A stretch of 32,850 nt of DNA, from IMG/VR virus record IMGVR_UViG_3300031857_000797, positions 1-32,850 of that record; one strand, 5' to 3'. How positions within the stretch are numbered: the stretch's first letter is position 1; each line of letters starts with the position of its first letter. Origin of the DNA: a virus. Positions 1 through 32,850 of the stretch are shown here, piece after piece. The notes beneath the pieces are model-generated. The model made no database searches. It had not been told where the DNA came from and was given only the letters and a program-made list of their open reading frames with translations. The translations under genes and the position numbers were made by a program.

Positions 1-127
1 TTGTGTTGTCTATGTAGATAAGATTCAAATCTTCAAAGGGATTATCAGACTGCTTGAGATAATCATCGATAATGGATCAATAGAGTACGAGTGTGCGGTC
101 TTCGGTGAATTAGGTGGATTCGTTTCT
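1..127. repeat. Left copy of 127-bp terminal direct repeat (assembly overlap)
   Basis: Bases 1-127 match bases 32724-32850 with no difference that I can find by direct reading. The repeat lies inside a protein-coding gene whose frame continues across the join, so it is an overlap left by the assembler on a circular graph and should be trimmed once. A length of 127 equals a common largest k-mer setting of de Bruijn assemblers, which supports this reading. The unique circle is 32,723 bp. Confidence 0.95.
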
Positions 128-1825
128 GCTATCGCTAATCGTAAAATAGAGGATTTAGATTTCTCTGCTTATGATCACGCTTGGACTGCAACTAATATCG
201 TAAACTCTTGGGAACAAGCATCTGGTAGTACTGCTTCAGGTATGGGGTATTTCTATCCGCTTATAGACTATGGTCAAGTTTCAGTAGGTAAACACGATTG
301 GCAGTACAAGGCTTTCAGACCTGCTCTATTCGTTCGTGAATACATCGATAAGATTATCACAGGTGCGGGATATACGTGGGAGAGTTCGTTCTTCAATAGC
401 AATCTATTCAAGCGATTAGTAGTTCCTAACAATCAGAAGGACTTGAGCAAAGCGACTACTTTGCAGTTCAAGGCTTATGATAGTTTAATGAGTTACCTAT
501 TTGCTTCTCCTTCAGGTTCTACAAACATCGAATACATAGCTACTAAACTCGGTCAGTTTACTGTTCTCGGTAGTTTTGCTTTCCAATACACAGGAGCTTC
601 ATTAAGTGCTGAAGCTAAGATAGTCTGCTCAGGTGCGACTGTTGTAGGAACAGGTCAGACAGGAACGGTTAATATAGGTTGGTACAAAAACGGAGTCTTT
701 CAGGCTCAGTCTTTTATTGGTCAGAATCGAGGGAACTTCGATAAGACTATCACATTCCCAATTACGTTAGCTACGAATGATACTATACAATTCAGATTAA
801 TTTTCTCTGGAGTATCGAATAATATGCAGGTAGATTTCTTGACCAATGATTTAGAAATCAATACAAGCATAGCTACGTTAGTTCCGTATAATCTGAATGA
901 AACTATCGAAATAAACGAGGTTACTCCGAGAGGTGTATTTCAAAAAGACTTCTTCTCTTCTATTGTGAAGATGTTTAACTTGTATGTAACGGAAAGCACA
1001 GATAGGGTAAAGCATCTAATCATTACTCCATTCATCGACTATTACGATTTCGATAACACGATTGATTGGACTCTGAAGGTTGATAGATCAAAGCCGTTTA
1101 GAATAAAGCCGATGAGCGAACTGAACGGAAGATTCTTTGAATACAAGTACAAGCAGGATGTTGATTTCTATAATGAGAATTACTTTAAGAAGTACAATGA
1201 AGGCTACGGAGATTTCTTAGAGGATACTGGTTTTGAGTTTGCAAACGACAAACAAACCGCAGAGATAATCTTCGCTGCTACTGCTCTCGTTCTTCCTGCT
1301 GCGAATGATAAAGTGCATTCTTCTATATTCAAGCTGAGCAATACTCAGAACTCTACTTCAGAAGATAAGATGGATAGTGTTATCCGCATTCTACAAGTAA
1401 GAAAGATAACAGGTAGAAACTCTTGGAAGATAGAAAACGGAACTTCTAACATTACCCCAGGCGGTGGTCAGATAACTTACTACGGATATGGTGGTCATTT
1501 AGATGATCCTTACACTCCTACTGCGGATATTAACTTCGGTGCTCCTAAAGAAGTTTATTTTACTCTGTCAGGTACTTATCCTTCCGCTAATTTATTTAAC
1601 GGATATTGGGGAGATTACGTTGCTGAGATTGCTGATAAAGATTCTAAGCTACTTACCTGTAACGTGCGTTTAACGGATATAGATATCTATAATCTTGATT
1701 TCTCTCGACCTATTTGGATTGATGGTTCATTATGGAGACTGAATAAGGTTATGGACTACAATCCGATGGTTGAGGATACCACGAAATGTGAATTTATTAA
1801 AGTAATAGAAACAACATACGCATAA
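2..1825 (+). CDS. Tail structural protein, 3' part of a 692-aa gene split by the circle join
   Basis: The frame is open from base 2 (codons for CVVYVDKIQIF) and stops with TAA at 1823-1825. It is the continuation of the ORF that starts at 32470, so the internal ATG at 242 is not the true start. The joined protein is 692 aa. It is rich in aromatic residues and beta-prone segments such as the stretch near FRPALFVREYIDKI, and it lies directly before the tape measure gene, whose start overlaps its stop (TAATG). Position and composition suggest a distal tail or baseplate-type structural protein. I do not recognise a named domain, and a tail-tip adhesin role is also possible. Confidence 0.85.
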   Translation, partial: CVVYVDKIQIFKGIIRLLEIIIDNGSIEYECAVFGELGGFVSAIANRKIEDLDFSAYDHAWTATNIVNSWEQASGSTASGMGYFYPLIDYGQVSVGKHDWQYKAFRPALFVREYIDKIITGAGYTWESSFFNSNLFKRLVVPNNQKDLSKATTLQFKAYDSLMSYLFASPSGSTNIEYIATKLGQFTVLGSFAFQYTGASLSAEAKIVCSGATVVGTGQTGTVNIGWYKNGVFQAQSFIGQNRGNFDKTITFPITLATNDTIQFRLIFSGVSNNMQVDFLTNDLEINTSIATLVPYNLNETIEINEVTPRGVFQKDFFSSIVKMFNLYVTESTDRVKHLIITPFIDYYDFDNTIDWTLKVDRSKPFRIKPMSELNGRFFEYKYKQDVDFYNENYFKKYNEGYGDFLEDTGFEFANDKQTAEIIFAATALVLPAANDKVHSSIFKLSNTQNSTSEDKMDSVIRILQVRKITGRNSWKIENGTSNITPGGGQITYYGYGGHLDDPYTPTADINFGAPKEVYFTLSGTYPSANLFNGYWGDYVAEIADKDSKLLTCNVRLTDIDIYNLDFSRPIWIDGSLWRLNKVMDYNPMVEDTTKCEFIKVIETTYA

Positions 1826-3708
1826 TGGCACAGGAAACAATAGGCATAAAAGTCGAGGTACAAGGTGGCGAATCGGTAGGATCACTTAAAAAGCAATTAC
1901 GAGAAGCGCAACAGGAAGTACAAGCGATGTCCGATAAGTTTGGTACTGCTTCTGAGCAAGCCGTTAAGGCAGCAAGAAGAGCTGCTGAGTTGAAGGATGC
2001 GATAGGAGATGCTAAGGCTTTGACCGATGCGTTTAATCCAGATAGAAAGTTTCAGGCTTTTGCTTCTGCTTTACAAGGCGTAGTAGGTGGATTTACTGCG
2101 GTACAGGGTGCGTTAGGATTGGTAGGAGTAGAGAATGAAAATGTAGAAAAAACACTATTAAGAGTTCAATCTGCAATGGCTTTCTCTCAGGGTATTAACT
2201 CTGTGTTAGAGGCTCGTGATTCTTTCAAGAATCTTAATACTGTTATTCAGTCTACTGCTATTTTTCAAAGGGCTAACAATGCTGCGACTGCGATAGCTAT
2301 TACTTTACAAAAGGCTTTTGGAGTAGCTACGATTGGTACAGGTAGAGCGTTTACAATTCTGAAGGGTGCTATCGCTGCGACAGGTATCGGACTTCTCGTC
2401 GTAGGTTTAACTACTCTTATCAGTAAAATATCTGAATGGACTTCAACAAGTGAGAAAGCAGCAGAGGCTCAGAAGAAACTCGCAGAGCAGACTGAGGTTA
2501 TTAACGGAGCTTTACAGAATCAGATAGATGTTTTAACTGCGGTAGGTAACAAAGAGAAGGAAATATTATCTCTTAAAAAGCAGCAGATAGATAATGAATT
2601 AAATGTTCTTCGTACCGCTGCAAAGGCAAAGGGTGAGCTTACTCTCGATGAGCTGAAAAAGTTTCGTGATCTAAAAACTCAGAAGGAAGTTTTAGACATC
2701 GAAGAGCAGAATAGATTAAATAAGATAGATAAAGAAGCGAAGGATAAACAAGATGCTAAGAATAAAGAGGCAGCAGAAAAGAATAAAGCAGCAGCTCAGG
2801 AGCGTGTAGCTGCTAATAAGCAAGCTGAAGAAGATATCAGGAAAGCACGTCAGGAAGCTGAGTTAAATGCTATAACAGATGAGAATCAAAGGAAGATTCG
2901 ACAAGCTGAGATAAACTTCGAGAATAGGAAGTTAGAAATAGAAGAACTGAAGGCGAGTGAAAAGCTAAAGACTCAACTATTAGTAGAAGAACAAAAGCTA
3001 AGAGACCAAGCCATAGCGGATGCGAAAGCAGCAGCAGTTCAAGCTGAGTTCGATGCTATTTTTGCAAGATTAGAAAGAGAACAGGAGTTAGAAGAAATAG
3101 AAAAGAAAAGAATAGCAGATGCTAATCAAAAAGAGTTCGATGATTTATTTGCTCGATTAGATGCTGAAACTAAAGCGGAAGCAGCAGCAGCCGAAGCTCA
3201 AAAAGAGATAGAGAAGCAAAAAGCAGATTTTAGAAAGCAGCAATTTTCAGAGGTTGGAGATGCTTTAGGAAAACTCGGTGAGATTGTTGGTCAGCAAACC
3301 GCAGCAGGTAAGGCTCTCGGTATTGCTCAGGCTTTGATTAATACTTATTCTGGTGCTACCGAAGCACTCAGACAAAAGTCCGTTCTACCTTCTCCGTTTG
3401 ACTTTGTAGCTAAAGCTATTAACGTAGCAGCTATTATTGCTTCAGGTATTAAATCAGTAAAGGCTATCGCATCCGTAAAAGTACCTGGAGGCGGTGGCGG
3501 TACTCCTTCTATTCCTTCCGCTTCAGTTAGTGGCGGTGCTGCTCCGATTTCTCCTCAAGCTCCGATTCAGAATACAGTAACCCAATTAGACCAGAGGTCT
3601 ATCAATCAGTTGGGTTCTGCTACTAATCGCTCTTATGTATTGGAATCAGACGTAAGTAACTCTCAGGAAAGAATCACTCGTATTAACAGAGCAGCAAGAT
3701 TAAACTAA
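1825..3708 (+). CDS. Tail length tape measure protein
   Basis: This 627-aa protein has the architecture of a tape measure protein. It has an N-terminal helical segment with a MSDKFG-type coil (residues about 15-60), a hydrophobic central part near residues 180-200 (GAIAATGIGLLVVGLTTLI), a long Glu/Lys/Ala/Gln-rich coiled coil (about 215-470), a second hydrophobic helix region (about 490-550), and a Gly/Ser-rich linker with PGGGGG before the C terminus. Tape measure proteins set tail length and enter the host envelope at ejection. At roughly 1.5 angstroms per residue the tail would be about 90-95 nm. The start overlaps the previous stop by one base. Confidence 0.9.
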   Translation: MAQETIGIKVEVQGGESVGSLKKQLREAQQEVQAMSDKFGTASEQAVKAARRAAELKDAIGDAKALTDAFNPDRKFQAFASALQGVVGGFTAVQGALGLVGVENENVEKTLLRVQSAMAFSQGINSVLEARDSFKNLNTVIQSTAIFQRANNAATAIAITLQKAFGVATIGTGRAFTILKGAIAATGIGLLVVGLTTLISKISEWTSTSEKAAEAQKKLAEQTEVINGALQNQIDVLTAVGNKEKEILSLKKQQIDNELNVLRTAAKAKGELTLDELKKFRDLKTQKEVLDIEEQNRLNKIDKEAKDKQDAKNKEAAEKNKAAAQERVAANKQAEEDIRKARQEAELNAITDENQRKIRQAEINFENRKLEIEELKASEKLKTQLLVEEQKLRDQAIADAKAAAVQAEFDAIFARLEREQELEEIEKKRIADANQKEFDDLFARLDAETKAEAAAAEAQKEIEKQKADFRKQQFSEVGDALGKLGEIVGQQTAAGKALGIAQALINTYSGATEALRQKSVLPSPFDFVAKAINVAAIIASGIKSVKAIASVKVPGGGGGTPSIPSASVSGGAAPISPQAPIQNTVTQLDQRSINQLGSATNRSYVLESDVSNSQERITRINRAARLN

Positions 3709-3710
3709 AA

Positions 3711-3718
3711 TCTATTTA
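3711..3718 (+). promoter_or_regulatory. TCTATTTA late element, 5 nt before the protease gene
   Basis: The 8-mer TCTATTTA ends exactly 5 nt before the ATG at 3724, in a 15-base gap after the tape measure gene. The same element at the same spacing precedes three other late genes (6926, 29283, 29865). I infer a phage -10-like promoter element. At this spacing transcription would begin at or next to the start codon. No convincing -33 element is visible. Confidence 0.5.
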
Positions 3719-3723
3719 AGAAT

Positions 3724-4614
3724 ATGGAAAAGGAATTACCAATTTACAGACTCGATATAAACGAAGATGAAGAATCCAACGTAGAGGTAGACTTCGTGGC
3801 TCTCGTGGATAGACCTGCGATAGAGCGGTCATTCTTGGCTTTCGCTGACTCTTATAGCGATTACCCTGAGTCAGTTAAGAATAACGCAAAGAACGCTCTT
3901 AAATGGGCAGAAGAAAACGGATGGGGTTCGTGTGGTACTCCTGTCGGTAAACTCCGAGCCAATCAATTAGCCAACGGAGAGCCTATCTCATTAGAGACTA
4001 TTAAGCGGATGTATTCATTCCTTAGTAGGCACGAAGCTAACGCAGATAAGTCTAAAGGTTACGGAGATGGCTGCGGTCAGTTGATGTACGATGCGTGGGG
4101 AGGTAAGTCTGCTCTTGCGTGGGCAGAGTCTAAGATTCGCCAATCAGAGAAGATGAGTTTCGAGATTCAAGATGAGGAGGAGAGAATTATCTCTGGCCCT
4201 CTTATGTTAGCTGATACTCCTATCTATCGCTACGATTCAAGCGGCGAATATTACGTTGTATTCACCGCAGACACAATTAAGAAAATCGCTCAGAAATACT
4301 TTAAGAAGGGTTATCAGTCGAATGTAAATTTGATGCACGATAACGGAATGGTAGTCGAAGGCGTAACAATGTTCGAGAGTTGGATAGTCGATGAGAAGCG
4401 TGGTATCAAGCCGATGAAGGGTTTTGAAGATGTAAAGGATGGCTCTTGGTTCGGTTCTTTCAAAGTAGAGAATGAGGATGTCTGGGAACTCGTTAAAGAA
4501 GGTAAACTAAAAGGATTCTCAGTTGAGGGGGTCTTTAACTATTCGAAGAGCGGAATAAGTAATCCACAGAAAATGATGCAGGATATTATAGATATCTTAC
4601 ATCAAGTATCTTAG
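3724..4614 (+). CDS. XkdF-type prohead serine protease with inserted module
   Basis: The 296-aa protein carries the XkdF-like prohead peptidase core at about residues 146-275 (RIISGPLMLADTPIYR, NLMHD, GSWFGSFKV, GFSVEG). By analogy with the S78 proteases, His205 and Ser266 are the likely catalytic pair. The opening VDFVALVDRPAIE is typical of the family. Between it and the core sits an extra module of about 95 residues (46-139) with the signature ETIKRMYSFLSRHE and an Asp/Trp/Gly-rich DAWGGKSALAWAESKI. The enzyme would cleave scaffold and capsid delta regions during head maturation, which fits its place just before scaffold and capsid. Confidence 0.88.
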   Translation: MEKELPIYRLDINEDEESNVEVDFVALVDRPAIERSFLAFADSYSDYPESVKNNAKNALKWAEENGWGSCGTPVGKLRANQLANGEPISLETIKRMYSFLSRHEANADKSKGYGDGCGQLMYDAWGGKSALAWAESKIRQSEKMSFEIQDEEERIISGPLMLADTPIYRYDSSGEYYVVFTADTIKKIAQKYFKKGYQSNVNLMHDNGMVVEGVTMFESWIVDEKRGIKPMKGFEDVKDGSWFGSFKVENEDVWELVKEGKLKGFSVEGVFNYSKSGISNPQKMMQDIIDILHQVS

Positions 4615-4647
4615 TAGTCTCATAGCGTTTAGTTTTTGGTTAAAATC

Positions 4648-4676
4648 GGGGGGCGTTTCTACGCTCCCCTTTTTCT
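4648..4676 (+). terminator. Intrinsic terminator between protease and scaffold
   Basis: Bases 4648-4656 (GGGGGGCGT) pair with 4661-4669 (ACGCTCCCC) through nine pairs with one G-T wobble, closing a TTCT tetraloop. A T-rich run follows (4670-4678). The hairpin lies in the 111-base gap between the protease stop and the scaffold start, directly ahead of a late promoter-like element at 4703. Confidence 0.85.
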
Positions 4677-4702
4677 TTATGTGGTCACATTTAACTCCCT
4701 CA

Positions 4703-4710
4703 CCTATTTA
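4703..4710 (+). promoter_or_regulatory. CCTATTTA late element, 15 nt before scaffold gene
   Basis: CCTATTTA is a one-base variant of the TCTATTTA element and ends 15 nt before the ATG at 4726. Two other sites (10520, 13245) have the same longer spacing of 15-16 nt. It follows a strong terminator, so the scaffold-capsid unit would need its own promoter at this place. Confidence 0.42.
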
Positions 4711-4725
4711 TGGTTAAATTATTTT

Positions 4726-5313
4726 ATGACCCCTTTAGAAGCACTCTTGCAAATCAAGCAGATGTTCGCTGAGATGCCTCCTGCTCCTGTGGAAGCACAA
4801 GAGATAGAGGTATCAATCGAGCCTGCTGCTCCTGAGTACAAAGAATATGTACTTAAGAACGGAGCTAAGGTCAAGATGGATAAGCTCGAAGTCGGTGGTA
4901 AGGTTATGCTCGTAGATGACGCAGGTCAAGAAAGTCCTGCTCCTGCTGGCGAACACGAACTCGCTGATGGAATGATTATCGTACTTGATGAGAATTCTGT
5001 GATTACTGAAATCAAACAACCTGAAGCTGCTCCTGTTGAAGAAGTAGTAGATGAGGAAATGAAGAAGAAAATCGCAGAGATGGAAGCTCAAATCGAGGAT
5101 ATGAAGAAGGGCAAAAAAGCACAAGAAGTAAAGATGGCAGAAGCAGAAGCAAAGTTTTCGGCTGCTATCAAAGAACTTACTGATGTCGTTTTGCAACTGA
5201 TTCAGACTCCTTCTGCCGATGCTACCGAGAAACCCAAGCAAACATTCAATAAAGTAGTACCGAGCAAAGATGCTCGTATCGATGCTTTTTTGAGTAAATA
5301 CGCAAACAAATAA
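4726..5313 (+). CDS. Capsid scaffold protein
   Basis: The start is placed at the ATG at 4726 (MTPLEALLQIKQMF), because an upstream in-frame ATG at 4636 lies in the terminator hairpin region and would add 30 unlikely residues. The resulting 195-aa protein is acidic and Pro/Ala/Glu-rich. It has a coiled coil at about 110-155 (EEMKKKIAEMEAQIEDMKKG) and a basic C-terminal tail (KDARIDAFLSKYANK), a common design for head scaffolds whose tail binds the capsid shell. It lies between the prohead protease and the major capsid gene. No enzymatic motif is visible. Confidence 0.8.
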   Translation: MTPLEALLQIKQMFAEMPPAPVEAQEIEVSIEPAAPEYKEYVLKNGAKVKMDKLEVGGKVMLVDDAGQESPAPAGEHELADGMIIVLDENSVITEIKQPEAAPVEEVVDEEMKKKIAEMEAQIEDMKKGKKAQEVKMAEAEAKFSAAIKELTDVVLQLIQTPSADATEKPKQTFNKVVPSKDARIDAFLSKYANK

Positions 5314-5337
5314 ATCTAAAATCTAAAATTTACAACA

Positions 5338-6279
5338 ATGGCTTTTGACGTAACCGCACTAACCAACTATACCAAAGAGAATGAAGCACTCTTGGTAACG
5401 AGTTCTGTACTCGGTGCAAAAACCGCTTCTTTGATTAAGGCTCAAGGTAACGTAATGGTAGGAGTTAAATCCTCTGAGAAAATCAACATTATGGATACCG
5501 ACGCTATCTTCCAAGCAGGTGGTACTTGCGGATTCAACGCTTCTGGTACTACTACTTTCACTCAGCGTACTGTGACTGTTGGTAAAATCAAAGTAAACGA
5601 GTCTCTGTGTCCTAAATCTCTTGAGAGCAAGTATCTGCAAAAGGCTCTTCCTGAAGGAAGCCGTTATGATACTATCGCTTTCGCTGCTGAGTACAACGAC
5701 AAGAAGTCTGCTCGTATCGCTGCTCAGTTGGAGACTGCGCTGTGGGCTGGAGATACGGCCTCTGCGAATGTTAACCTCAACAAATTTGATGGCCTTGTTA
5801 AGCTCATAGGGACATCTGCTGTTGAAGCTAACAACACTACATACTACGGAACTCCTGCTACTTCTATCACTTCTGCTAACGTGGTAGCGATTGTAGATGC
5901 TCTGTATCGTGCTATCCCTGCTACCGTTGTAGCTAAAGATGATATGACCATCTTTATGTCTCAGGACGTATTCCGCACTTACACCATCGCTCTGAAGAAC
6001 GCTAATATGTTCAATTACTCTTTCGATGGTAAAGCTGACAGCGAGTTCATCCTGCCAGGTACTTCTATCAAAGTAGTAGCTACCCCAGGTCTGAACGGAA
6101 TTAGCAAGCTGTATGCTATGCGTCTGAGCAACGCTTTCATCGGAACTGATCTTCTGAACGAAGAAGAGCGTTACGAGTTGTTCTACGCTAAAGAAGCAGA
6201 TGAAGTGCGTTTCGTAGCTGAGTTCAAACTCGGTGTAAACGTAGCCTTCCTCGATGAGGTTGCTTCTTTCATCATCTAA
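5338..6279 (+). CDS. Major capsid protein
   Basis: The 313-aa product lies directly after the scaffold gene and has features of an HK97-fold major capsid protein. There is an N-terminal arm (MAFDVTALTNYTKENEALLV), a central region resembling a spine helix (EYNDKKSARIAAQLETALWAGD, about residues 120-141) and a beta-rich C-terminal half ending RFVAEFKLGVNVAFLDEVASFII. The codon choice is markedly enriched in C-ending codons (aac, ctc, atc) compared with neighbours, as expected for a very highly expressed gene. The start follows an A/T-rich leader without Shine-Dalgarno, and a terminator hairpin follows its stop. The fold assignment rests on position and composition. Confidence 0.87.
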   Translation: MAFDVTALTNYTKENEALLVTSSVLGAKTASLIKAQGNVMVGVKSSEKINIMDTDAIFQAGGTCGFNASGTTTFTQRTVTVGKIKVNESLCPKSLESKYLQKALPEGSRYDTIAFAAEYNDKKSARIAAQLETALWAGDTASANVNLNKFDGLVKLIGTSAVEANNTTYYGTPATSITSANVVAIVDALYRAIPATVVAKDDMTIFMSQDVFRTYTIALKNANMFNYSFDGKADSEFILPGTSIKVVATPGLNGISKLYAMRLSNAFIGTDLLNEEERYELFYAKEADEVRFVAEFKLGVNVAFLDEVASFII

Positions 6280-6285
6280 TAAATC

Positions 6286-6311
6286 GGGGGGCTAATCACC
6301 CCCCACTTTTT
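6286..6311 (+). terminator. Intrinsic terminator after the major capsid gene
   Basis: Six G (6286-6291) pair with six C (6299-6304) around a CTAATCA loop, followed by ACTTTTTAAC. It starts 6 bases after the capsid stop. It would stop part of transcription and so separate capsid mRNA from the downstream tail gene. Confidence 0.82.
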
Positions 6312-6331
6312 AACTTAATAAATTTAATAAT

Positions 6332-6844
6332 ATGCCTTGTGCTTTAACTCAGGGATACACTCTTGATTGTAAGGATAGTTTGGGTGGTATCAAAGCGGTA
6401 TGGATGATTGAGTCAGGTAACGTGACTGCAATTACCGAAGCTTCTGGTATCGTTTCTGCTATCACAAAATCAGCAGGTAAGGTATTCCGTAAATATGAGT
6501 TAGTTAAGAACACAGGTGCTTTGACTGAGACTATTACTGCTTCTGTAGAAAACGGAACAGTATTCTACGCTCAGGAACTCAGCATCGTTCTTAATAAACT
6601 CCAAGCGAATACTCGTAACGAGATTCTGCTTCTCGCTCAGAACACTTTGTTGGTTGTAGTTCAAGATGCTAATGATAAGTATTGGCTCTTGGGTCGCACA
6701 CAAGGTTGTGATGTAACAGGCGGTACTGCTGCAACTGGTACTGCTCAGGGAGACCGTAGTGGTTACACTTTGACTATCACAGGTGCTGAGAAACAACTCG
6801 CTCCTGAAGTAGCAAGTGGTATCATTGCAGGTCTTACAACGTAA
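6332..6844 (+). CDS. Probable major tail tube protein
   Basis: The 170-aa protein opens MPCALTQGYTLDCKDSLGGI and is beta-rich with many Thr, Ala and Val residues and few charges. It lies alone between two strong terminators just after the major capsid gene, the pattern expected for a second very abundant structural protein. I associate proteins with this opening with phages of Bacteroidota, where they are reported as virion proteins. Tail tube is the best fit because the other abundant roles are already filled. A capsid decoration protein is the alternative. Confidence 0.6.
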   Translation: MPCALTQGYTLDCKDSLGGIKAVWMIESGNVTAITEASGIVSAITKSAGKVFRKYELVKNTGALTETITASVENGTVFYAQELSIVLNKLQANTRNEILLLAQNTLLVVVQDANDKYWLLGRTQGCDVTGGTAATGTAQGDRSGYTLTITGAEKQLAPEVASGIIAGLTT

Positions 6845-6876
6845 GCTTTCGTGGCTCGTTATAGGTAGGTAGATAA

Positions 6877-6905
6877 GCCCTCACTTCGGTGGGGGTTTTT
6901 CTTTT
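6877..6905 (+). terminator. Intrinsic terminator with TTCG loop
   Basis: CCCTCAC (6878-6884) pairs with GTGGGGG (6889-6895) with one G-T wobble and is closed by a TTCG tetraloop, one of the most stable loops known. It is followed by a long T tract (6896-6906, one C). It ends the tail tube unit and is followed 21 bases later by a TCTATTTA element. Confidence 0.9.
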
Positions 6906-6925
6906 TGGGAAAAAAACAGAATTTA

Positions 6926-6933
6926 TCTATTTA
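6926..6933 (+). promoter_or_regulatory. TCTATTTA late element, 5 nt before gene 6939
   Basis: A perfect TCTATTTA ends 5 nt before the ATG at 6939. It follows the strong terminator at 6877-6905, so transcription of the portal region must restart near here. A TTTTTG at 6902-6907 is at the right distance to serve as an upstream element but overlaps the terminator T tract, so I give it little weight. Confidence 0.55.
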
Positions 6934-6938
6934 GTAGT

Positions 6939-7451
6939 ATGATTCACTTTACTAAGAATACAAGTTCGGGAATTGTGGTTACTTTGACCGAGAGGCAGAC
7001 TCTTACTACTCCGAATTATTTATTTTGGTTTAAGAGCAGAGGTACTAATCAGGTAGTCTCTTTTGTAATGTTAAACGCTACGGATACGAGTCCACATAAA
7101 GAGAGGTATAATCAGTTTTCAATAGACGTAGATACTCATTTCGCTGACTCTCCAGAAGGTGATTGGGAATATGAAATCTACGAGCAAACATCTACAACGA
7201 ATACGAACCCTGATAATGCTCTTACTCTTTTAGAGACAGGTATTATGCGGTTGAGTAACCTCGGAAATCTTTTACAAGTGAATGTTTATAGCAACGAATT
7301 TGATGCAGAGCCTGTGGATGCTTTATTAATTTCTGATGAGAATTATAGCGGATATCTAAATAACGAACCCGATAATACGGTGATAGTTCCTGAGTATCAA
7401 CCTACGAACTACACTACAAATAATCCTGATAATTCATTTATTACTTTATGA
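6939..7451 (+). CDS. Structural protein of unknown role
   Basis: The 170-aa protein is acidic and beta-rich. It begins MIHFTKNTSSGIVVTLTERQ and ends with an Asn/Pro/Thr/Tyr-rich tail (residues about 135-170) that looks disordered. The central part with GDWEYEIYEQ resembles small immunoglobulin-like or beta-sandwich virion proteins. It lies between the tail tube gene and the portal gene and its stop overlaps the portal start (ATGA), so it is translated with the portal. I do not recognise the family. A head fibre or decoration protein is possible. Confidence 0.6.
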   Translation: MIHFTKNTSSGIVVTLTERQTLTTPNYLFWFKSRGTNQVVSFVMLNATDTSPHKERYNQFSIDVDTHFADSPEGDWEYEIYEQTSTTNTNPDNALTLLETGIMRLSNLGNLLQVNVYSNEFDAEPVDALLISDENYSGYLNNEPDNTVIVPEYQPTNYTTNNPDNSFITL

Positions 7452-9424
7452 TGGACAACATTGTGATATTAAGTTTCGCTGAGGCGAAGCAGCCTGAGTA
7501 CCGAGAGAAAAAGGGTGTGGGTTATATTGAGTTCGGTGATAAGAACGATTATCCTACTTATCTCTTGGGTCTTTACAATAAGAGTGCGAAGCATAATGCT
7601 ATCGTGCGAGGTAAAGTTAACTACATCATCGGGAATGGTTGGCAAAGTGATGAGGTAGATGCTCAGGCAGAATTATTCATCAAAGCTCCGAATCCTTACG
7701 AGAGCCTTATCGATATTACTCGCAAAGTATCGAGCGATGTTGAGATTTTTGGAGGTGCTTACTTAGAAGTTATTTGGAGTAAGGTCGGTGGATTATTGGC
7801 TGAGATTTGCCACATTGACTATACTAAAATTCGTTCGAATAAAGATAATACGCAGTTCTGGTATAAACAGGATTGGTCAGATAGGAAAGAAGAGCCGAAA
7901 GTTATCCCTGCTTACAATACTCAGAACCGAGTAGGTAAACAGATAATGTACATTAAAGAGTACCGCCCAGGTCTTGATACTTACGCACTCCCAGGCTATA
8001 TGGGTTCTCTTAATTATATAGAGAGCGATGTCGAAGTATCTAAGCACGTATTAGGTAACGCACAGACAGGGTTTTCTGCTAGTAAACTTATTACCCTTCC
8101 GAATGGTGAGCCTTCTCCCGATGAGAAGCGGAACATCGAGCGGAGATTTACGGATCGATTCAGCGGTTCTGATGGTAAAAAATTCATTCTTTCTTTTGTT
8201 CAAGATTCAGCACGCAAGCCTATTGTAGAAGATTTAGGTGCGAGTGATTTGACTAAGGAGGATTTCGGTCGTGTCGATGAGATGATTCAGCAAAACATTT
8301 TTGCAGGTCATCAGATTACCGCTCCTGATTTGTTTGGTATCTCTACTCCTGGGGCTTTAGGTTCACGCTCTCAAATTCGTGATGCCTACGAGATTTTCAA
8401 GAATACTTACGTTAATGATAAGCAGCAGTTTATCGAAGGTATATTTAACAACTTAGCTAAGCAGAGAGGGGTTACTTCAGAGCTTACGATTAAGCCTGTT
8501 GAACCTATTAGCTACGAGTTCAGCGAAAGCATTATCGCTGCAAATATGACTCAAGATGAGATTCGTGAGAAACTTGGACTACCTCCTTTGAATCAGCCTA
8601 CTGCGGTTACTCCTGAGCCTTCTCAGGCTATGATTAATGAGCATCTGAAGGGAATGAAGGGCAGAGAGTGGCAGAACTTCCAACGGATCATTCGTGAGTA
8701 TAACAAAGGAAAGATAACTCGTGAGCAAGCCTCTCAGATGTTGAAGAGTGCATACGGACTCGGAGAAGAGGAGTTAGCTACTTGGTTAGGTGCGGATGAG
8801 TTCTCAAATGATATGGATGCGGTTATTCAGGTATTCTCTGAGTACGGAGAATCGGTTGATAACTATAAGACTTTGATGACTCGCCAAGTATTCGGTAAGG
8901 ATTTGGAACAAGAAGAGTTAGCTTTTCGGGATGAGGTAATCGATGATACTCTTGATAAGAAGATTCTGGATGTAATCGCTAAGAACAAAGGGATTTCCGA
9001 TGAGGATATCGCTAAGGCGGTTAAAGAGGATTTGGTAGTCGTTAAAGAGCGTATCGGTAAACTTCAGGAGTTGGACATTCTTAAAATCAATCCTAAGGGG
9101 GTTAGGAGCCTCACCAAGCCTTTATCTGAGATTATCGATAAACCTGTCAAGACTTCGTTTCTTGTCCGCTATTCGTACGAATGGAAGTCCATAGTACCTA
9201 CGAGCGAAAGAAATACCTCCGCTCATCCTTCTCGCCCATTCTGTGCGAAGCTGATGAGTTTAGATAGGCTTTATTCTCGCTCTGAGATTGAGTCTATTTC
9301 TCGCCGATTAGGTTACTCAGTATTCGATAGAGGCGGTGGATGGTGGAATATGGGGGATGGGGTTAATTCCCCTTCGTGCAGGCATCAATGGGTATCGAAG
9401 GTGGTAATCAAAAAAGACAAATAA
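7448..9424 (+). CDS. Portal protein fused to a minor-head C-terminal domain
   Basis: The first 380 or so of 658 residues are portal-like: GYIEFGDKNDYPTYLLGLYNKS near the start, KVNYIIGNGW, ISTPGALGSRSQIRDAYEIF, and GLPPLNQP at the end of the crown region. Residues about 498-546 (DKKILDVIAKNKGISDEDIAKAV) look like a small winged-helix unit. The last 66 residues have RPFCAKLM and SPSCRHQWV, the Cys/His pattern seen at the end of minor head morphogenesis proteins. The portal ring is the DNA gate at one capsid vertex, and the fused part may face the capsid interior. The start ATG overlaps the previous stop. Confidence 0.87.
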   Translation: MMDNIVILSFAEAKQPEYREKKGVGYIEFGDKNDYPTYLLGLYNKSAKHNAIVRGKVNYIIGNGWQSDEVDAQAELFIKAPNPYESLIDITRKVSSDVEIFGGAYLEVIWSKVGGLLAEICHIDYTKIRSNKDNTQFWYKQDWSDRKEEPKVIPAYNTQNRVGKQIMYIKEYRPGLDTYALPGYMGSLNYIESDVEVSKHVLGNAQTGFSASKLITLPNGEPSPDEKRNIERRFTDRFSGSDGKKFILSFVQDSARKPIVEDLGASDLTKEDFGRVDEMIQQNIFAGHQITAPDLFGISTPGALGSRSQIRDAYEIFKNTYVNDKQQFIEGIFNNLAKQRGVTSELTIKPVEPISYEFSESIIAANMTQDEIREKLGLPPLNQPTAVTPEPSQAMINEHLKGMKGREWQNFQRIIREYNKGKITREQASQMLKSAYGLGEEELATWLGADEFSNDMDAVIQVFSEYGESVDNYKTLMTRQVFGKDLEQEELAFRDEVIDDTLDKKILDVIAKNKGISDEDIAKAVKEDLVVVKERIGKLQELDILKINPKGVRSLTKPLSEIIDKPVKTSFLVRYSYEWKSIVPTSERNTSAHPSRPFCAKLMSLDRLYSRSEIESISRRLGYSVFDRGGGWWNMGDGVNSPSCRHQWVSKVVIKKDK

Positions 9425-9425
9425 G

Positions 9426-10016
9426 ATGAGCAGAAACATACTTTTCATTTCAGTACAGACTATCAAAGATCGTACAGGTCTGCACAATAATTGCGATGAT
9501 AAACTGATTAACCCTGAGATTCTAACGGCTCAGGATATGTATATCCTCCCTGCGTTGGGTACAGGACTCTACGAGCGTTTACAAACAGGTATTCAAGATC
9601 AAGACTTAACCAATGATGAAGCGACTCTTTTGGATACTTATATTACTCCTTGTCTGGTTTATTTTGTTATGTCAGAGCTTCCGATGGGATTATCCTATCA
9701 GTTCTACAACAAAGGAATGATCCGTAAGACAGGCGAAGGTCAAGAGAATCCGAGTGCTTCCGATATGATAGATGTAGCGGATAGGTATAAGTCGAGAGCA
9801 GAGTTCTATAAGCAAAGACTCGTTAAGTATCTCAAAGAGAAGTCAGGTACAAATATGTTCCCTCTTTACAATAACCCAGGGAACGGCTACGATGTTATCG
9901 TACCTGATAACGAAGCCTATACTACTTCTATTTGGCTTGGAGATGATGACTGTTGTGCAGGTAAATCATTCGAAGAAAGATATCAAGGTAACATAACCCG
10001 ATGCTGTGGCAAATAA
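9426..10016 (+). CDS. Head-tail connector (adaptor) protein
   Basis: The 196-aa protein is mainly alpha-helical in its first two thirds (QTIKDRTGLHNNCDDKLINPEI, AQDMYILPALGTGLYERLQ, DRYKSRAEFYKQRLVKYL). This is the usual pattern of head-completion adaptor proteins that dock under the portal ring. It directly follows the portal gene with one base between them. The C terminus is unusual: DDDCCAGKSFEERYQGNITRCCGK contains two Cys-Cys pairs in the last 23 residues, which could bind metal or form cross-links. The functional call rests on fold pattern and position. Confidence 0.65.
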   Translation: MSRNILFISVQTIKDRTGLHNNCDDKLINPEILTAQDMYILPALGTGLYERLQTGIQDQDLTNDEATLLDTYITPCLVYFVMSELPMGLSYQFYNKGMIRKTGEGQENPSASDMIDVADRYKSRAEFYKQRLVKYLKEKSGTNMFPLYNNPGNGYDVIVPDNEAYTTSIWLGDDDCCAGKSFEERYQGNITRCCGK

Positions 10017-10185
10017 AACCTACTCACTTAAAAACCAAAAGAAGCTGAAAGTCTTCTTAGAAAAGCAAGAAAATGACACTCAATCAAATCGTAAAAACGA
10101 TAACGGACTTAGCGAACGCACATCAACAGATAAAGAGCGTTTACTTCGGAGACTTTCCCGATTACCTAAGCAGGGGAACGGATAA
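10006..10185 (+). CDS. Possible small basic protein overlapping the tail completion gene
   Basis: A 59-codon frame begins with GTG at 10006, inside the end of the connector gene, and stops with TAA at 10183-10185. Its first residues are VANKTYSLKNQKKLKVFLEK. It fills the otherwise unexplained 56-base gap before 10073 and then overlaps the next gene in another frame for 113 bases. The product is very Lys/Arg-rich with no known motif. It could equally be a chance frame, and the only direct support is that it fills the gap in a compact operon. Confidence 0.3.
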   Translation: MANKTYSLKNQKKLKVFLEKQENDTQSNRKNDNGLSERTSTDKERLLRRLSRLPKQGNG

Positions 10186-10519
10186 CGTATATCCTTCCCT
10201 TTATTTTGATTTGACAGGTGGTCAGATTCAGGAGCGTAGTGTCGTTCTGAATTTCTCTTTGTATTTCTTCGATAGGATGCTACACGAAGAGACAAACGAG
10301 ACCGAGGTTCTTAGTGATATGTTAGAGGTCTGTCAGGATATTATCGCTCAGTTGCGTTCGCAATCTTTTGAATTCGATGAGGGACTGAGTGCTACTCTTT
10401 CTTTCTTTACCGAGGATACTCCCGATTTGCTCGCAGGAGTTCGGGCAGATATTACCTTAGACCTTCCGTATATCGCTAACAGATGCGTAGTGCCATCGAC
10501 TTTCCAATATCCAAGTTAA
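10073..10519 (+). CDS. Tail completion (terminator-like) protein
   Basis: The 148-aa protein begins MTLNQIVKTITDLANAHQQI and has alternating helix and strand segments, including PSLYFDLTGGQIQERSVVLN and a late amphipathic strand pair. Small proteins of this size and pattern between the connector and the fibre or tube genes commonly cap the tail end facing the head. No catalytic motif is visible. Its start codon follows an A-rich leader. The role is inferred from order and size. A second connector protein is the main alternative. Confidence 0.55.
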   Translation: MTLNQIVKTITDLANAHQQIKSVYFGDFPDYLSRGTDNVYPSLYFDLTGGQIQERSVVLNFSLYFFDRMLHEETNETEVLSDMLEVCQDIIAQLRSQSFEFDEGLSATLSFFTEDTPDLLAGVRADITLDLPYIANRCVVPSTFQYPS

Positions 10520-10527
10520 TCTATTTA
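10520..10527 (+). promoter_or_regulatory. TCTATTTA late element before the tail fibre gene
   Basis: TCTATTTA begins one base after the TAA of the tail completion gene (10517-10519) and ends 16 nt before the ATG at 10544. It belongs to the longer-spacing group of these elements. Confidence 0.42.
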
Positions 10528-10543
10528 TAGAAAATAAAATAAG

Positions 10544-12952
10544 ATGCCAAATAAAAAGATAAACGAATTAACTCCAAGAACTCCTACGCTAACAGACTTG
10601 ATTATCGTTGGTGATCCTTCTTCGGGTTTTTCATTCAAAGCTACTCTCTCGGTTATTTCTAATTTTGTAGGGAATAACATTCAGTTCAGTTCTTTAGGTG
10701 GCATTTCTTTAAGTTCTCCTACGAATGGTCAGGTACTTACTTACAACGGAACTAATTGGGTAAATCAAACTCTATCAGTTCCTGTTCAAAGTGTGTTCGG
10801 TCGCACAGGTGCGGTTGTAGCTGCGGAAGGTGATTACAATTTAGGACAACTCGGAGACGTTACGATTACAACTCCTACAAGTGGACAGGTTCTTAAATAC
10901 AACGGAACTGCTTGGGTAAACGATAGCGACACAGATACAGGAATCGTTAGCCTGAACGGATTAACCGCTACTACTCAGACATTCGCAACAGGTACAAGCG
11001 GAACTGATTTTACAATTTCTTCTACTACTTCTACTCATACGTTCAATTTACCTACTGCTTCTGCTACGAATACAGGTAAGCTTTCTTCTACGGATTGGAG
11101 TACGTTTAACGCAAAGCAGTCTGCGATTACTTTAACGACAACAGGATCAAGCGGAGCATCTACTCTCGTAGGTGCTACTCTTAATATCCCTACTTATACT
11201 CTTACAGGTTTAGGCGGTGTTAGCGGTTCGGGAACTACCAACTACGTTTCAAAGTGGACAGGTTCTACTGCATTGGGGAACTCATTAATTCAAGATGATG
11301 GAACAAATGTTGCAGTAACAAGCACTAAAGCCACCATTGGACCAGCAACAACATATAACACATATAATGGGACTCAGTTGCAGATTTATGATGCAAATGC
11401 AACAAAGGCTACCAGAATCATTATGACCAATAATGGTGTAGGTCCAACAGGGATATATGGTGCTGGTATTTCTTTTAGTACTAATTTATTGTCTTTATTT
11501 AATGATTTTAATGGTCCTACAAATTTTACTACTAATGGAACGGAGTTAATGAGATTAACTCAAACTGGAAATGTTTTAATTGGTAGCACAGTTGATGGAG
11601 GTTTCAAACTTTCAGTCACAGGCACTTTCCGTTCTACCTTAGATGCCAACATAAACGGATTGACAGTAGGTAAAGGAGGGGGAAATGTTGCGAGCAATAC
11701 TGCTGTTGGATTAAATTCTTTAAGAGACAATGTAACAGGTTCTGGTAATACTGCGATTGGTAATAATGCTTTAGTATTAAATACTAATTCACTAAGCACC
11801 GCTGTCGGAGGGAATGCACTTGCATCATTAACAGGTTCAGGTCAATACTCTACTGCTGTAGGATATAATGCATTAACAACCAGCACTTCAGGTGGAGAGA
11901 ATAGTGCTTTTGGAATGGAGGCTTTAAGATTATCTACTACAGGTGCAAATAATACCGGAATAGGAGCAAGAGCAGGTAATGATATTACAACAGGAAGTGG
12001 GAATACATTATTAGGTAGAAATGCTGGTAGAGGAATTACTACAGGTCAATACAACACAATTATAGGTGCTGATGTAACAGGTCTCTCTTCTTCCCTCTCC
12101 AATACAATCATATTAGCAGATGGACAAGGGAATCAGAGGTTGTATATAAACAACAATGGTAACGCTGCTATCGGTACATCAACAATAATTAGCAAAACAG
12201 GTAGATGGTTACAGATTACTGCTACATCAAATGTTGAATCTTCATTGGTATTAAATAGAACAGGTGGAGTTTCAGATGCAAGATGGGATTTATATATACC
12301 TGCAAGTTCAAATTCTTTGCGTTTATATAATTCAAATGCCGGTGATATTGCAACATTTACAAATAGTGGGCGATTACTTTTGGGAACTACGACCGAATCG
12401 ACGTTTTTGCTTGATGTCAACGGTACTGCGAGACTAAATGGAGTTCAATTTAATACTAATGCAAATATTAGGATTATTGAATACAATCACGCGGCTGGTT
12501 TTATGATAAATAACACCGCAGGACCTTTGTATGTTAATGGAACAATGACTGTTAATAGAACAGGTGATATACAAATAAATAATAATTTTGCAGCATTAAG
12601 ATTTATTTCTATTTCAGGTTCATATAAAATCAATACAAATGATGGATATGGTAATTTGTATGGACTTAATATAGGAGCAGATGGAACTCGTGTAATTCAA
12701 ATTTTCAATGGAGGTAATGTAGGTTTTCAAAAAGGAATTGACTATAATAGTACAAATGAATCAAGTGCATTAGTACAAATTAATTCTACTACACAAGGTT
12801 TCCTACCTCCGAGAATGACAGGAGCACAAGCGGAAGCAATCGCTACTCCTGCGGCAGGTCTTTTGGTATATGCTAACAACGGAAACGGCACAACAATCAC
12901 CTCAACAGGATGGTGGGGATATAACGGAACAGGATGGGTTAAATTAAACTAA
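10544..12952 (+). CDS. Tail fibre with YadA-like repeats
   Basis: The 802-aa protein is a long fibre. The N-terminal part has two copies of a motif of the form PTxGQVLxYNGTxWVN (about residues 60-75 and 108-124) that likely joins it to the virion. Residues about 382-520 contain repeated NTAIGxNAL-type units like those of YadA-family trimeric adhesin heads, suggesting a trimeric beta-roll shaft. The end (QGFLPPRMTGAQAEAIATP to GWWGYNGTGWVKLN) is a conserved-looking terminal module. Roughly 11290-12780 is much more A/T-rich than both flanks, so the middle was probably exchanged by recombination. It is the likely host receptor-binding protein. Confidence 0.85.
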   Translation: MPNKKINELTPRTPTLTDLIIVGDPSSGFSFKATLSVISNFVGNNIQFSSLGGISLSSPTNGQVLTYNGTNWVNQTLSVPVQSVFGRTGAVVAAEGDYNLGQLGDVTITTPTSGQVLKYNGTAWVNDSDTDTGIVSLNGLTATTQTFATGTSGTDFTISSTTSTHTFNLPTASATNTGKLSSTDWSTFNAKQSAITLTTTGSSGASTLVGATLNIPTYTLTGLGGVSGSGTTNYVSKWTGSTALGNSLIQDDGTNVAVTSTKATIGPATTYNTYNGTQLQIYDANATKATRIIMTNNGVGPTGIYGAGISFSTNLLSLFNDFNGPTNFTTNGTELMRLTQTGNVLIGSTVDGGFKLSVTGTFRSTLDANINGLTVGKGGGNVASNTAVGLNSLRDNVTGSGNTAIGNNALVLNTNSLSTAVGGNALASLTGSGQYSTAVGYNALTTSTSGGENSAFGMEALRLSTTGANNTGIGARAGNDITTGSGNTLLGRNAGRGITTGQYNTIIGADVTGLSSSLSNTIILADGQGNQRLYINNNGNAAIGTSTIISKTGRWLQITATSNVESSLVLNRTGGVSDARWDLYIPASSNSLRLYNSNAGDIATFTNSGRLLLGTTTESTFLLDVNGTARLNGVQFNTNANIRIIEYNHAAGFMINNTAGPLYVNGTMTVNRTGDIQINNNFAALRFISISGSYKINTNDGYGNLYGLNIGADGTRVIQIFNGGNVGFQKGIDYNSTNESSALVQINSTTQGFLPPRMTGAQAEAIATPAAGLLVYANNGNGTTITSTGWWGYNGTGWVKLN

Positions 12953-12963
12953 AATAAAAACAA

Positions 12964-13239
12964 ATGAAAACAATTCAATTAGTTAATGTATGGGTCAATG
13001 GACAAGTAAAGTCCGCAACTAAGTTCAATATGAACTCGGTCTTTGATAACCTGGAAGATTCAGCTACGTTCTTTTACGAACTCCTCTCAGCGAGTCAAGA
13101 TTCAGAAGGTAATGAAGTTCTTACTCAGGTTGCTCAAGGTAACCTTTCTCTGAACGGAACGGAGTACGAAGGATGGGACGGATCAAATGATGCTGCCTAT
13201 ATTTGGGGAGCAGGTCAGTTGAGCCTAACAATTATCTAA
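12964..13239 (+). CDS. Small fibre-associated protein
   Basis: The 91-aa protein begins MKTIQLVNVWVNGQVKSATKFNM and ends GAGQLSLTII. It is acidic, has no signal or membrane segment, and lies 11 bases after the fibre gene with an A-rich leader (AATAAAAACAAATG). Its position suggests a fibre chaperone or a small accessory tail protein. I do not recognise the family from sequence alone. Confidence 0.6.
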   Translation: MKTIQLVNVWVNGQVKSATKFNMNSVFDNLEDSATFFYELLSASQDSEGNEVLTQVAQGNLSLNGTEYEGWDGSNDAAYIWGAGQLSLTII

Positions 13240-13244
13240 GTTTT

Positions 13245-13252
13245 TCTATTTA
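13245..13252 (+). promoter_or_regulatory. TCTATTTA late element before gene 13268
   Basis: TCTATTTA ends 15 nt before the ATG at 13268 in a 28-base gap. It would be the promoter for the lysis cassette that follows. Confidence 0.42.
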
Positions 13253-13267
13253 CCTAAAATACCTAAT

Positions 13268-13684
13268 ATGACATTAAAACTGCACGAAGTAATCAATCTC
13301 TACTACGAACTTAACGGAGTAACGAAGCAAACAAAAGAGGGAAGCGAAGTCGTTAGTCTTGGTATCCTGAAACAGAAAATGTCCTTAAAGAGTAAGGTCT
13401 ATCTGCAAAGATTGAACAAAGTAGTATCCGATGAGGTGAAACTCTACGAGGATGCTAAGAAAGAACTATTCGAAAAGTACGGAAAGCAGGAAGGAGATTC
13501 TATGCTTATTCCTGCTGAAAGTATCGAAGCGTTCAATCAAGAGCATTTGGATTTACTGACCGCTGAGAAGAACATCGATGTCTCTAACCTGTGGGGATCA
13601 GACCTGACTCTGGAAGCATTGGAAACTATCGAGACTGATGAATTTTATCCTCAATTATTTGACTTGATAGATTCTAAAAAATGA
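13268..13684 (+). CDS. Unknown protein at the head of the lysis cassette
   Basis: The 138-aa protein is helical and acidic (MTLKLHEVINLYYELNGVTK, SMLIPAESIEAFNQEHLDLL). It has no membrane segment or catalytic motif that I recognise. Its stop overlaps the start of the next gene by four bases (ATGA), so it is translationally coupled to the membrane protein that follows. Small proteins of this kind occur between fibres and holins in many phages with no known role. Confidence 0.6.
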   Translation: MTLKLHEVINLYYELNGVTKQTKEGSEVVSLGILKQKMSLKSKVYLQRLNKVVSDEVKLYEDAKKELFEKYGKQEGDSMLIPAESIEAFNQEHLDLLTAEKNIDVSNLWGSDLTLEALETIETDEFYPQLFDLIDSKK

Positions 13685-13899
13685 CAGATTTAGTTTTGTT
13701 TTTAGTAGGTCAAGCCATCGCTATTTTAGTTGGCTTGATTACTATTTACACGAAGATTACTCTTAAACTTAAAGAGTTAGAGATTAGAGTTAGTATGATT
13801 GAAAAAGAAGATGACTATATCAATCAGAAGCTCGATAAAATCGAGAGAGCAATTAACAACATCGCAATCCAATTACAAAACAAAAAAGACAGAGAATGA
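13681..13899 (+). CDS. Holin-like or holin-regulating membrane protein
   Basis: The 72-aa product has one N-terminal membrane segment (residues about 4-25, LVLFLVGQAIAILVGLITIY) followed by a charged coiled coil (KLKELEIRVSMIEKEDDYIN and on) to the C terminus. This resembles XhlA-type hemolysin-like lysis proteins that act with a holin. It overlaps the genes on both sides by four bases. The neighbouring two-span protein is the better holin candidate, so this one may modulate it. Confidence 0.65.
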   Translation: MTDLVLFLVGQAIAILVGLITIYTKITLKLKELEIRVSMIEKEDDYINQKLDKIERAINNIAIQLQNKKDRE

Positions 13900-14105
13900 A
13901 ATTCGGTTGGTCTCAATACTTCAAGCCTACTCCTAAGCGGATGAGAGTCCTCGGAGATTCTTTAGCTGCCTCTGGTACATTCGGAGCAGGGATCATAGTT
14001 TTAAGTGGTCATCCCATTTTGGGAACTATTGTAATGTGTTTAGCGGTAGTAGGTAAATTCATCTCAAACTTTTTTACCGATGGTGACATCAGCACAGGCT
14101 CTTAA
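13896..14105 (+). CDS. Holin
   Basis: The 69-aa protein begins with a basic stretch (MKFGWSQYFKPTPKRMR) and has two predicted membrane segments (about 20-37 and 42-60) with a short turn at SGHPIL, then a short polar tail. Size, charge pattern and position just upstream of the endolysin fit a class II holin, which forms the inner-membrane lesion that starts lysis. Its last 26 bases overlap the endolysin start. Confidence 0.72.
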   Translation: MKFGWSQYFKPTPKRMRVLGDSLAASGTFGAGIIVLSGHPILGTIVMCLAVVGKFISNFFTDGDISTGS

Positions 14106-14499
14106 AAAGTACGGAGAGCCATCTCCTTCTAATAAGTTTATGACTCTGTGGGATATACCTACGGAGTTAGAAATCGGAGTTATCCCGAAGCGAATCTATT
14201 GTAATAAAGATTTAGTAGAGCCTCTAAAAAAGGCTTTTCAGTCTTTGATAGCAACAGGATGCGTAAAGGAATTAAAGACCTGGGATGGCTGTTTTAATAT
14301 CCGTAAGAAGCGAGGTTTAAGTTCGATGTCTTTGCATAGTTGGGGAATCGCAATAGATGTTAACGCTTTTGAGAATGGCTTAGGTCAGACTCCTAAACTC
14401 TCACCTCAGTTCGTTAAATGCTTTACAGATAACGGATTCGATTGGGGAGGTACTTGGACTCGTAAAGACGGGATGCACTTCCAATTAAGTAAGATATGA
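14080..14499 (+). CDS. Endolysin, M15-family peptidase
   Basis: The 139-aa protein has the M15 (VanY / Ply500-type) zinc peptidase signature: SLHSWGIAIDVNA with His86 and Asp93, and DGMHFQLS with His133 as the remaining metal ligand, plus the aromatic GFDWGGTW loop before it. Such enzymes cut L-Ala-D-Glu or D-Ala bonds in peptidoglycan. The chain is a catalytic domain alone, without signal peptide or cell-wall-binding domain, so it needs the holin upstream to reach the wall. It overlaps the holin gene by 26 bases and the spanin gene by four. Confidence 0.92.
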   Translation: MVTSAQALKKYGEPSPSNKFMTLWDIPTELEIGVIPKRIYCNKDLVEPLKKAFQSLIATGCVKELKTWDGCFNIRKKRGLSSMSLHSWGIAIDVNAFENGLGQTPKLSPQFVKCFTDNGFDWGGTWTRKDGMHFQLSKI

Positions 14500-15008
14500 A
14501 ATCCTACCGCTTAGTTTTTATCTATGCTTTTCTTCTGACTCTGATAGCTATTCTGTTATCGTGTAATCCTGTCAAGCAGGTTCTGAAGGATAAGGAGAAG
14601 CTCGATAAAGTAGCTGAAGTGGTAGTCAAGAGTGGATTATATTGTGCGAACGATACCACAATAATAACCAAGAGCGATACTACTATTTTGCACGATACTA
14701 CTTACGAAACTAAAATAGAGATCAATGAAAAGAGAGACACGCATTACATCCGTATTCCGAAAGTTATCACTCGAACTATCACTATTCGTGATACGATTAA
14801 AAGTGTGGTGGTTGACAATAGTCGTATTCAACTTCTGCAAAAAGAAATAGAAGCCTACAAAGAGTCTACCTACAAGCTGAAAGAAGAGTTACTACATTGG
14901 AAAGAATTAGCTAAGAAAAGATGGTGGAATCTTTGGGGTCTGATTATTTTATTCAGTATCTACATTCTACGCAAACCTATCTTAAAGCTAATAAATGTTG
15001 CAATCTAA
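14496..15008 (+). CDS. Probable unimolecular spanin (u-spanin)
   Basis: The 170-aa protein has an N-terminal lipoprotein signal (SYRLVFIYAFLLTLIAILLSC) with a lipobox ending at Cys23. It then has a Thr/Asp-rich extended periplasmic region, a coiled coil (about 108-140) and a C-terminal membrane segment (about 143-158) flanked by KKRWW and RKPILK. A lipid-anchored N terminus plus a membrane-anchored C terminus in one chain is the T1 gp11-type u-spanin design, which bridges the periplasm and fuses inner and outer membranes at the last step of lysis. Gene order holin, endolysin, spanin supports this. It implies a Gram-negative host. Confidence 0.78.
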   Translation: MKSYRLVFIYAFLLTLIAILLSCNPVKQVLKDKEKLDKVAEVVVKSGLYCANDTTIITKSDTTILHDTTYETKIEINEKRDTHYIRIPKVITRTITIRDTIKSVVVDNSRIQLLQKEIEAYKESTYKLKEELLHWKELAKKRWWNLWGLIILFSIYILRKPILKLINVAI

Positions 15009-15729
15009 AAGAAGGCGTCTATACTTCGATATCGAGTCAAGCCCCAATATAGGCTTATTCTGGAGTGCAGGCTACAAACAAAACATCGACTACTCCAATA
15101 TCATTAAGGAGAGAGCGATTATTTGCATCTGTTACAAGTGGGAAGATGACCGCCAGGTTCACGGATTAACGTGGGATGAGAACCAAGATGATAAGGCTAT
15201 GCTCGAAAAGTTCATCGATATAGCAAACCAAGCCGATGAATTAGTAGGACACAACGGAGATAAGTTCGACCTTGCGTGGATTCGGACTCGGTGTTTGTTT
15301 CATCAGATATCGATGTTCCCTAAGTACGTTACTATCGATACCTTGAAGGTGGCTCGGAGTAAGTTCCGATTTAATTCTAATCGGTTAGACTACATAGCTA
15401 AATACTTAGGGATAGGACACAAGATTAAGACCGATTTTAATCTGTGGAAGAACATTGTACTGCATAAAGACCAGAAGGCTCTGAACTATATGGTCAAGTA
15501 TTGCAAGATGGATGTAAGTCTGTTGGAGCAGGTGCATAAAAAATTATCCACTCACATTGATAGTAAAACTCACTACGGAGTTATCTTCGGTCAAGATAGA
15601 GGTTCTTGTCCTGAGTGCGGTTCTGATGAGTTAGTAATTTACAAACGCAGAACGAACGCTTCTGGACTTAAAAAGATTCAGTATAAATGCAAAGTCTGTC
15701 ATCACTATCACGATAAAACCGACAAATGA
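14995..15729 (+). CDS. DnaQ-like 3'-5' exonuclease with C-terminal zinc ribbon
   Basis: The 244-aa protein has the three exonuclease motifs: Exo I YFDIES (Asp12, Glu14), Exo II VGHNGDKFDLAWI (Asp92), and Exo III YCKMDVSLLEQV (Tyr169, Asp173). At the end, CPEC (205-208) and CKVC (232-235) form a zinc ribbon of the kind used for nucleic acid binding. It is a stand-alone domain of the DNA polymerase proofreading family, with no polymerase part here. It overlaps the spanin gene by 14 bases, so it is expressed late, an unusual place for a replication enzyme. DNA degradation or repair during packaging is possible. Confidence 0.88.
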   Translation: MLQSKRRRLYFDIESSPNIGLFWSAGYKQNIDYSNIIKERAIICICYKWEDDRQVHGLTWDENQDDKAMLEKFIDIANQADELVGHNGDKFDLAWIRTRCLFHQISMFPKYVTIDTLKVARSKFRFNSNRLDYIAKYLGIGHKIKTDFNLWKNIVLHKDQKALNYMVKYCKMDVSLLEQVHKKLSTHIDSKTHYGVIFGQDRGSCPECGSDELVIYKRRTNASGLKKIQYKCKVCHHYHDKTDK

Positions 15730-15992
15730 GTAAGATATTAGATGAGGTTATTCAGGACTTCCGTAATCGAGAAGAGAGAGGGATTAAGAAATACGGAGTT
15801 ACTATGGATCGTGATGATTTGCTTTCTCACGAGTGGATACAACATTTAATAGAAGAATTACAAGACGCTATTTTATATTTGAAGAAAATACAAACACTAC
15901 AAAATGGGACACAAAGACACACCGATTCTCAAGAAGCAAATTCAGGAAATGTTGAGCAAACTCGAAGCAGCGGAGAGATTATCAATCCTTGA
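15726..15992 (+). CDS. MazG-like nucleotide pyrophosphohydrolase
   Basis: The 88-aa protein has the small-MazG pattern in its first 55 residues: REERGIKKYGVTMD, then HEWIQHLIEELQDAILYL with the acidic EExxD cluster (Glu43, Glu44, Asp47) that binds Mg and the nucleotide. Such proteins hydrolyse (d)NTPs or related signals. From about residue 60 the frame overlaps the next gene and the composition turns polar, which looks like a tail without its own fold. The start overlaps the exonuclease stop (ATGA). Confidence 0.7.
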   Translation: MSKILDEVIQDFRNREERGIKKYGVTMDRDDLLSHEWIQHLIEELQDAILYLKKIQTLQNGTQRHTDSQEANSGNVEQTRSSGEIINP

Positions 15993-16098
15993 GCCTCTGT
16001 GTGAAAAGTACCGAAAGGAAAGCCGACAGAACATCGAGAAAGACCTTCGAGAGTTCAAATCAAAGAAGGGGATACCTCGAATTAAAACCGATTACTGA
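15904..16098 (+). CDS. Small helical protein
   Basis: The 64-aa protein (MGHKDTPILKKQIQEMLSKL) is rich in Lys, Glu and Leu with heptad-like spacing and is probably all helical. It overlaps the end of the MazG-like gene by 89 bases in another frame and the start of the next gene by one base. A/T-rich CTACAAAATG precedes the start. No function can be assigned. Confidence 0.55.
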   Translation: MGHKDTPILKKQIQEMLSKLEAAERLSILEPLCEKYRKESRQNIEKDLREFKSKKGIPRIKTDY

Positions 16099-16322
16099 TG
16101 GAAGTAGATGAGCAAATACCGAACTTTACTACTCCGCACGAAGATATAGGAGCAGCCTTTAACGCAATTAATGCCATATCAGAATACGATATGGGACTAT
16201 GCGATGAAGAGGAGCGAATGATTCTTAAGGAGATTAAGTTAATGGCTCTGTACATTATTCATATCGGTATGCGTGAAATCTATAAAAGTAACTTCTATGA
16301 CACAGAAGAAGAATCCGCATAA
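16098..16322 (+). CDS. Small acidic protein of unknown function
   Basis: The 74-aa protein begins MEVDEQIPNFTTPHEDIGAAF and has a central helix (EEERMILKEIKLMALYIIHIG). Its start ATG overlaps the stop of the previous gene by one base, and its last 26 bases overlap the following gene. It has no motif that I recognise. Confidence 0.6.
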   Translation: MEVDEQIPNFTTPHEDIGAAFNAINAISEYDMGLCDEEERMILKEIKLMALYIIHIGMREIYKSNFYDTEEESA

Positions 16323-16554
16323 GGTTATCCATAGAAAGTTAGGGAAGGAGAGAGCCTACGGACTCGCTCACACAGAAGATAACGTAATGGAGTTAGATGA
16401 GCGTTTATCTGGGTACAGGTATTTACTATACGCACTTCACGAACATTTCCACCTAAAGCATCCCGATTGGTCGGAAACTAAGGTACGCAAGGAAAGCTCG
16501 AAAACGGCTCGTTTCTTGTGGGATATGGGGTTCAGGTTAACCGAACTGAGATAG
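16297..16554 (+). CDS. Small HExxH metallopeptidase-like protein
   Basis: The start is set at the ATG at 16297 (MTQKKNPHKVIHRKLG), not at the in-frame ATG at 16273, which would overlap the previous gene further. The 85-aa chain contains ALHEHFHLKHPDW with an HExxH zinc motif at 48-52, followed by a helix ending ARFLWDMGFRL. I know similar short HExxH proteins from phages, where they look like reduced SprT/metallopeptidase domains. No activity is proven for them to my knowledge. It is the last rightward gene before the convergent leftward operon. Confidence 0.6.
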   Translation: MTQKKNPHKVIHRKLGKERAYGLAHTEDNVMELDERLSGYRYLLYALHEHFHLKHPDWSETKVRKESSKTARFLWDMGFRLTELR

Positions 16555-16569
16555 GCTCTTAAATCGCCT

Positions 16570-16953
16570 CTAAATGCGTCTGAGGAGGTGTGTGAGGTCT
16601 TCAGCATCTTCGATAAAAAGCATCCCTACTAATTTGGGTATTTTTTGGGTATCCTCGAACTCGGTGGTATGTGGCATTTCCCTTAAATAAAATTCGGGTT
16701 CTTTTACTTTGTGAAGGTCAAAGGAAAATATACCTATCGGAGTGGAGTTAATATACCGAACAGGTTTGCATTTTATCAGCTTATCCCACTTAATTTTCTC
16801 GATTAAGATAGTATCGTAATGCCTATGTCTGCACTTCAGTTCGATAGTTAAATTAAACTTAGGAGAATATCCATCTCGGTAACTGAATTGGTCAGTCCTT
16901 TTAAGGTCGGGTATTACCGACTTGATTAGGTTAAAGAGTATCTCTTCGTTCAT
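16570..16953 (-). CDS. Putative PD-(D/E)XK nuclease
   Basis: The start is set at 16953, where ATGA overlaps the stop of the upstream gene, giving 127 aa (MNEEILFNLIKSVIPDLKRT). Residues near 33-50 (YSPKFNLTIELKCRHR) resemble the D...ExK core of PD-(D/E)XK nucleases, with IELK giving the Glu and Lys. A helix with YDTILIEKIKWDKL follows, as in phage resolvase-type proteins. It is the last gene of the leftward operon. A Holliday junction or branch nuclease role is plausible given the recombination genes upstream, but the match is weak. Confidence 0.5.
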   Translation of the reverse strand: MNEEILFNLIKSVIPDLKRTDQFSYRDGYSPKFNLTIELKCRHRHYDTILIEKIKWDKLIKCKPVRYINSTPIGIFSFDLHKVKEPEFYLREMPHTTEFEDTQKIPKLVGMLFIEDAEDLTHLLRRI

Positions 16954-17144
16954 AGGAAGTAGTGTTTCATCCAATCATCTTCTCCGCAGATAACTCCTAT
17001 CCATCCATCGGGATTACTATTCCTTCTTTCTTTTGCTTTTAATTTTTCGCATTGAATACAATGGGGAGAGTAGTAGTTACCGCTCTTGATAAAGTAAAAA
17101 TCTCCTGAGTGTTTAGTCTGCTTACAGATAGTGCATTTTTTCAT
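16950..17144 (-). CDS. Small zinc-finger protein
   Basis: The 64-aa protein has two CxxC pairs, CTIC near the start and CIQC at about residues 29-32, with basic KLKAKERR after them, followed by a C-terminal DDWMKHYFL. The arrangement resembles the zinc-binding part of recombination endonuclease VII or HNH proteins without the catalytic half. It overlaps the genes on both sides by four bases. Nucleic acid binding is likely, and the exact job is unknown. Confidence 0.65.
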   Translation of the reverse strand: MKKCTICKQTKHSGDFYFIKSGNYYSPHCIQCEKLKAKERRNSNPDGWIGVICGEDDWMKHYFL

Positions 17145-17413
17145 TTGGTTAAATTGTAGATGATTAAAAGAATGTCCGCTAAGTTCTGAGCCTCTTTGCC
17201 TTCGTAGTATTTGTATGCGTAAGGCTTGAAATTTATTTGCTCTTGATCCATCTCTTGATACGCTCCTTCTTTCTTGTAGGCTGCTATTATTGATTCGCAG
17301 ACTGTACGTATAGACTTAAATTTTCTGTACGTATTAAGGAAGTTCCTTCCGTCTTTTTTGTACTCGTTAGCGTAGTAGAAGCTCAGGTTAATTAGATGTT
17401 GCTCGTATGTCAT
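17141..17413 (-). CDS. Hypothetical helical protein
   Basis: The start is set at 17413 (MTYEQHLINLSFYYANEYKK), the first ATG after the stop of the PP-loop gene, giving 90 aa. An upstream in-frame alternative would overlap the previous gene by 17 bases. The chain is Tyr- and Lys-rich and predicted helical. It has no motif that I recognise. It is coupled to the next gene through a four-base overlap. Confidence 0.6.
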   Translation of the reverse strand: MTYEQHLINLSFYYANEYKKDGRNFLNTYRKFKSIRTVCESIIAAYKKEGAYQEMDQEQINFKPYAYKYYEGKEAQNLADILLIIYNLTK

Positions 17414-17417
17414 AGAG

Positions 17418-18134
17418 TTAGTTTGTACAGGCACAATCGAAGGCAGGGGTTACCTGGTCTAAGTTTTGACCTGTAAATAGGTTATTGGTTGCGAGTGATT
17501 TTATTTGCTTCATAGAGATATTATCGAGGTAGGTGTATCCTGTCTTTTCTTCGTCTTCTATCCATATATCAGCGAGTTCTGGATTAGAAGATATGATATT
17601 CATAATAGCATTTTTACCTTTCATAAAGCACAGAGTACAGTTTCCAAGTATAGAAGGAATCTCAAGAGTATAAGGCTTTTTACTCCAATAGTCGTTAATA
17701 ATCTGCTTATCTATTTTATCATCATACAAAGGGAATCTATCTACTACTTGCTTCCACATTTGCTTTCTGCGTTTTACTCGTAGTGGCTCATCGTATCTAA
17801 ATCCTACAAAGTTTTCGTATTTCATTATGCCATTAGACCTAAGATATCTTCGGCAGGTTTTTATTTTGAGTTCTATCGTACATACTCTGCGAACTCTGTT
17901 AGGAAGTAATTTATATCTATTCTTTTTAAGTAATGCTCTGAATGGATCATCAGAGTCTTGGTATTTCAATCTTATGATAGGTATTCCTTCGTTGGCTTCA
18001 AAATCATTAATGAACTTGTATGTTTTAGGATGCTCTCTTCCTGTATCGCAGAAGATAACTAAATCACCTTGCTTCCAATAATGTATTACCATATAGGCAG
18101 AGGTCTTACCTCCTGAGAAGTTGAATATCATCAT
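17418..18134 (-). CDS. PP-loop ATPase, PAPS reductase-like
   Basis: The start is set at 18134, where ATGA overlaps the upstream stop, giving 238 aa. The PP-loop SGGKTSA (7-13) binds ATP. DTGREHPKT (30-38), RVCTIELK (Cys85), GFRYDEP and NCTLCFMKGK (Cys166, Cys169) are the usual companions in the phosphoadenosine-phosphosulfate-reductase-like family. Members include sulfate-assimilation reductases, tRNA thiolases and the DndC protein of DNA phosphorothioation. Stand-alone phage versions have no settled function. The long frame to 18245 is rejected as the true gene because its extra residues lie in the previous gene. Confidence 0.8.
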   Translation of the reverse strand: MMIFNFSGGKTSAYMVIHYWKQGDLVIFCDTGREHPKTYKFINDFEANEGIPIIRLKYQDSDDPFRALLKKNRYKLLPNRVRRVCTIELKIKTCRRYLRSNGIMKYENFVGFRYDEPLRVKRRKQMWKQVVDRFPLYDDKIDKQIINDYWSKKPYTLEIPSILGNCTLCFMKGKNAIMNIISSNPELADIWIEDEEKTGYTYLDNISMKQIKSLATNNLFTGQNLDQVTPAFDCACTN

Positions 18135-18667
18135 AGCGTATAGATTAAACTTACTCCGTTTACTTTGCAAGCCTTGAAGTAATCTCCTACTGCGGTTTGT
18201 TTTGCATATGGAACGTGATAGTTTTTCGCTATGTATGGAGTACAAGCATCTCTGTCTATTCGTTGGTCAAGGCTTAACCTATCGTAGATGTCAGGATGAA
18301 ATAGAGTTACGTCTCCGTTATTCAGATAGCTTACATAAGACTTATTAGTCTCTCTCATCCATTGCTCAGGACTTGTAGGATATCCTATGTCGGTTATTTG
18401 TAGGCTCGGATTAACGAGAGGTTGATTTAGGTATCTATCGCTTTGCGAGTTATTGTTAGTAAACTTACTAATCCAATTGAGTAAAGTGCGAGGATCAAGC
18501 GAGTAGTAATCTCCGTAGTCTCCGCAGATACCATTCTCGAAGCACTCTATTACTTGCTTCATTGTAAGTTCTGGATAGCGAGTTCTGATTTTACGAATAA
18601 CTAAATCCTCCGTTTCTTCGCTTACTTGCTTGAATGTTCTTAGATAGTCAAAGGCTGCGTTACTCAT
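18131..18667 (-). CDS. Replication-region protein of unknown function
   Basis: The 178-aa protein begins MSNAAFDYLRTFKQVSEETED and has CFENGICGDYGDYYSLDPRT followed by LLNWISKFT at about residues 42-70. I know this pattern from replication-module proteins near DnaD/DnaT-like genes, but not with a proven role. It overlaps both neighbours by four bases, in line with joint expression with the initiation-like protein upstream. A helicase-loader role is only a guess. Confidence 0.55.
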   Translation of the reverse strand: MSNAAFDYLRTFKQVSEETEDLVIRKIRTRYPELTMKQVIECFENGICGDYGDYYSLDPRTLLNWISKFTNNNSQSDRYLNQPLVNPSLQITDIGYPTSPEQWMRETNKSYVSYLNNGDVTLFHPDIYDRLSLDQRIDRDACTPYIAKNYHVPYAKQTAVGDYFKACKVNGVSLIYTL

Positions 18668-19284
18668 ATCTCAGTAAATTTTCGGTTCTGAATTTCGTTT
18701 AGTTTCTCTTTGATTGATTCGCTTCGTACTTTGGATTCAGGTTTGATTCGGTTAAGCCAAGTGCTTACAGATGCTCTCCAGGACTTCATTTTATTCCTGC
18801 CTATCATCCATCCGTTAGACTCGTAGTAGTTTATGAATTTCTCTGCTTCGATTTTACACTTTTGAGCATCGCTTAACTTCTCCTTCATCTCGTTATAGAC
18901 ATCGGTATAACTCGGTGCATTAAAGGTTTGAGATACTTTCTTTACTTCGATAGGTAGGTTATACTTCTCAAGAATCGAAATCACTTTAGCGTGAATCGGA
19001 CTCGTAGGATTTAACTTACCTCCGTATTGGAAGTCTATAAATCCTTTGCAGAGAATCTTTCCATCGGATAGCTTCTCGAACTGCTCGCCATCATCGACTA
19101 AGAGTAGATCATCTTCATCGACTTGCTCTCCGATATAAACAGAAGCAAGAGTGTAATTCGGATGCCATAGACCTGCGATATCGCACTTATCTCTAACGTA
19201 CTTTACAAAGCATTTCATCTTAGGGGATAGAGACATAAACCAAGCCTTATCCCATATCTCGGTATCAGTAAATCGTTTAGCCAT
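18664..19284 (-). CDS. Replication initiation-like protein
   Basis: The start at 19284 (MAKRFTDTEIWDKAWFMSLS) is preferred, giving 206 aa. An ATG at 19293 and a TTG at 19308 are alternatives. The N-terminal 100 residues (KMKCFVKYVRDKCDIAGLWHPN) resemble the winged-helix opening of phage replication initiators. The C-terminal part (KFINYYESNGWMIGRNKMKSWRASVSTWL) resembles the DnaD-like C-terminal motif YYxxNGW...W, which binds DNA and helicase in other systems. It lies next to a DnaA domain IV protein, so together they may start phage replication with host machinery. Confidence 0.68.
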   Translation of the reverse strand: MAKRFTDTEIWDKAWFMSLSPKMKCFVKYVRDKCDIAGLWHPNYTLASVYIGEQVDEDDLLLVDDGEQFEKLSDGKILCKGFIDFQYGGKLNPTSPIHAKVISILEKYNLPIEVKKVSQTFNAPSYTDVYNEMKEKLSDAQKCKIEAEKFINYYESNGWMIGRNKMKSWRASVSTWLNRIKPESKVRSESIKEKLNEIQNRKFTEI

Positions 19285-19516
19285 TTTTTTCATTTTGGTA
19301 TTGTTCAAAGGTAGAAAAACTATTCGTAACTATGTCTTGGTGAGCTTTTTTATATCCATCTTCCCAAGCCTGTCTTAATTCTTTATTGAGCATTGATTTA
19401 GCTTCATAGATAAAATCTACTTGCCATTCTTTAGCGGTTCGTGAATCCATTTCTTTTTTGCTCACCATTGAATTAAGATAGTTAAATCTTTCTGCTAACC
19501 ATTCTACTGATTTCAT
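19277..19516 (-). CDS. Hypothetical helical protein
   Basis: The 79-aa protein begins MKSVEWLAERFNYLNSMVSK and contains KELRQAWEDGYKKAHQDI. Short proteins with this helical opening and a central Ala/Glu/Gly-rich segment ending in a polar tail are common in phages of Bacteroidota, with no known function. Its start overlaps the stop of the DnaA-like gene by four bases and its end overlaps the next start. Confidence 0.6.
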   Translation of the reverse strand: MKSVEWLAERFNYLNSMVSKKEMDSRTAKEWQVDFIYEAKSMLNKELRQAWEDGYKKAHQDIVTNSFSTFEQYQNEKNG

Positions 19517-19911
19517 ACGTTTGATTTAGGTAGTACGATAAAGTTCTTATAAGGCACTCGTTGTATCTTAATGTGAGGTGGATATTGTTTAGATACTTCG
19601 AGAAGATTGTTATAGTAACTCATAAAGACTATATCATTATTCTTTATGTAGTTCTTTATTTTAGTGTAATGATAGCTAATTACGGAGTGGTCGTTATATC
19701 CGATTATCCTTGCTATCTGAGTTAAAGTTACAGGGTAGTTATGATAGATGTAATGTCCGAGAGCCATTCTCATAGTTGAGAGGCTTACTGGTCCGATTAC
19801 TTTTCTTTTCTTACCTCCTGATGTTACGAATAAATCTTTGCGAGAAATTCCATAGGTATCGCAGTATTTATCTACGAGTTCGATTAGTTGTTTAGTTTGT
19901 TCTTGATTCAT
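19513..19911 (-). CDS. DnaA domain IV-like DNA-binding protein
   Basis: The 132-aa protein carries a DnaA C-terminal (domain IV) helix-turn-helix at about residues 42-90. LSTMRMALGHYIYHNYPVTL is followed by TQIARIIGYNDHSVISYHY, where GYNDHSV corresponds to the GxRDHTTV signature that reads DnaA boxes. There is no AAA+ domain, so the protein can bind but not remodel an origin. It could direct host DnaA or the phage initiator to the phage origin, or compete with DnaA for host boxes. It overlaps both neighbours by four bases. Confidence 0.78.
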   Translation of the reverse strand: MNQEQTKQLIELVDKYCDTYGISRKDLFVTSGGKKRKVIGPVSLSTMRMALGHYIYHNYPVTLTQIARIIGYNDHSVISYHYTKIKNYIKNNDIVFMSYYNNLLEVSKQYPPHIKIQRVPYKNFIVLPKSNV

Positions 19912-20300
19912 TTATAGTGGTTTATTATTTCTTCAAGTTCGCTTCGTGTCCATTTCTTTAACGGATTCTCCAAAGCATATTCTTCTAATTCCTTTACGAA
20001 GTCTTCTCCGTATCTCGATACAAGTCCTAAGCGGTATCTAATAAGATTACCTGAAAGAAACATATTGCATCTGATACATTGACCATTCGTGTTATAGTAT
20101 GCTAACGAATCAGGGAGACCGAATCTTAGTCCGCTATGTTGACCTTGTGAATGATAGTGTCCTGCCTGCTGAACTTCTGCTCCGCAAGAAATACACCCGA
20201 AGTCTTTATCTCTTTCCCTTACGTGAGCATTGAACTTTTCCTGTGCTTTCTTTAGTAGCTTCGGGAGAGGGTTTAACTTTTTCTTCGGAGAGTTTTTCAT
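19908..20300 (-). CDS. ninG: NinG-family recombination protein
   Basis: The ATG at 20300 gives 130 aa (MKNSPKKKLNPLPKLLKKAQ). A TTG at 20309 is the alternative. It has the lambda NinG/Rap pattern: a basic N-terminal helix, CISCG (Cys36, Cys39), AGHYHSQGQ, LRF with a conserved Asn, then QCIRCNMFLSGN (Cys75, Cys78). NinG/Rap is a structure-specific endonuclease acting on branched recombination intermediates, which fits the Erf protein in the same operon. Its start lies 95 bases inside the upstream gene in another frame, an unusually long overlap. Confidence 0.88.
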   Translation of the reverse strand: MKNSPKKKLNPLPKLLKKAQEKFNAHVRERDKDFGCISCGAEVQQAGHYHSQGQHSGLRFGLPDSLAYYNTNGQCIRCNMFLSGNLIRYRLGLVSRYGEDFVKELEEYALENPLKKWTRSELEEIINHYK

Positions 20301-20436
20301 AGCGTACAAAGAAACGGTTTCCTTGATTGTTTACAAAACATAAGTCGAGTTCTTTTCTGATTACTTCTACCTTATCGCCTTTGCGACCATAGACTATCCG
20401 AGAAGATGCTCCGATTATGTCCTCAGTTAGATACAT
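20206..20436 (-). CDS. Hypothetical protein overlapping ninG
   Basis: The 76-aa frame has a compact first part (MYLTEDIIGASSRIVYGRKG, NQGNRFFVRYEKLSEE) that looks like a small beta-barrel or SH3-like fold. From about residue 52 it overlaps ninG and becomes a Ser/Thr/Lys-rich tail (PEATKESTGKVQCSRKGKR), probably disordered. Its start overlaps the stop of the upstream gene by one base. No function can be assigned. Confidence 0.6.
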   Translation of the reverse strand: MYLTEDIIGASSRIVYGRKGDKVEVIRKELDLCFVNNQGNRFFVRYEKLSEEKVKPSPEATKESTGKVQCSRKGKR

Positions 20437-20669
20437 TAAAAGGGTAAATCAGATTTCTTTTCTTTCGGCTCATAGGTATCAACTGAGACCTGAACATCTT
20501 TACCGAACTTATCTGGCTCTCCGAGTAGGTTGATGTTTAGCTTAATGAACTTTGATCCATTGTACTCTTGGATGTAATCCTTAATCTTATCAGGATTGAT
20601 AGTAATTTGAAGCCAAGTGTCATTCTTCTTTTTACCGCTACCGCAGTAGATTTTAGGTTTCTTTTCCAT
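20436..20669 (-). CDS. Small protein with SSB-like acidic tip
   Basis: The 77-aa protein (MEKKPKIYCGSGKKKNDTWL) has alternating strands and ends PKEKKSDLPF. The last residues resemble the DxIPF tip of single-strand DNA binding proteins, which recruits partner enzymes, and the gene sits between Erf and NinG. A reduced OB-fold or a partner of the host SSB system is conceivable. This is inference from the C terminus and position only. It starts behind an A-rich leader after a terminator, so it may head its own transcript. Confidence 0.55.
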   Translation of the reverse strand: MEKKPKIYCGSGKKKNDTWLQITINPDKIKDYIQEYNGSKFIKLNINLLGEPDKFGKDVQVSVDTYEPKEKKSDLPF

Positions 20670-20692
20670 TTTATTTTGATTGATTGATTAAA

Positions 20693-20717
20693 AAGTTGGG
20701 GGATTTTCACCCCCTTT
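20693..20717 (-). terminator. Terminator after the AP2-like gene (leftward)
   Basis: On the minus strand GGGGG and CCCCC (20709-20713 and 20698-20702 in plus coordinates) enclose a TGAAAAT loop and are followed by AACTTTTT. It lies immediately downstream of the 49-codon gene and upstream of 20669, so it divides the leftward operon. Confidence 0.72.
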
Positions 20718-20720
20718 AGT

Positions 20721-20870
20721 TTAGCGATACTTTGCTCGAAATTCGAGAGCAGCTTTCTTCGTGGCGAAGTTTTTAGAAATCTGCTTTCCTTTTACTTTCA
20801 GACGTACTCGATAAGAGTTTCCGTCTTTCGAGATGTTTGCAGCTACGCTGCGATAAGTGGTGCTTGCCAT
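20721..20870 (-). CDS. 49-aa AP2-like DNA-binding protein
   Basis: This short gene begins MASTTYRSVAANISKDGNSY and continues with RVRLKVKGKQISKNFATKKA, ending AKYR. The pattern Y-R-V-R...K-x-I-S-K-x-F-x-T-K-x-A-A is the three-stranded AP2-like domain found in the arm-binding part of integrases and in homing endonucleases. It stands alone here. It has its own terminator, and upstream lies a 30-base gap. A small architectural or regulatory DNA-binding role is likely. Confidence 0.75.
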   Translation of the reverse strand: MASTTYRSVAANISKDGNSYRVRLKVKGKQISKNFATKKAALEFRAKYR

Positions 20871-20900
20871 AGTTTAGGCTTTAGGGGTTAAGAAAAAAAG

Positions 20901-21137
20901 TTAATCTGTTTTCATTATGAAGTCAATATCCATCTTTTTCAATTCAGCATCGATCTTAGCTTTTAACTCATCATCTGCGAATCCAGGGTAATCTTCCACC
21001 CAACAGTCGAACCAATAAGGAGTTACTTCATTACCGCCGTGAGGGTCATACTCCCAAGCTACATAAACATCATAGATAGTTTCAAAATCTACATCGTGCT
21101 GTACCCAAACATCTACATAGTTTTTACCTGTTTTCAT
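20901..21137 (-). CDS. Acidic Trp-rich protein of unknown function
   Basis: The 78-aa protein (MKTGKNYVDVWVQHDVDFET) is strongly acidic and rich in Trp, Tyr and Asp in its first half (YDVYVAWEYDPHGGNEVTPY), then helical with many Asp/Glu/Lys. Its start overlaps the erf stop by four bases. Such acidic small proteins sometimes mimic DNA, but nothing specific is visible. Confidence 0.6.
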   Translation of the reverse strand: MKTGKNYVDVWVQHDVDFETIYDVYVAWEYDPHGGNEVTPYWFDCWVEDYPGFADDELKAKIDAELKKMDIDFIMKTD

Positions 21138-21730
21138 TTCAATTTCTTTATGTGTTTAGAAATCTCTTTTTGCGTTGGGTTAGTTACTTGGTCTAAAGGT
21201 AGCTGCAAATCTTCTAAGCGAAACTGAATCTTTTGGTAAGTTTCATAGTTCACGCACTTCTCGATTGACTCGAAAGCTGATTCTCTCTGCTCTTCGGTTA
21301 ATGATGTCCTAAATACTAAGTTACGGAGTATCTGCTTCTCGGCATCGGTAGGTACTTCGTGCTTATTTGTAGCATCAGAATCGGCAGTATCATCGATGGC
21401 GAAGAGACCATTCAAAGCATATTTCCGAGCATAGCTTGAGGATGCCCCAGAAATTTGACTGCCATCCATTCCTTTCTTTTGATCTTCTTCTCTTGCGTAG
21501 GCTACGGATTCGTAAACTTCAGTTCCGTTAGAAATACGTGCGGTCGATTTAATGTAAAATCGGTTTCCAATAAATACTACCTCATCGGTGAGCGTGAGGT
21601 AGAATCCGAGCGGATTGATTACAGGTTTAACTGCTTCTACGATATCCTCGCAAGAGCGATACTTGTACTTACCGAAGGAGTTAAACTGTCCTTTCGGTGC
21701 TTTGATTAATGATTGAATTTTGGCTAACAT
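21134..21730 (-). CDS. erf: Erf-family single-strand annealing protein
   Basis: The start is set at 21730 (MLAKIQSLIKAPKGQFNSFG), giving 198 aa, because the longer frame to 21772 would start without context. It has the Erf family signature: KYKYRSCEDIVEAVKPVI near the start and GASSSYARKYALNGLFAIDD (95-114) followed by a Thr/Asp stretch and a variable C-terminal helix. Erf proteins anneal complementary single strands and, in phage P22, circularise the genome by homologous recombination. With NinG downstream this is the recombination module. A circularly permuted genome would need such a protein. Confidence 0.9.
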   Translation of the reverse strand: MLAKIQSLIKAPKGQFNSFGKYKYRSCEDIVEAVKPVINPLGFYLTLTDEVVFIGNRFYIKSTARISNGTEVYESVAYAREEDQKKGMDGSQISGASSSYARKYALNGLFAIDDTADSDATNKHEVPTDAEKQILRNLVFRTSLTEEQRESAFESIEKCVNYETYQKIQFRLEDLQLPLDQVTNPTQKEISKHIKKLK

Positions 21731-21873
21731 ATAGGTAGATTGATGTTTGAAAAATAAGGAGGGGGAGACCAAACCAGAACATTCAAAAAACTCCCCACTC
21801 CGTTTCGCCTCAGATTAAAGACCTCAGCGAGATGGTCTATCGAGTTGTGAGTAGATATATCTAATCCACTCAT
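21724..21873 (-). CDS. Possible 49-aa protein before erf
   Basis: A frame begins MSGLDISTHNSIDHLAEVFN at 21873 and ends with TAG at 21724-21726, just inside the erf start. It would close the only large gap (160 bases) in the middle of this tightly packed operon, with 17 bases to the upstream stop. The product has no recognised motif, and the C-terminal half (VWSPPPYFSNINLPIC) is odd. It may be a chance frame, or the region may be a leader for erf. Confidence 0.3.
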   Translation of the reverse strand: MSGLDISTHNSIDHLAEVFNLRRNGVGSFLNVLVWSPPPYFSNINLPIC

Positions 21874-21890
21874 TAAAATCCTTTGGAGGA

Positions 21891-22130
21891 TTATCGGGGT
21901 ATATTGTTGTCATAGGAAGAGTATTGAAGGTCTAATCCGTAAGTAATACCTGCTGCGAACATTGTAGCACCTACGAGAGTGGAATCGTAATAGTCTGCGA
22001 ATTTAATCGTAGTCCAATACAGATGAGGGTCTTCGTTATTTTCTTCAACTGATACTGATTCGATACCTGACAGATTACAGGTCTTTAGATACTCGGTAGC
22101 CTTTAGGCTTGTTAGAATTTTGATAGTCAT
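21891..22130 (-). CDS. Hypothetical protein
   Basis: The 79-aa protein (MTIKILTSLKATEYLKTCNL) has an acidic middle (SVEENNEDPHLYW) and a hydrophobic, Gly/Ala-rich end (VGATMFAAGITYGLDLQYSS). Its start overlaps the stop of the membrane peptide upstream through ATGA. No function is apparent. Confidence 0.55.
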   Translation of the reverse strand: MTIKILTSLKATEYLKTCNLSGIESVSVEENNEDPHLYWTTIKFADYYDSTLVGATMFAAGITYGLDLQYSSYDNNIPR

Positions 22131-22282
22131 TGTTTTTGGTTTTTAGCGTTATTAAATACTTCGTTCCAATAGTTTTCCCATTCCTTTTTATCCTCTTGTC
22201 GGATAGTCCAGATCTCGTACATCATCTTGAGGTAGAATCCGAAGATAAGTAAAAGAAATGAGTAAAGGAGAATCTCTTTCAT
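22127..22282 (-). CDS. 51-aa membrane peptide
   Basis: The gene begins MKEILLYSFLLLIFGFYLKM and continues MYEIWTIRQEDKKEWENYWN before a short charged tail ending QKQ. One membrane segment lies at about residues 3-19, followed by a charged cytoplasmic or periplasmic helix. It overlaps both neighbours by four-base ATGA junctions, strong support for a real gene in this operon. Function unknown. Confidence 0.65.
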   Translation of the reverse strand: MKEILLYSFLLLIFGFYLKMMYEIWTIRQEDKKEWENYWNEVFNNAKNQKQ

Positions 22283-22368
22283 AGCTGCTCAAGTTTATAG
22301 GTTAGGAATAAGATTACTGCTGCGATAAGTAGGAATAGTCCTGGATGTAGGTCTTTTTGCTTTTTCAT
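22279..22368 (-). CDS. 29-aa membrane peptide
   Basis: The gene encodes a basic start (MKKQKDLHPG), one membrane segment (LFLLIAAVILFLTY) and a short end KLEQL. Its stop overlaps the next start through ATGA, and the leader TTAAAAACTAAACCAATG matches the leader of the first gene of the operon closely. Early membrane peptides of this size in phages often act in host takeover or exclusion, but nothing more can be said. Confidence 0.55.
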   Translation of the reverse strand: MKKQKDLHPGLFLLIAAVILFLTYKLEQL

Positions 22369-22385
22369 TGGTTTAGTTTTTAAGG

Positions 22386-22637
22386 TTAATTTAATTTAGT
22401 TACTTTTTTAATTATTTCAAAATGTCTGTCAGATTTATTACGAACATCTAATCCTTCTTTAAGAAAAATGCTATGAACTTTTTTGCGTTTAGAGGTACTT
22501 GCATCTCTCAAATAATGGCGGTATTCAAAATTCCAAAAAAAAGCAACACCTAAATAATTTTCAGTACCTACGTAGCCTCTGTCTAATTCGTAGATGTCAG
22601 AGAAAGATTTTGTAGTGAAGTTGTTAGTGTTTAACAT
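22386..22637 (-). CDS. First gene of the leftward operon, unknown function
   Basis: The start is set at 22637 (MLNTNNFTTKSFSDIYELDR), giving 83 aa, because the longer frame to 22700 runs into the promoter region. The chain is basic and A/T-rich in codons, with FFWNFEYRHYLRDASTSKRK in the middle and a Lys-rich end (DRHFEIIKKVTKLN). No domain is recognised. As the first gene after a host-type promoter it is probably made very early, so a host-takeover or regulatory role is reasonable. Confidence 0.55.
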   Translation of the reverse strand: MLNTNNFTTKSFSDIYELDRGYVGTENYLGVAFFWNFEYRHYLRDASTSKRKKVHSIFLKEGLDVRNKSDRHFEIIKKVTKLN

Positions 22638-22676
22638 TTGGTTTAGTTTTTGTGGCTTTCGCCGTTTTTGATATAT

Positions 22677-22709
22677 CAAAGATAAGGTCGACTTGTACAC
22701 AATTCCAAA
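22677..22709 (-). promoter_or_regulatory. Host-type promoter for the leftward early operon
   Basis: On the minus strand TATCTTTG (22677-22684) matches the Bacteroidota -7 consensus TAnnTTTG exactly. A TTTG (22706-22709) lies 21 bases upstream, in the range described for the -33 element. Transcription would start near 22670 and run into the gene at 22637. A host-sigma-dependent early promoter at this place fits the layout. Confidence 0.65.
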
Positions 22710-22810
22710 TTTTTAGGCAACTATTTTTTAAGAAAGTTGCCGAAATCAGCGTATTTTACTGAAAATCAAGCATTTAGGTTTCAAAGATTTTTTGAAAATA
22801 GTATTTTGAT

Positions 22811-22825
22811 ACCTATTTAATAGGT
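22811..22825. promoter_or_regulatory. Perfect palindrome ACCTATT-T-AATAGGT (operator candidate)
   Basis: Seven base pairs are mirrored around a central T. It contains CCTATTTA, the same sequence as the late element variant, here in a palindrome. Together with the next dyad it forms four ATACC/GGTAT-type half sites within 40 bases. Confidence 0.5.
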
Positions 22826-22831
22826 ATGTAG

Positions 22832-22850
22832 TAGGGTATCTAATACCCTA
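22832..22850. promoter_or_regulatory. Inverted repeat TAGGGTAT-CTA-ATACCCTA (operator candidate)
   Basis: An eight-base inverted repeat with a three-base centre lies 6 bases after the first palindrome. Half sites share the GGTAT core with it. The pair looks like tandem operators for a dimeric regulator of the rightward early genes. No regulator gene was recognised for it. Confidence 0.5.
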
Positions 22851-22915
22851 TAAGCATAATAAGAATAAGAAGTATAATTAAAAGAAGAGGAAGAAGACAA
22901 GGACAAGGTACAAAT

Positions 22916-23437
22916 TTGGAAAGTAACATCGTTTATATTCGATTTGTGAACCGCACAGAAATCATAACGGAACTCTATCTGTCAAAGGACATCAACGAAG
23001 CTATCGGTAAGATGCAGCCCTACGAACTTCAAGGGGATTTATTGCAAGAAGTTTTTCTTGTGCTTTGCGAGATGGATGAGGAGCGTTTACTGAAGATGTA
23101 CAATGATGGCTACCTAAAGTATTTTGTAGTTCGTACTATTGTGAATATGGCTAAGAGCGACCGCAGTAACTTTGCTCGGACATTTAGAAAGGTTTACGAA
23201 GAGGTGGGGGATTTAGGATCAGTAGAGCCTTACGATGAGTCTATAACCGAGAAGCTGAATAAGTCGATGGAGATTCTGCATTGGTACGAAAAGGAAATCT
23301 TCAGGCTATTCTCGGAGACAGGTAATCTCCTACAGGTTTCAAGAGATACGAAGATTCCGTATAGGTCGCTTCTAAAAACCATTAAGAAAGTAAAGACTCT
23401 ACTCAAATACAAAATACGCAACTATGCACACGATTAG
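22916..23437 (+). CDS. Sigma-70-like (ECF-type) RNA polymerase sigma factor
   Basis: The frame starts with TTG at 22916 (173 aa); no ATG lies upstream before a stop. Residues about 38-90 (YELQGDLLQEVFLVLCEMDE, YFVVRTIVNMAKSDRSNFAR) resemble sigma region 2. Residues 118-165 (EILHWYEKEIFRLFSETGNL, then DTKIPYRSLLKTIKKVK) give the region 4 helix-turn-helix that contacts the -35 side. Small phage sigma-like proteins of this build direct host RNA polymerase to phage genes. Here it is the natural candidate to read the TCTATTTA elements of the late block. The gene opens the rightward operon after the operator-like repeats. Confidence 0.72.
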   Translation: MESNIVYIRFVNRTEIITELYLSKDINEAIGKMQPYELQGDLLQEVFLVLCEMDEERLLKMYNDGYLKYFVVRTIVNMAKSDRSNFARTFRKVYEEVGDLGSVEPYDESITEKLNKSMEILHWYEKEIFRLFSETGNLLQVSRDTKIPYRSLLKTIKKVKTLLKYKIRNYAHD

Positions 23438-23678
23438 TATAATCCTTGCTGCGAACCTATTTACGTTCTATGCGATTACTCAGTCTCGTTTGTTCGAGAA
23501 GTGGGGATTGAACTTCAAGCCGTTTACCTGTCCCTTGTGTTTAACCGCCTGGGTAGGTCTTGCTTTGTTCTTACTGCCTGACTTCGTTACCTACGGAACA
23601 TTGGCTATGTTTGGCTCTGGTGTATTCGCTCCGTACTTTAAGAACTTCCTAATCAACATCTATAACAAATTCAACTAA
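23424..23678 (+). CDS. Integral membrane protein with CPLC motif
   Basis: The 84-aa protein has about three hydrophobic segments (residues 3-18, 38-52, 56-75) and the sequence FTCPLCLTAWVGLALFLLPD between the first and second. Small phage membrane proteins with this CPLCL-W pattern are common in my experience of phages of Bacteroidota, with no known function. It overlaps the sigma-like gene by 14 bases, so it is co-expressed with it. Confidence 0.65.
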   Translation: MHTISIILAANLFTFYAITQSRLFEKWGLNFKPFTCPLCLTAWVGLALFLLPDFVTYGTLAMFGSGVFAPYFKNFLINIYNKFN

Positions 23679-23683
23679 AAGCT

Positions 23684-23896
23684 ATGAACAAAATGTTTGA
23701 AAAATTACAAGACAAATTTGATTTAGTAATTTCATTTATTATCCAATTTTCTATTGGTACTTTTTTTGTTTGGTTATTTCTTTTAGTTTGGTATATGATG
23801 CTCACATCAGTAGACTTGATAGAAGATAGGTTTCATCTGTTTGAAAATAATTGCGATACTAAAACAAGAATAATAACAGTACCAACTAAATTCTAA
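23684..23896 (+). CDS. Single-span membrane protein
   Basis: The 70-aa protein (MNKMFEKLQDKFDLVISFII) has a long hydrophobic region (about 14-44, including FSIGTFFVWLFLLVWYMMLT) and a polar end. Its codons are more A/T-rich than its neighbours, suggesting separate acquisition. No function can be assigned. Confidence 0.55.
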   Translation: MNKMFEKLQDKFDLVISFIIQFSIGTFFVWLFLLVWYMMLTSVDLIEDRFHLFENNCDTKTRIITVPTKF

Positions 23897-23902
23897 ATAC
23901 CA

Positions 23903-24199
23903 ATGACAAAGGCAGAGGTAGATTTTCTTATTCAGCATAAGTTAAACTTCGATTCAGTTAAACTCGGATTCACTCGGAACATTCCATTCGAGGTACTCGG
24001 AGAGTATGAGCAACTCTATCGGAAGTATTTAGATGCTCAGTTCATTCTTACTTATTGGTGCGGTGCGTGTGTCTTTGATATGCTTGAAAGACTGATTAGA
24101 TACTGCGAAAATCAAGAGGAGTACATTAACGCTGTCAATCCACAAACGTATGAACCTACAAAAGTGGAAGCTAAAAAGAGAGGGAGACCTAAGAAATGA
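23903..24199 (+). CDS. Small protein with AT-hook-like end
   Basis: The 98-aa protein (MTKAEVDFLIQHKLNFDSVK) is helical with LIRYCENQEEYINAV near the end, and stops with KKRGRPKK, which has the RGRP core of an AT-hook. That motif binds the minor groove of A/T-rich DNA. The same RPKK-type end is common in phage DNA-packaging small subunits too. Its stop overlaps the glycosyltransferase start (ATGA). Confidence 0.6.
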   Translation: MTKAEVDFLIQHKLNFDSVKLGFTRNIPFEVLGEYEQLYRKYLDAQFILTYWCGACVFDMLERLIRYCENQEEYINAVNPQTYEPTKVEAKKRGRPKK

Positions 24200-25203
24200 G
24201 AATACTCGTAATAACTCAGCAGAACTCAGGAGTAGGCTACCACAGGCTTATGCTTCCTATTCACTTTCTCCCGAAGGCTTATGCTTTGATAACTGACGTT
24301 CTAAGCGAAGAAACTCTAAAGGAAGGTTGGGATATTGTTTACATTAATCGATTTATTCCTGCTATTCATATCTCAGTCTTAGAAGATTTCAAAGAGCGGT
24401 ATGGATTTAAGTTAGTAATCGATATAGATGACTATTGGCATTTAGACCAATGGCACATACTAAAAGATGTTTACCCGACTCAGGCGGTTATCGACCATAT
24501 CAAAATAGCTGACCTGGTTACTACTACTACTGAAAGACTATGGAATGAGATAAGACTAATCAATTCAAACGTAGCAATAGTTCCAAACGCTTTACCATAC
24601 GGAGAGGATCAGTTTACCGATGTTGTAACAAATAGCGACAAAGTTCGTTTCATATATGCAGGTTCAATTACGCACGAGAAAGACCTTCAGCTACTCCAGA
24701 ACCCATTGAAGAAAGTAGCATCGGATTCCGTACTTAAATCGAAGGTTCACTTCCGTTTGTGTGGGTATGATAACCCTAATAGATACTCGGAAGCGGTATG
24801 GCATAAGATGATTCATTACTTTACTTGTGGGTTGAAGCTCGGAGATATTGAAAGGAATAAGAAAGTTACCGAGTATATGAACTTCTACAATAACGCAGAT
24901 GCTACGATAGTTCCTCTGGTTCATTCTAAGTTCAACTCGATGAAGAGTAACCTAAAAATCTTAGAAGCTGCTTGTAAGAAGATTCCTGTTATCGTATCTA
25001 ACGTACCTCCATACGATGATGCACCTCACGTTATCAAGATAGACAAACAAACCGAGTGGTATCCTGCGATTAAAAAAATCACCGAGGATGCTATTTATAG
25101 GAAAGAACTCGGAGAAGCTAATTACGAATGGTGTAACGAGAACTTCAATCTGCACAAAGTAAACATCCTTAGAAAACAATTATTTGAATCTATATGCCAA
25201 TAA
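24196..25203 (+). CDS. GT4-like glycosyltransferase
   Basis: The 335-aa protein has a Rossmann-type start with GVGYHRLMLP and a middle IDIDDYWHL segment. The C-terminal half is typical of family GT4: FIYAGSITHEKDLQLL, then ADATIVPLVHSKFNSMKSNL followed by KILEAACKKIPVIVSNVPPY, where the Lys/Glu pair and the following glycine-like turn bind the sugar nucleotide. It likely transfers a sugar from a nucleotide donor. Target unknown: DNA base, virion protein or host glycan. It begins a cassette with an acyltransferase and a second glycosyltransferase. Confidence 0.8.
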   Translation: MRILVITQQNSGVGYHRLMLPIHFLPKAYALITDVLSEETLKEGWDIVYINRFIPAIHISVLEDFKERYGFKLVIDIDDYWHLDQWHILKDVYPTQAVIDHIKIADLVTTTTERLWNEIRLINSNVAIVPNALPYGEDQFTDVVTNSDKVRFIYAGSITHEKDLQLLQNPLKKVASDSVLKSKVHFRLCGYDNPNRYSEAVWHKMIHYFTCGLKLGDIERNKKVTEYMNFYNNADATIVPLVHSKFNSMKSNLKILEAACKKIPVIVSNVPPYDDAPHVIKIDKQTEWYPAIKKITEDAIYRKELGEANYEWCNENFNLHKVNILRKQLFESICQ

Positions 25204-25394
25204 CTCAATGTAAAAACGGGAAGTGGAAGATAGGATCTGGAGAGTGTCAGTACGATACAAAAGAGAAGGCTATGGAAATATGGCAAGCAATTTTAGCATC
25301 TGGACAATATGGCAAAGTTAACAACACAAAAGGTAACCTTCGGGAAACGGAAGGGGGGGAAGGCTCAGAAGAGCAGAAACAAAAACAATCGTAA
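25194..25394 (+). CDS. Small protein with MPITxCxxGKW opening
   Basis: The 66-aa protein begins MPITQCKNGKWKIGSGECQY, with two Cys residues bracketing a GKWKIGSGE core, then a helix ending ILASGQYGK. I recognise the MPITxCxxGKxxWGxSGxCY style as a small family near phage structural genes, function unknown. After about residue 39 it overlaps the next small gene in another frame and becomes a Glu/Gln/Asn-rich tail. It overlaps the glycosyltransferase end by 10 bases. Confidence 0.6.
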   Translation: MPITQCKNGKWKIGSGECQYDTKEKAMEIWQAILASGQYGKVNNTKGNLRETEGGEGSEEQKQKQS

Positions 25395-25425
25395 AGAAAG
25401 AAACTATAGAGGTCAAGGCAGATGA
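25309..25425 (+). CDS. 38-aa highly basic protein
   Basis: A short gene begins MAKLTTQKVTFGKRKGGKAQ and ends with ERNYRGQGR. It overlaps the end of the previous gene in another frame by 86 bases, and its stop overlaps the next start through ATGA, which supports it being a real, coupled gene. The protein is almost entirely Lys/Arg/Asn/Gly. I recall short basic proteins of this style in phages of Bacteroidota. It may bind nucleic acid or ribosomal RNA, but there is no evidence for a specific role. Confidence 0.72.
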   Translation: MAKLTTQKVTFGKRKGGKAQKSRNKNNRKERNYRGQGR

Positions 25426-25910
25426 TACACGAATCAGCTTATATTCATCCTACTGCGGTAATCTACGATGGAGTAGTAATGGAAGAAGATGTTTACATTG
25501 GGCCGCTTTGTATTATTGGTGGGCCTGCTGAGTGGAAAGGTAAAGAGGATAACACAGGTAAAGTAATCATCAAGAAAGGAGCAAGGCTCACAGGATTAGT
25601 AACTGTAGATTCAGGAACGCATCAGAATACAACCATCGGAGAAAATTGTTACTTAATGAAACACTCTCACGTAGGACACGATGCGATAATTCAGGATGGA
25701 GTTACGATAAGCTGCGGTGCTAAAATCGGAGGGCATTCGATTATTCATCAAAATACTAACATAGGACTTAACGCAGTTATCCATCAGAAGGTAGTAGTAC
25801 CCGAAGGATGTATGATAGGTGCTTCCGCTTTCGTAGGTAAGAAATCAGAGTTACAACCATTTCATAAATACGCAGGAGTACCTGTAAAAGATTTAGGATG
25901 GAATCGATGA
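25422..25910 (+). CDS. LpxA-like left-handed beta-helix acyltransferase
   Basis: The 162-aa protein is built of hexapeptide repeats (IHPTAVIYDGVVMEEDVYIG, GATISCG-type coils) that form a left-handed beta helix. It contains LMKHSHVGHD, in which His83 and His86 match the two histidines of the LpxA active site motif HIAHD. It lacks the C-terminal helical domain of LpxA (262 aa in E. coli). It probably transfers an acyl group from CoA or acyl carrier protein to a sugar nucleotide. Together with the two flanking glycosyltransferases it suggests assembly of an acylated sugar. Confidence 0.8.
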   Translation: MIHESAYIHPTAVIYDGVVMEEDVYIGPLCIIGGPAEWKGKEDNTGKVIIKKGARLTGLVTVDSGTHQNTTIGENCYLMKHSHVGHDAIIQDGVTISCGAKIGGHSIIHQNTNIGLNAVIHQKVVVPEGCMIGASAFVGKKSELQPFHKYAGVPVKDLGWNR

Positions 25911-26545
25911 ATATAAACGTCATACTCTTAGACTACGATAGACACGACTTTACTCAGAGGGTAAAGGATGTGAACTTCAATAACGCAGGTTATCCTTTCG
26001 ACTTTACGATAGTCGATATGAAGGGAATCTCTAAAGCATTGAACCACGGAATCTTTCAATCGAGAACATACGATGCGGTAGTTACGATGGCTAACGATAT
26101 TTTGATGCCTAATAGTTGGCTCGAAAGAATGGTTCAAGCAATGATAACTATTCCTAATTCTGGAATGATAGGGATTCACACGGTCGAAAGTATCTCAGAG
26201 CCTACCACTATCAACGGACTCCAAGTACACATACAAGAAGCAGCCTTCGGGAATGTTCTTATACCGATGAAAGCCATCGATAAAATAGGCTACTTTAATG
26301 AAGCCTACGATCCATACGGAATGCAGGATAGAGATTACTCCTATCGGTTACAAATGACAGGACATCTGAACTACTATCTAAGCGGACTCCGAGCAGAACA
26401 TATCGGACACGATGTAGGACAAGATACTCCTTACCGAAAGATGAAGGATGAAGGACTAAGCAAGTGCGATTACCTATGGGCGAGAGAGACAGGTAAATAC
26501 CAAGAAGAAAATAACTACACTATCTATCAAACAGAATGGCTATGA
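25907..26545 (+). CDS. GT2-like glycosyltransferase
   Basis: The start is set at 25907, where ATGA overlaps the upstream stop, giving 212 aa (MNINVILLDYDRHDFTQRVK). The chain has the GT-A features DAVVTMANDILMPNSWLERM (metal and nucleotide site), IGYFNEAYDPYGMQDRDYSY (acceptor loop with acidic base) and a C-terminal TGHLNYYLSGLRAEHIGHD. Small GT2-like enzymes of this length occur in phages and in surface-polysaccharide loci. It is coupled on both sides by four-base overlaps to the acyltransferase and to the ParB-like gene. Confidence 0.8.
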   Translation: MNINVILLDYDRHDFTQRVKDVNFNNAGYPFDFTIVDMKGISKALNHGIFQSRTYDAVVTMANDILMPNSWLERMVQAMITIPNSGMIGIHTVESISEPTTINGLQVHIQEAAFGNVLIPMKAIDKIGYFNEAYDPYGMQDRDYSYRLQMTGHLNYYLSGLRAEHIGHDVGQDTPYRKMKDEGLSKCDYLWARETGKYQEENNYTIYQTEWL

Positions 26546-27075
26546 TAAAGCTACCAATCAATCAAGTAAAAGCGAACCCGAACAATCCGAGGATAATTAA
26601 GGATGATAAATTTAAGAAGCTCGTACAAAGCATTAAGGAGTTCCCTGAGATGCTTGAGCTTAGACCTATCGTAGTTAATGAGGATATGGTTGTACTCGGT
26701 GGGAATATGCGACTCAAAGCGTGTAAGGAAGCAGGACTCGATAAAGTACCTGTTATCAAAGCAAGTAACCTAACTGAAGAACAACAGAAGGAGTTTATCA
26801 TTAAGGATAACGTAGGCTTCGGAGAATGGGATTGGAATGACCTTGCGAATAATTGGGAGACAGAAAAGATACAAGAGTGGGGATTAGATATACCTGGCTT
26901 TGCTATCCCACCTTCAGAAGATGAGTTAATAGGAGAAGAAAAGAATAAGCCTCCTACTATGAAGATTACTTTTGAAGCTGTTGAAGATTTACAACAGGCT
27001 GAAATAGATATAAGAGAATTGATAGATAGAAAATATCCGAAAGCCTATTTTTCAGTTTCAGCAGGAGAGATATGA
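26542..27075 (+). CDS. ParB-like N-terminal domain protein
   Basis: The start is set at 26542 (MIKLPINQVKANPNNPRIIK), where ATGA overlaps the previous stop, giving 177 aa. It has the ParB/Srx-like nucleotide-binding fold: NPRI (box I-like), then RPIVVNEDMVVLGGNMRLKA, with GGNMRLKA resembling box II. The C-terminal half (EWDWNDLANNWETEKIQEWG) has the aromatic stretch often found after this domain in phage and methyltransferase-associated versions. In phages such proteins often accompany DNA modification enzymes, and here the next gene is Mom-like and coupled by a four-base overlap. Confidence 0.85.
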   Translation: MIKLPINQVKANPNNPRIIKDDKFKKLVQSIKEFPEMLELRPIVVNEDMVVLGGNMRLKACKEAGLDKVPVIKASNLTEEQQKEFIIKDNVGFGEWDWNDLANNWETEKIQEWGLDIPGFAIPPSEDELIGEEKNKPPTMKITFEAVEDLQQAEIDIRELIDRKYPKAYFSVSAGEI

Positions 27076-27668
27076 GATTAGAGAAAGCATCACATAAGGC
27101 AATAGTTTATGCTTGTATGAACTTTCATTATTCTAAAGCTATACCATCTACAAGAGCTAAACCATTAGGATATTCAGTATTTAATGATAAAAATGAATGG
27201 TGTGGAGTTATCATTTTTAGTGGAGGTGCATCAGCTAATATGGGTACACCTTATGGATTAAAATTTGGTCAATATGCAGAATTAGTTAGAATGGCATTGA
27301 ATGGTAAGCAAGAAAGCACTTCAAAAGCTATGAGTATAGCAATAAGGCTTTTAAGAAAATCCTGTCCATCAGTAAAATTACTGATAAGCTATGCTGATAA
27401 AGGTCAAGATCATTATGGTACAATTTATCAAGCAACAAATTGGTATTTTGTAGGTGAAAGCGAAAGCTCAGGAATTGATTATTATTTTAATGGTAAATGG
27501 AGGCACGATAGAACATTGAATGATTATGGTAGAGATTTTCTTATCAAATTGCCAAAGAGAAAAAGAAGCGGAAAATATAAATACATTTATCCATTAGATA
27601 AGAATTTGCTATCTATGTGTAATAAGTTAGCTAAGCCTTATCCAAAGAAACAAGCGGATATAGCATAA
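27072..27668 (+). CDS. Mom-like DNA modification protein
   Basis: The 198-aa protein has GNAT-type Mom features: CGVIIFSGGASANMG, a YAELVRMAL helix with Glu70 and Arg73, LLISYADKGQDHYGTIYQ (Ser106, Asp109), and ATNWYFVGESES. Mom of phage Mu converts adenine into a methylcarbamoyl form that resists restriction. I infer a similar base modification here. The gene is much more A/T-rich in codon use (gga, aaa, tta, ttt) than its neighbours, a sign of recent import. Its stop TAA lies inside the D arm of the tRNA that follows, so gene and tRNA overlap by 15 bases. Confidence 0.83.
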   Translation: MRLEKASHKAIVYACMNFHYSKAIPSTRAKPLGYSVFNDKNEWCGVIIFSGGASANMGTPYGLKFGQYAELVRMALNGKQESTSKAMSIAIRLLRKSCPSVKLLISYADKGQDHYGTIYQATNWYFVGESESSGIDYYFNGKWRHDRTLNDYGRDFLIKLPKRKRSGKYKYIYPLDKNLLSMCNKLAKPYPKKQADIA

Positions 27669-27725
27669 TGGTAATGCACTGACTTTCCAAGTCAGGGATG
27701 GCGGTTCGATTCCGACCTATCCGCT
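27654..27725 (+). tRNA. tRNA-Gly (anticodon TCC), overlapping the mom-like gene
   Basis: Acceptor GCGGATA (27654-27660) pairs with TATCCGC (27718-27724), and the discriminator is T27725. The D stem GCAT/ATGC encloses AATGGTA. The anticodon stem CTGAC/GTCAG encloses TTTCCAA, with anticodon TCC at 27686-27688. The T loop TTCGATT sits on stem GGCGG / CCG-A-CC with a bulged A at 27715. G1-C72, C2-G71, G3-C70, U73 and C35-C36 match glycine identity. CCA is not encoded (TCAA follows). The bulge is atypical, so function is likely but not certain. Confidence 0.8.
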
Positions 27726-27751
27726 CAATAATTTAGAAGGAATAAAGAGAA

Positions 27752-28114
27752 ATGGCAAACGAACAGAACTTAATACCTGCTAAGAAGGGAGAGGTAAGGA
27801 ATCCAAACGGAAGACCTAAGAAGTACGTAACGCTACTTAGGGAGCAGGGGTATAAGCTATCCGAGATTAACGATACTATCCAGACTATGCTTCAGATGGA
27901 CTTAGATGAACTAAAAGAAGTTTGGGATAATCCGAAGGCTACGATATTAGAAAAAACCATAGCCAACGCTATGAAGAAAAGCCTGGAGAAAGGTAGCCTG
28001 TATTCGGTTGAAACGCTCTTGACTCGAGTTTACGGAAAGCCAAAAGAAACGCAGCAGGTTAGTACAGACTCACGAATCGAGGTAGTATTCGTGAAGGGTA
28101 AAACAATTCTATGA
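27752..28114 (+). CDS. terS: Terminase small subunit
   Basis: The 120-aa protein (MANEQNLIPAKKGEVRNPNG) carries the KKGEVRNPNGRPKKY opening found in phage DNA-packaging small subunits, followed by a helical middle (LREQGYKLSEINDTIQTMLQ) and NAMKKSLEKGSLYSVETLLT, where the oligomer interface would lie. It binds the packaging site and feeds the large subunit, whose start overlaps its stop (ATGA). The 26-base gap from the tRNA has a short A/T leader. Confidence 0.8.
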   Translation: MANEQNLIPAKKGEVRNPNGRPKKYVTLLREQGYKLSEINDTIQTMLQMDLDELKEVWDNPKATILEKTIANAMKKSLEKGSLYSVETLLTRVYGKPKETQQVSTDSRIEVVFVKGKTIL

Positions 28115-29262
28115 GGCTTGAACTTCCGGAACCGCATATCAATCAGCAGAGAATTCTTGACAGCGAAGCAAGATTCAGGGTGGTTATGTGTGGTCGAAGA
28201 TTTGGGAAGTCAGAACTCAGCCAGATAGAAATAATCTCAAATGCTTTACTCGGTAAGTCAGTCGCTTATATTACGCCAACTTATCAGCTTGCTCGTGTGT
28301 TCTTCGAGAGGCTGATTCAAGCAGTACCATTCGAATCCAATAAGTCAGAGCTTACGATTAAGTTCCCGAACGGTGGCTCGGTGGATTTCTTTACAGGAGA
28401 GAGACTCGATAACCTGCGAGGTAGGAAGTTTCACCTCGTAGTAGTGGATGAGGCTTCGTTTATTCCGAACCTCGAAGATGGGTGGCTAAACTCTATTCGA
28501 CCTACCTTAACCGATTACAAAGGTCGAGCGATATTCCTATCGACTCCGAAGGGAAAGAACTTCTTCTACTCTTTGTTCTTGAAGGGAGGCGAACCTGATT
28601 GGGAGGCTTTCCGATTTACCACCTACGATAATCATTACATTGATAAGGGAGAGATAGATGATGCACGCACTCAACTTCCTGAGGTAGTATTCGAACAAGA
28701 GTATATGGCGAACCCTGCGGAGAACTCATCTAACCCTTTTGGGTCTGCTTACATTAAGCAATGTACTTTCCCGATATCTCCCGAACAACCGATAGTGTAC
28801 GGAGTGGACTTAGCGAAGGCGGTGGATTGGACTGTGATTATCGGACTCGATAGGAATGGATCGGTCTGTCACTTCGATAGATTCCAGAAAGATTGGAGAC
28901 AAACCAAGCAAACCATCCTAAGCCTAAATAAAGCCCCTATTTTGATAGATAGCACAGGGGTAGGTGATCCTATATTCGAGGATTTACAACGCGAAGGATT
29001 GGCTATAAATGGCTTCAAATTCAGTTCTACGAGTAAGCAGCAGTTAATGGAGGGATTATCCTCAGCGATTCAGCAAAGGAAGATAACTTACCCTGAGGGG
29101 AATATCGTAAACGAGTTAGAGGTATTCGAGTATCAGTACACCGCAACAGGAGTAAGGTATTCCGCTCCTCCTGGGTTTCACGATGACTGCGTTATGAGTC
29201 TCGCTCTTGCGTGGCATCACTATACTCGGAACTCAGGACAGGGTAGGTATAGTTTCCTATAA
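28111..29262 (+). CDS. terL: Terminase large subunit (ATPase-nuclease)
   Basis: The 383-aa protein has Walker A CGRRFGKS (27-34), Walker B LVVVDEA (109-115), the coupling motif FLSTPKG (142-148), and the RNase H-like nuclease acids Asp233 (VYGVDLA), Asp280 (ILIDSTGVGDP) and His357-Asp358-Asp359 (GFHDDCVMS). It powers DNA packaging and cuts the concatemer. At 383 residues it is on the short side for large terminases but complete. The circular map with no terminal repeat fits either headful packaging or cohesive ends; the cut site was not identified. Confidence 0.95.
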   Translation: MRLELPEPHINQQRILDSEARFRVVMCGRRFGKSELSQIEIISNALLGKSVAYITPTYQLARVFFERLIQAVPFESNKSELTIKFPNGGSVDFFTGERLDNLRGRKFHLVVVDEASFIPNLEDGWLNSIRPTLTDYKGRAIFLSTPKGKNFFYSLFLKGGEPDWEAFRFTTYDNHYIDKGEIDDARTQLPEVVFEQEYMANPAENSSNPFGSAYIKQCTFPISPEQPIVYGVDLAKAVDWTVIIGLDRNGSVCHFDRFQKDWRQTKQTILSLNKAPILIDSTGVGDPIFEDLQREGLAINGFKFSSTSKQQLMEGLSSAIQQRKITYPEGNIVNELEVFEYQYTATGVRYSAPPGFHDDCVMSLALAWHHYTRNSGQGRYSFL

Positions 29263-29282
29263 GGTACATAATTGCGTATTCT

Positions 29283-29290
29283 GCTATTTA
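29283..29290 (+). promoter_or_regulatory. GCTATTTA late element, 5 nt before the HNH gene
   Basis: GCTATTTA is a one-base variant of TCTATTTA and ends 5 nt before the ATG at 29296. It supports that ATG as the true start. Confidence 0.42.
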
Positions 29291-29295
29291 TGTAT

Positions 29296-29763
29296 ATGAC
29301 ACACGAAATAGCAAAACAATTATTTGAATACAAGAACGATACCTTGTATTGGAAAAGTGATACAAATCACAACTATAGTGGTAAGCCTGTATCTCCATCA
29401 ACTAAAAGAAACTATCTTCAATTAAAGCACAAAAATAAACTATACTATGTTCATAGGATAGTATTCCTTCTTCATAATGGATATATGCCAAAATATGTAG
29501 ATCACATAAACAGGAATAGACACGATAACAGAATAGAAAATTTAAGAGCCTGTACTGTGATGCAAAATATGGCTAATTCTTCTGGATGGAGGAATAAGAG
29601 TTTACCAAAAGGAGTTTCTATGAATGGGAATAATTATACAGCTCGAATTATGGTTAATAATAAGCAGATTAGATTAGGTACATATAAAACAATAGAAGAG
29701 GCTAAAAATGCTTATATCTCTAAATCATTAGAATTGAATGGTCAATATAGTTCGTTTGCTTGA
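29296..29763 (+). CDS. HNH homing endonuclease with AP2 domain
   Basis: The start at 29296 is preferred over a TTG at 29272 and an ATG at 29290 because of the element 5 nt upstream, giving 155 aa. The HNH part reads VHRIVFLLH (His53), PKYVDHINRN (Asp69, His70) and NRIENLR (Asn78, Asn82). An AP2-like domain follows (about 102-143, PKGVSMNGNNYTARIMVNNK). Such enzymes cut DNA and spread by repair copying. The gene is strongly A/T-rich and stands between terL and the tail chaperone, so it looks like a recent free-standing insertion. Confidence 0.85.
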   Translation: MTHEIAKQLFEYKNDTLYWKSDTNHNYSGKPVSPSTKRNYLQLKHKNKLYYVHRIVFLLHNGYMPKYVDHINRNRHDNRIENLRACTVMQNMANSSGWRNKSLPKGVSMNGNNYTARIMVNNKQIRLGTYKTIEEAKNAYISKSLELNGQYSSFA

Positions 29764-29877
29764 GGTTTGCAAACAGCGAACGTGAGTCTATAATGTTACT
29801 TATTCGGCTCAAAAGTAAACATATTTGCTTACTATGTTACTCATAGGACATAACTCTCAAAATATCTATTTATGAAT
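29764..29877 (+). other. Intergenic region with palindromes before the tail chaperone
   Basis: A perfect 10-bp palindrome GTTTGCAAAC (29765-29774), an inverted repeat CTATG-TTACT-CATAG (29832-29846), a second TGTTACT upstream, and a TCTATTTA element near the right edge lie here. It follows the HNH gene and terL, a usual place for a packaging or insertion site. I see no gene in it. Confidence 0.4.
29865..29872 (+). promoter_or_regulatory. TCTATTTA late element, 5 nt before the tail chaperone
   Basis: TCTATTTA ends 5 nt before the ATG at 29878 (MTWKNVNVF). A second in-frame ATG at 29872 overlaps the element and is therefore less likely as the start. Confidence 0.55.
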
Positions 29878-30615
29878 ATGACTTGGAAGAATGTAAACGT
29901 ATTTCAATGGCAGCAAATCGTGGACTTGTTCACGAAGTCTAAAGACCTAACTGAGTTAGACTTAGCGGTTAAGTGCGTGGCTATCCTCAAGGGAATGACT
30001 GAGTATCAGATAGATTCGATGCCTCTCGGTGAGTTAAACCCACTTCTAAAGTCTATAGACTTCATTCACGAAGAGATTAAGCCAGAGCCTCAGAAGTACA
30101 TTAAAGTAGGTAAGAAACGCTACAAGTGTATCTATGATGTGCGTAAGATTCCTGCTGCTCGGTATATCGAGAGCAAGTACTTCGCTAAAGATGTGAATGC
30201 TAACCTACACAGGATCGGTGCTTGTATGGTTATGCCTATGAAAAAAACTCTTTTCGGGTGGAAGGTAGATAAGTACGATGCGAGCAAGCACGAAGATTAC
30301 GCTCAGGATTTATTGGAAGCACCTGTAACTGCGGTACTCGGAAGCGTGGTTTTTTTTTGTCTCGTTTACAGGAATTGGATAAAGGCTTCGAAGGACTATT
30401 TGGTAGCAGAGATGATGGAGAAGAGCTTGACGAAGTACCAAGCCGAAGTTCTGTATCAAACTTTATGCGAGACTTTGGATGGATTTATCAAGCCTCATTG
30501 GTGGCTGAGTTCGAGAGAATCACGATGGAAGAGGTTTACGATATTCCTACAATCCAATTCCTTAACGACCTTTCTTACCTCAAAGCGAAAAACGAGTACG
30601 AAGCAGAGCAGTTAA
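29878..30615 (+). CDS. Tail assembly chaperone, unshifted (G-like) product
   Basis: The start at 29878 gives 245 aa. Residues 1-157 (MTWKNVNVFQWQQIVDLFTK and AVKCVAILKGMTEYQIDSMP) match the helical pattern of phage tail assembly chaperones, the gpG-like part. At residues 158-160 the gene reaches a T9 run (30350-30358). The unshifted frame continues for 85 more codons, but that stretch (CLVYRNWIKASKDYLVAEMM, then HWWLSSRESRWKRF) looks like an out-of-frame copy of the next gene. I therefore think the conserved protein is the shifted product, with the unshifted one a by-product or a shorter form. Confidence 0.75.
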   Translation: MTWKNVNVFQWQQIVDLFTKSKDLTELDLAVKCVAILKGMTEYQIDSMPLGELNPLLKSIDFIHEEIKPEPQKYIKVGKKRYKCIYDVRKIPAARYIESKYFAKDVNANLHRIGACMVMPMKKTLFGWKVDKYDASKHEDYAQDLLEAPVTAVLGSVVFFCLVYRNWIKASKDYLVAEMMEKSLTKYQAEVLYQTLCETLDGFIKPHWWLSSRESRWKRFTIFLQSNSLTTFLTSKRKTSTKQSS

Positions 30616-30641
30616 AGAAGATCAATGGCAAAGTCAAGTAA
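30357..30641 (+). CDS. Tail assembly chaperone C-terminal (T-like) domain, probable -1 frameshift product
   Basis: This frame opens right at the T9 run with LSRLQELDKGFEGLFGSRDD and reads like a true acidic helical protein to EAEQLKKINGKVK, with codon use like its neighbours. A -1 slip on T TTT TTT (30351-30357) joins it to the upstream 160 codons, giving a 254-aa fusion. This is the lambda G/GT arrangement that makes two chaperone forms in a fixed ratio. Its end overlaps the next start by 17 bases. Alternatively the T run has one base too many or too few in the assembly. Confidence 0.7.
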   Translation: MSRLQELDKGFEGLFGSRDDGEELDEVPSRSSVSNFMRDFGWIYQASLVAEFERITMEEVYDIPTIQFLNDLSYLKAKNEYEAEQLKKINGKVK

Positions 30642-31308
30642 ACAGATAGAGACAGAGGTGCTTCAGTTCTTAGATGGTTTAGCAGCTAATCAAGATTATG
30701 AGTTAGCTAAACTTGGTGGGGTAGATAAGTATATGCTTCAATCTGCTAAAGCATTTTTAGACAGAGCCAAGGATAACATACGAAAGAATGCACTTATATC
30801 TTCTGGTGATTTAGAGAGTCAGTTAACATTCGAGACCGAAGTAGGTGCAGATACTTATACTTTATTTGTAGGTTATCCTGCTGATTCAACCGCATCGAAG
30901 TATTACGATTATGTAAATAAAGGGGTGAGGGGTTATACATCTGGTAGCCCTAATTCTATATATAGCTTTAAGAGTCCTTTCCCTAATAGGAAAATGGCTG
31001 CGAGTATTTTCTCGTGGGCGAATAAACTAAGGATTAGGGATAAGTACGATGCAAATGTAAACAAAACAAAATTCGGTAAGAAAAGAGCAAGCATAACTAA
31101 AATGATTTCAGAGGCAGAGAATAAAAAGAGACTTGCTTATGCTATCTCATCATCAATTAAAAAGAAAGGTATAAAGAGATCACTATTCTTCGATAATGCT
31201 AAGGACTTTGCTTTTGGTAAAGACTTCGTAACAGGTCTATCTAAGATATATGGTAAAGAAGTAACCTTAGTTATTAAATCAGCAACAAATGGCAATAACA
31301 GTAAATAA
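30625..31308 (+). CDS. Tail or neck structural protein, HK97 gp10-like
   Basis: The 227-aa protein (MAKSSKQIETEVLQFLDGLA) has a helical start and a beta segment near DTYTLFVGYPADSTASKYYD followed by YVNKGVRGY, the layout of HK97 gp10-like and related minor tail proteins. A Lys-rich helix end (IKKKGIKRSLFF) follows. Its place after the chaperone and before the two large tail proteins supports a tail or neck role. The family match is by pattern only. Confidence 0.55.
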   Translation: MAKSSKQIETEVLQFLDGLAANQDYELAKLGGVDKYMLQSAKAFLDRAKDNIRKNALISSGDLESQLTFETEVGADTYTLFVGYPADSTASKYYDYVNKGVRGYTSGSPNSIYSFKSPFPNRKMAASIFSWANKLRIRDKYDANVNKTKFGKKRASITKMISEAENKKRLAYAISSSIKKKGIKRSLFFDNAKDFAFGKDFVTGLSKIYGKEVTLVIKSATNGNNSK

Positions 31309-32473
31309 TACTCCAGGTGCTTTCCAATCCTTTCACGAGGATATGTGGTATGTAGTTACCTCGGATAACATAGCACAAACGAGTTTCAAGTACGTCTTTG
31401 ATGTGTACATTAATTCCGTATTGGTAGCGAGAATCAAATCATTCCCACAGCCTGATACTGATAAAGGCTTATTCAACGTAGCACCTATAATCCGTAATTA
31501 TTGGTCAAGTTACTTTCAGCCTGCTACCTCACAGACTGCTTTCAATCACACAGGATCAGGGAATATGGTTTCTTTTACAATTCAGTTCGGTGAAGATTAC
31601 GCAGGTACGACTTACACTAATCTAACCTCAAGTGCAGGAACAGGATATAACTACTATCCTAATATCTCAGAGGGTAAGGGTGCTTTTGATGGTACTTGGT
31701 TCGAGAATGGTTATGCAGGGGTTAACTTACTTACTAAGAGAGACCTAACGCAACTTCAAACCAATCAGACAGGGAACAGGCTTTTCATTTCTATGAATAA
31801 CTTCACTTCTGGAGTTGTTTACGATTGGAAGCTAAATGTAACTCGTAGCAATGGTAATGATACCACAGGCGGTACTTATGTAGATGTGTCAGGAATAGCG
31901 GTGATAGATATCTCTCCTGTCGCTATTAACAATTACTTAGGAGGAACATTCATTTCATCTGCTACCGATTCTTATACTGTTGAATTCGAAGAGCAGAGCG
32001 TAGGGGTTCAAGCGTTAGTAAATGTCACAAAGATTTGTCAGCCTCGACATACTCACATACCTCTGCACTTTCTGAACTCACTCGGTGGATACGATACGAT
32101 GATATTCACTCTGGTAAATCGTGAGAGTAGAAACATAGAACGAAAATCCTTCGAGCAAGCGGAATGGCAATATCGCTCTTCTGATATGTACAGATGGAAT
32201 CAATACAATGTCTTTAACGGCGGTGCGGTTCAGTTCAACACTCAGCACACAATCACATACAAGCTTATAAGCGATTGGCTTACTCTAAAGGATTACACTT
32301 GGCTTAGAGACTTGATAGCATCTCCCGAAGTATATATGGAGAATAGCGGTACGTTTATACCTATCAAGATTACTACAAGCCAATGGACTCAAAAGAAGCA
32401 GTACGTCGATAAGGTATATAACCTTGAGTTAGATATTGAATTCGGAAGTAAAGAATTTAGCCAATACCGATGA
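31289..32473 (+). CDS. Tail protein (distal tail or baseplate type)
   Basis: The 394-aa protein (MAITVNNTPGAFQSFHEDMW) is beta-rich throughout and contains aromatic-rich patches (GTWFENGYAGVNLL, EWQYRSSDMYRWNQYN). It ends with TQKKQYVDKVYNLELDIEFG, a pattern seen in Dit-like and baseplate hub proteins. Its start overlaps the previous gene by 20 bases and its stop overlaps the next start (ATGA). The pair with the 692-aa protein that follows is likely one tail-tip complex. Confidence 0.65.
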   Translation: MAITVNNTPGAFQSFHEDMWYVVTSDNIAQTSFKYVFDVYINSVLVARIKSFPQPDTDKGLFNVAPIIRNYWSSYFQPATSQTAFNHTGSGNMVSFTIQFGEDYAGTTYTNLTSSAGTGYNYYPNISEGKGAFDGTWFENGYAGVNLLTKRDLTQLQTNQTGNRLFISMNNFTSGVVYDWKLNVTRSNGNDTTGGTYVDVSGIAVIDISPVAINNYLGGTFISSATDSYTVEFEEQSVGVQALVNVTKICQPRHTHIPLHFLNSLGGYDTMIFTLVNRESRNIERKSFEQAEWQYRSSDMYRWNQYNVFNGGAVQFNTQHTITYKLISDWLTLKDYTWLRDLIASPEVYMENSGTFIPIKITTSQWTQKKQYVDKVYNLELDIEFGSKEFSQYR

Positions 32474-32850
32474 GAACTGAAATCTATATAGAGAATCAAC
32501 AACTCGACCTTTACAAAGATATCTCCGCAGAGTTTACCTATAACATCGATGATGTTAAGGACTTCTCTTCTCGCAATACCAACTTTTCGAAAACAATCGT
32601 AATCCCAGGTAATGCAACTAACAACAAACTATTCGGGCATATTTTCGAATTCGGGAGTGGTAACTTCTACAATCCTTCAGCCGATAACGTGGGTTACAAC
32701 TTCAACGCATCCAAGTCTGCTGCTTGTGTTGTCTATGTAGATAAGATTCAAATCTTCAAAGGGATTATCAGACTGCTTGAGATAATCATCGATAATGGAT
32801 CAATAGAGTACGAGTGTGCGGTCTTCGGTGAATTAGGTGGATTCGTTTCT
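32470..32850 (+). CDS. 5' part of the 692-aa tail structural protein
   Basis: The true start is the ATG at 32470 (MRTEIYIENQQLDLYKDISA). Its first 127 codons run to the window edge and continue in frame at base 128 after the overlap is removed. The opening (AEFTYNIDDVKDFSSRNTNF) is typical of a large tail-tip family known to me from phages of Bacteroidota, without a proven function. Confidence 0.85.
   Translation, partial: MRTEIYIENQQLDLYKDISAEFTYNIDDVKDFSSRNTNFSKTIVIPGNATNNKLFGHIFEFGSGNFYNPSADNVGYNFNASKSAACVVYVDKIQIFKGIIRLLEIIIDNGSIEYECAVFGELGGFVS
32724..32850. repeat. Right copy of 127-bp terminal direct repeat (assembly overlap)
   Basis: Identical to 1-127. Removing one copy restores a continuous reading frame from 32470 through the join to 1825. 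Confidence 0.95.

Follow-up and report, generated by a model that had tools for sequence, protein, structure and literature searches.

A predicted replication origin in the divergent control region of an uncultured phage: a box array whose presence tracks the initiator's N-terminal domain

Two adjacent dyads in the divergent control region of this phage very probably form part of its replication origin: by analogy with known origins, the N-terminal domain of the phage initiator would bind a set of short boxes, an adjoining tract would melt, and the C-terminal domain of the initiator would load the helicase. As read from the comparison of related sequences, the dyads are real and their symmetry is incidental, the two being neighbouring parts of one small box array. 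The window (the whole stretch of DNA analysed, 32,850 nucleotides) is a complete circular phage genome, as the 128 bases at its start recur at its end. The phage is uncultured and its host probably belongs to the Bacteroidota, judging by the promoter type described below and by a single match, a Bacteroidetes MAG contig, among the genome contigs scanned with the initiator N-domain.

The box array and its surroundings

The control region lies between a leftward operon that starts at about 22.6 kb and encodes small proteins, Erf, HNH, a DnaA-domain-like protein and an initiator-like protein, and a rightward operon that begins with a sigma-like gene (22946-23437, plus strand). The GTG at 22946, aligned with an ATG in L020, is more likely to be the start of this gene than the TTG at 22916. 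The sigma-like protein has weak fold matches to sigma factors; family searches gave no family match, the nearest-isolate search gave no match among phage records, and the genome contigs scanned held no relative. The stretch from the sigma-like gene to the packaging genes contains, as recognised by eye, genes for glycosyltransferase-like and hexapeptide-repeat-like proteins (24196-25203, 25422-25910 and 25898-26545), and a tRNA-Gly (TCC) gene (27654-27726) is placed immediately 5' of the small-terminase-like gene; L050 has a tRNA-Trp after terS. The motif TCTATTTA has five plus-strand copies in the window (3711, 6926, 10520, 13245 and 29865), all no more than about 30 nt before an ATG and at least four of them at late-gene starts, and it also precedes terL in L048 and L050; it is possibly a late promoter or a translation signal.

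Both perfect dyads of the original prediction were found, the first at 22809-22827 (ATACCTATT-T-AATAGGTAT, with arms of 9 bp) and the second at 22832-22850 (TAGGGTAT-CTA-ATACCCTA). They are included in an array of four boxes (22810-22850, plus strand) that we predict to be initiator-binding sites: TACCTA (22810-22815), TAGGTA (22821-22826), TAGGGTA (22832-22838) and TACCCTA (22844-22850). The gaps are exactly 5 nt each, giving a period of 11-12 bp (TACCTA-TTTAA-TAGGTA-TGTAG-TAGGGTA-TCTAA-TACCCTA). Perfect inverted repeats of dyad size are not rare in the window as a whole (6, versus 2-10 in Markov sequences); in the 307-base control region there are 3, versus 0.10 expected. Four boxes at a constant 5-nt spacing are found at a single place in the window and in none of 2000 local and none of 50 whole-window Markov sequences. 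Regularly spaced short repeats, as in an iteron-type origin, are thus present here as four boxes and in relatives as two to five. GC skew gave no sharp origin signal. The strand is able to fold as a hairpin (as DNA, z -3.0); Rfam gave no match in the dyad region, and an RNA-hairpin reading of the dyads was rejected because the first hairpin is broken in relatives with direct repeats.

Directly adjoining the last box is a purine-rich (AAG/AAT), C-poor tract (22851-22909, plus strand), the predicted unwinding element, which would, if transcribed, also be the 5' leader of the sigma-like gene. An easily melted tract is expected next to iterons, and a C-poor, A/G-rich stretch directly follows the last box in the tabulated relatives and in other phages, with a C fraction of 0-0.07 over the 60 nt past the last box in the tabulated loci.

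The remaining elements of the region had been listed as a GGCAACT/AGTTGCC pair, a DnaA-box-like site and a host-type promoter, and each was located (22716-22741, 22693-22702 and, on the minus strand, 22709-22677, respectively). The promoter, proposed to be early, is of the Bacteroidota type and points leftward (TTTG at 22709-22706, TATCTTTG at 22684-22677); TTTG-N21-TATCTTTG has its sole match in the window here, and the leftward consensus is conserved, being found in the upstream regions of 10 of 31 relatives, themselves related to each other, versus 0.22 expected, and never rightward. No rightward host-type promoter was found in the control region, and E. coli-type promoters were not above chance. 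Within the spacer of the leftward promoter lies the DnaA-box-like TTGTACACAA (plus strand); TTATNCACA occupies a like position in relatives and occurs in 9 of the same 31 interrelated regions versus 0.75 expected. The host DnaA or a phage DnaA-domain-like protein is a candidate for binding this box, the phage candidate being a 132-aa protein (19513-19911, minus strand) that resembles DnaA domain IV alone, with matches to Pfam Bac_DnaA_C (E 4e-4, short of the curated cut-off) and NCBIfam DnaA (E 9e-5, covering the C-terminus). Alignment and motif positions place CTGAAAATCAA (22759-22769, plus strand) as a weak copy of a second palindrome, TTGATAATCAA, which is conserved upstream of the array in relatives. 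The GGCAACT dyad is conserved in close relatives only and was discarded as a core element. Nor did the late-element-like CCTATTTA in the palindrome hold up as a late promoter: with one mismatch allowed its frequency is at chance (42 found versus 43.9 expected), and it is missing from the upstream region in L015, L017 and L018. In the leftward leader (22652-22665, minus strand) there is a GGC-GAAA-GCC hairpin of GNRA type, replaced in relatives by GCC-GAAA-GGC, a compensated change.

Conservation of the array and the protein that it tracks

Relatives of the sigma-like gene (L002-L022 and L023-L096) comprise many close kin and are no independent counts; the independent lineages with both the initiator N-domain and the boxes number about ten, not eighty, and for some of their members the evidence is marginal. 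The repeated unit in the relatives is the box TA-SS(S)-TA and not the palindrome. Two (L015) to five (L023) boxes stand at the same spot, the next box is almost always exactly 5 nt away, and CC and GG interchange freely, as in L004 (TACCTA-TTTGA-TACCTA-TTGTA-TAGGGTA-TTCAG-TACCCTA), so that a dyad appears only where neighbouring boxes happen to face each other. Every relative with the initiator N-domain whose contig includes the upstream region keeps the layout of the array, and wherever relatives have the array it directly precedes the sigma-like gene. Conservation of the dyads among relatives, the check attached to the original prediction, therefore divides: the array is conserved in layout, but the symmetry is not, dyad 1 often turning into a direct repeat or disappearing. 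In L022 (5500-6010) and L061 (9570-10000) a GIY-YIG homing endonuclease-like gene, recognised by eye, sits between the array and tract and the sigma-like gene.

This pattern bears on the operator originally proposed, at which a dedicated repressor, either an 83-aa protein or an AP2-like 49-aa protein, would recognise the palindromes. Perfect dyads do adjoin a promoter and the window clade does keep the AP2-like protein, but palindromy is lost among relatives, L101 carries the array and yielded no AP2-like protein, and the 83-aa protein, found in seven near-identical loci only, was dropped as a repressor; we consider such an operator highly improbable. The protein whose presence does track the array had not been named in that prediction. 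It is encoded at 18664-19308 (minus strand; conserved ATG at 19284) and resembles replication initiators and helicase loaders, with the predicted box-binding N-domain at 18955-19284.

On modelling and sequence grounds we predict this protein to be an initiator of the winged-helix/helicase-loader type. Its C-terminal part matches PHROG 15768 (E 2e-16; function not known) and the DnaD-like loader PHROG 8489 (E 9e-4), and its homologues match replication-initiation PHROGs. For the model of the N-terminal part, VIA-align returned mostly winged helices, at middling Z scores (6.5 at most); Foldseek returned no match with E below 1 for the initiator model. In searches of Pfam, NCBIfam and PHROG the N-domain of the window matched no model specific to it, and among phage records it matched only Pan5.

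Presence or absence of the array follows the initiator N-domain, and sigma-like, TerS and TerL proteins turn up both where the array is present and where it is absent. Thus L068-L096 have sigma-like homologues, many also with TerS and TerL homologues, and no array. Their helicase-loader homologues, where found, align solely with the C-terminal part of the 18664-19308 protein, and those inspected have different N-domains (Lin1244_N, DUF1376-like, HTH_36). In sister phages with other N-domains these boxes are absent, and other repeats follow the N-domain in the four genes examined. Boxes paired with a cognate initiator domain, as expected of an iteron-type origin, were therefore seen both in presence and absence and in swaps with other repeats. 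L101, found by DNA pattern, shares only the N-domain with the window (45% identity over 110 residues), and its initiator gene contains long 12-bp arrays of such boxes followed by AAGAAGAAGAAG. These very long arrays (11539-11770, 12-bp period) are mostly TACAGTA and TAGGGTA boxes and are translated as a repeated peptide. The sequence comparison suggests that boxes and DNA-binding domain move together and the loader domain stays. The sigma-like protein was rejected as the binder, since it has homologues in phages without the array.

Boxes inside initiator genes and copies upstream of terL

The search with the N-domain brought in additional phages, either more distant or with contigs of other sizes. 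In most other phages with this domain boxes and tract lie inside the initiator gene, and about ten other lineages show this arrangement with similar boxes. L119, L146, L169, L170, L172, L176-L178 and L181-L183 have GGGTA/TACCC boxes just past the N-domain codons, mostly ending TACCCT and followed by a purine-rich tract that encodes an E/K-rich linker in most; the boxes of L182 are degenerate, and the cyanophage Pan5 has a degenerate version of boxes and tract after its N-domain. The in-gene boxes fall in different reading frames (translated as RV, GY, YP or NTL), and hence it is the DNA, not the peptide, that is conserved. Across 11 initiator genes there are 34 boxes versus about 9.5 in synonymous shuffles; L180, most of whose boxes read TACAGTA, for that reason has no GGGTA excess in the segment tested.

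When 2.9 million viral contigs were scanned blindly for a three-box pattern, 8 stretches matched: 4 in genes with the N-domain, 3 in genes of like layout and 1 beside a terminase gene. One match is the contig of L119 itself, L184 and L189 have the domain by HMM, and L187 holds the C-terminal part of an L189-like gene; L185, L188 and L190 have the like gene layout with a marginal HMM score or none. The array beside the terminase gene, in the 53-kb contig L186 (4067-4095), has three boxes just 3' of a terminase-like gene, and no initiator N-domain was detected in that record. As the scan shows, the specificity of the box signature suffices for recognising unannotated initiators from a DNA pattern and nothing else. 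Literature searches on iterons in Bacteroidetes or Flavobacterium phages yielded, judged by title and abstract, nothing relevant.

An origin inside the initiator gene was thus found in L101, L119, L169, L176 and others and not in the window clade, whose initiator gene has no box within. Because of this, the origin role in the window rests on transfer from the other phages, and the predicted origin sits apart, in the divergent control region, about 3.5 kb from the initiator gene and beside the early promoter and the DnaA-like box. Most likely, as far as sequence can tell, the array is a replication start point that moved out of the initiator gene into this region, and the suggestion that the region is perhaps an origin gains accordingly: a predicted replication origin is the best explanation of the array.

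Some relatives have second arrays with an A/G-rich tract, placed immediately before terL and running opposite to the first (L048 6505-6550, L050 5965-6030, L053 3805-3850, L058 8040-8075); L015 has two such inverted arrays there (10780-10935). Since the tract leads no gene at these copies, it presumably acts as DNA. The same copies speak for a packaging (pac/cos) or terminase-binding site, together with the array just downstream of the terminase-like gene in the unrelated L186. We regard this reading as very unlikely, since the window and most relatives have no copy there, even with a gap between terS and terL (L028, L029, L035, L061), and since the array is lacking in phages whose TerS and TerL are homologous and whose initiator N-domain is a different one; a terminase site was set aside on these grounds.

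More weight, although still little, goes to the array being mainly a transcriptional operator, through which the initiator or another small protein controls the sigma-like gene, the leftward early operon or both, with replication starting elsewhere. Initiators commonly control promoters close by, the array stands between divergent operons and right upstream of the sigma-like gene wherever relatives have it, and the inverted copies also precede another gene, terL. Against this, where other phages have array and tract inside the initiator gene no promoter role is evident, conservation of the tract as DNA extends to places where it leads no gene, and the search for a rightward host-type promoter came up empty; we find this account improbable.

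Proposed mechanism and known origins

In the origin that we propose, the winged-helix-like N-terminal domain of the initiator would bind the four TA-SS(S)-TA boxes whichever way they point, each turn of the helix presenting one box; this would melt the adjacent C-poor purine tract, and the C-terminal domain would then load the host replicative helicase. The comparison shows how the array is built, that it is conserved and linked to the N-domain, and that elsewhere it lies within the initiator gene; from these we infer binding, melting, helicase loading and origin activity.

In phage lambda the origin consists of iterons and an AT-rich tract in the middle of gene O (PMC7466680). The likeness lies in repeats for initiator binding that lead into a readily melting tract, and in the in-gene origin of other members of the window's initiator family. 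The window array differs in its 6-7 bp boxes, 11-12 bp spacing, free orientation and C-poor purine tract, the predicted origin of the window clade lies outside the initiator gene, and family search detected no relation between the N-domain and lambda O. SPP1 gp38 has two binding regions, oriL within gene 38 and oriR between genes (PMC6316719), so that an in-gene location is not essential to an iteron-type origin. Here the likeness is one initiator with origins in its gene and between genes, and the second copy near the late genes of some relatives resembles oriR; the sequences are unrelated as far as tested, and the window clade lacks the in-gene copy. With DnaD-like and O-like phage initiators (PHROGs 15768, 8489, 678 and 2562; Pfam Lin1244_N) the window clade and its sisters share a C-terminal loader-like region, and exchangeable N-domains and in-gene repeats are seen among them; the N-domain of the window is what stands outside the annotated models.

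By analogy, the second, terL-side copy possibly acts like SPP1 oriR. A further extension, which we hold to be rather doubtful, makes the origin a shared control site, where initiator binding would fire replication and also switch transcription of the sigma-like gene; the inverted terL copy in relatives would, as has been put forward for SPP1 oriR, stall forks and so turn theta replication into the making of concatemers for packaging.

The array and its partner domain provide a predicted origin, a box sequence and a cognate binding domain for initiators whose N-domain belongs to no annotated family. Such initiators span uncultured phages, probably of Bacteroidota, and a cyanophage, and their distribution suggests an origin that is able to sit outside its gene and to be duplicated.
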